NCBI RefSeq assembly: GCF_009795885.1
Contig: NZ_WTEV01000009.1
Coordinates: 1-64,000 of the forward strand
Reading direction: 5' to 3'
Source of the DNA: Gilliamella sp. Pas-s25
GTDB taxonomy: Bacteria; Pseudomonadota; Gammaproteobacteria; Enterobacterales; Orbaceae
Length of the DNA stretch: 64,000 bases
The notes under the pieces are model-generated. The model was not told the origin of the DNA and ran no database searches. It worked only from the letters and a program-made list of their open reading frames with translations. The stretch's first letter is position 1, and each line of letters starts with the position of its first letter. A program made the position numbers and the translations under genes. Positions 1-64,000 of this stretch are shown here, one piece after another.

Positions 1-37
1 TAATAAAATCCAAATTAAAAATCTTATTTATGGTTTA

Positions 38-72
38 AATAAAAAAATAAACCCCGAATTATATCGAGGTTT
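38..72 (-). terminator. Rho-independent terminator of pepB
   Basis: Read on the minus strand, a 9-bp stem (arms 64-72 and 49-57, one G-U pair) is followed by a T-rich tract at 38-48. It lies about 45 bp beyond the pepB stop, the right place to end the pepB transcript. Confidence 0.6.
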
Positions 73-84
73 GTCATCAATCTG

Positions 85-111
85 AAACCACTTTTTCAAG
101 TGGTTTTTTTT
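85..111 (+). terminator. Rho-independent terminator, rightward
   Basis: A 9-bp perfect stem (85-93 with 98-106), a 4-nt loop and a run of T to 111 form a strong rightward terminator. The gene it serves must lie left of the window, because no rightward gene is visible before it. It also insulates pepB from that gene. Confidence 0.65.
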
Positions 112-116
112 CAGTT

Positions 117-1397
117 TTATTTTAGTTGACTAAGTAAATTAGCAATTGACCTAACCCCAATACCTGTTGCGCCTGTTGCCCATAAAGCGGTCGCACTTTT
201 ACGGAATGTTGCAGAGCAATCAATATGTAACCAGTTTTGTTGATAGTTTTTTATAAAATGTGATAAGAAAGCCGCAGCGGTACTGGCACCAGCGGTATTA
301 GGTAAACCTGAATTTGCCATATCAGCAAATGACGATGGAAACTGAGTGCGATGAAATTCAGCCAATGGTAATCGCCAAAAAGCTTCATGTTCCAAATCGC
401 TACTCGCTAATAGTTGATTAGCAAAGTTATCATCAAATGAGAGTAATGATTGATAATCATTCCCCACTGCAATTTTAGCCGCACCGGTGAGCGTTGCGCA
501 GTCAATAATATAATGAGGTTTGTCATTATCAGCACAAATCAGGCCATCTGCTAACACTAAACGCCCTTCGGCATCAGTGTTATCAACTTCAACTGTTTTA
601 CCATTACGATAACGAATAATATCGCCAAGTTTAAAAGCATTGCCACTGACTAAATTATCGGCACAACATAAATAGAGTTTGATCCGATGATGTAGCCCTC
701 GTGCAATCGCTAGCGCTAAAGCTCCCGTTACTAATGCAGCACCGCCCATATCTGAACGCATTGATTCCATAAAGCTACTTGGTTTTAAACTATAACCGCC
801 CGAATCAAACGTAATCCCCTTGCCAACTAAACAAGCAGTAATCGGTGCGTTAGGGTCTTTAGTAGGATTATAATCTAGCTCAAGTAACGTAGCTGGTCTA
901 TCTGACCCCTTACCTACCGTATAAATGCCCATATAATTGTGCTCTTTTAAAGCTTCGCCTGAAATAATTTTATAAGTCACATCAGATGAATAAGTGCTAA
1001 TTAACTTAGCGGCTTGTGTTGCTAACTCGGTAGGACTTAATGTTTCGGCTTGCTCGTTAACGATATCTCGACACCAATCAATAATTGCCAAACGATGTTC
1101 TAATTCTTGTTTATCTTTGCTATTGAGTTTTGGCCAATTGACTTTCGTACTTTTTTTGGCATTACGATAACCTAACCAAAAATGCCAACACGCTTCAAGA
1201 TCCCAATTTTCACCACTTAGTTTCAGCAAATTTATTCCTTGGTTATCAAGTTTTCTCCCCGCACGTTGGATCGCACCAAGACGGTGATCCGATTTATAGT
1301 GAATAGTAATTGTATCGTTCGAAAAACTCAGCAGTGCATCTTTTCCCCATTGCGTTGGCGCAGCTTTATCAGACAGTAAAACAGATAACATGGACAT
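117..1397 (-). CDS. pepB: Peptidase B (M17 leucyl aminopeptidase family)
   Basis: Cytosolic, metal-dependent aminopeptidase that removes N-terminal residues from peptides. The 426-aa length and sequence follow enteric PepB (427 aa) throughout. The M17 catalytic blocks are present: [13 protein letters not shown] near residue 195 (metal-binding Lys and Asp) and [13 protein letters not shown] near 275 (metal-binding Asp and Glu plus the active-site Arg). The chosen ATG has an AAGG sequence 8 nt upstream; a second ATG two codons later is possible but is badly spaced from it. The gene stands alone with its own terminator. In enterics pepB belongs to the isc cluster, which is not seen here. Confidence 0.95.
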
Positions 1398-1500
1398 AAT
1401 AAGTACCTTAAATCATTCGTAATAATAGAAACAGTGGCTTAATTCTAATCAGAAACATGTTAATATAGCAAGTAAAGTTAAATATAATTAAGGGGTAGTC

Positions 1501-2274
1501 ATGACGTGTGTTGTACCAATAAAAAATGGAGTTAATTTTCGTGATTTAGGTGGAATCAAAACAACCGATGGACGTCAAATTCGATCGGGTCTGCTATATC
1601 GCTCAGGTGCATTCTCACTGATCACGCCAGAAGAGCAATCTTTTTTATCTGATGAGTTAAATCTACACTATATTTTAGACTATCGCGATCCTGATGAAAT
1701 TGCTCGAAATCCAGATAAATTATGGCAAAACACTCATTATATTAACGTACCTGCTAACCCTTTAAGCGATACGGTCACCGCAAGTTTAACAAGTGACTTA
1801 AGCAATCACACCCAAACACTGAAAAAAAATGCACCATTTGATTTTATGGTTAAGCTATACCAGCTTCTACCATTTAAAAACCCAGCATATCAAAAACTTT
1901 CGTCAATCTTACTGAACTCACAAGGTAAACCATTAGTGCAACATTGTGCGGTTGGTAAAGATCGTACCGGTGTTGGTGTCGCATTAACACTGTTTGCTTT
2001 AGGTGTGAGTGAAGAAGCTATCATGCAAGATTATTTACTCACTGAACAGCTATTGGCAGATTATCGTGAAAATCTATTACGCCAATACCAACATAAAGTG
2101 ACTCCTGAGGAGTTTGAAAACCGCAAATTAATTTTTGCCGCCAAAAAAGAGTATTTAACAGCCGCATTTGACGCAATTAAAACGCGTTATGATACCATTG
2201 ATGATTGGTTATCACAGGAATATCAATTAAATGAAAACAATAGAAAAAAAATTCAAGATATCTATTTAGTTTAA
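1501..2274 (+). CDS. Tyrosine-protein phosphatase, Y_phosphatase3 type
   Basis: Member of the bacterial tyrosine/phosphoinositide phosphatase family related to mycobacterial PtpB. The signature loop HCAVGKDRTG holds the nucleophile Cys149 and the phosphate-binding Arg155 (C-X5-R), with the Lys and Asp typical of this subfamily. The N-terminal NFRDLGG motif near residue 12 is the other family hallmark. At 257 aa it has the usual length, and no signal peptide or membrane segment is visible. AGGGG lies a few nt upstream of the ATG. The substrate cannot be told from sequence. It is monocistronic, divergent from pepB. Confidence 0.85.
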   Translation: MTCVVPIKNGVNFRDLGGIKTTDGRQIRSGLLYRSGAFSLITPEEQSFLSDELNLHYILDYRDPDEIARNPDKLWQNTHYINVPANPLSDTVTASLTSDLSNHTQTLKKNAPFDFMVKLYQLLPFKNPAYQKLSSILLNSQGKPLVQHCAVGKDRTGVGVALTLFALGVSEEAIMQDYLLTEQLLADYRENLLRQYQHKVTPEEFENRKLIFAAKKEYLTAAFDAIKTRYDTIDDWLSQEYQLNENNRKKIQDIYLV

Positions 2275-2332
2275 TAAATAGCAATGATTTATTTTACCCT
2301 AATAGCCTAATAGATAGTAGCAAAACGCTATA

Positions 2333-2950
2333 TTAAGATAACAAAATCAATTTAGAAATCGGTTGATTACTATTTACAGATAGATGAACATCGCCTACTT
2401 GACGATATTGATAATGAAAGTCTTGCCCAAAAGGAGCTATAATCATCTGCTGGTTTAAGTCAACTTTAACCGATTTTATTTGCCAAACCCCTTTGGCATA
2501 CAGTTTTAATGCCGACTCTTTCAATGTCCATAATTGCCAAAAAGCTCTTAATGTATCATCTTGCTTAATCATCCATTGAAACTCATCATCCGCAAAAAAG
2601 TTTTTAGCCACATTTAGATAATTTTTACGTGGTCGTGCCACTTCGATATCTAAACCAACCTTATCTGTTAACGAAATTGCCACAGCCACCCAATCTTGGC
2701 TATGGCTAATATTAAAATCGGGTAGCGGTTGCTGTAAAAAACAAGGACGTCCATTATCACCAACTTTAATAGCGGGTAACCCTGAAATATCACAATGCTG
2801 TTGAAGTAAGCTCGCCAATATTGAACGACAAACTAAAAACTGTTTTTTGCGTTGACCATGTAATTTATTGGCTTCATCAAGAAGCTGGGGTGACAACAAT
2901 GAAACATCAATGTTGGCATCATTAAGATTAGCAAGTTTAACTATAAGCAT
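2333..2950 (-). CDS. 4'-phosphopantetheinyl transferase superfamily protein
   Basis: Would move the 4'-phosphopantetheine arm of CoA onto a Ser of a carrier protein. The Sfp/AcpT/EntD motifs are in order: NISHS at 80-84, GLDIE with Asp101 and Glu103 (Mg2+ ligands), and WTLKESALKLYAKG at 141-154 with Lys144 and Glu145. Length is 205 aa. No polyketide, nonribosomal peptide or siderophore genes lie nearby, so the carrier protein is unknown; an AcpT-like role on a secondary ACP is possible. Divergent from metC. Confidence 0.85.
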   Translation of the reverse strand: MLIVKLANLNDANIDVSLLSPQLLDEANKLHGQRKKQFLVCRSILASLLQQHCDISGLPAIKVGDNGRPCFLQQPLPDFNISHSQDWVAVAISLTDKVGLDIEVARPRKNYLNVAKNFFADDEFQWMIKQDDTLRAFWQLWTLKESALKLYAKGVWQIKSVKVDLNQQMIIAPFGQDFHYQYRQVGDVHLSVNSNQPISKLILLS

Positions 2951-3070
2951 AATTGCAAAGAAAATATTAATAAAATTTATTTTTTACTATTTTAACAGCA
3001 TGCTATGCTAACTGTTATCAAAATTAATCAAAATACCAATATTCATAAATAACAGCAAAGGTGTCTTATC

Positions 3071-4288
3071 ATGTCATTACCAACAAAATTAGTTCATGCA
3101 GGACGTAAAAAGCGTTATACACAAGGTGCGGTTAATTCAGTTATTCAACGTGCATCATCACTGGTTTTTGATTCTATTGAAGCCAAAAAAGAGGCCACAA
3201 AAAATCGTGCTAGTGGTGCATTATTCTATGGACGACGTGGTACATTAACCCATTTTGCACTACAAGAAGCGCTGGTTGAAATTGAAGGAGGAGCGGGTTG
3301 TTACCTTTATCCATGTGGTGCAGCGGCTATTACTAATGCCATTTTAGCTTTTGTGAAAACCGGCGATCATATTTTAGTGTCAGAAGCCGTTTACGAACCC
3401 ACTCAAGATTTTTGCCAGCACATTTTAAAAGATTTTGGTGTTCAAACTGATTACTTCTCGCCATTAATTGGTCGCTATATCACAAATCATATTAAGCCAA
3501 ATACTAAAGTCGTGTTTCTTGAATCGCCAAGTTCAATAACCATGGAAGTTCAAGACATACCTGCCATTGTTAAAGCCATTCGCAGTGTTAATCCTGAAAT
3601 CATCATTATGATAGATAATACATGGGGCGCGGGTATTTTATTTAAAGCGTTAGAGCATGATATTGATATTTCAATACAAGCCGGTACCAAATACCTGATC
3701 GGTCATTCGGATGCCATGATAGGCACCGCGGTGGCTAACGAGCGCTGTTGGGAAACATTGCGCGAACGTTCTTACTTAATGGGACAAATGTGTGATGCGG
3801 ACACCGCCTATATGGCTGCGCGTGGTTTACGCACATTAGCAATAAGATTAAAACAACATCACGAAAGCGGTTTAAAAGTGGCAAAATGGCTAGCAAGTCA
3901 TCCAAAAGTAGCGATCGTCAATCACCCAGCATTAGAAAGCTGTAAAGGACACGAATTTTTTAAACGTGACTTTTCAGGCGCAAGTGGCTTATTTTCATTT
4001 ATACTCAAAGAACGATTAACAGACGTACAATTATCTGAATTTATTGATCATTTAACTTACTTCTCAATGGCCTATTCATGGGGTGGGTTTGAGTCATTAA
4101 TTTTAGTCAATCAACCCGAAGAACTAGCCCAAATTAGACCGGTATCTGGGATAGATTTTGCAGGAACACTTATCCGACTACATATTGGTCTTGAAGATCC
4201 TGATGATTTAATTGCCGATCTTGCAGCGGGTTTAGATAGAATCAAACTACATAAAAATAAAGCCAATGCATTACAAAGCTTGGTGTAA
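3071..4288 (+). CDS. metC: Cystathionine beta-lyase
   Basis: PLP-dependent lyase that splits cystathionine to homocysteine, pyruvate and ammonia in methionine synthesis. The sequence follows enteric MetC closely over its whole length (405 aa): [20 protein letters not shown], the PLP-phosphate region IDNTW, and [15 protein letters not shown] with the Schiff-base Lys207. The start is the ATG eight nt after an AGG-containing leader. Divergent from the phosphopantetheinyl transferase. An imperfect inverted repeat at 2993-3017 lies between the two genes; I see no clear MetJ box. Confidence 0.95.
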
Positions 4289-4299
4289 TTAAATAGAAG

Positions 4300-5619
4300 A
4301 TGAATAATCCACACCAAACAATGTTTGATGAAAGCATCAAACAAACAATTATGCATAAAATCACACACCACAAAGCACTACTGGTTGCTTATAGTGGTGG
4401 TGTTGATTCAACCGTATTAATGCATGCACTAGTTGCACTCAAACAGCAATTATTACCTGATTTAAAGCTAAGAGCGATCTATATTCACCATGGTTTAAGC
4501 AACAATGCTGACAACTGGGCAATGCATTGCCAAAAACAATGCCAAGCATGGCAAGTGCCGCTGATCATTGAAAAAGTCAAACTCGACCCTAATGCAGGAA
4601 ATATCGAAGAACAAGCCAGAAATGCACGCTATCAAGCTATCTATCGTCACTTAACAGATGATGAAACTTTATGCACTGCACAACACCTTGATGATCAATG
4701 TGAAACGTTCCTTTTAGCACTAAAACGCGGAAGTGGTCCTGCGGGATTGGCCGCCATGCCACAGGAACATAAACAGCATCTTCGCCCTTTATTAACCATT
4801 TCACGCGCACAAATTGAAACTTATGCTAATCAGCATCAACTCAACTGGATAGAAGATGAAAGCAACCAAGATGATCGTTACGACCGCAACTTTTTACGCT
4901 TAAAGGTCTTACCGACGCTTAATCAACGCTGGCCACATTTTTCGCAAATGGTGGCACGCAGTGCTGAGTTATGTCAGCAGCAAGAAGCGTTAATTAATGA
5001 ATTGTTATTAGTTGATTTTCAACAAATGGTTAGCCAACAAGGACAGCTAAATCTAACCCCTTTAATGGCGTGTTCAGAATATAAACGCAATGCCATAATG
5101 CGCATGTGGCTACGATCCCAACAAATAACTATGCCTAGCCAAAAGCAATTAGCACTCATTTGGCATACCGTTGGCCTAGCAAAAGAAGATGCCAACCCTA
5201 AATTTATACTATATGACTGGCAAATTCGTCGCTATCAAAATCAACTTTATTTATTACCGTTATATCAAGATATTGAACAACAAATCCTTAATTGGAATTT
5301 GGCTTTGCCCCTAATTCTTCCTGATAGTATTGGTAAATTACAGGCTAATTATCAAACTGATTTATCTTGCCGTTTACCCCATGCAGATGAACAAGTCACT
5401 GTACGATTTCATGCTCAAGGACAATTTCAAATTATCAATCGCCATGGTTCACGATCAATAAAAAAGCTATGGCAAGAACATAATATTCCACCGTGGATGC
5501 GTACACGAATCCCGTTAATTTACTATAATGAACAACTGATTTGCGCGGTTGGCGTGTTTGTTACCGAACAAGGAAAAGGCACACAAATCGGTTTTAGCCT
5601 CGTGAATAATGGCTTATAG
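4300..5619 (+). CDS. tilS: tRNA(Ile)-lysidine synthase
   Basis: Modifies C34 of the CAU-anticodon tRNA-Ile to lysidine with ATP and lysine, so that it reads AUA. The PP-loop ATP-pyrophosphatase motif SGGVDS is at 32-37 (YSGGVDSTVL). A central TilS domain and the C-terminal substrate-binding domain follow (KKLWQEHNIPPWMRTRIPLIY near 390-410). Length is 439 aa, as in enterics (about 430). It begins 11 bp after the metC stop, so the two are probably cotranscribed. Confidence 0.95.
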   Translation: MNNPHQTMFDESIKQTIMHKITHHKALLVAYSGGVDSTVLMHALVALKQQLLPDLKLRAIYIHHGLSNNADNWAMHCQKQCQAWQVPLIIEKVKLDPNAGNIEEQARNARYQAIYRHLTDDETLCTAQHLDDQCETFLLALKRGSGPAGLAAMPQEHKQHLRPLLTISRAQIETYANQHQLNWIEDESNQDDRYDRNFLRLKVLPTLNQRWPHFSQMVARSAELCQQQEALINELLLVDFQQMVSQQGQLNLTPLMACSEYKRNAIMRMWLRSQQITMPSQKQLALIWHTVGLAKEDANPKFILYDWQIRRYQNQLYLLPLYQDIEQQILNWNLALPLILPDSIGKLQANYQTDLSCRLPHADEQVTVRFHAQGQFQIINRHGSRSIKKLWQEHNIPPWMRTRIPLIYYNEQLICAVGVFVTEQGKGTQIGFSLVNNGL

Positions 5620-5633
5620 GATCTATCACCATT

Positions 5634-5942
5634 ATGCTTCTATCTGATTATCTAAAATCTACAGATATTGAATTAATCCATAATAGGTTAAAAAAACTAG
5701 CCATGACAAGCTTAAAGCACATTCTTAATAATAACTACAGCGAATTAGAGCTTAATACTAAGCGAGATATCAAAACACTGACTTTTTGTGAAAGTCTAAG
5801 TGTGATTTTAACGGGAGGTTATACTGAACCTGTTTTTCAAATGTGCTTAAAAATTTATAAAGATGAAATGTATCTTGGTTATTATCACTATTTGACAACA
5901 TTAGACCTTACCTTTGTTGATGAATTCTTTGTAATCAGATAG
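5634..5942 (+). CDS. Small hypothetical protein, 102 aa
   Basis: I do not recognise this protein. It is a soluble-looking, charged polypeptide with no signal peptide, no membrane segment and no obvious motif. It starts 14 bp after tilS and could be the last gene of metC-tilS. The ribosome-binding site is weak. The reading frame is complete and not overlapped by another plausible gene, which is the main support. Confidence 0.5.
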   Translation: MLLSDYLKSTDIELIHNRLKKLAMTSLKHILNNNYSELELNTKRDIKTLTFCESLSVILTGGYTEPVFQMCLKIYKDEMYLGYYHYLTTLDLTFVDEFFVIR

Positions 5943-5981
5943 AATCAATTATTTTATTATAGATCAAGTAGATATTAATTT

Positions 5982-7382
5982 ATGATGAAAAAATTACATT
6001 TATTAAGCTGCTGTATTTGCCTGTTACTATCATTAAAAACGCAAGCAGTTGTTGTCAATGATGTTACAGGTATGACACCAGTACAAGTCGCTGCGATTGT
6101 GCAACCAGAATCTACCCAGCAGGTGGCCGAACTGGTCAAAAATGCCTCTGGTCCAATTAGTATCGCTGGAGGAAAATATAGCATGGGTGGACAAACAGCA
6201 ATAACCGGCGCAATCCAAATAGATACGCAAAAGCTGAACCATGTGATTGATTTTAATCCTGAGCAAAAACGTTTAACCATTGAGACCGGCGCAAGTTGGC
6301 GTCAAGTACAAGAACTTATTGATCCTTATAACTTATCGGTAAAAATCATGCAAAGCTATGCCAATTTCAGTATTGGCGGTTCACTGAGTGTGAATGTGCA
6401 TGGTCGTTATATTGGGGAAGGGCCCATTATCCTATCTGTCGAACAGTTCAAAATCGTACTTGCCGATGGTTCAGTTGTAATAGCCAGTCCAGAAGAAAAT
6501 CAGGATATATTTTACGGTGCTATTGGCGGTTATGGTGGCTTAGGCGTTATCACAGAAGTTACATTGCAACTTACTGATAATGTTAAGGTAAAACGTATTA
6601 ATGAAGTTATGCCAATGACAAAGTATCACTCGTATTTCACTCAGCATATCCGTCCTGATAAAACCGCAATATTTCACAATGCCATAATCTATCCGCCTGA
6701 TTTTAAAAAAGTCCGTGCAGTCACATTTAAACAAACACAAGAACCACTAACTATTTTGGATAGATTAAGACCTAACGATAAATCTTCAAATAATCAACAG
6801 GTAAAACTAAAAATCGTCTCTTCATCTACTTTAGGCAAAGAGTTACGAAAAGTTCATGATAATGTCGATTATGTAAAACAACCCGTGATGTGGCGTAATT
6901 ATGAAGCCAGTTATGATGTAGCCAGTTTACAGCCTATTGCTGAAAAAAACAAAAGTTATGCGCTACAAGAATATTTTATACCGGTAGAACGATTTGATGA
7001 TTTTTATCCCCAATTAATTGCTATTGTGAAAAAACATCAGGCGAATATCATCAATATTTCTATTCGACATGCAAATCCAGATAGCGGTTCGTTGCTGGCA
7101 TGGGCCAAAACGGAAGTGTTTGCTTTTGTTATTTATTATCAGCAAACGACCGATGAACACAGTAAAGAGCAGGTAGGGCTCTGGACTCGAGAGTTAATTG
7201 ATGCTGTACTAGCCAATGCTGGCAGTTATTATTTACCCTATCAATTACATGCAACCGCTGAACAGTTTCAGCGCGCATATCCACAAGCAGAGCGTTTTTT
7301 TAAACTTAAAGCACGGTTAGATCCAGAAAATAAATTTAGTAATATGCTGTTGGATCGATACCGTCCTAAAACGATTCAGTAA
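5982..7382 (+). CDS. Exported FAD-binding oxidoreductase (PCMH/aldonolactone-oxidase type)
   Basis: Flavoprotein of the vanillyl-alcohol-oxidase fold. Residues 1-23 form a signal peptide (lysine n-region, leucine-rich core, TQA cleavage site), so it should act in the periplasm. The PCMH-type FAD domain covers about 30-210, with SIAGGKYSMGG, the glycine-rich SIGGSLSVNVHGR stretch and AIGGYGGLGVIT. The C-terminal part ends in the RLDPENKFSNMLLDRY type of motif common in D-arabinono-1,4-lactone and related oxidases. Length is 466 aa. The substrate is unknown; a sugar lactone or alditol is a guess from the family. It stands alone, with no partner dehydrogenase or cytochrome gene. Confidence 0.75.
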   Translation: MMKKLHLLSCCICLLLSLKTQAVVVNDVTGMTPVQVAAIVQPESTQQVAELVKNASGPISIAGGKYSMGGQTAITGAIQIDTQKLNHVIDFNPEQKRLTIETGASWRQVQELIDPYNLSVKIMQSYANFSIGGSLSVNVHGRYIGEGPIILSVEQFKIVLADGSVVIASPEENQDIFYGAIGGYGGLGVITEVTLQLTDNVKVKRINEVMPMTKYHSYFTQHIRPDKTAIFHNAIIYPPDFKKVRAVTFKQTQEPLTILDRLRPNDKSSNNQQVKLKIVSSSTLGKELRKVHDNVDYVKQPVMWRNYEASYDVASLQPIAEKNKSYALQEYFIPVERFDDFYPQLIAIVKKHQANIINISIRHANPDSGSLLAWAKTEVFAFVIYYQQTTDEHSKEQVGLWTRELIDAVLANAGSYYLPYQLHATAEQFQRAYPQAERFFKLKARLDPENKFSNMLLDRYRPKTIQ

Positions 7383-7440
7383 CCAAAACAAAAATATAGT
7401 TATCTTGGTTATTATGCTATTCAATGACTTTTAATTCTAA

Positions 7441-7470
7441 CCAAAAATAAAGGAGGCTATAAGCCTCCTT
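7441..7470 (-). terminator. Rho-independent terminator of copA
   Basis: Perfect 8-bp stem (7450-7457 with 7463-7470), 5-nt loop, followed on the minus strand by TATTTTTGG. It lies 17 bp after the copA stop and can also slow rightward transcription from the FAD oxidoreductase gene. Confidence 0.75.
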
Positions 7471-7486
7471 GCCAAACCAAACTACA

Positions 7487-9676
7487 CTAGCTATTTTCCG
7501 ATCTTGCTTTCCAACGTTTAAGTAACAATGCATTAGTAACCACACTCACGCTACTTAATGCCATAGCAGCACCAGCTATCATTGGATTTAAAAACCCGAA
7601 TGCCGCTAGCGGAATACCAATCAAATTATAGAAAAATGCCCAAAATAGATTTTGTTTGATTTTATTATAGGTTCGGCGCGAAATATCGATTGCATCAGCA
7701 ATTAAAAACAGATTCCCACGCATAAGAGTAATACTTGCTGCATGCATAGCCACATCGGTACCCGTACCCATGGCTATACCAATATTCGCAGCCGCCAATG
7801 CTGGCGCATCATTAATCCCATCCCCCACCATTGCCACTCGATGATGGGTATCAACATGACTTTCTTTTTGTAACTGATAAATATAATTGGCTTTATCTTG
7901 CGGTAACACTTCAGCAATGACTTTATCCAAACCTAACTGCTGTCCAACGTAATTCGCCGCTTTCTGGTTATCGCCAGTTAACATAACGTTTTTTACATTT
8001 AACTGATGCAACGCTTCAATGGCGGTTTTCGCTTCTGGCTTGATTACATCAGCAAAACCAAATAGCGCTAATATCACCACATTACCTTCTAATTGCTGTT
8101 TGGCTAAAAATGAAATGGTGTAACCTTTGCTGGCTAACTCATTAATCTTATCATCCATACCAACAAAATAGGCATTTAATGATTTCATCCATCGCAGGCT
8201 ACCTAAATAATACTGCGTATTATCAACAATTGCCATCACCCCCGATCCTGCTACCGAGGTAATATTTTGAGCATAACCATACTCTTTAGCCTTACTTAAA
8301 ATGGCTTTGGCTAGTGGATGCTCACTACCGGCTTGTAATGATGCGGCGAGCGATAATATTTGATCGGGCGTCTCACTGCCTATAATATCCATTTCAACCA
8401 ATTCAGGCTTACCAATGGTGAGTGTACCGGTTTTATCAAATGCGACCGTATTAACATTGTGCAACGTTTCTAACGCTTCGGCGTCTTTAATTAAAATACC
8501 ATGGCGAGCAGCCACCCCAGTCCCCACCATAATCGCGGTTGGTGTTGCCAAGCCTAACGCACATGGGCAAGCAATCACTAACACCGCAACGGCATAAAGT
8601 AATGCTTGCTGCCAATCATGCAATATCATTCCCCAAGCCAATAGCGTAACTAATGCAATCAATAAAATCACCGGCACAAAAATCGCACTAATGCGATCAA
8701 CAATTCGTTGAATCGGCGCTTTTTTGGCCTGAGCTGATTCAACCATTGCAATGATTTTGGATAACGTAGAATCGGCCTGAATAGCTGTGGTTTTAACAAG
8801 CAGTAAGCCTTCACCATTAATCGTGCCACCAGTCACCATATCGTTAACCGATTTATTTACAGGAAAGCTCTCACCGGTTAACATCGACTCATCGCTACTT
8901 GATGCGCCTTCAATCACAATACCATCAACAGCAATGCGCTCGCCGGGCTTAACAATAACAATATCACCCACTTTAACTTGGCTAATGGGTACACTTACTT
9001 CTTGATCACCTTGCTTGACTAACGCAACATCAGGCCGTAGCGCACCAAGCGCTGCAATTGCTTGGGTGGTTTGATGTTTAGCGCTCGATTCTAGCCATTT
9101 ACCAATCAAAATTAAGGTAATAATAATAACTGACGATTCAAAATAAAGATGTTCACCATTGCCAGTCATCAGCTGATAAACCGATAATCCATACGCAGCA
9201 CTTGTGCCGATAGCAACCAATAAATCCATATTGCCAGCCCCTGCTTTAACCGCACTAAAGCCACTTCGATAAAATTTAGCCCCCAAGCCAAATTGTACAA
9301 CCGATGCAATTCCCCATTGCAACCAAGCCGGCATCATCCAATTTATCCCAAACGGCGCTAATAGCATAGGCACCACAAAAGGCATAGCCAGTATTACAGC
9401 GGTGACAATAGTCCAGTGAAGTGATGGTTTTTTCGATTTTTGTTGATCACCTGCTGACTCAGTGATTTTAACCGCATGATAACCCGCTTTATCAACCGCA
9501 GACATCAATGTTTCGAGCTTTACATGTGCATCAGCATCAACCGTTGCTTTTTCGGTTGCGAGATTAACGCTAACATCAATCACACCGTCGACTTTTTTAA
9601 GTGCTTTTTCAACGCGCCCAACACAAGATGCGCAGCTCATATCTTCAACAATAAAATGATATTGGACCGTTTTCAT
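7487..9676 (-). CDS. copA: Cu(+)-exporting P1B-type ATPase
   Basis: Inner-membrane pump that exports cuprous ion at the cost of ATP. Domain order: one heavy-metal-associated domain with CASC (Cys15, Cys18), membrane helices from about 88, actuator loop with MLTGES near 265, CPC metal site at 370-372 in helix 6, phosphorylation motif DKTGTLT with Asp414, ATP-binding domain, [11 protein letters not shown] hinge, and two final helices. Length is 729 aa. Enteric CopA has two N-terminal metal domains; this one has a single domain, as in many other bacteria. A CueR-type operator was looked for in 9677-9797 but none is clear. Confidence 0.93.
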
Positions 9677-9757
9677 GATATATACCCTATATGGTTTATC
9701 GAGTTTAAAGTTAGTATATACTGAATATTAAAGGTTATGCACAAAAATAAAGCGGTG

Positions 9758-9783
9758 ATCACAGGGCTTAAATAACCCTGTGA
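9758..9783 (-). terminator. Possible terminator of suhB
   Basis: An 8-bp perfect stem (TCACAGGG paired with CCCTGTGA) lies just after the suhB stop. On the minus strand the T-rich stretch comes only after about 8 nt, so termination here is plausible but not strong. Confidence 0.4.
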
Positions 9784-9797
9784 AAAAAGAAAGGAAA

Positions 9798-10601
9798 TTA
9801 GTTACGTAATTTTTCTGGCCAATCGTTTTGGGTAGAAACCAATAAATCTTTTACAATTCTAGGATTACCAGCCACAACATTGCCCGAAACCAGATAATTA
9901 TTACCACCCGCAAAATCGGTAATAACGCCCCCAGCCTCGCGCAAAATCAGCTCACCAGCAGCGATATCCCATGGTTTTAAGCCAATTTCAAAAAAGCCAT
10001 CTAAACGACCTGCGGCAACATAAGCCAAATCTAAAGCGGCCGAGCCTGCGCGACGAAAATCGCCACACTTAACAAACAACTTTTGCAAAACGGCAAAATA
10101 GCTGTCGCTGTACTGTTTAGCTTTAAACGGGAAAGCTGTTGCAAGTACGCTGCCGTCTAAATCTTTGGCATTACTGACTCGAATACGGTAACCATTAAGT
10201 TGAGCACCTTTACCACGAGCAGCTGTAAACAGCTCATTACTCATTGGGTTATAAACCACGGCAATTTCGGTTTTACCTTTAACTCGCGCTGCGATAGACA
10301 CAGCAAAATGAGGGATATTTTTGATAAAATTGGTCGTACCATCAATTGGATCGATTATCCATTGTGTATCTGCATCATTACCTTTAACAAGGCCACTTTC
10401 TTCGGCAATAATAGTGTGATCAGGGTGAGCTTTTTTGATTGTTTCAACAATTAAAGCCTCGGCCGCACGGTCCACATTAGTGGCAAAATCATTAGCGCCT
10501 TTGGCTTCGATTTCGATTGAACTAGGATTTTCATAAGCCTTAATGGCCACATTGCCTGCTTTACGAGCAGCGCGAATAGCAATATTCAGCATCGGATGCA
10601 T
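9798..10601 (-). CDS. suhB: Inositol-1-monophosphatase / Nus-associated protein SuhB
   Basis: Mg2+-dependent phosphatase of the IMPase family. In enterics SuhB also joins the NusA/B/E/G antitermination complex on rRNA operons. The sequence matches enteric SuhB end to end (267 aa). Metal and catalytic motifs: AEESG (Glu67, Glu68), IDPIDGTTNF (Asp84, Asp87, Gly88, Thr89) and GLKPWDIAAGE near 212-222. The gene is single, with the ATG placed as in the E. coli protein. Confidence 0.95.
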   Translation of the reverse strand: MHPMLNIAIRAARKAGNVAIKAYENPSSIEIEAKGANDFATNVDRAAEALIVETIKKAHPDHTIIAEESGLVKGNDADTQWIIDPIDGTTNFIKNIPHFAVSIAARVKGKTEIAVVYNPMSNELFTAARGKGAQLNGYRIRVSNAKDLDGSVLATAFPFKAKQYSDSYFAVLQKLFVKCGDFRRAGSAALDLAYVAAGRLDGFFEIGLKPWDIAAGELILREAGGVITDFAGGNNYLVSGNVVAGNPRIVKDLLVSTQNDWPEKLRN

Positions 10602-10958
10602 AATTTTCTTCCAATTGATGATGTTAAAGAACGGATTGATTTAGTAAGACTGATTCAGAGATACTAAAAATTACCGCATAGTATAAAGGTTTTGCTACTT
10701 TATTGCCAGAATATAAGGGAATTGATAGGTAAAATAGTTTTGGCTGGGCTGTTAGTAAAAGCCATGGAAACTTGGGGGTGTTTGTGGCCAAAAAACAGCA
10801 CAAAATAGAACATTCCATTTACAGCACCGAAAGCGCATAAAGCATTAAATAATATGACATCCATTGAATATAAAACACTAAAACAAGCAGCGTAATTTTC
10901 TACGTCAGTTGCATGCACACTATGAGTGTATTTACACAACTATTCAATTGTTAGGTTA
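10602..10958. other. Intergenic stretch, no gene recognised
   Basis: Leader of suhB followed by non-coding DNA up to the tandem repeat array. The short open frames on the minus strand here (10624-10939) have no ribosome-binding site and no recognisable product, so I do not call them. Confidence 0.6.
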
Positions 10959-11643
10959 TATTTTTTGTAAAAAATATTCAGGATTCTATACCGTTTCATA
11001 ATTAGTCGAAGCTTCGCAGTCACTATTCGTTAAAACATGCGATCAGCATCGCATCAATCAGAAATTCACAAAACCGCCTAGCTCAAACAACTGAGAAAGC
11101 CGAAAACGATAGGGACTTTCATGGATTTTAGACTGTATTTTTTGTAAAAAATATTCAGGATTCTATACCGTTTCATAATTAGTCGAAGCTTCGCAGTCAC
11201 TATTCGTTAAAACATGCGATCAGCATCGTATCAATCAAAAATGTACAAAACCGCCTAACTCAAACAACTGAGAAAGCCGAAAACGATAGGGACTTTCATA
11301 AATTTTAGACTGTATTTTTGTAAAAAATATTCAGGATTCTATACCGTTTCGCGATTAGTTGAAGCTTCGCCGTCACTATTCGTTAAAACATGCGATCAGC
11401 ATCGTATCAATCAAAAATGTACAAAACCGCCTAGCTCAAACATCGGGGAAAGCCGAAAACGATAGGGACTTTCATGGATTTTAGACTGTATTTTTTGTAA
11501 AAAATATTCAGGATTCTATACCGTTTCATAATTAGTCGAAGCTTAGCTGTAACTATTCGTTAAAACATGCGATCAGCATCGTATCAATTAGAAATTTACA
11601 AAACCGCCTAGCTCAAACATCGGGGAAATCCGAAAACGATAGG
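10959..11643. repeat. Tandem array, four copies of a ~177-bp unit
   Basis: Four consecutive near-identical units start at about 10959, 11136, 11313 and 11489 (periods 177, 177 and 176). Each begins with an A/T hairpin (TATTTTTT, GT, AAAAAATA; one T shorter in unit 3), then TTGTAA and TATACC spaced 16 nt like a weak promoter. Later come the small palindrome CGAAGCTTCG (intact in units 1 and 2) and an inverted repeat around CAGC (TGCGAT...ATCGCA, best in unit 1). Units 1 and 2 share one 3' variant (AACTGAG) and units 3 and 4 another (ATCGGGG). Read leftward, units 1-3 contain ATGAAAGTCCCTATCG, opening a 14-codon frame; unit 4 has lost the ATG. I do not recognise the unit. It may be a family of small RNAs or a non-coding satellite. 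Confidence 0.85.
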
Positions 11644-12019
11644 CGATTTAATGAAGATGCAGCATAATCAGTAAATAGTCAGCGATGCAAAAGAAAGAAA
11701 ACAAAAACTTAAAATTTTTATTAAATTTTATCATATAGTTAAACTGAATAAAGCGATTCCTAACAAAACGCCTAGGCATTTTTAGTGGGTTATTTTAATC
11801 ATGAAATGTAAATGACCAGATATTTTCTTATAATTTATTCATATTCAGCGGTGAATTAATTATTAACTTTTACAAACAACATCATTAATACCTGCTATAT
11901 TTTCATCACCACTATTTTTGAGAATCTGACAGTAATCAAATAGACAACATCCATGACTTAATAGCATTTTTTTGCTATAGTAAACGCCATTTTTATTTAA
12001 TCTGGAAGAATTGTAAACT
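11644..12019. other. Intergenic stretch before yjdM
   Basis: AT-rich DNA with no plausible gene. The last 100 bp should hold the yjdM promoter, but no consensus is clear enough to call. Confidence 0.5.
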
Positions 12020-12355
12020 ATGGAATCTATCCCTAATTGCCCTGTTTGCCAATCTGAACATACGTATCATGATGGTTCGTTTTATGTTTGCCCTGAATGT
12101 GCCCACGAATGGGATCCCAACGAAGAGGTATCTTCTGATGCTGGATTACAAGTAAAAGACAGTAATGGTAACTTACTTGCTGACGGCGATGATATTATTT
12201 TGATTAAAGATTTGAAATTAAAAGGCTCTTCAACAGTACTTAAAAAAGGGGCTAAAGCCAAAGGTATTCGTTTAGTCGAAGGTGATCACGAAATCGATTG
12301 CAAAATTGACGGCATGAAAATTATGCTTAAAGCTTGCTTTGTTAAAAAGGCTTAA
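12020..12355 (+). CDS. yjdM: YjdM (PhnA) family zinc-ribbon protein
   Basis: Small cytosolic protein of unknown biochemical role, once called PhnA because of its place near phosphonate genes in E. coli. Length is 111 aa, equal to the enteric protein. A zinc ribbon is formed by Cys7, Cys10, Cys24 and Cys27 (CPVC...CPEC). The conserved C-terminal domain has [19 protein letters not shown] and [16 protein letters not shown]. It stands alone. A start upstream of the ATG is unlikely because the ATG reproduces the family N-terminus. Confidence 0.93.
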
Positions 12356-12394
12356 TCAAAAATTTTTATTAAAAAGCCTAATTAAAAGACGCAA

Positions 12395-12419
12395 TTAATG
12401 CTGATTTTATCAGCATTAA
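12395..12419 (+). terminator. Hairpin after yjdM, probable terminator
   Basis: An 11-bp perfect stem (12395-12405 with 12409-12419) with a 3-nt loop lies 40 bp after yjdM. No T-run follows on either strand, so it may be a processing or stability hairpin, or a Rho-dependent end. Confidence 0.45.
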
Positions 12420-12643
12420 GATGCTTAGTTTTAGATATTGCCTAATATGCTTTATCACACAATAAAAACATTCACATAGAACATTGATTTTTCATTTAAC
12501 TGTTTTTGTTTATTTATCACTAAATCAATATGTTAAAATATAAACTTCGATAAATAACCACAAAAAACAAGCAAAAATTACATCATACTTTGCAACCATT
12601 TTCTGCAATTAGCGAGATAAAATAACAATATTGTTTGATTTGA
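12420..12643. other. Intergenic stretch
   Basis: Very AT-rich, with no gene or structured element that I can support. It separates yjdM from the leftward pseudogene. Confidence 0.4.
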
Positions 12644-12988
12644 TTATTGATGGCGTTGAATAAAGAGTGCTTCGTGAGCCCGACCTAATAGCAATCTTTC
12701 ATATACGTTATCAGTCTGTTCTATTATATGGTCTAATTGCTCCTCGGCATCATCAGGCAGTGGATAAGTGTTAATAAGCTTTCTGACTTTCTTATTAAGC
12801 ATACTAAAATGATCCTTTGAACATAACGCTTCTTCAAATGCTATATAGAAAAATGCAATAACTCAAGACCTCATTTCAAGATCGGTTTCATCTTTGAGTA
12901 AAGCCTTAAGTTGCTCAAAAGGTTCTGCGCAATCAGGAAGTGAAGCGAGTCTTTCTGTCTGCTTTATTAATTCTTGTTCTTTGCTCAT
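12644..12988 (-). pseudogene. Small protein gene interrupted by one in-frame TGA
   Basis: Reading leftward from ATG at 12988 gives 41 codons (MSKEQELIKQTERLASLPDC...), then TGA at 12863-12865. The same frame then continues for 72 codons (...VIAFFYIAFEEALCSKDHF...) to TAA at 12644. The two halves make one coherent ~114-residue, helix-rich, acidic protein. Before the stop the sequence reads MRS and after it VIAFFY, so a TGG-to-TGA change is the simplest explanation. I do not recognise the family. Nothing suggests selenocysteine: no hairpin of that type follows the TGA. A restart at an internal ATG could still give a shorter product. Confidence 0.6.
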
Positions 12989-13165
12989 AGTTAATTGCTT
13001 ATCCATCATCATTGAGCAAGTAAATAATTAGAATAATAAATAAGACTTGCTTCCGGTTGCTTAGTTTATCATTGTTTATTATTCCAAATAAATTATTATT
13101 CAACGATAGAATAGTGAATATTAAACATCTAATAATAATTTAATGATGTTTTTTGCTGGCAAGTA

Positions 13166-13960
13166 TCACTGAGTTAAATACCACAATAGGGTAGCAATGC
13201 GCTCAAATATTTGTTCAAAAATAAATTCTGCAAACGCCGGCAATGTTGTAATTAAATAAGTGAGCATGACTAGCCCTAATAATAGTGTCACCGGATAGCC
13301 AACCACAAATATAGATAATTGTGGCGTTATTCTATTAAGTAGCCCTAATGATATGTTGATGATTAACAGTAAGGTCATTAAGGGGAGCGCTAGCATAATA
13401 CCATTGATAAATAATAATTTACTGGCATCAATAAGTGCTAAGTATCCGTTTGCTTGCAATGGCATCACGGCAATTGGAATAATTTCAAAACTATTTGAGA
13501 TGCCATATAACAGCCATAAATGGCCATCAACACTTAGAAATATTAATAGAGCAATAATGTTAATTAAGCGTGATAATACCGATGTGGATGGTCCTCCAAT
13601 AGGGTCAAAAAACGTCGCCATGCCCAGCCCCATTTGCATGCCAATTAATTCGCCTGAAAAACGAACAGTCATAAATGCCATCTGCATGGTAAAACCAATT
13701 AGCGCGCCAATCATTATTTGCTGCGCGATAATCCATATTCCTATCAAAGAGTATATTTTGATATTGTCATCAATAGGTGGAAGTGGCAGTACAATTGCAA
13801 TCAGTAGTGCCAAACCAATTTTAATGCGATTGGGAATTTCTTTTTCACCAAAAATGGGGGCAATCATGATCAATGCTAAAATACGCACAAAGGGGAAAAA
13901 ACAGTCCTTAGCCCAAGAAAAGAAATGAATATTAAATAGAGTGTAACTGTTAAAATCCAT
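13166..13960 (-). CDS. fliR: Flagellar export gate protein FliR
   Basis: Polytopic inner-membrane protein that forms the FliPQR export channel of the flagellar type III secretion system. Length is 264 aa with about six hydrophobic helices, and the family features (FGEKEIPNRIKIGLAL near 40, QMGLGMATFFDP near 110) are present. Last gene of the leftward fliF-to-fliR operon, 5 bp after fliQ. Confidence 0.93.
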   Translation of the reverse strand: MDFNSYTLFNIHFFSWAKDCFFPFVRILALIMIAPIFGEKEIPNRIKIGLALLIAIVLPLPPIDDNIKIYSLIGIWIIAQQIMIGALIGFTMQMAFMTVRFSGELIGMQMGLGMATFFDPIGGPSTSVLSRLINIIALLIFLSVDGHLWLLYGISNSFEIIPIAVMPLQANGYLALIDASKLLFINGIMLALPLMTLLLIINISLGLLNRITPQLSIFVVGYPVTLLLGLVMLTYLITTLPAFAEFIFEQIFERIATLLWYLTQ

Positions 13961-13965
13961 CTAAT

Positions 13966-14235
13966 TTAACTAGTTAAGTTAGGAATGTCAGTGATAACGG
14001 TTTGAATATAATCAATCATCAATGATAACATGGATGGTCCCATAATAATTAATACAGCAATGACCGCCAAAATTTTGGGAATAAATGATAATGTCATTTC
14101 GTTAATTTGCGTTGCCGCTTGTAATAAGCTAATGATTAGCCCTGTTACTAATGCTACTAACAGTAACGGTCCTGCTAGTGATGCAGCGACTTTTATGGCC
14201 TGCGTTGCTAAGGTACTAATATATTCAGGTGACAT
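13966..14235 (-). CDS. fliQ: Flagellar export gate protein FliQ
   Basis: Two-helix membrane protein of the export gate. I start it at ATG 14235 (89 aa), which gives MSPEYI and matches the enteric N-terminus and length. A TTG four codons earlier overlaps the end of fliP and is unlikely. The conserved GLIISLLQAATQINEMTLSF stretch is intact. It begins 8 nt after the fliP stop, with TTGAG upstream. Confidence 0.93.
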   Translation of the reverse strand: MSPEYISTLATQAIKVAASLAGPLLLVALVTGLIISLLQAATQINEMTLSFIPKILAVIAVLIIMGPSMLSLMIDYIQTVITDIPNLTS

Positions 14236-14243
14236 GGTGCAAC

Positions 14244-14981
14244 TCAACTAAAAAAGCTTTGTGCCAGCGAACCGAGTAATAAGTGCCAACCATCAGCCAA
14301 TACAAATAACATTAATTTAAATGGCAGTGATACCGTTGCTGGTGGTACCATCATCATCCCTAATGCCATAAGTGTGCTGGCAACCACAAGGTCAATGACT
14401 AAAAAAGGAATAAAAATGGTAAAACCGATTTGAAACGCTGTTTTTAGTTCACTCACCACAAAAGCAGGAACCAACACTGTTAGTGGGATGTCTTGGCGTG
14501 TTTGAATGTCGTTTTGATGAGACATGTTCACAAATAACGCTAGGTCGTTTTCTCGCGTTTGGGTAAGCATAAATTCTTTTAACGGTTTTGTTGCTTTAGT
14601 TAAACCTTCTTGCATGGTGATTTGATTTTGCGAATAGGGCACATAAGCGTCTTGATAAATGTTATCAATCACCGGCGACATAATAAAAAAGGTCATAAAA
14701 AGCGCTATCCCTAAAATAACTTGATTAGGGGGTGCTGATTGCGTACCAAGGGCATTACGTAACAGACCTAACACAATGATGATGCGTGTAAAGCTGGTCA
14801 TCAAAAGTAATATTGCTGGAATAAAAGTGAGTAAGGTCAAAAAGACTAATGTCTCAACGGGTAATGACCAATTTTGCCCACCGCTTAAGGGCGTGCTCAT
14901 GACGGATAATGCAGGGATTTCAGCATGGCTAGATAGGCTAAACAACAATAAGCTTAGCAAAATAGTTAAATTTAACCGCAC
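14244..14981 (-). CDS. fliP: Flagellar export gate protein FliP
   Basis: Core of the FliPQR channel. Length is 245 aa. A cleavable signal peptide occupies about residues 1-20 ([16 protein letters not shown]). The family motif block follows, including [20 protein letters not shown] near 63-82, and the C-terminal helices end in [14 protein letters not shown]. Tightly spaced with fliO upstream (6 bp) and fliQ downstream. Confidence 0.95.
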
Positions 14982-14987
14982 TTGTTG

Positions 14988-15425
14988 TTACTCCTTTTTC
15001 GCTTTTAAAGCGGATTGTAATATCTGCTGAAATGCGTGACTTTTCGTCAAGTCTTTATCTGCCGCATTTTGCGCAAGTAACATTTTGCTGCGTTGTTCAT
15101 CGATGGTATGTAATAAAGTCATTTGTTGACAAGTCACACCTACTACTAATAGTTGGTTATCAACATGAACCACCATAATACGTTCTTTAGGCGTAATACT
15201 GTATGTGGCTTTGACATCAATCCATTGGTCGGCCTTTTTTTTCCAACCCATTCGTTTAGCAAACCATCCTAATAATAAAATACAACCAATGACCACAATC
15301 AGCATTAATCCCATTGACGATCCAACTTCGGTGTAAATATTGGCCTGAGAAGAGGGCACCGATAAGGTATTGGTGTTGGCGGTTGGAACCATTGCTTGTG
15401 TCAAATCTGTTTGCTTTATTGCCAT
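14988..15425 (-). CDS. fliO: Flagellar biosynthesis protein FliO
   Basis: Bitopic membrane protein that helps FliP assemble. Length is 145 aa, with one transmembrane segment near residues 35-55 (MGLMLIVVIGCILLLGWFAKRM) and then the cytoplasmic domain with a KERIMVVHVDNQLLVVGVT stretch typical of FliO. It shares one base with the fliN stop, so the two are translationally close. Confidence 0.88.
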   Translation of the reverse strand: MAIKQTDLTQAMVPTANTNTLSVPSSQANIYTEVGSSMGLMLIVVIGCILLLGWFAKRMGWKKKADQWIDVKATYSITPKERIMVVHVDNQLLVVGVTCQQMTLLHTIDEQRSKMLLAQNAADKDLTKSHAFQQILQSALKAKKE

Positions 15426-15805
15426 TAACGACTCAATCTTCGTACACGCTCTGATGGAGTAATAATATCGGTGATGCGTACACCATAGTTATCACCGACC
15501 ACCACAATTTCACCTTGGGCAATTAAATAACCATTAATTAATATATCCAATGGTTCGCCGGCAAGTCCATCTAATGCAATGACCGATCCTTGAGTTAGGT
15601 TTAACAGATCTTTAATGGCTATTTTGGTTCGGCCAAGTTCGACACTTAATTCTACAGGAATGTCTAATATAAGATTAATATCTTGCTTTTTGTCTTCCGC
15701 ATGTTGCGGAGATAATGTTTCAAAAATTGCTTGTTTAGTGATGAGCTCGTCACTCGCTACTGTTGTTTTTTGGTTTTTGTCGTGATTTGGTTTGGTGTCA
15801 GTCAT
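15425..15805 (-). CDS. fliN: Flagellar motor switch protein FliN
   Basis: C-ring protein of the motor switch. The start is set at ATG 15805 (126 aa) because GAGGAAG lies 5 nt upstream. The start five codons earlier would lie inside fliM without a ribosome-binding site. A disordered N-terminus precedes the SpoA domain from about residue 45 (ILDIPVELSVELGRTKIAIKDLL...GEPLDILINGYLIAQGEIVVVGDNYGVRI). It overlaps the fliM end by 8 bp. Confidence 0.94.
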   Translation of the reverse strand: MTDTKPNHDKNQKTTVASDELITKQAIFETLSPQHAEDKKQDINLILDIPVELSVELGRTKIAIKDLLNLTQGSVIALDGLAGEPLDILINGYLIAQGEIVVVGDNYGVRITDIITPSERVRRLSR

Positions 15806-16847
15806 TGAACACTTCCTCATTCAATTGTTCTATCACAGGATTAATGACCTGTTCTACTTGAATTGCATATTGTTTATTTACTTTACCGTAATGGCCTTTT
15901 AATACTGGTACGCCACCGACTGTTACATCTAAACTTGTTGGTTTGTCGATCACTAAAATATCATCCACTTTTAAGGCTAACAGTTTGTTAACGGTTGTGT
16001 GAATATGGGTAAAGTTAGCCACTAATTCGACAGTTGATTGTTTGATGCCAGTGGTTAATGAACTCATCCAAACCTTATCATCTTGATAAGTCTGTTGCTC
16101 AACAGGTGGTTTGATTAATAGCTCTTTGATTGGTTCGACCATAGAATAAGGAATACAAACACAAAAGGTTGCTTTGCTGTGACCCACTTCAACTTTAAAG
16201 TTTGTTGTTAATACAATATCATCAGGAGAACTGGTAATATTGGTAAATTTACTTTGCATTTCAGAGCGAATATATTCGGCTTCAATTGGGTAAACATCAG
16301 CCCATGCATTTTGATAAATAACTAATGCTAACTCTAGTACTCGTTTAATGATCTGTTGTTCGGTATGGGTAAATTCACGCCCTTCTGTTTCTATTTTAGT
16401 TGTATGTCCATCACCACCAAATAACGAATCAACAATAATAAAAACTAATTCAGGTGAAAATGAAAATAAACTTGAACCTCTTAATGGGTTAAGATGCACT
16501 AAATTTAAATGGTTTGCTGATGAAATATCAGAAAATTCTTTGAACGTATGAGGCTCAACGGGTGAAGCCATCACATCAGTATTGCGACGTAATCGGTTAA
16601 ATAAACCAATTCGAAACTGACGGGCAAAACGTTCATTAATAATTTCTAACGCAGTTAAACGCTCAGGAATAAAGCGATGTTTGACCGATAGATCATAGGG
16701 TTTAACGTCGGCTTTTTTCCCTGAAGGTAACGAGACAACGGAAGCATCAATATTGTCATCATCTTGAGCTATCACAAAACTTTCAGATTTTTTTGCTACG
16801 TCATCCTTTTCATTTATATCTGTTGTGGCTTCGATCTTATCGGGCAT
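15798..16847 (-). CDS. fliM: Flagellar motor switch protein FliM, without CheY-binding motif
   Basis: C-ring protein that links the FliG ring to FliN. The middle domain (from about 60, RFIPERLTALEIINERFARQFR, later GGDGHTTKIETEGREFTHTE) and the C-terminal SpoA domain are well conserved. The first ~50 residues do not contain the LSQxEIDALL motif with which enteric FliM binds CheY-P. They are an acidic, lysine-rich stretch instead. I use ATG 16847 with GGTG 5 nt upstream (349 aa). ATG 16850 is equally possible, and a GTG at 16856 overlaps fliL. None of these starts restores the motif. Confidence 0.93.
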   Translation of the reverse strand: MPDKIEATTDINEKDDVAKKSESFVIAQDDDNIDASVVSLPSGKKADVKPYDLSVKHRFIPERLTALEIINERFARQFRIGLFNRLRRNTDVMASPVEPHTFKEFSDISSANHLNLVHLNPLRGSSLFSFSPELVFIIVDSLFGGDGHTTKIETEGREFTHTEQQIIKRVLELALVIYQNAWADVYPIEAEYIRSEMQSKFTNITSSPDDIVLTTNFKVEVGHSKATFCVCIPYSMVEPIKELLIKPPVEQQTYQDDKVWMSSLTTGIKQSTVELVANFTHIHTTVNKLLALKVDDILVIDKPTSLDVTVGGVPVLKGHYGKVNKQYAIQVEQVINPVIEQLNEEVFND

Positions 16848-16852
16848 CATAA

Positions 16853-17320
16853 TCACCGTATAATAAAATCAGTAAATAGAACTTCATCAATCTTTACCGA
16901 ATGTTTTGCATCATAGTGTCGCGATAGCGTATTTTTAATTTGTTCTTGTAAATTGATTTTCCCCGATTCTTGCTTTAGTTGATTAATATACTGTTTTGAC
17001 GTTAAAAGCAGCACGTCACTTCTTACTTCTGGTAAATAATCTAATAGCACCGTTTTTTGATCTTCATTAGCAACTCGTAAAACAATGCCAACATAAAGAA
17101 TTTTGTTGATATCGATATTTTCTTCTGAAACAGGTAATGAAATCGTAAATGGTTTTAATGTTAAAAATACAGGCGACAAGATTTCAGGTTCTTCTGGCTC
17201 TGTATGGGTGTTTGGTGAATGGTTTTGAAACCATAAATAAGCCGCAAAGCTTATCGCTGATAGCGCAATCAGAGTAAGGATTAAATTTAAAACACTGACT
17301 TTTTTTGGGGCTGTAGGCAT
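16853..17320 (-). CDS. fliL: Flagellar basal body protein FliL
   Basis: Membrane-anchored protein that surrounds the stator units near the MS ring. Length is 155 aa, with a single helix at about 10-30 (LNLILTLIALSAISFAAYLWF), then the periplasmic FliL domain (FTISLPVSEENIDINKILYVGIVLRV...LPEVRSDVLLLTSKQ) and the C-terminal VLFTDFIIR. A 172-bp gap upstream separates it from fliK, so it could have its own promoter. It overlaps fliM. Confidence 0.93.
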   Translation of the reverse strand: MPTAPKKVSVLNLILTLIALSAISFAAYLWFQNHSPNTHTEPEEPEILSPVFLTLKPFTISLPVSEENIDINKILYVGIVLRVANEDQKTVLLDYLPEVRSDVLLLTSKQYINQLKQESGKINLQEQIKNTLSRHYDAKHSVKIDEVLFTDFIIR

Positions 17321-17492
17321 ATTTATTCTTGTCTCTATAAAATTTAAACAGATCTCTAATCCATTAACTGGACATGGTTACAAGAATAATAAAGCATATT
17401 TTTAAAATCGATTTGAAGAATAGGCAATAAAACATTACCTATTTATGCGCTTCAATTTATTTATCTCGAAAATTAAAAAATAATATCAATCG

Positions 17493-18659
17493 TTAAGCAA
17501 ATATGCTAAGTCCGGAGTTGTGCGAACGATTTTCAACGGTAATTTGCTCAACATCAGCATCAGTCACATCAAGCGTTTGCACGGTCGGTAGCGGGTTGTT
17601 TTTTGTGTGTTGATGCATAGCGGATTGCTGTGAATCGTTCATCATCGAAAAATCACCAATATTAGCTTGCTCTAGCATAATGCCTTGATCTTCCAATGAT
17701 GTTCTTAAAAAGGGTAATGCCGATTCTAACATACCTTTAACAACACTATGCTCAGCCATCATATGAAGATGCATTTTATCGTCATTCATGGCAAGTTTAA
17801 TATGCAATGATCCTAACTCTTGTGGATGTAATTTGATGTCAGCAGTTTGAATACCTTGACGATTAAACATAATAATTTGTTCAGTTAATGAAGTTTGCCA
17901 TTGCGCTATATTCACTGGCGTTGATAAATTGATTGTAGTCGATGTGGCGGTAGTATTAGATGACGATAATAATGAACTTAGTCCATTTACATTAGTTGTC
18001 AACGAGAATTCTTGATTAGCATGCTCTGCCGCATCTTTATCATAATGATTTGCTATAAATTGAATTTGAGTCGTCACTAATTTTTGCGTAATATTATTAG
18101 CATCTTGCGTATTATTTGTTTGGTTAACATACAAATTATTAAGACCGCCTTTAATGCTGGTCGCTTTTTTATGAGCAACGTTATCGTTCGATAAAAACGC
18201 TACATCTGTTTGTTGTGTTACTTTCTTAGTTAAATCTTCACTGTCATAGATAGAGGCAAGCAACTGCGTTGCCTGCTCATTTGCCCATGTTTCTGATGAT
18301 GAATGATCAAATAAATGAGTATTTAGATTATTTGTTCTCAATGCATTGAAATCGGTTGTTATATCGCTATTTTGTGCTGTACTTACAAGAGCGCGTTTTT
18401 CTTGATCGAGATCCTGTATATTAATCGGATAAATAGACATCATTAATACCTCGTCTTTAAAGTCATTATCTTCGTGCTCATCTTCGGTCACATTTGACTT
18501 GGCATTAACTGATTTTTCCCCCTGCTCTGCTTGATTTTCGCTTAGTCGCAATAGTTGTTGTTGAAAGCAATCATTATCATCAGCCATTACGTCCGTTTCA
18601 ACACTCTTTGCTTGATGAGAAGTGGTCATGTTCAAATCATTAATAAGATTAATATTCAT
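17493..18659 (-). CDS. fliK: Flagellar hook-length control protein FliK
   Basis: Secreted ruler that switches export from hook to filament substrates. Length is 388 aa. The N-terminal ~230 residues are low complexity and rich in Asn, Thr and Asp, as usual for the poorly conserved ruler part. The C-terminal FliK domain is recognisable around 260-340 (LHPQELGSLHIKLAMNDDKMHLHM). It overlaps the end of fliJ by 11 bp. Confidence 0.88.
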   Translation of the reverse strand: MNINLINDLNMTTSHQAKSVETDVMADDNDCFQQQLLRLSENQAEQGEKSVNAKSNVTEDEHEDNDFKDEVLMMSIYPINIQDLDQEKRALVSTAQNSDITTDFNALRTNNLNTHLFDHSSSETWANEQATQLLASIYDSEDLTKKVTQQTDVAFLSNDNVAHKKATSIKGGLNNLYVNQTNNTQDANNITQKLVTTQIQFIANHYDKDAAEHANQEFSLTTNVNGLSSLLSSSNTTATSTTINLSTPVNIAQWQTSLTEQIIMFNRQGIQTADIKLHPQELGSLHIKLAMNDDKMHLHMMAEHSVVKGMLESALPFLRTSLEDQGIMLEQANIGDFSMMNDSQQSAMHQHTKNNPLPTVQTLDVTDADVEQITVENRSHNSGLSIFA

Positions 18660-19113
18660 TTAATGCTCTCCTTGCTAGTTGTAGCTGCGCAAATTCATCT
18701 GTCAGTTTTTGTTGTAAGCGATTTTGTTGCTGTTGCTGTTTTTTATAGTGCTTGTCTAATAGTGTTGTATAGGTGTTTAGGCTTTTTTGTGATTGATTAA
18801 GTTGATTGGTTATTTGCTTTTGTTTAATATCCAACGTTAACAATACTTTTTGCTGTTGTGCAATGCCTTGCTCAATGGTTGAAATAAAGGCGTTAAAATT
18901 ACTCAGTTCACCGCCTTTAATACCACGAGATAAAGCGTTATTTAATTTTTGTTGATACTCGGCATAATAGTCATTTAATACATGCAGTTGTGATTGTGCA
19001 TGGCGGTGGTTTTCATGCGCTTTTTTTAACTTAAGTAACGTCTCATCGACCGATTTTTTTGCTAGTTTTTTTAATGTTAAAAACGCAAATTGCCCAGAAT
19101 TTTTATTTGCCAT
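18649..19113 (-). CDS. fliJ: Flagellar export chaperone/escort protein FliJ
   Basis: Cytoplasmic coiled-coil protein that sits in the FliI hexamer and helps open the export gate. Length is 154 aa, almost wholly helical, rich in Gln and Lys (runs near 120-135) and with FliJ-like heptads. It lies between fliI and fliK, the standard place. It is not similar enough to name out of context, so the call rests partly on position. Confidence 0.87.
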   Translation of the reverse strand: MANKNSGQFAFLTLKKLAKKSVDETLLKLKKAHENHRHAQSQLHVLNDYYAEYQQKLNNALSRGIKGGELSNFNAFISTIEQGIAQQQKVLLTLDIKQKQITNQLNQSQKSLNTYTTLLDKHYKKQQQQQNRLQQKLTDEFAQLQLARRALNEY

Positions 19114-19122
19114 TACTCTTCC

Positions 19123-20502
19123 CTAACTTGTTGATTCGACAATACTCACTAATTGTTGATAAGCATCTTGATAGCTACAATGTTCATTAATACCTTGTTG
19201 TAAAAATTTTTGCATGGTAGGAAACAATACTATTGCCTTATCTAATAAAGGATCAGTACCTGTTACATAAGCCCCTACATTGATCAAATCACGGTTGCGT
19301 TGAAAACTTGAAAACAGTTGTTTAAATAATCGGGATTTTTTTTCATCTTCTGGCGCAGTAAGATCAGTCATCACCCGACTGATTGAAGCTTCAATATCAA
19401 TAGCTGGATAATGTCCTGACTCAGCTAGCGAGCGAGATAAAACAATATGCCCATCTAAAATCGCTCTGGCCGAATCGGCAATCGGATCTTGTTGATCATC
19501 ACCTTCCGTCAATACCGTATAAAATGCCGTAATGGAGCCTTTTCCGTTTTCATCATTACCGGCTCTTTCAACTAATGCCGGTAATTTGGCAAAGACAGAA
19601 GGGGGATAGCCTTTTGTTGCAGGGGGTTCTCCTATCGCTAAAGCAATTTCTCGTTGTGCCATTGCGTAACGCGTTAACGAGTCCATAATAAGTAAAACGT
19701 TAAACCCTTTATCACGAAAGTTTTCGGCAATTTTTGTTGCGTATGCAGCTCCTTGTAAGCGCAATAATGGTGATACATCGGCAGGAGCGGCTATAACAAC
19801 TGCTCGAGCTAATCCTTCTTCGCCTAAAATATTTTCGATAAAATCTTTAACTTCACGCCCTCGTTCGCCAATCAGGCCTACCACAATAATATCTGCTTGT
19901 GTATAGCGTGCCATCATGCCAAGTAAGACACTTTTGCCAACCCCGGATCCTGCAAATAAGCCCATGCGTTGCCCTTTACCAACCGTGAGTAACGCATTAA
20001 TGGCTCTGACGCCAACATCAAGTACTTGATGAACAGGAGTGCGTTGTAATGGGTTAATCGCTTTATGAGATAATCCTTCATACTCAACCAGATCAGGTAA
20101 CGCTCTACCATCTAAAGGTTTACCCATAGCATCAACTACTCGCCCTAATAAGCCCATTCCCATTGGTAAAACTTTATGACTAAAGTGCGTTAGATCATAC
20201 TGTTTAGTATAAACACGTGCGCCTAATAAAATACCGTCGGTTGATTCAAACGGCATTAAGTAAAGTGTTTTATCATTAAAGCCAACTACCTCACACTCAA
20301 CAGGCTCAGTTTGACCATTGGTTTGTCGTTCAACTAGGCAGTTAGATCCCAAAGGTAATTTTAATCCAACAGCTTCAAGCACCAATCCCGATGCTTTAAC
20401 TAAGCGTCCGTATTGGCGAATTAACGATAGCGATTGTAGTTGTTGGGTTGCTTGGTCAATTTTACTTAGCCATTGTGACGAGTATTTCACGTTAATAATC
20501 AT
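19123..20502 (-). CDS. fliI: Flagellum-specific ATPase FliI
   Basis: Hexameric ATPase of the flagellar export apparatus, related to F1-beta. The Walker A sequence GSGVGKS is at 185-191, followed by the Walker B region ([21 protein letters not shown]) and the family block [25 protein letters not shown]. Length is 459 aa, typical. It overlaps the end of fliH by 11 bp. Confidence 0.96.
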
Positions 20503-21262
20503 CCTCTTTTAGGCTATCAGATATTATTTGCCAATGGTGATTGATATTGGTATCAATTTCATTAGTATCGGTTAAAATTTTGCAGCCACCGATTTCAATA
20601 TTAGCATCGGCAATTAATTGCCATTGATATTGCTGATTTTCGTCATGAAACAGGGGTTCTAACCATTGCAAATCAGTAGGATTAAGATGTAACGATATCG
20701 GTTCTGATAAAATAGGACACTGCTCAACTAACGTTTGTATGCTATGGCTTAACTGCTTTTGTTTTACTTTAGCAATACTACCTACTGTTTTTTGAGCTGC
20801 GATTAATGCTAAATCAAGCAATTTAGGCACAATTAACTCATCAATATCATTAATTGATTGCTGAAAATTACTGACTAACTCGGTTATAGCATGCGCTGTC
20901 TTGCGCTTTGCTTCATTAAGCTCCTGCTCAATTTGTTCACGTCCTTCTTGTTGCCCAAGGTAATATCCTTGTTCATAGCCCGCTTGTTTACCTTCCTCAA
21001 AACCTTCAGATCGACCTAAATTAAATCCTTCTTGGTAGGCTTGTGCTTCAACCTGCTGTTTTAACTGCTCTAGCGTTTGTTCGATCTCGTTAGGCTCAAT
21101 GGGTTCATGCTCAAAATCAGGAGCAGACGTTGGTTCACTAACCTCTAGTTGCTCAATCTCATTGCTTTTGCTTAATTCTGATAGCTTAGATGATGCTAAA
21201 TCGCGAAAGCTTAGTGGTTCCCAATTTAATCTATCGGGCTGATTATACATATTCATCATCAC
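20492..21262 (-). CDS. fliH: Flagellar assembly protein FliH
   Basis: Dimeric regulator of FliI. Length is 256 aa. A glutamate-rich N-terminus is followed by the GxxxG-type repeat region ([21 protein letters not shown]...YYLGQQEG, about 80-110) characteristic of FliH, and a C-terminal V-ATPase-E-like domain. It overlaps the end of fliG by 20 bp. Three ATG codons stand close together at the start, and the exact one is uncertain. Confidence 0.92.
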
Positions 21263-22241
21263 CGCTAGTTAGAATCATTTCACCGCTTTCAGCTAATCGA
21301 CGAGCAATAGCCAGAATTTTCTTCTGTTCTGTTTCTACTTGAGATAAACGTACAGGTGGTCTATTTTCTAAATCTTCACGTAAAATAGAGGCTGCACGCT
21401 GTGACATATTACTCAATAGTTTGTCACGTAATTCAACTGATGCCCCTTTCAATGCAATGATCAATACTTCATTATCGACTTCTTTAAGTAAGCGTTGGAT
21501 ACTTCTATCATCCACTTCAACCAGATTTTCAAACAAGAACATTTCATCAATAATTTTTTGCGTTAACTCTCCATCGTAATCACGCAATGCATTAATAACC
21601 TGCTCTTCTTGCTGTGTTTTCATTAAGTTAATAATTTCTGCCGCAGTACGTACTCCACCAAGATTATTCAGTTTAATATTTTGACCATGTAATAATGTCG
21701 ATAATGAGGATGAGAGTAATTGCAGAGCGGAAGGCTCAACCCCACCAAAAGTCGCAATACGTAGCATGACATCGTTACGCAATTCATCATCAAACAGATT
21801 TAAAATTTCTGCTGCTAAATCACGGTTTAGATGAACTAAAATAGTTGCGATGATTTGTGGATGCTCTTTTTTGACCAGATCAACTGCTCTTGTCGCATCA
21901 ACATAGTTAAGCATTTCAAGACCATCGGTTGCTTCTTCTTGATCAGTAGATAATAGTTCATCAAGTAAACGTTCAGCTTTTTCAGCACCCAATGATCGCC
22001 CTAATATTGAACGTAAATAGCCATTTGGATCGGTATTTAAAACTGCACACTCTTCAAGAGCCACTTGGCATTCATTAAGTATGCCTTTCAATTGTTCCTG
22101 AGACAACTGAGGTAACGACATCATAGCGCTACTAATTTGTTGCACCTCTTTTTGACTAAGATGCTGCATGACTTGTGCGGCAAGCCCTTCACCTAACACC
22201 ATTAAAATCGCAGCCACTTTTTGAGATTCACTTAAAATCAT
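21243..22241 (-). CDS. fliG: Flagellar motor switch protein FliG
   Basis: Rotor protein that contacts the stator. Length is 332 aa, colinear with enteric FliG: N-terminal FliF-binding domain, the EHPQIIATIL motif near 125, the GGV hinge near 197, and the C-terminal torque helix with charged residues (LKGASVELRDKLLSNMSQRAASILREDLE). It overlaps fliF by 4 bp. Confidence 0.96.
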   Translation of the reverse strand: MILSESQKVAAILMVLGEGLAAQVMQHLSQKEVQQISSAMMSLPQLSQEQLKGILNECQVALEECAVLNTDPNGYLRSILGRSLGAEKAERLLDELLSTDQEEATDGLEMLNYVDATRAVDLVKKEHPQIIATILVHLNRDLAAEILNLFDDELRNDVMLRIATFGGVEPSALQLLSSSLSTLLHGQNIKLNNLGGVRTAAEIINLMKTQQEEQVINALRDYDGELTQKIIDEMFLFENLVEVDDRSIQRLLKEVDNEVLIIALKGASVELRDKLLSNMSQRAASILREDLENRPPVRLSQVETEQKKILAIARRLAESGEMILTSGDDEYV

Positions 22242-23947
22242 TGTTTAGCGTCCTCTTTATTGATCCAACTACGAATAATTAATGCCATGACACGAGGTTC
22301 TTTCTCAACTATTTTGCGTATGTGCTGTTGTTGTTGCATATTATCTTCAAATATTTTGTGCTGTTGTTTACTGTGTGCTTTATAATCTAACTTTTCTTCT
22401 ACCGTTGATTTAGGATTCAATGATTCCTCTTTTCCGGTCAAGAATTGACGTTGTAATTTCAACCATAATGAACGTAATACCTTGCGCCACATAATCCAGA
22501 AAATAAGAATATAAATAAGATATTTAAATCCTGTTTTGACAGAATCATAAAATTCATTGGTTTGCCAAAATGCGATATTGTCATTATCATCAAGTACTTG
22601 ATCGGTAAATTTCAAATTCGCAACAGTTAATGTATCGCCACGTAAATCAGAAAAGCCCATTGCTTGACGTGCGAGCGCTTCAATATTTTGAAGTTCATCA
22701 TTATCTAGCTTGACCCATTGTTCGGTTATGGCTGGTGACTGATTGTCATCATCTTCAGACTTAGTATTGTCTGACTCGATTGCGACAAATTTATAATTAA
22801 CTAAAACAGCAACCGATAAACGTTTGATCCGGCCTTCAGGTATTTGACTGCGTATCACTTGCCTATTGACTTCAAAATTAACGGTATTATTTGATTGTAA
22901 GTTGTAAGATGCCTGTTTATCATTTTTTCCAGCCGATTCATCTTGTTCATCAATTGGTGCGCTAGATGTTGGTGCAGGTTGATTTGATAGTGCCCCAGGT
23001 ACTCCACCTATACCATAGCTATTGGCGGATTGGCGATTTTCGACTTGTTGCTTACTGCGAATCGTTTGATTGGCTATATCGCTATTTGGATCATAAGTTT
23101 CAGAAGTCGATTCTTGTCGGCTAAAATCAACATCGGCATTAACTTGTACCTTAACATTCTGTTTACCCAAAATTGGGATGATGATTTTTTCTACTCGCTC
23201 ACGAACACTATTTTCAATTCGCTCACTAAATTCAAGTTGAGCCACATTGGTATTTCTATCACGGTAGCCATCTCCAGTTAATAGGTGACCATGCTGATCA
23301 ATAATGGTCACTTTATCTGCATGTAATTCTGGCACACTACTTGAAATTAAATGGATAATGGCATCGATTTGACCTTGTGATAATGAGCGACCAGGTAATA
23401 ACGTTAATGCCACCGATGCTGAAGGGGATTTTCTTTCTCTGACAAATAAAGATGGCTTAGGCATTGCCAAGTGCACTCTGGCATCATTAATACTACTGAT
23501 AATGGATATGGTTCGAGATAATTCCCCTTCTAAAGCCCGTTGATAATTGATTTGTTCATTGAATTGGCTCATACCGAAACTTTCTTTATCGAGCAATTCA
23601 AAACCCACCGAGCCACCTTTAGGTAAACCTTGTTGTGCAATACGTAATCGGGTATCGTAAACTTTATCTTGTGGAATTAAAATAGTGGAACCAGAAGATG
23701 AAAATTGATAAGGAATATTCATCTTATCAAGTTGGCTAATAATTTCGCCACCATCTTTATCATTTAAATTACTAAACAAAACACTATAGGACTCATCTTT
23801 AGCCCATAAATAGATGAAACTAATCATCGCTATCGTAATGACACCGGCAATTAACAATGCCATTTTGGTGTTTTGTTTTAGTTGATTGACAAAAGGCAAC
23901 TTATTTAAGATTGATTCACCTTTATTATTGACTGCTTCGCTAGCCAT
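22238..23947 (-). CDS. fliF: Flagellar MS-ring protein FliF
   Basis: Forms the MS ring in the inner membrane and the platform for the rotor. Length is 569 aa, with a transmembrane helix near 28-48, ring-building domains (SYSVLFSNLNDKDGGEIISQLDKMNIPY; GSVGFELLDKESFGMSQFNEQINYQRALEGEL), a long Ser/Asn-rich periplasmic loop, a second helix near 465-485, and a cytoplasmic tail for FliG. First gene of the leftward operon, divergent from fliE. Confidence 0.96.
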   Translation of the reverse strand: MASEAVNNKGESILNKLPFVNQLKQNTKMALLIAGVITIAMISFIYLWAKDESYSVLFSNLNDKDGGEIISQLDKMNIPYQFSSSGSTILIPQDKVYDTRLRIAQQGLPKGGSVGFELLDKESFGMSQFNEQINYQRALEGELSRTISIISSINDARVHLAMPKPSLFVRERKSPSASVALTLLPGRSLSQGQIDAIIHLISSSVPELHADKVTIIDQHGHLLTGDGYRDRNTNVAQLEFSERIENSVRERVEKIIIPILGKQNVKVQVNADVDFSRQESTSETYDPNSDIANQTIRSKQQVENRQSANSYGIGGVPGALSNQPAPTSSAPIDEQDESAGKNDKQASYNLQSNNTVNFEVNRQVIRSQIPEGRIKRLSVAVLVNYKFVAIESDNTKSEDDDNQSPAITEQWVKLDNDELQNIEALARQAMGFSDLRGDTLTVANLKFTDQVLDDNDNIAFWQTNEFYDSVKTGFKYLIYILIFWIMWRKVLRSLWLKLQRQFLTGKEESLNPKSTVEEKLDYKAHSKQQHKIFEDNMQQQQHIRKIVEKEPRVMALIIRSWINKEDAKQ

Positions 23948-24121
23948 AGCATCCTGACTCTAAACTATTTAGATTAACTCTGTAGTTTATTATCCATATA
24001 TTTGAAAAATTCAATGGCGAGAAAAGCGTGCAGTTTTTCCCTTACTTAAACCCTTTGTTTTTTTATTTATGTGTTAACTTTAGCCATACAGTAACAAAAG
24101 AACTAAAAAGTAGTTATCAAA

Positions 24122-24430
24122 ATGAATACAATCAACACATTCAATCCAATTGAACTCACTAATTTAAATGAATCAACGTCAATATCTTCAAAAACGCATT
24201 TTGCAGATAAAAACTTTGTTGCAGAATTAAAGACCGCTTTAGATAACATCAGTCAACTACAAATACAGGCAAATAATGAAGCCAAAGCTTTTGAAATGGG
24301 AGAGGCGAATATTTCATTGAATGAGGTTATGGTTAATATGCAAAAATCATCGGTTTCATTGCAGTTTGGTATTCAAGTGCGCAATAAACTGGTTGCTGCT
24401 TATCAAGAAATTATGAATATGAATGTCTAA
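24122..24430 (+). CDS. fliE: Flagellar hook-basal body protein FliE
   Basis: Rod-MS ring junction protein, exported early. Length is 102 aa, with the FliE family C-terminal half clear (GEANISLNEVMVNMQKSSVSLQFGIQVRNKLVAAYQEIMNMNV). Transcribed alone and divergent from fliF, the same relation as in enterics. The promoter is not clear from sequence. Confidence 0.93.
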   Translation: MNTINTFNPIELTNLNESTSISSKTHFADKNFVAELKTALDNISQLQIQANNEAKAFEMGEANISLNEVMVNMQKSSVSLQFGIQVRNKLVAAYQEIMNMNV

Positions 24431-24713
24431 TTAATGACATCGAAAATAATTGCCATATCCTAAATTTTGCATTTTACTTTTACAAATAACCATTAATTTT
24501 AGTCTAAATGCGATAATCAACTCACCATACCCTTCAATTTTAAAATAAGCATCGCTCATATTTTTGATGCTTGTTGTACTGCTAAATATATTATTTCCGT
24601 TATCAACTGATGGCTCAAAAAACTTTACCATTTTTACTATACTATTTAAAAAAATAACGACATAATGCCATCATTTAATAAAAACAATCAATGAAATACA
24701 TAAGGGATTCAAA

Positions 24714-25061
24714 GTGATAACATTCCAAAAAACAATATTATTAACTAGCCTATTACTTAGCATAGTATCAATCAATTGCCATGCTCAATCCCCTGTTGTG
24801 AGTTGCCCTGCAACTTTTTCTGATGGACACCACGTTTACCAGCTTGATAATGCCAAACTATTTGATGGTCCAATCTGTAATAAAGTAGATTTAGTGCCCG
24901 AATTTAAAAAAGAAAAAGTAATATGGGAACTTACCCCACAAATAAAGCCGTATTTAGTCTGCGAATATGCTGGAACCAATCATTACATTGTTCTTTATGC
25001 CAAGGGAGCAGCTTATTGCGAAAGATACGAAGCACCAGTACAGGCACATTGTATGTCATAA
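24714..25061 (+). CDS. Exported small protein, STY0301-like
   Basis: 115 aa from a GTG start with AGGGAT upstream. Residues 1-24 form a signal peptide ending CHA, so the protein is periplasmic or secreted. The mature part has four to five cysteines, a central W and the pattern YLVCEYAGTNHYIVLYAKGAAYC, which resembles the STY0301 family of exported proteins of unknown function. It is inserted between flagellar genes with no flagellar motif. Its leader and first codons resemble those of the next gene (25151). Confidence 0.65.
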   Translation: MITFQKTILLTSLLLSIVSINCHAQSPVVSCPATFSDGHHVYQLDNAKLFDGPICNKVDLVPEFKKEKVIWELTPQIKPYLVCEYAGTNHYIVLYAKGAAYCERYEAPVQAHCMS

Positions 25062-25150
25062 CAACTTTGACAGTATGATTTTGAAAAAATAGCAATATAA
25101 CTATCACCATTTAGTAAAAAATAACGAATAAAATACATTAAGGATCCAAA

Positions 25151-26272
25151 ATGATAACACTAAAAAAAACCAATATAGCCTTAAATGAACAGTATCTCGA
25201 CTACCCAACGTTAGGGCAACTGATTGTTCTGACATCGCTTGATGGGTTTTCTACTACAAGGGCAACTTGTTATCAAGAAAAGCTTGTTATTGCTGCTAAT
25301 TTTTATCCACAAAATGGGGATGATTATAAGGTTATATATGTTGTTATTGAACTCGATAAGAAAAATACTCATTATTATTACGAGTCTGATGGAATTCTAC
25401 CCCATTTTTTTGTCAGCCCTACTGGTAAGGATTATGTGTCTATTACTGTGTACCATCCAGATAAAGATTTAGAAATTATGCTCCCATTATTTGATAGAGA
25501 AAATATCGCCTATCCAAAGCCCAAACGCCCTATTGTCGGTGATTTTAAGGGAATATATCATGATTTTTCTATTTTCCATTATGTTGATATTTTTTCAGAG
25601 ACAAAACCAGATAAATTGATTGCAGTTGCATTTAAAAATGATGATATAAAAAAAACCTATACCAATAAAATTCCGCTTCCAAAGCATAACAAATTATTTA
25701 TTGATTCATTGAATAATCAAATTCATCTACTTGCTTGGGTTGACAATGGTTGGTTACATCGTCAAGTTGATGAAATGGGCAGCGTTTTACAGTCAAGAAA
25801 TATAAACACAGGAAAGCGTTTTTATCTAACTTGCGTATTGAACTTAAGCTTTTCTAATACATCGAGTCTTTTAAATATTGATGAAAAAGGTAAGTTTTAT
25901 TTAATCAATGTTTCACCCAAAGGAAAAATCGAACAAAATCTATTGCTCGATATGGAAAGACAAATTTATTATATTTGGGAACCGATAAAAATCGCCGCAG
26001 AAACGTTTGTTATGCGATTCACAGATGAAATCGGCAATGGGTGGATTACAATTCAAAATAATCAGGTGATCGAAGCCTTTTCTCAGGAAACCGTAGGTTG
26101 CTATATAAACCTATACTCAAAAGAAGTGTTTAAATTATCCACAAAAGAATTAATCATTAGTGAGATCGTCAAAACCAAAGATGCCAATTATACTGTTGTT
26201 TTTTACGGAAAAGAAGAAGACAATCACTCAAAAAACAAAGAGTTAATTATTTTAAATCGTAATATTGATTAA
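25151..26272 (+). CDS. Hypothetical protein, 373 aa
   Basis: I do not recognise this protein. It has no signal peptide or membrane segment. It is rich in beta-strand-like segments alternating with short turns (LIVLTSLDGF, KLFIDSLNNQIHLLAWVDNG, FYLINVSPKGKI), which suggests a beta-propeller or repeated beta-sheet fold. A good AAGGATCC leader precedes the ATG. It lies with the exported protein at 24714 in an insertion between fliE and fliT. Its 5' end (about 40 bp around the start codon) is similar to that of its neighbour, although the proteins differ beyond the first few residues. Confidence 0.65.
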   Translation: MITLKKTNIALNEQYLDYPTLGQLIVLTSLDGFSTTRATCYQEKLVIAANFYPQNGDDYKVIYVVIELDKKNTHYYYESDGILPHFFVSPTGKDYVSITVYHPDKDLEIMLPLFDRENIAYPKPKRPIVGDFKGIYHDFSIFHYVDIFSETKPDKLIAVAFKNDDIKKTYTNKIPLPKHNKLFIDSLNNQIHLLAWVDNGWLHRQVDEMGSVLQSRNINTGKRFYLTCVLNLSFSNTSSLLNIDEKGKFYLINVSPKGKIEQNLLLDMERQIYYIWEPIKIAAETFVMRFTDEIGNGWITIQNNQVIEAFSQETVGCYINLYSKEVFKLSTKELIISEIVKTKDANYTVVFYGKEEDNHSKNKELIILNRNID

Positions 26273-26339
26273 GGCTGTTTAACGGGATGCTTGCTTGGTT
26301 CCTATTGATGAATAAGATTCAAGCAAAGCACCCATAAAC

Positions 26340-26687
26340 TTACATTAAACAGGCAATTTTTTGATAGCTACCGATTTTAGTTTGATAATCGGCCTGCTTA
26401 CCAATCAACTCTCTAAGCTGAGAATGACGAGTAATCATTAATTGGGTTAACTGCTGCTGATAGCTAAGTATATTTTTGATATACATTCGAATCAGGTCTT
26501 GATGTTGCAATGGCATGTTTTCAATTTTCGAAAAATCATCAACCAACATAATACCTTTCGATAATTGAAGGTATTTCGCCTGCCAACTCAACAATAAATC
26601 CCAGTTTTCATTCTGGGCATTTATCAACATTTGTTCAACAACATAATTAAATTGTTCGTATTGTTCTAATAAGTTATTTCCTTGCAT
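26340..26687 (-). CDS. fliT: Flagellar export chaperone FliT
   Basis: Cytoplasmic chaperone of the filament cap FliD; in enterics it also restrains FlhDC. The start is set at ATG 26687 (115 aa), with AGGA 6 nt upstream. The longer frame overlaps the end of fliS. It is small, helical and divergent. The call rests on size, helical content and position as third gene after fliD and fliS. Confidence 0.75.
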   Translation of the reverse strand: MQGNNLLEQYEQFNYVVEQMLINAQNENWDLLLSWQAKYLQLSKGIMLVDDFSKIENMPLQHQDLIRMYIKNILSYQQQLTQLMITRHSQLRELIGKQADYQTKIGSYQKIACLM

Positions 26688-26700
26688 AATCATCCTTTTT

Positions 26701-27081
26701 TTATTTTGCAATTTCACGCCAAGATTCGGCAATATTGTTTAATAAATCGAAACAGGTTTGCAGTTTTTCTTTATCATTATGTAAATTGGCTAGAACTAAC
26801 TGTTGACTAATATACTGATATAAGCGATCTAAATTTTCGGCAATTTCACCCCCTTTTTCTAAATCTAAGCAACTTTTAAGCCCATTATCAACAATATTAA
26901 TCGCTTTAGAAATCGCGTTACCTTTACCTACTATATTGCCCTTTTGAATATACAAGCTAGCCAATTTTATTGCATTAAGTGCACCATCAAATAATAAAAC
27001 GATTAATTGATGAGGGGATGCTTGATTAACACGGGTTTCTAAATTCACTTGCTCATAGGCTTGAGAACCTAATTTGTACAT
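26701..27081 (-). CDS. fliS: Flagellin export chaperone FliS
   Basis: Binds the C-terminus of flagellin and stops it polymerising in the cytoplasm. Length is 126 aa. The family N-terminus is clear (YKLGSQAYEQVNLETRVNQASPHQLIVLLFDGAL), with the central DNGLKSCLDLEKGGEIAENLDRLYQYI block. It lies 9 bp after fliD. Confidence 0.95.
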   Translation of the reverse strand: MYKLGSQAYEQVNLETRVNQASPHQLIVLLFDGALNAIKLASLYIQKGNIVGKGNAISKAINIVDNGLKSCLDLEKGGEIAENLDRLYQYISQQLVLANLHNDKEKLQTCFDLLNNIAESWREIAK

Positions 27082-27090
27082 TACTTTCCT

Positions 27091-28524
27091 CTATTTTTTT
27101 AAGTTTGCCATCATATCAAATTGGGTCGTTAAATAATTACTCATGCTATCTAACTGATTAATTAAAATATCTAATTTAGTAAATTGAACTCGGTAGCGCT
27201 CAATGGTTTGTTCAATAGAATTACTCACTTGTTCATGGCGTTTATCTAATGATTTTAATGTGGTATTTAACCCATTAGTTGCCGAATCAATCATGCCATC
27301 ACTGTCAATAAATCCACTGACTTTGGCAAAAACCTCATTGGCAATCCCCGTGTTTTTGCCATCACCTGTAAACAGTGTTGCCACTGCATCACTATTTTCA
27401 TTCAGTGCTTTTTTTAATTCATTTTCTTTAAGCGTTAACTGGCCATTTTTATCCATGTTAATGCCTATTTGTGCTAAAACAGAGAACTCCCCTGATTGTC
27501 CTTTGGCAAAGATTGAACGGATACTTTGATCAATATTGCGTAATGTTGCATCGCCAACAAGAGGTCCATTACTACTATTTAATTCCTTTGAATTTTTCTC
27601 TTCTGCGGTGAATTTAGTTAATGTTGATATGGTAGACTGTAATTGATTAAATGCTTCGACCCATTCTTTAATGGCTTCTTCCGTTTTTTCATTATCAGCT
27701 GTTATAGTCAGGTTTTGGCTGGTTGTTGTGGTTGCTTTTAATGTTATATCAACACCATCTATTACATCTTTAACGGTATTTGACGCACTGGTTATTGCAA
27801 TACCATTAAATGAAAGCTTGGCATCTTGCGCTTTTGCAACTTCGGTCATAGGACTATTACTAGGCTGATTAATATCAAATCCAATAATATTATTTAACTT
27901 ATCATCATCGGATGAAATAGCTGTAATGGTTTGTTGTTCTCCCGTTTCTTTCGAGGTAATCACTAATTGATAGCCATCTGCCCCCGAACGAACAATTGCC
28001 GCTTTGATTGTCGAAGGGCTTGTTGTGCCGTCATCATTCATCATTTGGGCGTTGTTAATGGCGTTTGCTATTGACTCTAATGATGTCTCATCTTTAGATA
28101 AAGTCACATTCAGTTTATGACCATTGGCTTGTTCAATGGTCATAGTTCTCGTTTGATTGTCATTACCCAATTGAGCACTTTTATCATTGATTGCCGATGT
28201 TGCAACGCTATGCGATGTTGCTAATTGATCAACCGTCACCGCATAATCGCCTAAAACGGCTTTACTATTTGCTTTTACCGTAAAATAATTGTCATTACCT
28301 GTTGCAGTTCGACTTTGAAATAACTCTTTTTTTTGGAGTTTTGCCGTTGCTGTATTAAACGTTGTTAATGCACTTTTTAATTTACCAAAACCACTAATTT
28401 TGGCATTAATCGCTTTTTGTTGAGTAGTAATTGGTGTTAGGCGTGTCTTTTCAGCCGCTTCTAATTGATTTAAAATTTCACCAAGATCGATCCCCGAACC
28501 TATTCCCAATGCGCTCATTGCCAT
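27091..28524 (-). CDS. fliD: Flagellar filament cap protein FliD
   Basis: Caps the growing filament and folds incoming flagellin. Length is 477 aa, with the FliD N-terminal domain (LGIGSGIDLGEILNQLEAAE), a variable middle and the C-terminal coiled coil (SLDKRHEQVSNSIEQTIERYRVQFTKLDILINQLDSMSNYLTTQFD). First gene of the leftward fliDST operon, which has its own sigma-28-type promoter. Confidence 0.95.
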   Translation of the reverse strand: MAMSALGIGSGIDLGEILNQLEAAEKTRLTPITTQQKAINAKISGFGKLKSALTTFNTATAKLQKKELFQSRTATGNDNYFTVKANSKAVLGDYAVTVDQLATSHSVATSAINDKSAQLGNDNQTRTMTIEQANGHKLNVTLSKDETSLESIANAINNAQMMNDDGTTSPSTIKAAIVRSGADGYQLVITSKETGEQQTITAISSDDDKLNNIIGFDINQPSNSPMTEVAKAQDAKLSFNGIAITSASNTVKDVIDGVDITLKATTTTSQNLTITADNEKTEEAIKEWVEAFNQLQSTISTLTKFTAEEKNSKELNSSNGPLVGDATLRNIDQSIRSIFAKGQSGEFSVLAQIGINMDKNGQLTLKENELKKALNENSDAVATLFTGDGKNTGIANEVFAKVSGFIDSDGMIDSATNGLNTTLKSLDKRHEQVSNSIEQTIERYRVQFTKLDILINQLDSMSNYLTTQFDMMANLKK

Positions 28525-28561
28525 GATTTCATCTACCTATCATAATTATTCAATATTTTTT

Positions 28562-28588
28562 ATATCGGCTCATTTTTCCAAAAATTTA
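28562..28588 (-). promoter_or_regulatory. Sigma-28 (FliA) promoter of fliDST
   Basis: On the minus strand TAAATTTT, 11 nt, GCCGATAT. The consensus is TAAAGTTT-N11-GCCGATAA, so 6/8 and 7/8 positions match with exact spacing. It lies 38 bp upstream of the fliD ATG. Confidence 0.8.
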
Positions 28589-28758
28589 GTCATTAGCGGA
28601 ATTTTTATTTAAGGGATAAAGGTATCTGTGGTTTTGCGAACAAAAAATCATCATTAAAAATTATTTTAAAAATAAGTTAATTGTATGATTTATTTATTAA
28701 TATTTATCATATTCTAGATTAAATTTGCTGTTTAAAAAAAGAGAATCATTAAAAAAAT

Positions 28759-28785
28759 TAAAGATCCCAATTTTATTACCGATAA
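28759..28785 (+). promoter_or_regulatory. Sigma-28 (FliA) promoter of fliC
   Basis: TAAAGATC, 11 nt, ACCGATAA, against the consensus TAAAGTTT-N11-GCCGATAA. Spacing is exact and the -10 has a single mismatch. It leaves a leader of roughly 65 nt before the flagellin ATG, normal for fliC. Confidence 0.85.
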
Positions 28786-28840
28786 GTTATTTATCAGCAA
28801 AGGTATTGAATTAAATTTCGATATATCGTTGATTTTACTA

Positions 28841-29674
28841 TTTATATTAACGGAGATAAAAATGGCACAAGTAATTAATACTAATACTATGTCTTTAATG
28901 GCAAAAAATAACCTTAACAATTCTCAAAGCGTTCTTAGCACATCTATTGAGCGTCTTTCATCTGGTATGCGTATTAATAGCGCAAAAGACGATGCAGCAG
29001 GTCAAGCAATTGCTAACCGTTTTTCATCAAACATCAAAGGCTTAACGCAAGCTGCTCGTAATGCTAATGATGGTATTTCACTTGCACAAACAACAGAAGG
29101 TGCGTTAAATGAAATCAACAATAACGTACAACGTATTCGTGAATTAACTGTTCAAGCAGCCAATGGTACTAACTCTGAAAGTGATTTAGTATCAATTCAA
29201 AACGAAATCGATCAACGTTTAGATGAAATCGACCGTGTTTCTAAACAAACTGATTTCAATGGTTCTAAAGTATTATCAGAAGATAAAACACTTAAAATTC
29301 AAGTAGGTGCAAACGACGGCGAAACCATTGAAATCAATTTGAAAAAAATTGATAGTACTGAGCTTGGTTTAAATGCATTTAATGTTTCTGATGCACCAAC
29401 AGAAGATCCATTAAAAACAATTGATGCAGCATTATCAAAAATTGATGCATTACGTGGACAACTTGGTGCGGTGCAAAACCGTTTCGAATCAACTGTAACT
29501 AACATTAACAATACTGTAAATAACTTAAGTTCTGCACGTAGCCGTATTGAAGATGCTGATTATGCAACAGAAGTATCAAACATGACGCGTGGTCAAATTT
29601 TACAACAAGCAGGTACTTCAGTATTAGCACAAGCTAACCAAGTACCACAATCTGTACTTTCTTTATTGCAATAA
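28841..29674 (+). CDS. fliC: Flagellin, short form
   Basis: Filament subunit. I start it at [18 protein letters not shown] (ATG after GGAGATAAAA), which is the flagellin N-terminus; a start four codons earlier in the same frame lacks a ribosome-binding site and is not family-like. The conserved D0/D1 domains at both ends are complete ([51 protein letters not shown]). Only about 60 residues lie between them, so the surface-exposed D2/D3 domains are missing. At about 278 aa it is among the minimal flagellins. Only one flagellin gene is present in this cluster. Confidence 0.95.
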
Positions 29675-29704
29675 TTCGGATTATCATTTCGAGTTATTCC
29701 TCAT

Positions 29705-29738
29705 AGTCATAACGGCATTTAACCATGCTGTTATGACT
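29705..29738 (+). terminator. Terminator hairpin after fliC
   Basis: 13-bp stem (29705-29717 with 29726-29738, one G-T pair) and 8-nt loop, 30 bp after the fliC stop. The following bases are AT-rich without a clean T-run, so it may act mainly as a 3' stability hairpin. Confidence 0.55.
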
Positions 29739-29839
29739 AATCATTATAATTAGCTATTTTTAAGCCTTTATTCTGCCCATTAAATTCATCAACTATCGTC
29801 ATAATACTGTTAAGCATTTTTTTTAACATTGGTTCAATA

Positions 29840-30556
29840 ATGGATGATAGTTTATATAACTCACAAGGTGTCATAAACCAAATCGATTGGAAACAATATA
29901 TTCATCTGGTTCGTAATGAAGCTTTAAAGTTAGCGGTTCGTTTGCCGGCAACAGTTGAACTTGATGATTTATTACAAGTTGGCTACATCGGTTTATTAGA
30001 CACAATCAAACGTTTTGACATTTCTCAAGGTAATACTTTTGCCACTTTTGCTATACCAAGAATTAAAGGCGCAATGCTTGATGAACTACGCAGCCGTGAT
30101 TGGTTACCAAGGCAGACGCGTAAAAAAATAAAAGATGTCACAACGGCCATGAATGAGTTAGAACAAAAGCTAGGTATAGCACCTAACGATTATCAGATTG
30201 CTCAATATTTAAAATTATCTATTCATGAATACCGTAAAATTTTATTAGATTCAAATAGTAGCCAGATATGTTCATATGATGAAATCTATAAAAAATTGGG
30301 AGATAACATTGATGCCATTATTGAATATCAAGAAGATGATGATCCCTTTTCAGCAATAATCGATGAGGAAATCCGCAATACAATTATTCAACAAATTGAA
30401 AATTTGCCAGAAAAAGAAAAACTTGTTTTATCACTTTATTACCAAGAAGATCTCAATTTAAAAGAGATAGGTAAAGTAATGGATATTAGTGAATCAAGAG
30501 TTAGCCAATTACATAGCCAAGCAATAAAGCGGATACGAAGTAAAGTTATTTTTTAG
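29840..30556 (+). CDS. fliA: RNA polymerase sigma-28 factor FliA
   Basis: Directs RNA polymerase to class 3 flagellar promoters such as those found here before fliC, fliD and flgK. Length is 238 aa. Sigma-70 family regions 2 (ELDDLLQVGYIGLLDTIKRFD...FATFAIPRIKGAMLDELRSRDW), 3 and 4 (LPEKEKLVLSLYYQEDLNLKEIGKVMDISESRVSQLHSQAI) are complete. FliA is normally held by FlgM, whose gene is not in the window. No fliZ follows it, unlike in enterics. Confidence 0.95.
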   Translation: MDDSLYNSQGVINQIDWKQYIHLVRNEALKLAVRLPATVELDDLLQVGYIGLLDTIKRFDISQGNTFATFAIPRIKGAMLDELRSRDWLPRQTRKKIKDVTTAMNELEQKLGIAPNDYQIAQYLKLSIHEYRKILLDSNSSQICSYDEIYKKLGDNIDAIIEYQEDDDPFSAIIDEEIRNTIIQQIENLPEKEKLVLSLYYQEDLNLKEIGKVMDISESRVSQLHSQAIKRIRSKVIF

Positions 30557-30720
30557 AAATAATAAAAAAATTAAATAAACCGTAATCAATCGAAAATAAA
30601 TTGAAATAATTTTTTTATTGACCTTTCGCGTTTAAAAATGTAACTTTACGCACATAAAAAAATATTTAACTTTAATTTTACTGATTATTCGTTTTTTTAT
30701 GCGAATAAAATATATATAGA
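30557..30720. promoter_or_regulatory. flhDC leader region
   Basis: 164 bp of AT-rich DNA between fliA and flhD that must carry the flhDC promoter if the pair is transcribed separately. An inverted repeat (CGTTTTTTTATGCG-type, about 30691-30706) lies just before flhD. No promoter hexamers are clear enough to call. Confidence 0.35.
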
Positions 30721-30732
30721 TTGGTGGCTAAA

Positions 30733-31062
30733 TTGGGAAATATACTAGATGACGATATTCTTAAATGTATACATCATTTAAATCTATCAACGCTGCTGTT
30801 AAGCCAGCGAATGCTTGAAAAAGATAAAGTTATGGCAATGTATCGATTGGGTATTGATGAAGAAACGGCCGATATTCTGAGTTGTTTAAGTACCTCGCAA
30901 ATGTTGGTTTTATCAGAAACCAATCAATTAACATTTCAGCTACGATTCGAAAATGCAGAAATGATGAAAAAACTCACAGAAGAATCGCGCGTTGGCGATA
31001 TTAAACAGATGCATACAGGCATTCTTTTATCAAGTTTGCTATTAGATTCAATCAATAAATAG
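30733..31062 (+). CDS. flhD: Flagellar master regulator subunit FlhD, non-ATG start
   Basis: Forms the FlhD4C2 activator of class 2 flagellar genes. The protein aligns with enteric FlhD from ILKCIHHLNLS onward (YRLGIDEETADIL, LSETNQLTFQLRF, RVGDIKQMHTGILLSSLLL). No ATG is available near the expected N-terminus. I choose TTG at 30733 (109 aa) because GGTGG lies 5 nt upstream and the length then fits the family. GTG at 30724 or TTG at 30721 would add 3-4 residues and lack a ribosome-binding site. A weak start could keep FlhD levels low. Confidence 0.88.
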   Translation: MGNILDDDILKCIHHLNLSTLLLSQRMLEKDKVMAMYRLGIDEETADILSCLSTSQMLVLSETNQLTFQLRFENAEMMKKLTEESRVGDIKQMHTGILLSSLLLDSINK

Positions 31063-31075
31063 CTAAGGAATCAAG

Positions 31076-31681
31076 ATGTCAGGTACAAGTATTATTCAAA
31101 AACATGAGGAAACCCAACTTGCTATCAAATTAATTTCCCTTGGCGGAAGAATTCAAATGCTAGAAAGCGAAACTAATTTAAGCAGGAATAAGCTTATAAA
31201 ACTTTATAAAGAGATTCAAGGTTGCCCGCCACCTAAAGGTTTATTGCCTTTTTCAACCTCGTGGTTTATGACATGGGAATCCAATATCCATGCCAGTATT
31301 TTTTATAACGCTTACTCTTTTTTAGTTAAAAATGGCTTGAAGTCTTGCATTCAAACTATTTTAAAAGCCTATCAACTTTATTTAGAACAATGCCAAGTTT
31401 CACATAAAGATGAACCTGTTTTAGGGTTAACCAGAGCTTGGATCTTAGTCAAATTTGTCGAAAAAAACATCATGCAACAATCATATTGTACGGCATGCGG
31501 AGGGCTCTTTATTACGCACGCTTATCACCCACAAAACACGTTTACTTGCAGTTTATGCCAACCACCGTCAAGAGCGGATAAGAATAATAAAACACTAAAA
31601 GAAAATAACGAAAAATGCCTAAAAGTGTTATCAACGTTGAGCAATTTAAATTCATCGGTTGTCACACGGATAACTGCGTAA
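31076..31681 (+). CDS. flhC: Flagellar master regulator subunit FlhC
   Basis: DNA-binding partner of FlhD. Length is 201 aa. The N-terminal helical domain is followed by the zinc site formed by four cysteines (CTAC...CSLC, about residues 137-160), the hallmark of FlhC. A good AAGGA precedes the ATG. It lies 13 bp after flhD. Confidence 0.94.
31647..31673 (+). promoter_or_regulatory. Possible sigma-28 promoter of motAB
   Basis: TAAATTCA, 11 nt, ACGGATAA within the last codons of flhC, matching the sigma-28 consensus at 5/8 and 6/8 with exact spacing. It lies about 70 bp before the motA ATG. Weaker than the fliC, fliD and flgK promoters. Confidence 0.4.
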
Positions 31682-31742
31682 ATAAAAAATTAGAAATATT
31701 TCAGCAAGTTTACTGTTATTTCATGGAGAAAGAAGAAAGTCA

Positions 31743-32624
31743 ATGCTAATCATTATAGGGTATATTGTCGTTATCGCCTCGGCGCTACTTGGTTATGTAC
31801 TAAGCGGGGGCTATTTAGCCGTACTATTTCAACCACTTGAATTATTGATTATTGGTGGCGCTGCGATTGGTGCTTTTATTGTCAGTAATGAACAAAAAAC
31901 AATAAAAGCAACACTTAAATCTTTAGGGCAATTATTTAAAACATCTAAATATAATAAAAACTTATATCTAACACTGATTAATTTAATGTATAGCATTTTG
32001 ACGAAGATTCGGCAAAATGGGGGGTTATCCATTGAAGCCGATATTGATAATCCACATGAAAGTGACCTGTTTAAACAATACCCGCTTATTTTAAATAACC
32101 CTAGAATCTGCGATTTTATTACTGATTACTTACGACTAATGATTAGTGGCAATATGGATGTATTTGAAATCGAAACACTCATGAGTGAAGAAATTGAAAC
32201 ATTTGTCCATGAACTTGAAAAGCCTGTAGATGCCATTTCAGGTATTGGTGATGGCTTACCAGCATTTGGGATTGTTGCAGCTGTAATGGGCGTAATTAAT
32301 ACACTTGCACAAGCAGATAGACCTGCAAGTGAACTTGGTGAACTCATTGCGCATGCTATGGTCGGAACTTTTTTAGGTATCTTACTTGCCTATGGTTTTG
32401 TTTCACCATTAGCATCGTTATTGAAGCAAAGAAATGCCGATATGGTCAAAATATTAGAGTGCACAAAAGTGATTCTGCTCGCCAATATGCATGATTATGC
32501 TCCGCAAATTTGTATTGAATTTGGCCGAAAAACGCTTTTCTCGCATGAAAGACCGTCATTTTTTGAATTAGAAAAGTACATACAAGAAGTTAAAGATAAA
32601 AATACGAATCCAAATAGCGAATAA
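31743..32624 (+). CDS. motA: Flagellar motor stator protein MotA
   Basis: Proton-channel stator subunit. Length is 293 aa with four hydrophobic segments (two near the start, two around 170-225), the cytoplasmic loop between them, and the conserved proline region near GIGDGLPAFGIVAAVMGVI. Upstream GGAGAAAGAAG is a good ribosome-binding site. It follows flhC as in enterics. Confidence 0.95.
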   Translation: MLIIIGYIVVIASALLGYVLSGGYLAVLFQPLELLIIGGAAIGAFIVSNEQKTIKATLKSLGQLFKTSKYNKNLYLTLINLMYSILTKIRQNGGLSIEADIDNPHESDLFKQYPLILNNPRICDFITDYLRLMISGNMDVFEIETLMSEEIETFVHELEKPVDAISGIGDGLPAFGIVAAVMGVINTLAQADRPASELGELIAHAMVGTFLGILLAYGFVSPLASLLKQRNADMVKILECTKVILLANMHDYAPQICIEFGRKTLFSHERPSFFELEKYIQEVKDKNTNPNSE

Positions 32625-33517
32625 TGAAAGATAAATCTATAAGAATAATTGTCAAAAAAAAATCTGGGCATGGTGGTGGGCATCATGGTGGTTCGTGGAA
32701 AATCGCTTACGCCGACTTTATGACTGCGATGATGGCACTATTTTTAGTGATGTGGTTAATTTCGACATCCACACCTCAAGAGTTGAAAGGCATTGCTGAG
32801 TACTTTAGAACCCCCTTAATTCTTGGCTACAATGGTGGTAAAAACATTAGTGATAGTGAAAGCCCCATTCCTGGTGGCGGTGATGATGTGAGTAAACAAC
32901 TTGGCGAAGAAAAAAGTCATGTTTTAAATTCATCAAAAGATGAATTCGAAAAACAACAACTTGAAAGATTACAGATGATTGAGGCGGCACGTAAGATTTA
33001 TGAAACGTTCGAAATTGATGATCGCCTTAAAAAACTAGCGCCTAATCTTATTATTGAATTAACGGAAATGGGGTTACGGATTCAAATTTTAGCCTCCGAT
33101 GATAAACCCATGTTCGATGTTGGTAGCACAACTATTGATCCCAATATGCAAGAAATTTTGCATACATTAGCGCCAATTATCAATTCATTACCCAATAAAA
33201 TTACCTTGTCAGGCCATACAGATGAACGCCAATATACAACGGGCGATCGAGGATATAGTAATTGGGAACTATCTGCCGATAGAGCCAATGCATCAAGGAG
33301 AGAGCTTATTGCTGGCGGATTAGATTCAAGTAAGATTATTCGCATTATTGCATTAGCTGACACCGTTAGTCTAAATAATGCTAACTATAGTAAAGATGCG
33401 AATCGCCGGATTAGTATCTTAATTTTAAATAAAACAGCACAACAGTATATTGAAGAAGAAAATAATATGACCGGCATCAATTTTTTAAGGCAATCACAAC
33501 AAATTAAATCTGAATAA
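32624..33517 (+). CDS. motB: Flagellar motor stator protein MotB
   Basis: Anchors the stator to peptidoglycan and carries the proton-binding residue. Length is 297 aa, with a His/Gly-rich cytoplasmic head, one membrane helix containing the essential Asp31 (YADFMTAMMALFLVMWL), a plug region, and an OmpA-like domain (about 150-280, TLSGHTDERQYTTGDRGYSNWELSADRA). Start and motA stop overlap (TAATG). In enterics cheA and cheW follow; here flgK follows. Confidence 0.95.
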   Translation: MKDKSIRIIVKKKSGHGGGHHGGSWKIAYADFMTAMMALFLVMWLISTSTPQELKGIAEYFRTPLILGYNGGKNISDSESPIPGGGDDVSKQLGEEKSHVLNSSKDEFEKQQLERLQMIEAARKIYETFEIDDRLKKLAPNLIIELTEMGLRIQILASDDKPMFDVGSTTIDPNMQEILHTLAPIINSLPNKITLSGHTDERQYTTGDRGYSNWELSADRANASRRELIAGGLDSSKIIRIIALADTVSLNNANYSKDANRRISILILNKTAQQYIEEENNMTGINFLRQSQQIKSE

Positions 33518-33605
33518 AAAATCAAATAACATGATTTATAAAGATACGTTATATCATTTTTGAGGACTCAAATTAAAAAATTTCCCAGCTGTCACAAAAA
33601 TTATT

Positions 33606-33632
33606 AAAGTTTTCAAAAATAAAGACGATATA
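33606..33632 (+). promoter_or_regulatory. Sigma-28 (FliA) promoter of flgKL
   Basis: TAAAGTTT (perfect -35), 11 nt, GACGATAT (6/8 of the -10), 57 bp before the flgK ATG. It explains the filament-class expression of flgKL away from the other flg genes. Confidence 0.8.
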
Positions 33633-33689
33633 AAAATAACTTACTTTTTTAATTGATGTTATTAACTAAAACTATATTGAGGGGTTTTT

Positions 33690-35333
33690 ATGGCAAATTC
33701 ATTAATGAACACAGGTATTAGTGGATTAAATGCAGCACAAAATATGCTTAATGTAATTAGCAATAATATCAGTAATGCGCATACAACAGGTTACAATCGT
33801 CAACAGCAAATTCTACGCCAAGCCAATGGCACTCAGCATAGTTTTGGCTTTGTGGGCAATGGCGTTTGTGTATCGTCCGTTAATCGTGCTTTTAACCATT
33901 TTGTCGTTGGTCAATTACGCCAATCACAATCACAAAATGGTTCTATTAAATCTTATTACGGTGAGTTATCCAAAGTAGATAATTTATTAGCAGAAAATGA
34001 TAATAGCATTTCATCACAGCTTAACAATCTTTTTGCGAGTTTAAATAAACTTGCTTCAAATGCGGGAGATGCCTCAACAAAACAAACAGTGATTAGTGAT
34101 CTCACTTCGTTAACCAGTCAGTTTAATAAAACAGAAACAAATTTGAAAAATCAAATTGCTAATATTAATACTGAATTAAGCAATAATGTTGATAAGGTAA
34201 ATACCTATACCCAACAAATTGCTGAACTGAACCAAAAAATTTCACAACTACAGTCGGCAGGTGGTGGACTTGCGCCTAATGCATTACTTGACCAACGTGA
34301 TCAATTGGTTAATGAATTAAGCGAAATTATTGGCATTACTGTTACTGAGCAAAATGGACAATATAATCTTTCACTGGCAAATGGTTTAAATTTAGTTCAA
34401 GGTTCTTCGATTAACTTATTATCGGTACAACCTTCAGCAGACGATCCTTCATTAAATACCATTATTTATACGCATCATTCAGGTGCAACCCAAGAACTGA
34501 CCAGTCAGAACATTACATCTGGCACATTAAATGGATTATTAACCTTTCGTGAAGGACCGTTAACCGAGGCTCGCAATCAATTAGGGTTAATTGCGCTAAA
34601 TTTAGCTGAACGTTTTAATCAAGTGCATATGTCTGGTGTTGATATTAATGGTAATCAGGGTGAAAAGTTATTTGATTATAATCATCCTAGTTGCGTTACT
34701 AACACGAAAAATCAAGGCAATGCCACAGCTAAGATCGAGTTTAACGCTGTGACTGAAGTAAAAGCTTCGGATTATAAAATTGAATTTGATGGTAATAATT
34801 GGGTTGTCACACGATTATCAGATCATCAGCAAATCACTCCGCAAATCGAAGAGGGTAAATTGGTTTTTGACGGGCTGGCTATCGAAATAAACGGTAATGC
34901 CGTTAGTGGAGACTCGTTTATCATCAAACCTGTTGCTGATATTGCCTCGTCATTACAATTGCAAGTAAAAGATGTCAATAAATTAGCAACCGGTATTAAT
35001 GATGAAGAAAATGGTGCAGGTGATAATCGTAATGTAGCTAAATTGTTAGCAATCCAGCATGAAAAACTTGTGAATGGCACAACAACGTTAAAAAGTGCTT
35101 ACACTCGTTTAGTTAGCTACATTGGTAGTGAAACTCAAACGGCGAAAATTTCGGCTCAATCAAGCAAAAATATTACCCAACAAATTTATGAACAAAATCA
35201 ATCAATATCTGGCGTGAATATTGAAGAAGAATATATCTCTATGCAGGTCTATATGCAGTATTACCAAGCTAATGCAAAAGTGATTGATGCAGCCACAACA
35301 CTATTTGATACCATTTTAGGTTTAACTAAATGA
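33690..35333 (+). CDS. flgK: Hook-filament junction protein FlgK (HAP1)
   Basis: First junction protein between hook and filament. Length is 547 aa. N-terminal rod-type motif (NTGISGLNAAQNMLNVISNNISNAHTTGYNRQ), central variable part and C-terminal helices (GVNIEEEYISMQVYMQYYQANAKVIDAATTLFDTILGL) are all typical. GAGG precedes the ATG. Confidence 0.95.
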   Translation: MANSLMNTGISGLNAAQNMLNVISNNISNAHTTGYNRQQQILRQANGTQHSFGFVGNGVCVSSVNRAFNHFVVGQLRQSQSQNGSIKSYYGELSKVDNLLAENDNSISSQLNNLFASLNKLASNAGDASTKQTVISDLTSLTSQFNKTETNLKNQIANINTELSNNVDKVNTYTQQIAELNQKISQLQSAGGGLAPNALLDQRDQLVNELSEIIGITVTEQNGQYNLSLANGLNLVQGSSINLLSVQPSADDPSLNTIIYTHHSGATQELTSQNITSGTLNGLLTFREGPLTEARNQLGLIALNLAERFNQVHMSGVDINGNQGEKLFDYNHPSCVTNTKNQGNATAKIEFNAVTEVKASDYKIEFDGNNWVVTRLSDHQQITPQIEEGKLVFDGLAIEINGNAVSGDSFIIKPVADIASSLQLQVKDVNKLATGINDEENGAGDNRNVAKLLAIQHEKLVNGTTTLKSAYTRLVSYIGSETQTAKISAQSSKNITQQIYEQNQSISGVNIEEEYISMQVYMQYYQANAKVIDAATTLFDTILGLTK

Positions 35334-35347
35334 TAAAAGGATAAAAA

Positions 35348-36304
35348 ATGCGCCTTAGCACAAACTCACTCTATCAAAAAAACTTGCAAGGTATTTTAAA
35401 TACCAATAGCAAATGGCAAAAATCAGGGTTACATTTAGCGACTGGCAAAAAGATTTTATCGCCTTCTGATGATCCCATGGGCGCATCACAATCATTAATA
35501 ATCAAACAAGCACAAGCACAAAATGAGCAATTTCAAGCAACACGCGAAAGTGCTGATAAATTACTTAGCCGCCAAGACACTATCTTAGCGGAGGCCAATA
35601 CCGTTATCCAAACCATTCAAGAAACATTGGTCTATGCTTCAAACGAAACCTTAAATGAAGAAAATCGACTCGATCTTGCTAATAAATTACAAGGTTTAAA
35701 AGATCAACTTTTGTCATTAGCCAACGCAAAAGATACTAACGGTAACTATCTTTTTGCAGGTAAGAAAAACGATACTCCCCCTTTTGTTATGAACGAATCT
35801 GGCGAAGTGAGTTACGTTGGCAGCACAACTTCGGTAAATGTTTTGATTGATGACTCGCGCGAAGTATCGCTAAGTTTTACCGGCATTCAAGTATTTATGA
35901 CAGGCTCAAATGTTAAAGAATCTGATGGTTCACCAGCAGAAAGTAACCTATTTGCCAGTATTGATTATGCGATTGAAGCGTTAAAAATAGATCTAGATTA
36001 CGATAACAAAGATACCGTTGAACAATTTAGAGCTGGATTATCAAAAGCTCGCCATGGCATAGACAATTCTTTTAATAATATTTCAACACTCAGAGCAGAG
36101 GGCGGCTCAGTCCTATCTGAAGTTGATAGGTTATTAGCGCTTGGTAAAACATTAGATATTGAATATCAAACGCAAATCAGTCAGCTTGAAGATGTTGATT
36201 GGTACGAAGCAATTTCTGAATATGTCATGCTACAAGCTAATTTGCAAGCTGCACAATATACCTTTATGACGATGCAAAATATGTCACTGTTTCAAATGAA
36301 ATAA
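35348..36304 (+). CDS. flgL: Hook-filament junction protein FlgL (HAP3)
   Basis: Second junction protein, related to flagellin. Length is 318 aa, with N-terminal RLSTNSLYQKNLQGIL...LATGKKILSPSDDPMGASQSL and a C-terminal helical end. AAAGGATAAAAA upstream. It lies 14 bp after flgK and is the last flagellar gene of the block. Confidence 0.95.
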   Translation: MRLSTNSLYQKNLQGILNTNSKWQKSGLHLATGKKILSPSDDPMGASQSLIIKQAQAQNEQFQATRESADKLLSRQDTILAEANTVIQTIQETLVYASNETLNEENRLDLANKLQGLKDQLLSLANAKDTNGNYLFAGKKNDTPPFVMNESGEVSYVGSTTSVNVLIDDSREVSLSFTGIQVFMTGSNVKESDGSPAESNLFASIDYAIEALKIDLDYDNKDTVEQFRAGLSKARHGIDNSFNNISTLRAEGGSVLSEVDRLLALGKTLDIEYQTQISQLEDVDWYEAISEYVMLQANLQAAQYTFMTMQNMSLFQMK

Positions 36305-36361
36305 AGTGTAGAAAAACAACGAGTTGTTTACACTGCATGATTAAAATAATCTGCTAAAACC

Positions 36362-36399
36362 GCATAAGGCATTTTATCAAAAATCACCTTATGCATTTT
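36362..36399 (+). terminator. Terminator of flgKL
   Basis: 8-bp stem GCATAAGG/CCTTATGC (36362-36369 with 36387-36394), a 17-nt AT-rich loop, then ATTTTG. A second weaker hairpin (AGTGTA...TACACT) stands just after flgL at about 36306-36334. Confidence 0.55.
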
Positions 36400-36499
36400 G
36401 CTTAATTATAGTTATTAATCAATATTTTAATCTTCAATTTCCTATTTTTGGAACCGCTAAAATATGGATCGGCTACACTAATTCATACAACTTTTTTGA

Positions 36500-37343
36500 G
36501 GGGTAAGGTAAACTTATCACAACTAAAAAAAGAGCTAATATGAATAAGATTAAACGAAAAAGACGAACATTCAATGATAATTTTAAACACCAAATGGTCA
36601 GCCTTTATCAACACGGTAAATCACGTAGTGAAATCGTTGCACAATAGGATTTGACACCCGCTAAATAACGCAAGCAAGCCAAAGAGGCTCATTTAAAACA
36701 AAAGATAACCGCAGCCTACAAGAACAAGAGTTGATAGCTTTGCGCAAAGAGCTTAAACAACTTCGTATGGAAAACGACATTCTAAAGCAAGCAGCACTGA
36801 TAATAGGGCGAAAATCACTATCCTAAAAGCAAATTGTTGTCGCGAATTTAACTTATATTCGAGTTAACCAACGTTGGAATTATTTATGTGTTTTAGTGAA
36901 TTTATCCGATAGGCAGATTGTCGGTTATCATGTTGGTAAACATAAAACGGCAGAGCTTGTCATGTCGGCATTAAGCTAAATTAAACAACCATTATCGAGA
37001 TTGAATTTATTTCATTCAGACCGAGGTAAAGAGTTTGATAATCGGTTATTAGAGGATTGTTTTAAGACATTTAATATCACGCATTCATTAAGCAAGAAAG
37101 ACTGTCCTTATGACAATGCGGTAGCAGAAGCGACATTTAAAACAATTAAAACGGAGTTTGTAAAAGGCCAACGTTTCAACTCAACAACGGAGTTACAACG
37201 CGCTTTTTCGGCTTATGTCTACTGGTATAATAATAAACGATTACATTCTTCGTTAGGCTACTTGCCTCCCGTCGAATTTAAAAAACATTTACCCCTTAAT
37301 TTTTTTGTTTGAAAATGTGTTGCCATTTCGTGCACTTTACCCC
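36500..37343 (+). mobile_element. Decayed IS3-family insertion sequence
   Basis: 844-bp remnant bounded by imperfect inverted ends: GGGGTAAGGTAAAC at 36500-36513 and its counterpart GGGGTAAAGTGCAC read inward from 37343 (11/14 identical). Inside are remains of orfA and orfB in the same direction with stops and a large internal loss. It lies between the flagellar block and the I-F cas genes, on the cas6f side where the CRISPR array is commonly found in this subtype. Confidence 0.7.
36540..37312 (+). pseudogene. IS3-family transposase remnants (orfA and orfB)
   Basis: orfA begins MNKIKRKRRTFNDNFKHQMV and is stopped by TAG after about 35 codons; a helix-turn-helix of the IS3 orfA type is recognisable. 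The start of orfB is missing. The remaining part of the DDE domain starts near 36840 (NLTYIRVNQRW), is stopped by TAA at 36977, and resumes with HSDRGKEFDN and DNAVAEATFKTIKTEF, which carry the second Asp and the Glu of the DDE triad. The first Asp region is lost. Not able to encode an active transposase. Confidence 0.85.
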
Positions 37344-37425
37344 ATTTTTACCCTTTTTTTGTCTCTATTTTAATATCAATAATAATCAATATGTTAAAAT
37401 CATCCTCAAAAAAAGGGTTAGAAAT

Positions 37426-37995
37426 TTAAAAATCAGGAACTGTTGCGGTTTGGCTTAGTCCATAGCTATTAAATTTGCCTTGTACTGGCTCTAGGCATTT
37501 TTCTTGCTTTATCCACAAAATAAATTTTTGCCCTGTACTTTTACTATGCAAATGAAAGTGTGGATATTGCAAATGAACGCTTCCCCACTTTTCAATCATT
37601 TTATTTTTTACTTCAGGTGTCCATTTTCCTTGTGCTGTTAATCGTTTTTCGGCACGCTTTAATGCACTTTGACCTTTCGGATTAACACGGCTAAAACGTA
37701 AATAGCCTTTTATCGTCGTCGGTACTGTAGTGATAGGCATCGGTAAGGCATAATCACGAATTGATGATTTTTGCTGTATATCTGCTTTAAGGTTTTGCAA
37801 CTCCTGCTCGGTGCCCAATAGGCGAATCACTCCGCCTAATGTTTGGTGCACTCTGTAACAAGGAAAGCTAATTGCGATATTGCCTTGGTGATTGACCAAA
37901 ATTTGGTGTAATGATTGCATCACTTGATTCATTACATCCACTTCGGTTATCTCAATTTGCGAAATCGCTCGCAACTCTAAATAGTGTGAGTGCAT
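37426..37995 (-). CDS. cas6f: Type I-F crRNA endonuclease Cas6f (Csy4)
   Basis: Cuts the pre-crRNA 3' of the hairpin in each repeat and stays bound to the crRNA 3' end. Length is 189 aa. The catalytic His30 sits in SLHQIL, equal to His29 of Pseudomonas Csy4. A basic helix follows (SALKRAEKRLTAQGK), then the STGQKF motif and the C-terminal YGLS. Fourth gene of the leftward csy operon, 5 bp after csy3. No CRISPR array follows it; an IS remnant does. Confidence 0.94.
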   Translation of the reverse strand: MHSHYLELRAISQIEITEVDVMNQVMQSLHQILVNHQGNIAISFPCYRVHQTLGGVIRLLGTEQELQNLKADIQQKSSIRDYALPMPITTVPTTIKGYLRFSRVNPKGQSALKRAEKRLTAQGKWTPEVKNKMIEKWGSVHLQYPHFHLHSKSTGQKFILWIKQEKCLEPVQGKFNSYGLSQTATVPDF

Positions 37996-38000
37996 CTTAT

Positions 38001-39011
38001 TTACTCCTTACCGCTGGCCCCAAATACACCACCACGAATTAATACCGCAATCACATAATGTTGCTGATCAAGCGCTGGTTTTTCACCTTTTAAAACCCAA
38101 TTATCAAATAGGGTATAAAAGTCTGATTTCTGTTTTGGTTGGCGAAAAGCATGCCCCATTGAAGTAACCGAGCCATACGGTTCTATCGCTATTGGAAATT
38201 GTGCATTATCTTCATACCAAGTATCGATAGTTCGAATTGCATTACTGATTTTTTGTGAATGCATGGCGGCTTGTTGGTTCTTCTCATACAATACTTTACT
38301 TTTTGTTTTACCCGTATCTAGGATTAATTCTTGTGATGGATAGACTTCTTGACTTAAGCCCATTTTCAGTTTGGCTTCAACGTTAAAAATCACAAACTCT
38401 TTACCGGATAATCCAGCCTCAATCAGTTTGGCAAGATCATTTACCGATTTATCATCATAATCAAATACATTAAGCTGGTATTGTTTAACATCGCTGACTT
38501 CAATAAATGGTTTTTTATCATTTTTTCGAGTAACTGAAAGGCTAATGTGCTCCGCGGTCATACGATTACGCCATAACCAACGACCATTTAAGATATTAAT
38601 GGCATAACGCTTAGCCAAGTTAAGCATTCCTTGCGTTTGAATATAATCCTGCGTTGTTTTTTCTAGTTCTTTTTGATATTCAATATCATTACACACGGAA
38701 GGTTTACCTAAAAATGGTAACACTTTACAGCTCCATGTCACGACCAAAGTATCTTTATCGGCATCTAACGCAGCAACATCAACTGTTTGTAAATTTGGCT
38801 TTTGTATTTCAGCATCTAATTTGGTTGGATCGTTTGCAACTGCATTTTTAAGACGATTTGAAATAGTGCCTCGGACTGATTTTTCAGTGACTGTAACAGG
38901 AGATAATTTATTGGAATCCGTATTATCTTGCTGTGCAAAAATCGCATCAGAAATATCAAAACTACGTTCAAAAGCAAGTACGCTGGCGGTGGTGATTTTA
39001 TCTTTACTCAT
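38001..39011 (-). CDS. csy3: Type I-F Cascade backbone protein Cas7f (Csy3)
   Basis: Six copies normally coat the spacer part of the crRNA in the Csy complex. Length is 336 aa, matching the family, with N-terminal VLAFERSFDISDAIF, the VRGTISNRLK stretch and a glycine-rich C-terminal IRGGVFGASG. It lies 35 bp after csy2. Confidence 0.93.
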   Translation of the reverse strand: MSKDKITTASVLAFERSFDISDAIFAQQDNTDSNKLSPVTVTEKSVRGTISNRLKNAVANDPTKLDAEIQKPNLQTVDVAALDADKDTLVVTWSCKVLPFLGKPSVCNDIEYQKELEKTTQDYIQTQGMLNLAKRYAINILNGRWLWRNRMTAEHISLSVTRKNDKKPFIEVSDVKQYQLNVFDYDDKSVNDLAKLIEAGLSGKEFVIFNVEAKLKMGLSQEVYPSQELILDTGKTKSKVLYEKNQQAAMHSQKISNAIRTIDTWYEDNAQFPIAIEPYGSVTSMGHAFRQPKQKSDFYTLFDNWVLKGEKPALDQQHYVIAVLIRGGVFGASGKE

Positions 39012-39046
39012 AATGTATTCCTTATTCTATAATTTTCTAAATTTAC

Positions 39047-39970
39047 TTAATTGGTTTCTTGATTAATAACATAAATTTCTGCATCATTAGATTGCAATTC
39101 ACTGCATTTATAACGCCAAAAAGCCTGTGATAAATTCTCTTCCAAGCGTAAAGGAAAGACCCATTTACCAAGCCCATAAATACACTCCACAAATTGCGTG
39201 GCATGCTCATTACTGCGCGCATGTTCAACCTTACCTGCTGAAAATAGTGGCGAAATAGCTTGATAGCCTAAATGTAAAGGCACAAGCCAACCGCGCCCTT
39301 GTTTAACCGATGTGGTTTGCCAGTGATCTTTTTCTTGAGGATGATGATGTGACATTGCGGTTTCAATCAAGGCATCAAGCGCTGTAGCATTAGGATCTTG
39401 TTGTTGTAATTCCGCAGTGATATCTTGCAAATCTTGTGGAGCCTCAACCAAAACAAAAGCGGGTAATAGTGCATTGATTAAGTGTTTATTTGATTTTGAT
39501 GCAGAATATAGCGCGACTGATTCAATATCAACAACCTGCCCACCAGCAACACGTTGCTGGTAAAGTTTTTGTTTCATCTGTTGGATAAATGCTTGCTGTT
39601 CATCTGCATCATCTAATGTTTCACGATCTTCAATTTTTACCTCGACAAGCAAGGAAACATCTAGATGAACTCGCCCTTCTTCAATAATTGAACGGGTACT
39701 ACCATTTTTAGCTAGTGGATTGCGTGTTAATCGAAAAGTATAATCCGCATAGTTATTAGGTCGATAAACTTGTACATTACATTCATGACATGCAATTAAC
39801 ACACCATCTAAGTAAATAGGATTTTCTGATTCAATTTTACGACTTAAAGCATGAATAGCGCCTAAAAACCCCGAAATAGCAGGGAATCCATACGTTAATG
39901 GGCTAGAAATTGCATTAGCATTATGAATTTTGACATGATCAAATAATAAATAATAACGTAATGATGCCAT
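39047..39970 (-). CDS. csy2: Type I-F Cascade protein Cas5f (Csy2)
   Basis: Binds the crRNA 5' handle together with Csy1. Length is 307 aa. N-terminal YYLLFDHVKIHNANAISSPLTYGFPAISGFLGAIHAL is the family signature, and a GRGWLVPLHLGYQAISPL block lies near 238-255. It overlaps csy1 by one base, so translation is coupled. Confidence 0.93.
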   Translation of the reverse strand: MASLRYYLLFDHVKIHNANAISSPLTYGFPAISGFLGAIHALSRKIESENPIYLDGVLIACHECNVQVYRPNNYADYTFRLTRNPLAKNGSTRSIIEEGRVHLDVSLLVEVKIEDRETLDDADEQQAFIQQMKQKLYQQRVAGGQVVDIESVALYSASKSNKHLINALLPAFVLVEAPQDLQDITAELQQQDPNATALDALIETAMSHHHPQEKDHWQTTSVKQGRGWLVPLHLGYQAISPLFSAGKVEHARSNEHATQFVECIYGLGKWVFPLRLEENLSQAFWRYKCSELQSNDAEIYVINQETN

Positions 39971-41352
39971 TAAAAGATCCCCTCCCGTTTACGTTGACTT
40001 GCTTTCACCGCAGCACTAAATTCGCGGCGCCATTCGCTAAATTCAGGATCCGCAAATTGCTGTTTAATATTTTTAAATTTTTCTTTTAAAGCATTTTGAA
40101 CCCACTTGGCAAAACTCTTTTCTAAACTTTGTTGCCAATCGCCTTGTTCATACTGCTTTTTAAAAGCATCTTCATTCTCTAATTGGGCTCGCTGTGGATC
40201 AAGCCAAAGTTTTTCATGAAAATCGAGAGAATAATCACGGCTCCAACCGGCTGGTTGAGTAGTTTGAATATGGCGAGCAAACTTAAGTAGTAATGATAAA
40301 ATCACCACAAACGCATCTTTACGATCATCTCGTTCTTCTACAATATTTTTTGGCGCTTCAACCATATCAAACAGTAATTTAAAACCAAATCGACAAAAAC
40401 CTTGTAAAGAATGATTAAAAATGGTTTCTTGCTGTTTGCCTACCATTGGAAATGGCGAGTTTTTGAATTTAGGAGGTATGGAAGGCAATAAAAAATTACG
40501 CCCCATTTGACTACCAATAAGTTGGCTTGCATTTTGAGCATTACTGCCACCGAGCCTAACAACAGCCAGCTCGTGAAAAGAAAAATAAGGTTGATGCTCA
40601 ACATCCTTTTTTCGGCGCAGTTCTCGTGCATTTTTATTTTCTTCCGAAAATCGTGTTTGTACCTTTTTATAAACTAAATGACACAAAGCACTAGGATGTA
40701 ATGGAATCAATAAACGGTAATTATGTTCTTGCTGTGATAAATAAGTTTCTTCACTATTAGGCCAGAAAAATTGCTTATTAAGTTCCGAAGCCTGCGCATC
40801 ACTCCAATTATCTCTAAGTAACTGCTGAAAATTTTCCAAATAAAGAGCAGATTTATTTTTATCATCAGATAAAGCTTCTTGAACAGCAGGGTGATTATTA
40901 ATAATAAGCTGTAAAATTGTTATATCATTTTTAACAGTTTGATTTAGTAATCCAAATATATCTAAGGATGCAGCGCTACCTGTTGCATCAAAAGGCAGGA
41001 CATTTACTGTAGAAGATGATACAAAATTACCTAAAGTATTAGGTTTTACCTGAGTATTATAATTAGCATTACAAGCCTTAGAGCTAGGGTGAATTCCCTT
41101 GGAGAGATGCGTTGCGATAAGAAGCCATGAAATACGACGAATAGCTGCATCTTCCATCCACGCTTCAAATTCAAATCGCTTGGCTAATTCATCTAATTTT
41201 TGCTGAGCTTCATTAACTGCAACTAAATCACCCACTTCTTTTGCTTTTTCTAGCTTAGCGGTTTCACTTTTATAATTACTATTATTGGCAAGTCGCTGTT
41301 GCAGAAAATCTAAAATTACTTTTCTTATATCTTGCCAAGATATGTTATCCAT
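39970..41352 (-). CDS. csy1: Type I-F Cascade large subunit Cas8f (Csy1)
   Basis: Recognises the CC PAM and, through its C-terminal helical bundle, recruits Cas2/3 once a full R-loop has formed. Length is 460 aa, usual for the family, with the HPSALCHLVYKKVQTRF block near 215 and NARELRRKKDVEHQPYFSFHELAVVRLGGSNAQNAS near 240-275. First gene of the csy operon, with GGAGGG 5 nt before the ATG, a strong ribosome-binding site. It is preceded by a 391-bp gap that holds a promoter and a crRNA-like element. Confidence 0.93.
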   Translation of the reverse strand: MDNISWQDIRKVILDFLQQRLANNSNYKSETAKLEKAKEVGDLVAVNEAQQKLDELAKRFEFEAWMEDAAIRRISWLLIATHLSKGIHPSSKACNANYNTQVKPNTLGNFVSSSTVNVLPFDATGSAASLDIFGLLNQTVKNDITILQLIINNHPAVQEALSDDKNKSALYLENFQQLLRDNWSDAQASELNKQFFWPNSEETYLSQQEHNYRLLIPLHPSALCHLVYKKVQTRFSEENKNARELRRKKDVEHQPYFSFHELAVVRLGGSNAQNASQLIGSQMGRNFLLPSIPPKFKNSPFPMVGKQQETIFNHSLQGFCRFGFKLLFDMVEAPKNIVEERDDRKDAFVVILSLLLKFARHIQTTQPAGWSRDYSLDFHEKLWLDPQRAQLENEDAFKKQYEQGDWQQSLEKSFAKWVQNALKEKFKNIKQQFADPEFSEWRREFSAAVKASQRKREGIF

Positions 41353-41390
41353 TGGCCCTCCTTATATTTATCTTAAATTTTAATAAAATT

Positions 41391-41419
41391 AGAATAAAAT
41401 AAATCAGGCTAAATATCAA
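41391..41419 (-). promoter_or_regulatory. Sigma-70 promoter of the csy operon
   Basis: On the minus strand TTGATA (41419-41414), 17 nt, TATTCT (41396-41391): 5/6 and 4/6 of consensus with ideal spacing. Predicted transcription start near 41384, 32 nt before the csy1 ATG. A weaker alternative, TTGGGT (41511-41506), 17 nt, TATCCT (41488-41483), overlaps the PAM of the guide target. Confidence 0.6.
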
Positions 41420-41453
41420 ACAAAAAATGATCAAAAAAAATAAACATAAAAAG

Positions 41454-41485
41454 AAATAAAAAAAGAAAAGATAAAACTTAAAAGG
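41454..41485 (-). promoter_or_regulatory. Target site of the crRNA-like guide: CC PAM plus protospacer
   Basis: On the minus strand CC (41485-41484), the PAM of type I-F, is followed by a 30-nt stretch (41483-41454). Positions 1-8 equal the first 8 nt of the spacer-like sequence at 41604-41575, and 20 of the first 22 nt match (mismatches at 9 and 12). Position 12 is one of the every-sixth bases that do not pair in a Cascade R-loop. The PAM-distal end (23-30) mostly mismatches, which would favour binding without cleavage. It lies 35 bp upstream of the better csy promoter and on top of the -10 of the weaker one. Confidence 0.65.
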
Positions 41486-41546
41486 ATAGATATTAATTAA
41501 TATTAACCCAAAAAATTAACTAATTTAGAGAGTGGGACTTAATTTT

Positions 41547-41632
41547 TTTATAAACCGCTTATTCAGCGGTAAAATACTCTTTAAAGAAAAGAAAATACTT
41601 AAAATTTCTCAGCAACCTATACGGCTGTCCAT
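41547..41632 (-). ncRNA. Putative crRNA-like regulatory RNA (CreR-type), degenerate repeat-spacer-repeat
   Basis: On the cas-coding strand: degenerate repeat 1 (41632-41605), 30-nt spacer-like sequence (41604-41575), degenerate repeat 2 (41574-41547). Compared with the canonical I-F repeat, repeat 1 matches 21/28 and repeat 2 matches 18/28. Both keep the 5-bp Cas6f stem although its bases changed: repeat 1 has CAGCC/GGTTG (T-A became A-T, one G-U), loop GTATA; repeat 2 has CCGCT/AGCGG (T-A became C-G, C-G became T-A), loop GAATA. The closing C-G pair at the cut site is kept in both. Repeat 1 would leave the 8-nt handle CTGAGAAA, one base from CTAAGAAA. A -10-like TATACT at 41642-41637 would start the RNA near 41630, just before the first stem; an upstream TTGACA (41698-41693) is another candidate. 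It could be a dead array remnant, but the paired stem changes and the matching target argue for function. Confidence 0.7.
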
Positions 41633-41743
41633 TCAGAGTATAAAAGAATTACCTCACTTTTACTAGCAACCATTATTCACCTGACGATATTTTGTCAAAA
41701 AGTTTCAGGTAACTATGTGTTTCAGTATAAAAACAAGATTCTT

Positions 41744-44700
41744 TTATTCTTGCTTTTTATAAAATCCAAAGTAAGGATGAAAATACCAACTGTAATTACG
41801 ATATAAGTTTACGCTACAAAATTCATTCGCTAATCGATATGGCGTTTTATTTGGGAAATATTCGGCTATTTTTGCTATGGCTTGCTCGACACTATTAATT
41901 AGCCAAGGTTGGATGCTAGGATTAGCAAGTGACCAGTTTTTATATTCAATTATACTATTTTGGGTATCTTTACAGCAGTCATCTGGTGTTTGCCATGCGA
42001 TATCTGCATAGCTAAATTGGTAATTTCCATCATCGTCAAGTTGGCAAATATATTCATCTTGTGTCTCATCATTCCCTCTAAATGGTGAAATCGCCTGTAA
42101 ATGCACACAATGGTGATGAGCTAAACCTTGTTGCCAATAGCTGGTCACATAATTACTTTTACGGACATTAATCGCAAACAGATCTGCCATGACCTTATGT
42201 TCTAATTCAGCTAGCGTTAGTCCATCTTCAGGGCAAGACTTAATACGTGGAACCGCATCAATATTTACTAACTGATGCCCAGGAATTAGTTCATTTGTTT
42301 TATGGGTTTTCAGCAAGAATAATGGCTCTTCTTCAAATCCTGGTTTAGAAAAACAGGCTTGATCCGTACGATATTTAGATTCAATTGCTTTTAAATTCGA
42401 TCCTAATATGGCCACATTGGCCTTTTGTGCAATTTTTTGTGGTCGGTGACGCCATACCCGTCCAACTAACTGAATAATAGATCGCATGGATGATGGTTCT
42501 ACAATTGCCCAATCATAATCGTGATCACGCCCGACTTCGGTGACTGGCGTGCCTATCACAATAAAGATATGGTTTTCTTTATTGCTACTTTTTATCGCTT
42601 GGAGAATTTCGGGTTGGCTAAATAGTGCTTGTTCATCACTGCGATTTAAAATTCTATCGAGTTTTTCTTCTAATTGGCTACGCAATAACAGCAGTTGCCG
42701 AGCATGATAGACCACGATATGAAAAGCGGTATCATTAGGTAACTTCTTTTGTGCATAAATTTGTTGTGTAAGTGAAATAACATCTTCTATATGGGCAAAA
42801 CGCATTAAACCAATACTAACTTTTTTTTGTGATTTTTTATCTATTTGATGATGATCTTGGTGAAATTGATAAGCTTGATCTAATAGTTGCTTAGCCAGTA
42901 CACCATAATTAATTTTTTGGTTTTCTGTTTTATTTTCTTGGTAATTTAATAGATCTAAAATATGCCCTTGGCGACGGATTGCACTTTGTGCTAATTGATG
43001 AATGCGTGTTGCTACAAATTGTTGATGGTGCTCGCTAAACGTTTTAGTATCAGCAATTTGGGATATCGACTGTTGATATTCATCAAACCAGCCACATACA
43101 ATAGTATTATCGGCATATTGATTATTTTGATTCCAAATTTTTCGCCCGGCTTGGTAAGCGTCAAATAATCCGGCAATTAAATCTGGCGTTAAGGTCGCCG
43201 ATGACAGTAGTACTTTGCTCCCAAACAATCCGGCTAAATGCACTAAACGCGCTAGCGCTGGCAAATCGTGTTGATCAAAATCATCCGGCTCATCTAAAAT
43301 CAGATCTGAGGTTAACAATCTTAACGTTGGTGCAATATATTTACCGCCTCGCGTACATTCGCTCGCTTGGATAATATGGTCAATAGTGCATGTCACAATG
43401 GGCGCATAGAGTAATTGTCTTGCTTTGCTGTTTTCGATAATGGTACCTAATTCACAATCAGCAATACCACTTTCTGCTACATCAATATATTCATCAAGTA
43501 ACGATTCGATAGATTCACTACCTTGGTTTTCTGAATTTTTTGGAGAATCGTTTTGTTGTATTTCTTCATTACTTAGCTCAAACAAGGTTTTTGTGGCTCG
43601 CCCACCCACTAAAATCGCCAGATGTTCATCACTTAAGTGTAATCTTTCTCTTAATGCTTTACCTGTTTGCAACGTTAAAACACGTAATCCCAATGCAATG
43701 GTAAAACGCACGCCACGTTTAGGATTTGAAAGCGCATACATTATTCGCCCATTGGCTAAGGTTTTACCGCAGCCAGTCGATGCCATATTCACACCAAAAA
43801 AGCCACATTCATCAGACATTTGTTGATAACTTTTCGCTAAATCAAAAGCATGATTTTGCCATTGAAATCGTTTTATGGTTGTTCGTTTGGTAAAGGGTTT
43901 ATGCTGATTAATTGCGGGTAATTCAGTGATTATTTTAGGTAATAAACGAGCAAAGCGGGCTGAAAAATTAGCTACACCGATTAAATGATCATCTAAACAT
44001 TGCTTCGCTTTTTTCAGGTAATTGGTATTGGCAATTAAGATTGCTTTATGTTTTTCGGCTTCTTCATTTGCTAAAGATAAACTTGAGTAGTTATGATCAG
44101 CCACCATTAAGCTTAAACGTGAAATATGCAATAAAAACGCGTCAATATTAGACAATTGCATTAAGGGAACATGATTTAGGGCTTTGGCTGCATAACGGCT
44201 TAGTTTTTTCAGCCAAGGCTGACTTAAGGTAATATCGCTTTTAAGCTGCCAAAAATCGTTGGGTGAAGTGTGTTGACTATGACTATTTTTAACCCATTTA
44301 TCAATTGCCTTAAATGTTTTATAAAAACTTCGGATAGTTAAACCAGATATATCAAAATCTATTTTCTGTAAATTTTTAATATCCCCCGTTAATGAATCCG
44401 GTAAAAACGGCATTCTATGATGCGACACAATGAGCCACGCAATCCATTGTGCCAATAATGGTAACTGCGTAAGATCATTTTTTTCAACTTTGGTAAGCTG
44501 CTTGTACCAATTAGGATGTTGCTGTTGATATTGAGTAAAATGCGCTAATCGATTAAATAAGGCTTCGTTGGTGGTGCAGTCTTGAATCATTAATAAAAAT
44601 AATTGCAACGAAATCCATTCATGTCGATAAGGATCAGCCGCCACAGCCGTTTCTGCTCGTAATTTAGATTGAAAACCAACCGTTGCTTTGCCTAAATCAT

Positions 44701-45067
44701 GAAGTAGGGCTGCCATAGTTGTGATCAATTGAATAGCGGTTGCATATTGCCAACAATTTTCGCTGTCACTGCGTAAAATATTACGTTTAGTACGATTAGT
44801 TGGGACTCGTCCCTCTTGATTAAACTGACTACGATCGCCCACAATCCACAAAAGATCAGTTAAATTTTTACCATGTGTCCAATAACATGCAACAGCAGTA
44901 TTTTTTCGTGCAGTTTTGCGTAATAATTTATAAAGCGTTTGTAACCCAGCTTCGGTCATCGGGCTTTGCCATGTCCGTTCACCGCAGCGCTCAGCAAACT
45001 GATCGATAATCCGCCGTGTTTCGGTTAAGGCGTTCTTTTTGCATTGACTAACAAGTAAAATATTCAT
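41744..45067 (-). CDS. cas3: Type I-F Cas2-Cas3 fusion nuclease-helicase
   Basis: Degrades targeted DNA and, through its Cas2 part, joins Cas1 in the adaptation complex. Length is 1107 aa. Cas2-like domain at about 1-90 (MNILLVSQCKKNALTETRRIIDQFA), HD nuclease with His123-Asp124 (ALLHDLGKATVGFQSKL), superfamily 2 helicase with Walker A ASTGCGKT at 429-436 and the DEPDD box near 600, and a C-terminal domain. No frameshift or lost motif was seen, so the effector nuclease looks intact. Its start overlaps the cas1 stop by 4 bp. Confidence 0.95.
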   Translation of the reverse strand: MNILLVSQCKKNALTETRRIIDQFAERCGERTWQSPMTEAGLQTLYKLLRKTARKNTAVACYWTHGKNLTDLLWIVGDRSQFNQEGRVPTNRTKRNILRSDSENCWQYATAIQLITTMAALLHDLGKATVGFQSKLRAETAVAADPYRHEWISLQLFLLMIQDCTTNEALFNRLAHFTQYQQQHPNWYKQLTKVEKNDLTQLPLLAQWIAWLIVSHHRMPFLPDSLTGDIKNLQKIDFDISGLTIRSFYKTFKAIDKWVKNSHSQHTSPNDFWQLKSDITLSQPWLKKLSRYAAKALNHVPLMQLSNIDAFLLHISRLSLMVADHNYSSLSLANEEAEKHKAILIANTNYLKKAKQCLDDHLIGVANFSARFARLLPKIITELPAINQHKPFTKRTTIKRFQWQNHAFDLAKSYQQMSDECGFFGVNMASTGCGKTLANGRIMYALSNPKRGVRFTIALGLRVLTLQTGKALRERLHLSDEHLAILVGGRATKTLFELSNEEIQQNDSPKNSENQGSESIESLLDEYIDVAESGIADCELGTIIENSKARQLLYAPIVTCTIDHIIQASECTRGGKYIAPTLRLLTSDLILDEPDDFDQHDLPALARLVHLAGLFGSKVLLSSATLTPDLIAGLFDAYQAGRKIWNQNNQYADNTIVCGWFDEYQQSISQIADTKTFSEHHQQFVATRIHQLAQSAIRRQGHILDLLNYQENKTENQKINYGVLAKQLLDQAYQFHQDHHQIDKKSQKKVSIGLMRFAHIEDVISLTQQIYAQKKLPNDTAFHIVVYHARQLLLLRSQLEEKLDRILNRSDEQALFSQPEILQAIKSSNKENHIFIVIGTPVTEVGRDHDYDWAIVEPSSMRSIIQLVGRVWRHRPQKIAQKANVAILGSNLKAIESKYRTDQACFSKPGFEEEPLFLLKTHKTNELIPGHQLVNIDAVPRIKSCPEDGLTLAELEHKVMADLFAINVRKSNYVTSYWQQGLAHHHCVHLQAISPFRGNDETQDEYICQLDDDGNYQFSYADIAWQTPDDCCKDTQNSIIEYKNWSLANPSIQPWLINSVEQAIAKIAEYFPNKTPYRLANEFCSVNLYRNYSWYFHPYFGFYKKQE

Positions 45068-46017
45068 ATTTGAGCTGCTATCTGTTTTAAAGTATCAATA
45101 ATCCTATCAAGTGCACCTAATTGGGCAAATTGCGCAATACATGCCATACGAAATTCTTTTTCACTGTCGCCTTGTTTGGCTGATAAAAAAGCTTGAGGTA
45201 ATACAATGCCATCTTTAATAATATCTGCCGCATCAAAAACTAAGCCACCACGCCTAGTTTTTCCGTGTAAAATAGCCAGCCCATGTGGTAAACCTAATAC
45301 CCAACAAGCCGTTGCGCCAAGGCCATAGGCTAAATAGTTACCATGATCTAAAAATTGATTAGCGGGATCATGACTTTTGCCTCGTGTGCCTTGTTCTCGT
45401 TTAAATTTGTCATCTTGTAAGGTTAATTGATTTGCCATTCCATAAAGACGTTTGCTAATTCGCCCTTCTGCAGCTAAAAGTGCTTGGCTGTTATCAACAT
45501 CGGTAAATTGTTGTGTTGCATCAGTAAGAATATGCGCTAACTGCGTTTTATCAACATCCCAATCAAATTGTGGCCAACATTCACTAATAATATTAAGCCG
45601 TGTTTGTTGCAATAATTTAGCTGCTTGTAATCGACGTTTGTCATCAAACCAAAATTGACACCAACTTTGTAGGTATTGTGTCGGACGATATTCACTTTGT
45701 GGTGAAAAAAACTGACAGGCAAATTCAGATTCGGTTGATGAAAATAGAGGCGTTCCGCCTCCGCCACAAAAGCCAATCATAACGCCTGCCCGTGAAAGCT
45801 CTCGCACTGCCGCTTGCGTTAATGATGTTCCCGTGCCTAATAAAATACAGGTGGTATTTGCTATTGGGATATTCCAATATAACGACTGCTGACCTTGCTC
45901 GGTCACATACTCGACTCGCCCGCCATTAACCAAAACACGGCAATGCTCTAAATAATAAATATTGGCTCGCTTGGAATGCATGATCGTTTTTAGATCAGAA
46001 GAATGAATCATATCCAT
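45064..46017 (-). CDS. cas1: Type I-F CRISPR integrase Cas1
   Basis: Integrates new spacers together with the Cas2 part of Cas2-3. Length is 317 aa. Putative metal ligands are Glu184 (LLAAEGRISKRLYG), a His in GLPHGLAILHG (245 or 251) and an Asp in GLVFDAADIIKD (262 or 265). First gene of the cas1-cas2-3 unit, with a 165-bp gap to the carB end that should contain its promoter. Confidence 0.95.
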   Translation of the reverse strand: MDMIHSSDLKTIMHSKRANIYYLEHCRVLVNGGRVEYVTEQGQQSLYWNIPIANTTCILLGTGTSLTQAAVRELSRAGVMIGFCGGGGTPLFSSTESEFACQFFSPQSEYRPTQYLQSWCQFWFDDKRRLQAAKLLQQTRLNIISECWPQFDWDVDKTQLAHILTDATQQFTDVDNSQALLAAEGRISKRLYGMANQLTLQDDKFKREQGTRGKSHDPANQFLDHGNYLAYGLGATACWVLGLPHGLAILHGKTRRGGLVFDAADIIKDGIVLPQAFLSAKQGDSEKEFRMACIAQFAQLGALDRIIDTLKQIAAQI

Positions 46018-46149
46018 GATGATAACTGATTAAATTAATTGAAATATAGCCAATAAATTAACATTATTTTATATGAAAAACGAGCATTTTATTGTCTATT
46101 ACGAGCAATTGAGTGATTGCAAAGTTATTAGATTATGGCAGGGATTTTT

Positions 46150-46172
46150 AAAGACGAGCGATGCTCGTCTTT
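46150..46172 (-). terminator. Hairpin terminator after carB
   Basis: Perfect 10-bp stem AAAGACGAGC/GCTCGTCTTT with a 3-nt loop, 11 bp beyond the carB stop. The T content after the stem is poor on the minus strand, but position and stem strength suggest it ends carAB and shields cas1. Confidence 0.6.
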
Positions 46173-46182
46173 ATCTTTGTGA

Positions 46183-49100
46183 TTAGCAATAAAGTTGCTG
46201 TAATGGCGTTACAGTTTGTGCTGGATCGTAATCTAGCGCTGCAGTTGTAGCATAAGCAGCATTCATGGTGGTATCGTAATGTACCTTATATTGAATGGCA
46301 CTTCGACGCAATATTTTTGACGCTTCAATGGCTGCTCGTCCAGAAGTGGTATTAAGAATGTAGCTATATTCGCCATTTTTTATATGGTCATGGATATTTG
46401 GTCGACCTTCGTTTTCTTTTTTTACAATTTGGCATGGTATATCTGCTTGTTGTAACACTTTTGCCGTGCCGATAGTTGCATCGATACTAAATCCATGCGC
46501 AATTAATCGTTTAGCAACTTCTAACAGCCTTGTTTTATCCTGATCACGAACCGATAATAATGCTTTTCCTGATTTTTTCATATTCGATAGGCTACCAAGT
46601 TGCGCTTTAGCAAAGGCTTCAGCAAAGGTTTTACCGATTCCCATCACTTCCCCCGTTGAGCGCATTTCCGGACCTAAGATCGGATCAACACCACTGAATT
46701 TATTAAATGGCAATACCACTTCTTTTACCGAATAATAAGCAGGAATCACCTCTTTAGTCACTTTTTGCTTAGCAAGCGATTGCCCTGTCATCACGCGAGC
46801 GGCAATTTTAGCCAGTGGTAAACCTGTTGCTTTTGAGACAAACGGTACGGTACGTGCTGCACGAGGATTAATTTCAATCAGATAAATTTGGTTATCTTTG
46901 ATGGCAAATTGTCCATTCATTAAGCCTTTTACATTAAGTTCAAGTGCCAATTGTTTGGCCTGCTGTCGTAGTTTGTCTAAAATATCTGCGTTTAAGGTGT
47001 GAGTTGGCAGTGAGCAAGCAGAATCGCCTGAGTGAATGCCTGCTTGTTCAATATGTTCCATAATGCCACCAATCACAATTTGTTCGCCATCAGCAATCAC
47101 ATCAATATCCACTTCAATGGCATCATCTAAAAAGTGATCGAGTAAGACTGGTGCATTATTTGATTCGCTTACTGCGGTTTTAAAATAACGCCTTAAATCT
47201 TGTTCATTATAGACAATTTCCATTGCGCGCCCCCCTAATACATAAGAAGGTCTAACCACTAATGGATAACCTATTTTTTCTGCTTTGATGACTGCCTCAT
47301 TAATATCGGTTACTGTTGCGTTGACAGGTTGTTTTAATTTCAGTTTATCGACGATTTCTTGAAAGCGTTGACGATCTTCGGCTTTATCTATAGCATCGGG
47401 TGAGGTACCAATAATTGGTAGGCCAGCGGCTTCAAGCGCACGAGCAAGTTTTAGCGGTGTTTGCCCACCGTATTGCACAATAACACCATTTGGTTTTTCA
47501 ACATGTGCAATTTCAAGCACATCTTCAAGCGTAACTGGCTCAAAATAGAGGCGGTCAGAAGTGTCATAATCGGTTGACACAGTTTCGGGATTACAGTTAA
47601 CTATAATGGTTTCATAACCATCCTCACGCAGAGCTAATGCCGCATGCACACAGCAATAATCAAACTCAATACCTTGTCCAATCCGATTAGGACCACCACC
47701 TAGGATCATAATTTTTTTACGGCTAAATTGAGGATTAGCTTCACACTCTTGCTCATAGGTTGAATAAAGATAAGCGGTATCTGTTGCAAATTCAGCTGCA
47801 CAGGTATCTACCCGCTTATAAACAGGGTGAATATGATATTGATGACGTAAATCGCAAACCGATTGCTCAGTAGTATTAAGTAGTTTGGCAATGCGTAAAT
47901 CTGAAAAACCTTTACGTTTTAATTGCCATAATGTTTCTTGATCTATCTGTGCTAGTGACTGCTCTTTTAGCTTGTTTTCAAAATTAACTAGATCTTCAAT
48001 TTGCACCAAAAACCAACGATCTATATTGGTTAATGTAAAGATCTCATCTAAACTCAATCCAGCCCTAAAGGCATCGGCAATATACCAAATACGATCGGCA
48101 CCCGCTTCTTGGAGTTCATAACGAATTTTAGTGATATTTTTTTCATCGGTATAATCATCAATTTTAGGATCAAAACCTGAAGCGCCAACTTCAAGCCCTC
48201 GCAATGCTTTTTGTAATGATTCTTGGAAAGTACGCCCAATAGCCATGACTTCACCAACCGATTTCATTTGCGTGGTTAAACGATCGTTACAGCCCGCAAA
48301 TTTTTCAAAATTAAAGCGTGGGATTTTAGTGACCACATAATCAATCGACGGTTCAAATGAGGCGGGGGTTTTACCGCCAGTAATATCATTAGATAATTCA
48401 TCAAGAGTGTAACCAACTGCCAACTTAGCTGCAATTTTAGCAATTGGAAAACCAGTAGCTTTAGAAGCTAACGCTGATGAACGTGATACTCGCGGATTCA
48501 TCTCAATGACAATTAATCGTCCGGTTTTAGGGTCGACCGAGAATTGCACATTGGAACCACCAGTTTCAACGCCAATTTCACGCAGTACGGCAATTGATGC
48601 ATTACGCATGATTTGATACTCTTTATCTGTCAATGTTTGTGCTGGCGCAACGGTAATTGAATCACCGGTGTGAATACCCATTGGATCGAAGTTTTCAATT
48701 GAGCAAACAATAATGCAATTGTCATTTTTGTCTCGCACCACTTCCATTTCATACTCTTTCCAACCTATTAATGACTCATCGATGAGCAGTTCATTAGTCG
48801 GTGAAAGATCAAGCCCACGGGTACAGATTTCGTCAAATTCTTCTGTGTTATACGCAATTCCGCCTCCTGTGCCACCCATGGTAAAGGATGGGCGAATTAT
48901 GCAGGGAAAACCAACTTGCTCAAGAACGGCATACGCTTCTTTAAGCGAATGAGCAATGCCTGATCTTGCAGTATCAAGACCAATTTTTTTCATAGCCTCA
49001 TCAAAACGTTTACGATCTTCGGCTTTATCTATAGCGTCGGCTGTTGCGCCAATCATCTCGACATTAAACTCTTTTAATACGCCTTGTTTTTCAAGCTCTA

Positions 49101-49398
49101 ATGCACAGTTTAGTGCTGTTTGCCCCCCCATGGTTGGTAAAATAGCATCGGGTCTTTCTTGTTCAATAATCTTGCGAACACATGTCCAATCAATTGGCTC
49201 GATATAAGTGGCATCGGCCAATTCAGGATCCGTCATAATAGTAGCAGGATTGGAGTTAACTAAAATAACGCGATAGCCTTCTTCACGTAGTGCCTTACAA
49301 GCTTGTGCACCGGAATAATCAAATTCACATGCTTGACCAATAACAATTGGGCCTGCGCCAATAATTAATATACTTTTGATATCTGTTCGCTTAGCCAT
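46183..49398 (-). CDS. carB: Carbamoyl phosphate synthase large subunit
   Basis: Makes carbamoyl phosphate from bicarbonate, ammonia (from CarA) and two ATP, feeding pyrimidine and arginine synthesis. Length is 1071 aa, with duplicated ATP-grasp halves ([17 protein letters not shown] near 14; [17 protein letters not shown] near 565), repeated PSYVLGG/PSFTMGG motifs, and a C-terminal MGS-like allosteric domain from about 935. It lies 2 bp after carA. Confidence 0.97.
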
Positions 49399-49400
49399 AA

Positions 49401-50564
49401 TTATTGCTCCTGCTTATAAATTTTAATTAACTCAATAAAATGATCAAAAAGAGGTGCGGCATCATGCGGCCCGGGACTGGCTTCTGGGTGACCTTGGAAG
49501 CTAAAAGCTGGTTTTTGGTTGTGATGAATACCTTGCAGTGAACCATCGAATAGTGATTTATGCGTCACGCGTAAATGAGCGGGTAAACTTACTTCATCTA
49601 CTGCAAAACCATGGTTTTGTGCGGTAATCATCACCTGATTATTTTCCAGATCTTTCACAGGGTGATTTCCGCCATGGTGACCAAACTTCATTTTTATCGT
49701 TTTGGCACCACATGCCAGCGCTAAAAGTTGATGGCCTAAGCAGATGCCAAAGATAGGAATATCAGTGTTTAAAAACTGCTTAATAGCCTCAATTGCATAA
49801 CTGCAAGGAGCGGGATCACCTGGACCATTAGATAAAAATATTCCGTCAGGCTTTAATGCAAGGACTTCTTTTGCTGTTGTTTTAGCTGGTACGACTGTTA
49901 ATTTACAACCACGCTCAACTAACATGCGCAAAATATTGCGTTTTACGCCAAAGTCATAGGCAACAACATGGTATGGTAATTGAGTCTCTGGTATTGGATT
50001 AGTCTGCTGTTGTTGCCCTGTCCATAATATGCCTTCAGTCCAAATATAACTTGATGAACACGTCACTTCTTTAGCTAAATCAAGCCCACTTAATCCTTTA
50101 AAATTTATCGCCTGCTGTTTGGCTATTTCGGCTTTTTCAAGTAAGGTCTTTTTATCCGTTGCCGTTATGATAACACCATGCTGTGCCCCTTTTTCACGCA
50201 AAATACGCGTTAAGCGCCGTGTATCAATATCAGCAATGGCAATAACATTATGCTTTTTTAAATAGCTGGAAAGATCGAGTTCGCTTCTGTAGTTGCTAGC
50301 TAATAATGGCAAATCGCGAATAACCAGCCCTTTTGCATAAACTTGACCGGATTCGGCATCATCATCATTTGTCCCTACATTACCAATATGAGGATAGGTC
50401 AATGTAACCAATTGTTCACAGTAAGAGGGATCGGTAAGAATTTCTTGATAGCCGGTCATTGAGGTATTAAAAACCACTTCTCCAACAGTTTGACCATCAG
50501 CACCAATGGATTTTCCGATAAATTGCGAACCATCTTGTAACATAAGCAGGGCATAAGTTTGCAT
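49401..50564 (-). CDS. carA: Carbamoyl phosphate synthase small (glutaminase) subunit
   Basis: Releases ammonia from glutamine and channels it to CarB. Length is 387 aa, with a CPSase small-chain N-terminal domain and a class I glutamine amidotransferase domain carrying the nucleophilic Cys in [14 protein letters not shown] and the His/Glu pair in [13 protein letters not shown]. First gene of carAB. Two ArgR boxes stand just upstream. Confidence 0.97.
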
Positions 50565-50578
50565 GATTAAAAAGACCT

Positions 50579-50617
50579 TTTGAATAATTTATCGATATTT
50601 TTGAATATAAATTCAAA
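50579..50617 (-). promoter_or_regulatory. Tandem ArgR boxes (operator) of carAB
   Basis: The core TGAATATAAATTCA at 50602-50615 fits the ARG-box consensus TGAAT-WWWW-ATTCA perfectly. A second core starts TGAATAATTT at 50581, with a good left half and a degraded right half. Their 21-bp centre-to-centre distance is exactly that of paired ARG boxes in enterics. Arginine-bound ArgR should repress carAB here. Confidence 0.75.
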
Positions 50618-50779
50618 TTAATTTATCTATAAAGATACAATAATTGACCATTTTATTACACTTTTTTGTACAAAAGAAGCAATATTATAAAAATTATCTT
50701 AATAAATAAGTCTAATTTTTGAGACACCTCTCAATATAAAGATAAAATATTGGGATGATTATAATGTTTAACTTGAATT

Positions 50780-50793
50780 TGCATAATTATTCA
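50780..50793 (+). promoter_or_regulatory. ArgR box of argI
   Basis: TGCATAATTATTCA matches the ARG-box core at 13/14, about 45 bp before the argI ATG. No good second box lies at the usual 21-bp distance on either side. Confidence 0.6.
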
Positions 50794-50814
50794 AATAGAA
50801 TTATTTGAATAATT
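50785..50814. repeat. 13-bp perfect inverted repeat in the argI leader
   Basis: AATTATTCAAATA and TATTTGAATAATT are perfect inverted copies separated by GAAT. The left arm overlaps the ArgR box. It may be an extended operator or a leader hairpin. Confidence 0.6.
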
Positions 50815-50835
50815 ACGGTTATTAGGAGCAATATT

Positions 50836-51846
50836 ATGCACGGTTTTTATCAGCGCCATTTTTTACGATTACTCGACTTTAGCCCTAGTGAAATCAATCA
50901 ATTAATTAATCTTGCTATTGAATTAAAACAAGCCAAACAACAAGGGCAAGAACAACAACATTTGATAGGTAAAAATATTGCATTAATTTTTGAGAAAGAC
51001 TCTACCCGTACTCGTTGTGCTTTCGAGGTTGGTGCATTTGATCAAGGTGCTAATGTCACTTATTTAGGACCAAGTGGTAGTCAAATTGGGCATAAAGAGT
51101 CAATTGCAGATACTGCGCGCGTACTGGGTCGAATGTATAACGGAATTGAGTATCGTGGTTATGGCCAACAAATTGTTGAAACGCTAGCAAAATATTCAGG
51201 AGTGCCAGTTTGGAATGGTCTGACGACCGAAGCACATCCAACCCAAATATTAGCTGATTTTATGACAATGAAAGAGCATATAGGAGATCGCCCATTAAGC
51301 AGTATTAAATTTGCCTATTTAGGCGATGCTCGGAATAATATGGGAAATTCATTAATGGAAGGTGCTGCGTTAATGGGGATGGAAATTCGATTAGTGGCCC
51401 CAAAAGCTTGTCAGCCGGAAGCCGAACTTGTGCAAAAGTGCCAAGATATTGCCAAAACAACCGGTGCCAAAATTATCTTAACTGAAGATGTTACTTTGGG
51501 CGTTAAAGATGTTGATTTTTTATACACTGATGTATGGGTCTCAATGGGGGAGCCAAAAGAAGTCTGGGATGAACGGGTTAAATTATTAACGCCTTATCAA
51601 GTAAATGAAAATGTAATCAAACTTACCAATAATCCCAATGTCAAATTTATGCACTGCTTGCCAGCTTTTCATGATACCAATACGACAGTGGGCAAACAGA
51701 TGGCAGCACAATATGGTTTAATCAATGGGCTTGAAGTAACTAATGACGTATTTGAATCTGAGCATAGTATTGTATTTGACGAGGCGGAAAACAGGCTACA
51801 TACCATTAAAGCGGTAATGGTTGCAACATTAACCAAAGACGAATAA
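50836..51846 (+). CDS. argI: Ornithine carbamoyltransferase
   Basis: Joins carbamoyl phosphate and ornithine to citrulline in arginine synthesis, using the product of the divergent carAB. Length is 336 aa, colinear with enteric ArgI/ArgF, with the carbamoyl-phosphate motif [12 protein letters not shown] (STRT near 56), the HPTQ motif near 134, and the ornithine-binding MHCLPAFHD motif near 272. AGGAGC precedes the ATG. Confidence 0.96.
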
Positions 51847-51862
51847 TATTATCACAATCAAT

Positions 51863-51927
51863 ACAAAGGTGTTTTGTTAAAATAAGCGCCTTTCTTTTTG
51901 CCGACTTAATGTCGGCATAATTTTATC
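51863..51927 (+). terminator. Tandem terminators after argI
   Basis: First hairpin AAAGGTG/CGCCTTT (51865-51893 region), then CTTTTT. Second hairpin TGCCGAC/GTCGGCA (51899-51917), then TAATTTTAT. Both point rightward and end argI before pgpA. Confidence 0.65.
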
Positions 51928-51945
51928 TAAAAAGAATATTGAATC

Positions 51946-52443
51946 ATGACCAAACAAGAGCGAAATAAAGATTTTAAAAAATACCTAAAACTGACCAATC
52001 CCATTCATTTCTTAGCAGTAGGATTGGGTAGTGGCATGTCACCGATTATGCCAGGTACCATGGGTTCATTAATGGCAATCCCGTTATGGCTTTTGTTCTA
52101 TGGATTACAGCCAGCTTTATACTGGATATTTATTTTAGTGACTTTTATTTTTGGTTGTTTTATTTGTCAAAAAACCTCGGATGATACACATACTCACGAT
52201 TCAGGGCATATCGTTTGGGATGAATTTGTCGGCATGTGGATCACCTTATTTTTTATTCCGCAACTTTCAGTTATGTGGGTTGCCATAGCTTTTGTGGCAT
52301 TTAGAGTGTTTGACATGGTAAAACCTTGGCCAATTCGCTGGTTTGATAAACGTGTACCGGGTGGATTTGGCATTATGGTAGATGATGTGCTTGCCGCTAT
52401 CTTTTCATCATTCACCGTTTATGCCATGACATTGATTATTTAA
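51946..52443 (+). CDS. pgpA: Phosphatidylglycerophosphatase A
   Basis: Inner-membrane enzyme that dephosphorylates phosphatidylglycerol phosphate. Length is 165 aa, with the family features NPIHFLAVGLGSGMSPIMPGTMGSL near 18-42, the acidic IVWDEFVGMW near 90-99, three to four hydrophobic segments, and the C-terminal GGFGIMVDDVLAA. In enterics it follows thiL; here it stands alone after argI. Confidence 0.95.
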   Translation: MTKQERNKDFKKYLKLTNPIHFLAVGLGSGMSPIMPGTMGSLMAIPLWLLFYGLQPALYWIFILVTFIFGCFICQKTSDDTHTHDSGHIVWDEFVGMWITLFFIPQLSVMWVAIAFVAFRVFDMVKPWPIRWFDKRVPGGFGIMVDDVLAAIFSSFTVYAMTLII

Positions 52444-52498
52444 GATGAAATTTTATACTAAAACACATGCTTTCCTGAAAGTTTTTGACAAAATTAGA

Positions 52499-53377
52499 CT
52501 AAAACATCTTTTGTGACCAACCTAATTTGGTTGAAAGATTATTAAAGTAATCATAATCTTTGGTATGAATCAAATTAAATTCATACGATGAACGACGAAT
52601 AATTACATCCTGTGTTGGTTTGACCGGTAAAATAATTTGGCTATCACAGGCAATATTTATATCAAGCGCAGTTGTTGGAAATTTAAGATGAATAGGATTA
52701 TCTCCCTTAATAACTAATGGTCTAACTGCTAACGAATGCGGAAACATTGGTGTAATAATTAATGCGTCTAAATGAGGCGCTAAAATAGGTCCACCCGCTG
52801 ATAGTGAATAGGCAGTAGAGCCTGTCGGTGTTGCAATAATCAATCCATCAGCCCGCTGTGAAAACGCATTGCGTTCATTAATGTAAACATCATAGTCAAT
52901 CATATGGGCAACCGTATTGGGGGTCACAACAATTTCGTTCACAGCAAAACTTGAATTAATTAAATTGCCTTCATCATAAATAGAAACTTCTAGTAAAAAG
53001 CGAGGGTCATTGTCATATTCGCCGGCAATCACTGGGCTTAATTGTTCAATCACTTGTTCGTGTGATATGTCGGTTAAAAAACCTAAATTACCACGATTGA
53101 CACCGATCACTTTAATTTTATATGGAGATAAGTAACGCGCAGAACGTAACATATTGCCATCCCCCCCCACAACAATGGCGAGGTCAGCTTGCTGGCCAAT
53201 TGTTTCTAAAGAAGCATAATGGCTAACGGGAAATTGAATATGGTCCTCCAAGCGCTCTTCAACTAACACACGAATACCAAGTTTAACAAGCCAATCATAA
53301 AGCACTTGATGGGTTTCAATTGCTTCTAACTTACGCGGAAGTCCGATGAGACCAATGCATTTAAATGGAGTTTGCAT
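52499..53377 (-). CDS. nadK: NAD kinase
   Basis: Makes NADP from NAD and ATP. Length is 292 aa as in enterics. The catalytic GGDG motif is at 71-74 (VVGGDGNMLRSARYL), with NRGNLGFLTD near 94-103 and the nucleotide-binding TPTGSTAYSLSAGGPI block near 184-199. Divergent from grpE, its usual neighbour. Confidence 0.96.
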   Translation of the reverse strand: MQTPFKCIGLIGLPRKLEAIETHQVLYDWLVKLGIRVLVEERLEDHIQFPVSHYASLETIGQQADLAIVVGGDGNMLRSARYLSPYKIKVIGVNRGNLGFLTDISHEQVIEQLSPVIAGEYDNDPRFLLEVSIYDEGNLINSSFAVNEIVVTPNTVAHMIDYDVYINERNAFSQRADGLIIATPTGSTAYSLSAGGPILAPHLDALIITPMFPHSLAVRPLVIKGDNPIHLKFPTTALDINIACDSQIILPVKPTQDVIIRRSSYEFNLIHTKDYDYFNNLSTKLGWSQKMF

Positions 53378-53460
53378 AAAATATCCTTGTAATTTTTTAC
53401 ATAAAAAATATGTATTTTTTCGTCACAGGTCAAAAAATTACATATCAATGTACCAATAAG

Positions 53461-53488
53461 CTTGTAATCATAAAAATTGTCCCCATAA
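53461..53488 (+). promoter_or_regulatory. Sigma-32 heat-shock promoter of grpE
   Basis: CTTGTAA, 13 nt, CCCCATAA fits the sigma-32 consensus CTTGAAA-N11..16-CCCCATNT with one -35 mismatch. It leaves a ~40-nt leader before the grpE ATG. Confidence 0.8.
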
Positions 53489-53534
53489 TAACCGTTATTC
53501 ACTAAGTTTTCGACTACATTATTTGGAGTACCTT

Positions 53535-54119
53535 ATGACAGAACAAGATAAAAATACGTCAGAAAATGAAACTAGCATTGACACACCAGCAGAAGAAACA
53601 ATCGAACAACAAGCAGCGTCACAACCTAATTTTGAAGAGCAATTAAAAGCGAAAGAAGTTCGCATTACAGAGCTTGAGCAAGCATTGCAATTAGCGAAAA
53701 AAAATGAAAGCGAAGCGATGATTCGTGCACGAGCTGAAATTGATAATGTTCGTAAACGTGTTGAGCAAGATGTTGATAAAGCACGTAAATTTGCACTAGA
53801 AAAATTCTCTAATGAATTATTACCAGTTATTGATAATCTAGAACGCGCTTTAGAATCAACAGACAAAGCTAATCCAGAACATAAGGCCACTGTGGAAGGG
53901 TTAGAATTGACATTAAAATCATTCTTAGATACGGTCAAAAAATTTGGTATTGAAGTAATTAATACCGAAGATTCACAATTAAATCCTGATGTACACCAAG
54001 CAATTAGCATGGTTGAATCGCCAGAACATCAATCAGGTCAAATCGTTAATACCATTCAAAAAGGTTACACCTTAAATGGTCGTTTAATTCGTCCTGCGAT
54101 GGTCATTGTTGCTAAATAG
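53535..54119 (+). CDS. grpE: Nucleotide exchange factor GrpE
   Basis: Releases ADP from DnaK during the chaperone cycle. I start it at ATG 53535 (194 aa) with TGGAG 6 nt upstream; the in-frame TTG four codons earlier overlaps that site. An acidic, Glu/Gln-rich N-terminus and a long coiled coil (about 35-95) precede the beta-domain, which ends GYTLNGRLIRPAMVIVAK, the family signature. Confidence 0.95.
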   Translation: MTEQDKNTSENETSIDTPAEETIEQQAASQPNFEEQLKAKEVRITELEQALQLAKKNESEAMIRARAEIDNVRKRVEQDVDKARKFALEKFSNELLPVIDNLERALESTDKANPEHKATVEGLELTLKSFLDTVKKFGIEVINTEDSQLNPDVHQAISMVESPEHQSGQIVNTIQKGYTLNGRLIRPAMVIVAK

Positions 54120-54136
54120 TTTAGTTTAAATGGATA

Positions 54137-54169
54137 ACCGCCAACCATTTTGGCGGTTAATTTTATTTA
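54137..54169 (+). terminator. Terminator between convergent grpE and def
   Basis: Stem AACCGCCAA/TTGGCGGTT (54137-54145 with 54151-54159), 5-nt loop, then AATTTTATTT. The T-rich tail on the plus strand favours grpE, but the hairpin can serve both genes. Confidence 0.75.
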
Positions 54170-54675
54170 TTCCGTTGTTCTTCACGAGCAAGCTTTTTCA
54201 TTTTTTGCTCGATTCGTTGACGTTTTAATGGTGAAAGATAATCAACAAATAGTTTACCTTTTAAGTGATCCATTTCGTGTTGAATACAGATAGCAAGTAG
54301 TTCATCGGCGTCAATTTCATAAGGATTGCCATTACGATCAAGTGCTTTAATTTTGATTTTTTCAGCCCTTGGTACAAACCCGCGACAATCAGGTACTGAT
54401 AGGCAACCTTCTTCAATACCGGTCTCACCTTCTTGGCTAATGACTTCTGGATTGATAATCACATAAACTTGACTTTTATCTTCTGATACATCAATCACAA
54501 TAATTTGCTCATGCACATCCACTTGAGTTGACGCAAGGCCGATTCCGTTTTCGGCGTACATGGTTTCAATCATATTATCAATGATCGTTTGTAACTCTGG
54601 TGTGAACTGGGTAACAGGCTTAGCAACTTTGCGAAGTCGCTCATCAGGGAAACGTAATACCGGTAAAATAGCCAT
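54163..54675 (-). CDS. def: Peptide deformylase
   Basis: Removes the formyl group from new proteins. Length is 170 aa. Motif 1 GIGLASTQ (44-51; an S replaces the usual A), motif 2 EGCLSVP with metal ligand Cys91, and motif 3 HEMDH with His133, Glu134 and His137. Usually followed by fmt, but here it is a single gene convergent with grpE and divergent from dprA. Confidence 0.96.
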
Positions 54676-54831
54676 AAATTATTCGATCTACTCCTCAAAT
54701 TTCGGGTTTATTCAAACTTTTGCACATTGTAAACATTTATCATACTGATGAATAGTGTTTGTTAGCTATTGCTAGTATTTATCTTATCAATTCAAGATAG
54801 TTAAATTATTTAACATGAGAACAAAAAAGTT

Positions 54832-55938
54832 ATGATGAGTAAATATGAGTTCTTATTACGAATTTCAATGCTTGGACATGGCAAACAGGCCATTTTTGAA
54901 AAAATTGGACAACTTTTTGCAAACAATTTACCAAGTTGCATACAAGATGTTTCTATTTTGTTAGATAAACTGGGATTTTCGGATGTTCAATTAACGCTTT
55001 TTTATGAAACATCATATTTGCATTTTGAACCAGTCCTTGAATGGTTAGATTCACCCTGCCCACAAAAACACCTTATTGCCTATTGTGATAGTGATTATCC
55101 ATTGCTACTCAAACAAATTAGCTCTCCGCCATTATTATTGTTTGTTTTAGGTAATCGACAGCTATTGTATTCCCCTCAACTAGCTATGGTTGGAAGCCGT
55201 GAATTTAGTGAATATGGGGCCCAATGGGGGCGATATTTTGCTGGCGAACTGGCTATGAATGGTTTAACAATAACCAGTGGTTTGGCGCTAGGGTTAGATG
55301 CGATTTGCCATCGTGGTGCGCTTGAGGTATCTGGTCATACGATTGCAGTTTTAGGTAGTGGTTTAGCAAAAATTGCACCACGATCAAATTTAAACTTAGC
55401 TAATGATATTTTAGCTCAAGATGGTGCCATTGTGTCCGAATTTTTGCCGTTTGAAAAGGCTAGATCGGTCTATTTTCCTCGTCGAAATCGAATTATTAGT
55501 GGATTAAGTTTAGGTACCTTTGTAATTGAAGCTTCAGAGAAAAGCGGGTCGTTAATTACTGCGCGCTATGCACTTGAGCAAAATCGCGATATCTTTGCCT
55601 TACCTGGTGATATTAATAATGAAAACTGTAGTGGAACGCATTATTTAATTAAACAAGGTGCCTATTTAGTTTCTAAACCGGCTGATATTTTAGAGCATTA
55701 TTGTCGTTATTTATCGGTAGCAAATGGCTCGCATAATCAGTTTAAAGAAGAACAAAATAATTCTATTTTATATCCTGAAATTTTTGCTGTGATTCACCAT
55801 CAACCTATTCCGGTTGATATTATTGCTCAACAAGTAAATATGTCCATTCCGGAAGTAACAATAAAATTATTAGATATGGAATTAGCCGGATTAATTAAAA
55901 CGGTAACCGGAGGTTATATTCGCAATAGATTAATTTAA
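54832..55938 (+). CDS. dprA: DNA processing protein DprA
   Basis: Protects incoming single-stranded DNA and loads RecA during transformation. Length is 368 aa, with an N-terminal SAM-like part, the Rossmann-like domain (AMVGSREFSEYGAQWGRYFAGELAMNGLTITSGLALGLDAICHRGAL, about 117-163; FPRRNRIISGLSLGTFVIEASEKSGSLITARYALEQ) and a C-terminal winged helix (IAQQVNMSIPEVTIKLLDMELAGLIK). Divergent from def, the common neighbourhood. Two adjacent ATG codons make the exact start uncertain by one codon. Confidence 0.95.
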   Translation: MMSKYEFLLRISMLGHGKQAIFEKIGQLFANNLPSCIQDVSILLDKLGFSDVQLTLFYETSYLHFEPVLEWLDSPCPQKHLIAYCDSDYPLLLKQISSPPLLLFVLGNRQLLYSPQLAMVGSREFSEYGAQWGRYFAGELAMNGLTITSGLALGLDAICHRGALEVSGHTIAVLGSGLAKIAPRSNLNLANDILAQDGAIVSEFLPFEKARSVYFPRRNRIISGLSLGTFVIEASEKSGSLITARYALEQNRDIFALPGDINNENCSGTHYLIKQGAYLVSKPADILEHYCRYLSVANGSHNQFKEEQNNSILYPEIFAVIHHQPIPVDIIAQQVNMSIPEVTIKLLDMELAGLIKTVTGGYIRNRLI

Positions 55939-55983
55939 AATAGCCGTATTTATGTTAAAAATTTTTAGGAAAGCATGCAGCTA

Positions 55984-56013
55984 AGTACAAAATCCGCCGA
56001 TATAAATCGGCGG
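55984..56013 (-). terminator. Terminator of menA-rraA
   Basis: Perfect 8-bp GC-rich stem (55994-56001 with 56006-56013), 4-nt loop, followed on the minus strand by ATTTTG. It lies 15 bp after the rraA stop and also faces the end of dprA. Confidence 0.7.
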
Positions 56014-56027
56014 TAATAATTCGTTTT

Positions 56028-56519
56028 TTATTTATCTTCAACTTCTAGAGCTATTTCAGATAAGATAATACCAGTGTTATCAGCATAGACAAAATCACCC
56101 GAAAAGAAAGTTACTCCGCCAAAATTAATACGAATATCGATTTCACCAACGCCTTGATCTTCAGCACCAACTGGAATTGCTGCCAATGCTTGAATACCAA
56201 TCTCGGCTTCAGCCAGATAATCAACTTGACGAACAGCACCATAGACAATAATCCCTTCCCAATGATTTTGAACGGCCATATCTATTAGTTCTGCATCAAT
56301 TAATGCACGACGAACAGAGCCACCCCCATCGATTACCAAGATTCTACCTGAGCCGTCTGATTGTAAAATTTCGTATAGTAACCCATTGTCTTCAAAACAT
56401 TTAACTGTTACAGCTTGACCTGAAAATGATGCAACACCACCAAAATTACTAAATATCGGTTCAACTACGTTAACATCTTCTGGGTAATAATCGCAAAGAA
56501 TTGAAGTATCAAACTCCAT
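56028..56519 (-). CDS. rraA: Ribonuclease E activity regulator RraA
   Basis: Binds RNase E and reduces mRNA decay. Start at ATG 56519 (163 aa), with GGAGA 7 nt upstream; the TTG two codons earlier is rejected. Matches enteric RraA closely ([66 protein letters not shown]). It follows menA, as in enterics. Confidence 0.95.
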
Positions 56520-56606
56520 TATCAAGTCTCCTTGTGCTGTGATATAAGTTTACTTAGTATAACGCTAACATTAAGTAAAATGATATTAAATTTAAATAAA
56601 CGTGAA

Positions 56607-57509
56607 CTAGCTCAAAATAATTCCTAAACAATAAAGTAAATTTGTCAATAAAGCAAATTTGACCATCTGTAATAATAAAGGTACAGCCTCTTTATGTGTC
56701 TTAAATTGAAAAACAGCATAAATATGTTTAATAAATAGTGGTAAGGTTAGTATAAATAAACCGCTCCATACTGTTTGTAAACAGTTGTATGCAAATAAAC
56801 TAAGACAACAAAACGCAATAAGTAATAACAATAGATGATAATATCTTCCCATATTTTTACCCATTATGACCACTAATGTACGCTTATTATGATTTTGATC
56901 TATTTCTATATCACGAAGATTATTGATGTTAAGTACAGCAACAGATAATAGTCCGCAACCTAAAGCGGGTAAAATAATCGGTAAAAAAAGTACTTTGGTT
57001 TGCAAGTAGTAACTACCCATAACCCCAATCAAGCCAAAGAAAAGAAGTACTGATAGATCGCCAAATCCAATATAGCCGTAAGGTTTTTTACCTATGGTAT
57101 AAGTTATGGCTGCAATAATAGATAAGAGTCCTAATAATATAAAACTAAATAATTCATAAATATTATTACAAGCAAGTATAAGTAAACTTAGCCCAAATGA
57201 AACACATAAAAAAGTATTAATCCATAATGATATTTTTAGCTGTTTAAGTGTAATTAAACCCAATTGTATTCCACGAGTATGGGCGGTAAGATTGTTTTGA
57301 TCACTCCCTTTAATTTCATCACCGTAGTCATTGGCTAGATTAGCAAGAATTTGTAATAATGAAGCGGTAATTAATGAAAATAGTAGTATCCAAAAATTAA
57401 ATTGGTGTTGCCAATAAGCTAACGCATTTCCTATTAATACTGCCGAAAGAGAAAGGGGCAGAGTTTGTAACCGTAAACTAATAATCCATGGATGAAATTT
57501 ATTATACAT
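56607..57509 (-). CDS. menA: 1,4-dihydroxy-2-naphthoate polyprenyltransferase
   Basis: Inner-membrane prenyltransferase that makes demethylmenaquinone, used in anaerobic respiration. Length is 300 aa with about eight to nine hydrophobic helices. The Asp-rich prenyl-diphosphate site NLANDYGDEIKGSD lies near 57-70, and the second motif NINNLRDIEIDQNHNKRT near 195-212. It lies 87 bp upstream of rraA in the same direction. Confidence 0.93.
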   Translation of the reverse strand: MYNKFHPWIISLRLQTLPLSLSAVLIGNALAYWQHQFNFWILLFSLITASLLQILANLANDYGDEIKGSDQNNLTAHTRGIQLGLITLKQLKISLWINTFLCVSFGLSLLILACNNIYELFSFILLGLLSIIAAITYTIGKKPYGYIGFGDLSVLLFFGLIGVMGSYYLQTKVLFLPIILPALGCGLLSVAVLNINNLRDIEIDQNHNKRTLVVIMGKNMGRYYHLLLLLIAFCCLSLFAYNCLQTVWSGLFILTLPLFIKHIYAVFQFKTHKEAVPLLLQMVKFALLTNLLYCLGIILS

Positions 57510-57644
57510 TCAGTACATTATTTATAGTGAAAGCTATTAATCATAATAACAGCAATACAAAAAAAGTTCACGGTATTGATGATAAAAATATCTCTAATAA
57601 CTTTCAGATTATTTCCAATTATATGCTGGATCGATATTAATCAT

Positions 57645-58808
57645 TTAGCTGCGCATTTTGAAATATCGCAACGTTTTCATTTTTCTAAATACTCTTCTAA
57701 CTTTTCCTTCACGTAATGCTGATACAAATATACCAAGTGTACTATATATTACGCCAAGTAAAAGTATCATCAATATGTTCAGCCAGTTATCCGATAAGCT
57801 TAGCCCCATTTGATTCACACCTGCAATCATATTGGTTGCCCAAGTTGAAGGTAGAGAATAAGAAACACATCGCACCCATACAGGCATGGCACTAAGTGGC
57901 CAAATAGTTCCTGAAAGGTAGAAAACCGGCGTGGTTAAAAATGCCAATGTAAGGTATATCATCTCTGTACGGCGTAAACATTCAGTGAGTAATTTACTCA
58001 AGCCCAGCGCACCAAGCAATAGTGGAAATGTCATGATAAGTATTTCTGGAATACTGGCCAATTGCCGATAGCCTAGTACCCAAGGCCATAACCCAAATAG
58101 CACAATAGATAAAAATAACCAAATAGGTAATAACCCACATAAGCTGCCAAACATGACAATTTTAGGTGGTTTGCCTTGGGGTAGCGAATTGAGGGTGATA
58201 TTAGTACGCGTTGAAGCAATTAAAAAAGAGTGCTGCAACAACATCACTAATAACCCAGGAAAGGTAATTGCAGCAAAACTGATACCTGCATTATAAAGGG
58301 GTTCGGTTTGACTTTTGATAGGCGATAAAATGATATTGATCTGTTCTTCTGAAAATCCATTATTACGCATTATTTTGGTATTATATTCAGTTAATATCTG
58401 CTGATAAATCCCTTTTATATCAACTTGTATTAGACCATTAGCTAGGCGACTTGAAGCATCACCATATGCAGGAATGGTAACTTCCTGACCGCTTATTAAA
58501 CGTTTTTCAAAATCTCTAGGAATAGTTATCACAGCAAAAATTTTGCGATGATTGATATCATCATAAGCTTGTAGTGAGCTTTCGTAGATAATTGTATCAA
58601 TTTTTGAGCTGGTTTCTAAAGAGCGGATTAAACCGCGGCTAGTTGGGGTATGATCTTGATCCACAATAGCTACCGGTAAATTGGTGATGGTGCCATTGAT
58701 ATAAACAAGACTCATTAATGACACAGACAATAGCAACAATAACCACATTGGTCGCCCTAACAAAAGGAAAAATATTCTTATAAATGAAGACCAAAAAATC
58801 TTAATCAT
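57645..58808 (-). CDS. ABC-2 type exporter permease (second)
   Basis: Length is 387 aa, with one N-terminal helix (MWLLLLLSVSLMSLVYI), a ~150-residue periplasmic domain (AIVDQDHTPTSRGLIRSLETSS) and five C-terminal helices including the FYLSGTIWPLSAMPVWVRCVSYSLPSTWA block typical of ABC2_membrane_3 / YhhJ-YbhR proteins. It lies 14 bp after the first permease. With it and the HlyD protein it would form an envelope-spanning exporter. No ATP-binding domain is present in the protein. Confidence 0.85.
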   Translation of the reverse strand: MIKIFWSSFIRIFFLLLGRPMWLLLLLSVSLMSLVYINGTITNLPVAIVDQDHTPTSRGLIRSLETSSKIDTIIYESSLQAYDDINHRKIFAVITIPRDFEKRLISGQEVTIPAYGDASSRLANGLIQVDIKGIYQQILTEYNTKIMRNNGFSEEQINIILSPIKSQTEPLYNAGISFAAITFPGLLVMLLQHSFLIASTRTNITLNSLPQGKPPKIVMFGSLCGLLPIWLFLSIVLFGLWPWVLGYRQLASIPEILIMTFPLLLGALGLSKLLTECLRRTEMIYLTLAFLTTPVFYLSGTIWPLSAMPVWVRCVSYSLPSTWATNMIAGVNQMGLSLSDNWLNILMILLLGVIYSTLGIFVSALREGKVRRVFRKMKTLRYFKMRS

Positions 58809-58822
58809 CTAAATCTACCCTC

Positions 58823-59962
58823 TCACTGTGAATGCAAACGCCTTACTAAGCGCTTTCTGACTAGCAAGGTAATAATTATTGGATAGATCATTAAAATACC
58901 ACAAGTTTTTAACACCGAAAAATAGCTAGAATGACGTAAAAACAGATCGAACAGTTTATTTAGTGCATAAGTTAATGGCTCAAGAGAAGAAATAAACCTA
59001 GCAATCCATGGCATAGATAGTTCAGGCACAACAACACCAGAATAAGTTAATGCAAGCCCAACTAAAAGACCTATATAGGTATAAGCATTAATGGGGGTTT
59101 TAGTAAATGTGTATAGCAAAATACCAATGCTTTGTGCAGCAATAACATAGAAAAATACCACCGTCATCATGGCAAAAGGGGACCCTGATACACGCGCATT
59201 AGAAAACAAAACGAGCATGGCAATTTCAAAAATAAGCAGCATGGTAAACCAAATTGTATAAGGTGCTAATTTTCCTAAAACAAAAGGGTAATTAGCACGC
59301 GTTCGCTTTGGTAATTGCGCTAAAATATGAATTGTTGTAGTTACAACAAATAACTGCAATAAATGTACTACCGCTGAAAATTGTTGGAAGTACATAGAGT
59401 TACCACTGGCATTAAATAAACCATCATAATTAAAATTCACTTTAGCCAATGGTGGAACCGGCATGCCAATGCTTGTCGCCATGGTGGTGCGATATTGCGT
59501 ATTGAGTGTTGCTATCAACCCTGAATAATCCATGATCGAATATAAACCAGCACTATAATATAAAGCATTATAGTAAAGCATTGGCGTTGGTTGGCGACCT
59601 GATAATACATCCGCTTCAAAATTAGGTGGAATATAAAGCAACGCATAAATTTTCGCTTTTTGTACATCACGCTGAGCATCTAAAAGTTGGTCGTTATAAT
59701 TGATAAGATCCGCATGCGCTGCAGCATTGAGATTACGAACAATTTCACGCGACAACGTACTCTTATCGTGGTCAATATAGCCTACTGGCAAATCTAACAA
59801 TACACCTCGATAGAAGATGCTACTAATTAGAAAAAAAATAATTAGTGGCATAATCCACATTAACCAATGAAATGTAAATCGCCTAAAAATTTGCGGTATT
59901 TCATCATTAAATGCACCTTTAAAACGGTGCCAGAAATCTAACATTATTGGTCCAACTTCCAT
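58823..59962 (-). CDS. ABC-2 type exporter permease (first)
   Basis: Length is 379 aa, same architecture as the following permease: N-terminal helix near 28-50, periplasmic domain (VGYIDHDKSTLSREIVRNLNAAAHADLI), then helices from about 195, with YSGVVVPELSMPWIARFISSLEPLTYALN. It overlaps the end of the HlyD-family gene by 19 bp; an in-frame ATG six codons later (MLDFWHRF) would remove most of that overlap and may be the true start. Similar to YhhJ/YbhS, whose systems carry a separate or fused ATPase that is missing here. Confidence 0.83.
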   Translation of the reverse strand: MEVGPIMLDFWHRFKGAFNDEIPQIFRRFTFHWLMWIMPLIIFFLISSIFYRGVLLDLPVGYIDHDKSTLSREIVRNLNAAAHADLINYNDQLLDAQRDVQKAKIYALLYIPPNFEADVLSGRQPTPMLYYNALYYSAGLYSIMDYSGLIATLNTQYRTTMATSIGMPVPPLAKVNFNYDGLFNASGNSMYFQQFSAVVHLLQLFVVTTTIHILAQLPKRTRANYPFVLGKLAPYTIWFTMLLIFEIAMLVLFSNARVSGSPFAMMTVVFFYVIAAQSIGILLYTFTKTPINAYTYIGLLVGLALTYSGVVVPELSMPWIARFISSLEPLTYALNKLFDLFLRHSSYFSVLKTCGILMIYPIIITLLVRKRLVRRLHSQ

Positions 59963-60915
59963 AATGTGCTCATACCAGCACGTAAACCTTTAACTGGTGC
60001 AACAGGATAAAGCCTTACTTCAAAAGTTTTCAAATCAAAATCTCCTGTAGCCCTTGTTGCGCGTTTCGTTGCATAATCGCCCATTGGGGCTATATAACGA
60101 ATTTCAGCTTCAACCTCTTTTTGATTAAGCGCGGGCACTTCAAGCGTAATGTGATCGCCTTTACGAATATTAGACATAATATCTTCACGTAGGTTAAACA
60201 CAAAGTAAGCTTGAGGGAGTTGAATCACAGTTAATAATGGGCTATTAGCATTAAATAATTCACCTACTTCAGCAGGAATAGATCCTATTTCACCAGCGAC
60301 TTGCGCTTTAACTTGTAAATCATCATATTGTATTTGTAGCTGTTTAAGTTGTTCCTCAACTTCTTCTAATTTGGCTGCATAAATTGCACGTTGTTCAACT
60401 CGATCACCATTTTTAGCTTGGTCTAAATTAGCTTGTGCTGATTGAACCTGTTGAAAGGCTGAATCTCGTGTTTTTAAAGCATTATCTAAAATTGATTGAG
60501 AAACATAACCTTTGGCCGAAATAGTTTTGTTACGATCATATTCTTTGGAAGCATTATCATACGTTACTTTTGCTTGCTCTAAAATGGCTTCGTAATAACG
60601 AATGCTTTCTTCACGTGTTCCATGATCTGAAAGAGCTAATTGTGCTTTTGCTTGGTCTCGCGCAGCTTCAGCAGCTTTAACCTGAGCTAAAAGTTCTGGG
60701 CTATCGAGTGTAATAAGGACATCATTAGGTTTAACATCATCTCCACGACGGACATGGATGACTTGTACTCGACCTTTGGCTTTAGAGGCAACACTAACAT
60801 TTGGTGCATCGACTTCACCTTGTAGAATAAGTTGACTGTTATGTGAGCGAATTAAGATCGTCATTGATATTAAAATAACGATTAACGCAATACTAGTAAA
60901 AATTTTTTTGTTCAT
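59944..60915 (-). CDS. HlyD/membrane-fusion family protein of an ABC-2 exporter
   Basis: Periplasmic adaptor that would link inner-membrane permeases to a TolC-like outer-membrane channel. I start it at ATG 60915 (323 aa, MNKKIFTSIALIVILISM), which puts the membrane anchor at residues 4-22 as in the family. A frame extension of 33 residues upstream is hydrophobic and atypical. A biotinyl-lipoyl-like half motif (GRVQVIHVRRGDDVKPNDVLITLDSPEL) precedes the coiled coil (about 75-195); the second half and beta-barrel follow. Confidence 0.88.
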   Translation of the reverse strand: MNKKIFTSIALIVILISMTILIRSHNSQLILQGEVDAPNVSVASKAKGRVQVIHVRRGDDVKPNDVLITLDSPELLAQVKAAEAARDQAKAQLALSDHGTREESIRYYEAILEQAKVTYDNASKEYDRNKTISAKGYVSQSILDNALKTRDSAFQQVQSAQANLDQAKNGDRVEQRAIYAAKLEEVEEQLKQLQIQYDDLQVKAQVAGEIGSIPAEVGELFNANSPLLTVIQLPQAYFVFNLREDIMSNIRKGDHITLEVPALNQKEVEAEIRYIAPMGDYATKRATRATGDFDLKTFEVRLYPVAPVKGLRAGMSTLWKLDQ

Positions 60916-61186
60916 AAAATTTTGTATAGAGTGGTAGTAAAGAGATAAGACATAGAGAATTAAATTTATTATATGCTTGGTCAAATAAACATACGTAAAT
61001 TTTCGTCTCCGCATTGCACGAAAAGTGCTTTATTTTTACTGCTAATGCCAATTTAATTTAAAAATCATACAATATCAATACTAATTTACTATTACAGCAA
61101 GTAATCGCTGTAAGTCAGCTTTCTATACTTGATTAAGATAATTTTTAATGATTACAAACCACCACTTTAATAGATTTTATATATAA

Positions 61187-61200
61187 ATGATATCAGTCAA
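61187..61200 (+). promoter_or_regulatory. FNR-like site before ndh
   Basis: ATGAT-ATCA-GTCAA matches the FNR consensus TTGAT-N4-ATCAA at 8/10. A promoter-like pair TAGATA, 17 nt, TATGAT lies just downstream, with the -10 at about 61230-61235. In E. coli ndh is repressed by FNR without oxygen, so a site here makes sense. Confidence 0.45.
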
Positions 61201-61266
61201 AAGAAATAGATAAAAACCTAGTTATTTAGTATGATATTTTTAAAGAAAATGATAAGGCATTAAAAT

Positions 61267-62556
61267 ATGAAAAAAATAGTTATTATTGGTGGTGGTGCTG
61301 GGGGATTAGAACTAGCAACAGACCTTGGTGATAAACTAGGCAAAGGTGACCAAGCCGAAATTACGCTGATTGATAAAAACAGTTATCACTTATGGAAACC
61401 ACTATTACACGAAGTTGCCACAGGCGTTTTAAACGAACAAGCGGATAAAATCGATTATGCTGCACAAGGGCAACAACACAATTTCCAATTTAATCAAGGT
61501 ACTTTTACTAATCTTAATCGTGAAGAAAAACAAGTTATTATTGAAAACTTAAATCACGAGTCTGTTTCTATTCCGTATGATATTTTAGTTATGGCAATAG
61601 GCAGTACTTCAAACGATTTTGGTACACCTGGTGTTAAAGAACATTGTATCTTTTTAGATGACCAAAATGCTGCAATTCGTTTACGTGAAACTCTTATTGC
61701 AAAATTTGCTAGTTTTTGTTCAATTATTGATAAACATGAAGCAACTAATGAAGATAAGATTCGTATTGCTATTGTTGGTGGTGGCGCAACTGGAGTTGAA
61801 TTAGCTTCCGAATTACCTCATATGGTTGAAACATTTGGTGCTTGTGGCCAAAATAAAATGTGTTCAGATGTGTTGGATATATCGGTTATTGAAGCAACTG
61901 ATCGTATTTTACCAGCATTACCTGAAAAAACAGCATTAGGTATTACCGAAACATTACAAAAACGTGGTATTCATGTGTTAACCAAAACCATGATAACTAA
62001 AGCGGAAAGTGATGGCTTTTATCCAAAAGAAGGCGATACTATTAACGCTGATATTATGATCTGGACTGCGGGTGTAAAAGCACCTGACTATCTAAAAGAT
62101 ATTGCTGGTTTAGAATCAAGTCGTTCTAATCAACTTGTAGTTAAACCGACGCTACAAACAACACGCGATGATAATATTTTTGTTATTGGTGATTGTGCTT
62201 ACGCGATGCAAGACAGCGGACGAGCCGCTCCCGCTACAGCACAAGCTGCACATCAGATGGCAAAAATCTGTTTTGAAAATATTGTTAACATGTTAAATAA
62301 TAAGTCAATGAAATCGTTTAATTATACCGATAATGGAACGATTATTTCCCTGCATGATACAGCACAAGGTGTGGTTAAAATTGCAGGAAAACGAGAAATG
62401 AATGTTAAAGGATTTTTTGCTTTAACTATTCATCGCCTATTGTATCGTATGCATCAAGCAAGCTTATTGGGTATTTTCAAAACAATCCGATTTGCTAAAG
62501 CTAGCAAAGAAATGTACAAAAGTAAATTTGCATCTATCTTTACTCATCAAGATTAG
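61267..62556 (+). CDS. ndh: Type II NADH dehydrogenase (NDH-2)
   Basis: Peripheral membrane flavoprotein that passes electrons from NADH to quinone without pumping protons. Length is 429 aa, matching enteric Ndh (434). FAD-binding VIIGGGAGGLELAT at 5-18, NADH-binding AIVGGGATGVELASEL near 170-185, the second FAD contact VIGDCAYA near 310, the quinone-site AAPATAQAAHQMA stretch, and an amphipathic C-terminal membrane-binding region. AAGG precedes the ATG. It probably feeds the menaquinone made with MenA. Confidence 0.95.
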   Translation: MKKIVIIGGGAGGLELATDLGDKLGKGDQAEITLIDKNSYHLWKPLLHEVATGVLNEQADKIDYAAQGQQHNFQFNQGTFTNLNREEKQVIIENLNHESVSIPYDILVMAIGSTSNDFGTPGVKEHCIFLDDQNAAIRLRETLIAKFASFCSIIDKHEATNEDKIRIAIVGGGATGVELASELPHMVETFGACGQNKMCSDVLDISVIEATDRILPALPEKTALGITETLQKRGIHVLTKTMITKAESDGFYPKEGDTINADIMIWTAGVKAPDYLKDIAGLESSRSNQLVVKPTLQTTRDDNIFVIGDCAYAMQDSGRAAPATAQAAHQMAKICFENIVNMLNNKSMKSFNYTDNGTIISLHDTAQGVVKIAGKREMNVKGFFALTIHRLLYRMHQASLLGIFKTIRFAKASKEMYKSKFASIFTHQD

Positions 62557-62571
62557 GTTCTTCTCCTTTTG

Positions 62572-62613
62572 ATAGCTACTTACAAAATACCTTTGATAAG
62601 TAGCTATTTATTC
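62572..62613 (+). terminator. Terminator of ndh
   Basis: 11-bp stem (62572-62582 with 62597-62607), 14-nt loop, then TTATTC. It lies 16 bp after the ndh stop. Confidence 0.6.
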
Positions 62614-62916
62614 AAAATAGGTATAGCATTATTGATGTATATACGTTTTGTTTTAGTGTCTATGCTGTTTTTAATTCACTTTAATTAGTATTGCTAGCTA
62701 TAAACATTTTTCCATCTTCACAATCAGAATAAAACCTCGCTACTAAGCAAACAATAAACTCGCCATGCAGCCATATGGGTATTATTTTTATTAAAAAATA
62801 GAAAACGTTACGATAATAAGATGCCTTTATTAAGAAATAGTTGTTTTATCACTTTCTATGTATCATTCACCATAGCTGATAACGGTTGATAAGCAATGGT
62901 AGGATTAAAGCTAGTT
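62614..62916. other. Intergenic stretch between ndh and rnhB
   Basis: About 300 bp of AT-rich DNA between convergent genes. I see no reading frame, RNA gene or repeat in it. No clear terminator for the leftward lpxB-rnhB transcript is visible. Confidence 0.5.
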
Positions 62917-63510
62917 TTAAAATAACGCTAAATTCTTAACTGGTGCAAAGCTTTTACGATATAGATGATTAATACCGTGTTGTTCGATTGCCGCTAAATG
63001 CGCTTTAGTCGGATAACCTTTATGCTTAGCAAGACCATATTGTGGATACAACTTATCCAGCTCAACCATTTCACGATCACGTGTAACTTTAGCCAAAATT
63101 GAAGCAGCGCTAATCTCTGCTACCAATAAATCGCCTTTAATGACCGCTTGAGTTTGAATACCAAAATCAGGGCAACGATTACCATCGACTAATACAAAAT
63201 TGGGTTTAATAGATAAACCTGATACAGCACGCTGCATTGCTAGCATAGTGGCATGTAATATGTTTAATTTATCTATTTCATCCACTGAAGCGCGGGCAAT
63301 ATTCCACGCTAAAGCATCCTGTTTGATTATATCAAATAGCTGTTCTCGCTTTTTTTCGGTCAGTTTTTTAGAGTCAGTTAAGCCTTTAATTGGCTTGTTA
63401 GGATCTAAAATAACCGCAGCAGTGACCACATCACCACACAGTGGGCCACGTCCTACTTCATCGACGCCTGCAATAAGTGTTATATCTGGATAAGTAAAGT
63501 CTAACAACAA
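62917..63510 (-). CDS. rnhB: Ribonuclease HII
   Basis: Cleaves RNA in RNA-DNA hybrids and at single ribonucleotides. Length is 197 aa. The catalytic Asp17-Glu18 in [13 protein letters not shown], the third Asp in VLVDGNRCP near 108, and [13 protein letters not shown] with [10 protein letters not shown] downstream are all present. It overlaps the lpxB end by 10 bp, the enteric order lpxB-rnhB. Confidence 0.96.
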
Positions 63511-64000
63511 TGTACATCCTCTAATACATCAAGTACTGCTTTAGCCGCTTGTTCATCGGCATTACAACGGATTTGTTTATGCAAAGATAAAAATGTCTGT
63601 TTTAGCTCAGAATTATCACCTTCTAATAAGGGAATAATGTGATTGGCGATATTTTCAGGTGTGCAATCTTGCTGTAATAACTCTGGAACCAGAGCTTTAC
63701 CAGTTAAAATGTTAGGTAAAGAGACATAAGGTGTTTTAATTAATTTTTTAGCAAGCCAAAAAGTCAAAGGTTTCATCTTATAACCTACAACCATAGGACA
63801 TTTGGCTAACATACATTCTAGTGCCACAGTACCGGAGGCTAAAATAGCAGCATCACTGGCAATCATTGCTTCACGGGCATGACCATCTAATAATTGTATG
63901 TCAAGTTGTGGGGCAACTTCTGCTTTAATCTGTTCAAACTCTTTTCGTCTTTTTTCATTCACTAATGGCACAACAATATGTAAATTAGGATAACGTTGAC
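63501..64000 (-). CDS. lpxB: Lipid-A-disaccharide synthase (C-terminal part, cut by window end)
   Basis: Condenses UDP-2,3-diacylglucosamine and lipid X in lipid A synthesis. The frame is open to the window edge, and about 166 C-terminal residues are visible, matching enteric LpxB ([74 protein letters not shown]). The 5' part lies beyond 64000; an internal GTG at 63971 is not the start. Its presence confirms a Gram-negative with lipid A. Confidence 0.95.

What the first reader, a model, noticed from the sequence alone, without database searches (positions are those of the whole stretch)
41454..41632. Crypic crRNA-like guide between cas3 and csy1 that matches its own operon's upstream region (type I-F CreR-like autoregulation)
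Seen: two degenerate I-F repeats (41632-41605, 21/28; 41574-41547, 18/28) flank a 30-nt spacer-like sequence on the cas strand. Stem base pairs changed together in both repeats, so each still folds into the 5-bp hairpin with the closing C-G pair. The spacer starts TTTTAAGT. The same strand carries CC-TTTTAAGT at 41485-41476, and 20 of the first 22 spacer positions match there (mismatches 9 and 12). Known: I-F uses a CC PAM, the seed is about positions 1-8, every sixth base is unpaired in Cascade (which excuses position 12), Cas6f needs the hairpin, and incomplete R-loops bind without recruiting Cas2/3. CreR in type I-B and tracr-L with Cas9 are precedents for crRNA-like autorepression. Inferred: the Csy complex loaded with this RNA would bind upstream of csy1 and limit csy expression, and relief would follow when Csy proteins are used up or blocked by anti-CRISPRs.
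Basis: partly seen in the sequence, partly recalled or inferred. Interest (0 to 1): 0.95.

Follow-up and report, generated by a model that had tools for sequence, protein, structure and literature searches.

The report
Self-regulating guide RNA in CRISPR operon
A tiny decayed CRISPR unit inside a bee-gut bacterium's CRISPR operon appears to make a guide RNA aimed at the DNA just upstream of its own defence genes, a self-control trick already known from other CRISPR systems and here backed by matching changes across related bacteria.

Summary
The cas3-csy1 gap of this Gilliamella-like type I-F locus holds two degenerate repeats around a 30-nt spacer. The same strand carries CC plus a 20/22 match (mismatches 9 and 12). 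Dinucleotide shuffles never reached the repeats (0 of 5000) or the CC-adjacent 18/20 match (0 of 5000). The target is the only such site in the 2.8-Mb genome besides the spacer itself.
The relatives' test was run on 23 csy1 loci of the family; 19 carry the mini-array. Their spacers differ, yet positions 1-5, 7 and 8 match the local target in 19 of 19, and 21 of 28 mismatches in positions 1-13 fall on 6 and 12, bases a Csy complex leaves unpaired. Hairpin pairs change together. This is strong evidence for a crRNA-like guide.
Repression of csy1 is likely but not shown. In 12 of 19 loci the top promoter call has its -35 within the target; in the window it lies 32 bp beyond. In 14 of 19 loci a small undescribed HTH-like gene sits between target and csy1.
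The kind is known: CreR, regulatory mini-arrays, and I-F CreTA in the same gap of Acinetobacter.

The parts
41637..41642 (-). TATACT, probable -10 box of the mini-array's own promoter, 4 nt before R1
   Evidence: TATACT in 18 of the 19 rows of the upstream alignment, TATAAT in the other, L027; no good -35 box seen in the window; inferred
41605..41632 (-). R1: degenerate type I-F repeat; 5-bp hairpin 41627-41613 and 5' handle CTGAGAAA 41612-41605
   Evidence: 0 of 5000 shuffles, both repeats together; stem pairs in 15 of 15 distinct rows with changes on both sides
41575..41604 (-). 30-nt guide (spacer-like) sequence
41547..41574 (-). R2: second degenerate repeat; hairpin 41569-41555
   Evidence: Rfam CRISPR-DR4 E 0.0023, below gathering score
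41484..41485 (-). CC PAM of the target
   Evidence: CC in 17 of 19 loci, CT in 2
41462..41483 (-). matched part of the protospacer, 20 of 22 positions (mismatches 9 and 12); the 30-nt frame ends at 41454
41391..41419 (-). candidate csy1 promoter TTGATA-17-TATTCT
   Evidence: number of sites not above the shuffle level; aligned in the 4 window-clade loci as TTGATA or TTGATT with TATTCT
39970..41352 (-). csy1/cas8f, the gene downstream of the target
   Evidence: PADLOC Cas8f E 3.3e-100
39047..39970 (-). csy2/cas5f
38001..39011 (-). csy3/cas7f
37426..37995 (-). csy4/cas6f, the presumed processing enzyme
41744..45067 (-). cas2-3 (Cas3f), upstream of the gap
45064..46017 (-). cas1f

Best explanation
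The element is a CreR-like regulatory mini-array. It is transcribed from its own promoter, probably cut by Cas6f at R1 to leave the CTGAGAAA handle and held at the R2 hairpin, and loaded into the Csy complex. The complex binds CC-TTTTAAGT... upstream of csy1 through an R-loop that stops near position 22. Such a truncated R-loop does not trigger Cas2/3, so the site is occupied and not cut, and transcription of csy1-csy4 is lowered when free Csy is plentiful. Shown here: the anatomy, the non-chance match, and the co-evolution of guide and target with Cascade-type spacing of mismatches.
For: 0 of 5000 shuffles for the repeats and for the CC match; unique site in the genome. 19 of 23 csy1 loci of the family hold the same unit; 17 of 19 pass their own shuffle test with a CC PAM at p <= 0.009 (1000 shuffles each, 5000 for the window). 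The other two have CT, a PAM accepted by a studied I-F1 Cascade (PMC7296934, abstract and Discussion part 1), and with C or CT allowed they give 3 of 2000 (L019) and 0 of 2000 (L026). Positions 1-5, 7, 8: 0 mismatches in 19; position 6: 7; position 12: 14; 21 of 28 mismatches in positions 1-13 fall on 6 or 12, none of 20000 permutations as high; still none after dropping L019 and L032 (17 of 24) or using their top-scoring site (19 of 30). Seeds differ between lineages and change on both sides, e.g. TTTTAAGT/TTTTAAGT in L010 and L013 against TGTTAAGT/TGTTAAGT in L011 and L012. R1 stem: U-A to A-U in 4 rows, C-G to U-A in 5, all paired. In 12 of 19 loci the top-scoring promoter has its -35 box at protospacer positions 16-32. 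Five loci without any gene between target and csy1 keep guide and target. Truncated I-F1 R-loops bind but do not trigger Cas2/3 (PMC7296934).
Against: No expression data. In the window the best predicted -35 (41419) lies 32 bp past a 32-bp protospacer, and it is similarly placed in L012 and L013 (in L011 it ranks second, behind one that overlaps the target), so a simple -35 block is not evident in this clade. The promoter scan gives no more sites than shuffles (2 against mean 2.6). In 14 of 19 loci the first gene after the target is a small cassette gene, not csy1 (13; L017), so the main regulated gene may be that one; the guide is present in 14 of 14 testable cassette loci but in only 5 of 8 loci without cassette. 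R1 is not recognised by Rfam. Some covariation measures are not above shuffles: pairs with a two-sided change (360/500 and 272/500 shuffles reach it) and further pair types (492/500 and 500/500). Targets were chosen as best matches, which favours the own pair in the swap test.
Confidence: 0.75

Rival explanations
1. CreTA/CrePA-like addiction module: the mini-array is the antitoxin guide and represses a toxin RNA or protein encoded in the gap; cas control is secondary.
For: The published I-F CreTA of Acinetobacter sits in the same cas3-csy1 gap of about 400 bp, with a CC-flanked target and mismatches 6, 11, 18 (PMC10097628, section 6, Discussion and passages). In 14 of 19 relatives with the guide a ~107-aa gene lies between target and csy1. 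All 14 testable cassette loci have the guide, against 5 of 8 loci without it. In the window an antisense TTG-started ORF of 14 codons with an SD-like motif overlaps the csy1 start; similar ones exist in L011 and L013.
Against: The window gap has no such gene. The antisense ORFs overlap the csy1 start and its Shine-Dalgarno region, which by itself explains their similarity; L012 has none with such a motif. The cassette protein looks like a winged HTH (weak matches), and 4 of 4 versions tested have no Pfam match above cut-off, KilA-N included.
Confidence: 0.16
2. Relic of an ordinary array: a self-derived spacer caught once and now decaying, without function.
For: Repeats are degenerate (18-22 of 28) and the spacer is 30 nt, not 32. 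Three of 23 loci have no mini-array by the scan.
Against: Guide-target pairing is kept in 19 of 19 mini-arrays while the sequences drift, hairpins co-vary, and the mismatch period fits Cascade.
Confidence: 0.05
3. Chance match in T-rich DNA.
For: The gap is AT-rich by eye; the second-best site, without CC, still matches 14 of 20.
Against: 0 of 5000 shuffles; unique in 2.8 Mb; repeated in relatives.
Confidence: 0.01

Closest known systems
CreR, cas-regulating RNAs of types I-B, I-E and V-A (Liu 2023, Cell Host Microbe; not held; seen in passages of PMC13131331 and PMC12737573)
   Same: degenerate mini-array, guide partly complementary to the cas promoter region
   Different: type I-F1; repression not measured here; in many relatives a small gene lies between target and cas8f
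Regulatory mini-arrays, including one tested in type I-F1 (Shmakov 2023, NAR gkad495; title and authors seen in reference lists, content recalled)
   Same: two repeat-like units around one spacer, target in the promoter region of cas8
   Different: this lineage may or may not be in their tables; could not be checked because the paper is not held
Type I-F CreTA of Acinetobacter (PMC10097628; section 6, Discussion and passages read)
   Same: same cas3-csy1 gap, same guide layout, CC PAM, mismatches at 6, 11 and 18
   Different: there the guide represses a divergent RNA toxin with a 33-bp mini-ORF; no convincing counterpart was found here
tracr-L of type II-A (Workman 2021; seen as a reference in PMC10651486; name tracr-L from the finding)
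   Same: RNA-guided autorepression of cas genes
   Different: Cas9 and a tracrRNA form, unrelated parts (recalled)

Membership tests
CreR / regulatory mini-array | two degenerate repeats around a spacer, outside a canonical array, in the cas locus | tested here: met
   19 of 23 loci of the family
CreR / regulatory mini-array | PAM-flanked partial complementarity upstream of a cas gene | tested here: met
CreR / regulatory mini-array | target overlaps the cas promoter | tested here: inconclusive
   12 of 19 loci by prediction (in most of these the promoter is first that of the cassette gene), but not clearly in the window clade
CreR / regulatory mini-array | RNA made and processed; effector-dependent repression of cas | not testable with these tools
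   needs RNA-seq and a reporter
CreTA (type I-F) | toxin gene or toxin RNA controlled by the target | tested here: inconclusive
   only antisense TTG ORFs over the csy1 start carry an SD-like motif, in 3 of 4 window-clade loci; an RNA toxin cannot be excluded
CrePA | protein toxin, typically with a KilA-N domain, behind the target | tested here: not met
   no ORF of 80 codons or more in the window gap and only short ones; 4 cassette proteins of relatives have no Pfam match above cut-off
Canonical CRISPR array | near-identical repeats with several 32-nt spacers | tested here: not met
   repeats 18-22 of 28 to the genome's own and the consensus, one 30-nt spacer

The most novel reading that the evidence does not exclude
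In this family the Csy complex, led by the mini-array, controls a lineage-specific small winged-helix protein gene placed between the target and csy1, with a terminator-like hairpin before csy1: a three-part circuit of guide RNA, Csy and a DNA-binding protein. The window shows the stripped form, in which the target acts on csy1 directly.
Probability: 0.35. Interest if true: 0.62.

Novelty: new member of a known kind. Interest (0 to 1): 0.45.

Why it matters
It extends guide-RNA autoregulation to the I-F systems of bee-gut bacteria and gives, from sequence alone, a natural record of which guide positions a type I-F complex needs: 1-5, 7 and 8 never vary from the target in 19 loci, 9-11 rarely, while 6 and 12 drift. 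It also points to an undescribed small gene under the same control. If repression is confirmed, infection or anti-CRISPRs that remove free Csy would raise csy expression.

Tried and rejected
Chance and relic readings: rejected by shuffles and by the relatives. A sense toxin ORF with a Shine-Dalgarno motif in the window gap: none seen; antisense TTG ORFs over the csy1 start remain. R2 as a terminator in the window: the scan finds none, although many relatives have T-runs after the R2 hairpin (by eye). Clear promoter at the window target: not established (the scoring matrix was written by me from general knowledge of sigma-70 boxes). Remnants of the cassette gene in the window clade: only the Shine-Dalgarno region and short AT runs matched; L030 appears to keep the cassette's end. 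Family searches for the cassette protein: 4 versions, no Pfam match above cut-off; 3 versions, no PHROGs match below E 0.018; one version, no match in phage records and none in the window's own genome, where the tool warns that an empty answer alone shows little. Fold search: no match with E <= 0.001 in either library; the top PDB rows include several MerR-type proteins, best E 0.15. Loci of other families (L033-L039) were only read by eye, apart from an automatic repeat scan on one strand.

Full report
Setting. The window lies in a Gilliamella-like genome (nearest named csy1: Gilliamella mensalis, 97% identity; family name Orbaceae recalled). The type I-F cas genes are on the minus strand: cas1, cas2-3, a 391-nt gap, csy1-csy2-csy3-csy4. 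No repeat within 3 mismatches of the consensus is in the window; arrays with the repeats GTTCACTGCCGTGTAGGCAGTTTAGAAA, GTTCACCGCCGTGTAGGCGGTTTAGAAA and GTTCACCGCCGAGTAGGCGGTTTAGAAA lie on contigs C45, C6 and C67.

The observation. The two repeats are the best two 28-mers of the gap against own or consensus repeats (22 and 21 of 28), not reached in 5000 dinucleotide shuffles. The CC-adjacent match of 18/20 was not reached in 5000 shuffles of the 205-nt stretch after R2. By the stricter run-from-PAM measure p is 0.0048, because position 9 breaks the run. In the whole genome, up to 3 mismatches, only the target and the spacer itself match; the reversed control gives 0. The RNA folded alone shows both hairpins but is not unusually stable (z -1.74).

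Relatives. A csy1 search of 198 genomes found 41 with a match; the 23 in the window's family were examined at the upstream gap. A mini-array is present in 19. None was found in L014 and L031; L029 has an ordinary array at that place; L028 is cut by the contig end. The scan needed AGAAA after a hairpin, so more decayed units could be missed.

Guide and target. For each of the 19 the best match downstream was taken. Two exceptions: for L019 a CT-flanked site was used that ties with a site without such a PAM, and for L032 a CC-flanked site one match short of a TC-flanked one. PAM: CC 17, CT 2. Mismatches by position, n = 19: 1-5, 7, 8 none; 6: 7; 9, 10, 11: 2 each; 12: 14; 13: 1; 14: 5; 15: 6; 16: 6; 17: 2; 18: 9. 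In positions 1-13, 21 of 28 mismatches are at 6 or 12; no permutation of 20000 reached that. Without L019 and L032 it is 17 of 24, with their top-scoring sites 19 of 30, again 0 of 20000. This is the pattern expected if every sixth guide base is flipped out in the complex (established for Cascade; recalled). Own pairs match at 259 of 285 compared positions against a mean of 143 and maximum of 204 for spacers swapped between loci; targets had been chosen as best for their own spacer, which biases this last test. Shuffles for each locus: 17 of 19 at p <= 0.009 with CC; L019 0.085 and L026 0.985, the two whose target has CT. With C at -1 or CT allowed, these give 3 and 0 of 2000. A studied I-F1 Cascade accepts a C at -1 or CT (PMC7296934, abstract and Discussion part 1).

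Hairpins. On the 15 distinct R1 rows (4 identical ones dropped) all 75 cells pair, with two-sided changes in 9 cells (shuffles mean 2.8, 0 of 500 as high). On the 15 distinct R2 rows (4 dropped) all 90 cells pair, with 3 such cells (0 of 500). The numbers of pairs with a two-sided change and of further pair types are not above shuffles. Rows are related, so these are not independent events.

Mechanism. The match in the window stops at position 22, with 23-26 unpaired. In the I-F1 system studied in PMC7296934, R-loops shortened by 6 bp bind but do not trigger Cas2/3. That gives a binding-only guide. Where the complex sits relative to the promoter differs: in 12 of 19 loci the top-scoring promoter has its -35 at protospacer positions 16-32, a direct block. 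In the window the best promoter TTGATA-17-TATTCT begins 64 bp after the protospacer start, so the block would be indirect or would act on another promoter or on read-through from cas2-3; in L011 a weak promoter overlapping the target scores best. The scan of the gap is not above chance. I therefore hold guide-directed binding as very likely and repression of csy1 as likely.

The cassette. In 14 of the 19 mini-array loci, and in L028, a ~107-aa gene lies between target and csy1 (14 loci, among them L028; L017), with a terminator-like hairpin in the roughly 70 nt before csy1 (by eye). It was found in 14 of 394 genomes of the order, in 2 genera; in all 14 the match ends 71-82 nt before a csy1 match. 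A six-row model has a confident C-terminal half (pLDDT 91-94 in residues 51-100; whole model 72.5) with helix-helix-hairpin-helix order; the best PDB matches include MerR-type proteins but none is significant (E 0.15 or worse). It may be a DNA-binding regulator. Of 8 loci without it, 5 have guide and target (L010-L013, L030) and 3 have no mini-array (L014, L029, L031). L030 appears to have lost the gene while keeping its end and the guide-target pair. That argues that cas control alone can keep the guide, though the guide is more constant where the cassette is present.

What is known. CreR is described for types I-B, I-E and V-A (PMC13131331, passages; PMC12737573, passages; original not held). 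An I-F CreA in the cas3-csy1 gap of Acinetobacter represses an RNA toxin, with CC PAM and mismatches 6, 11, 18; single-base tests there show positions 2-5, 7-9 and 13-17 needed, 1 partly, and 10, 12, 19, 20 not (PMC10097628, passages). This agrees well with the natural pattern here, except that positions 14-16 vary more here. Shmakov 2023 reports regulatory mini-arrays, one tested in I-F1 (recalled; not held). Searches for papers joining Gilliamella with CRISPR and Cas (15 of 38 listed), or two of Gilliamella, mini-CRISPR and csy1 or cas8f promoter terms (only PMC10097628), listed none whose title or start of abstract describes this element in Gilliamella; supplements were not searched.

Noticed in passing
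L015-L028, L032 upstream of csy1 (e.g. L019:1104-1427): A ~107-aa gene, found in 2 genera of this family only among 394 genomes of the order, sits between the guide's target and csy1 in 15 of 23 loci; predicted winged-helix C-terminal half, no family match above cut-off in those tested.
   Followed up: partly
L015 and L018, about 795-960 of the reoriented locus: A second, more decayed repeat-spacer unit and a second CC-flanked partial match lie downstream of the first, like a duplicated module in decay (by eye).
   Followed up: no
L025 (targets at 906 and 940) and L021 (907 and 953), reoriented: Two CC-flanked sites match the same guide, 15 and 17 of 20 in each locus.
   Followed up: partly
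L026, 737-870 reoriented: The mini-array has an additional upstream repeat and spacer, making it three repeats long; the regulatory guide is the last one.
   Followed up: no
L032 (G006): csy1 is split into two adjacent matches (residues 1-299 and 298-460), apparently broken, while guide and target are intact.
   Followed up: no
L037 and L038, gap before csy1: In two genomes of other families the gap shows repeat-like hairpins in the opposite orientation; read by eye only.
   Followed up: no
window 36540-37320: Transposase-like fragments (one 103-aa ORF, not searched against families) follow csy4, where an array is often found (recalled).
   Followed up: no
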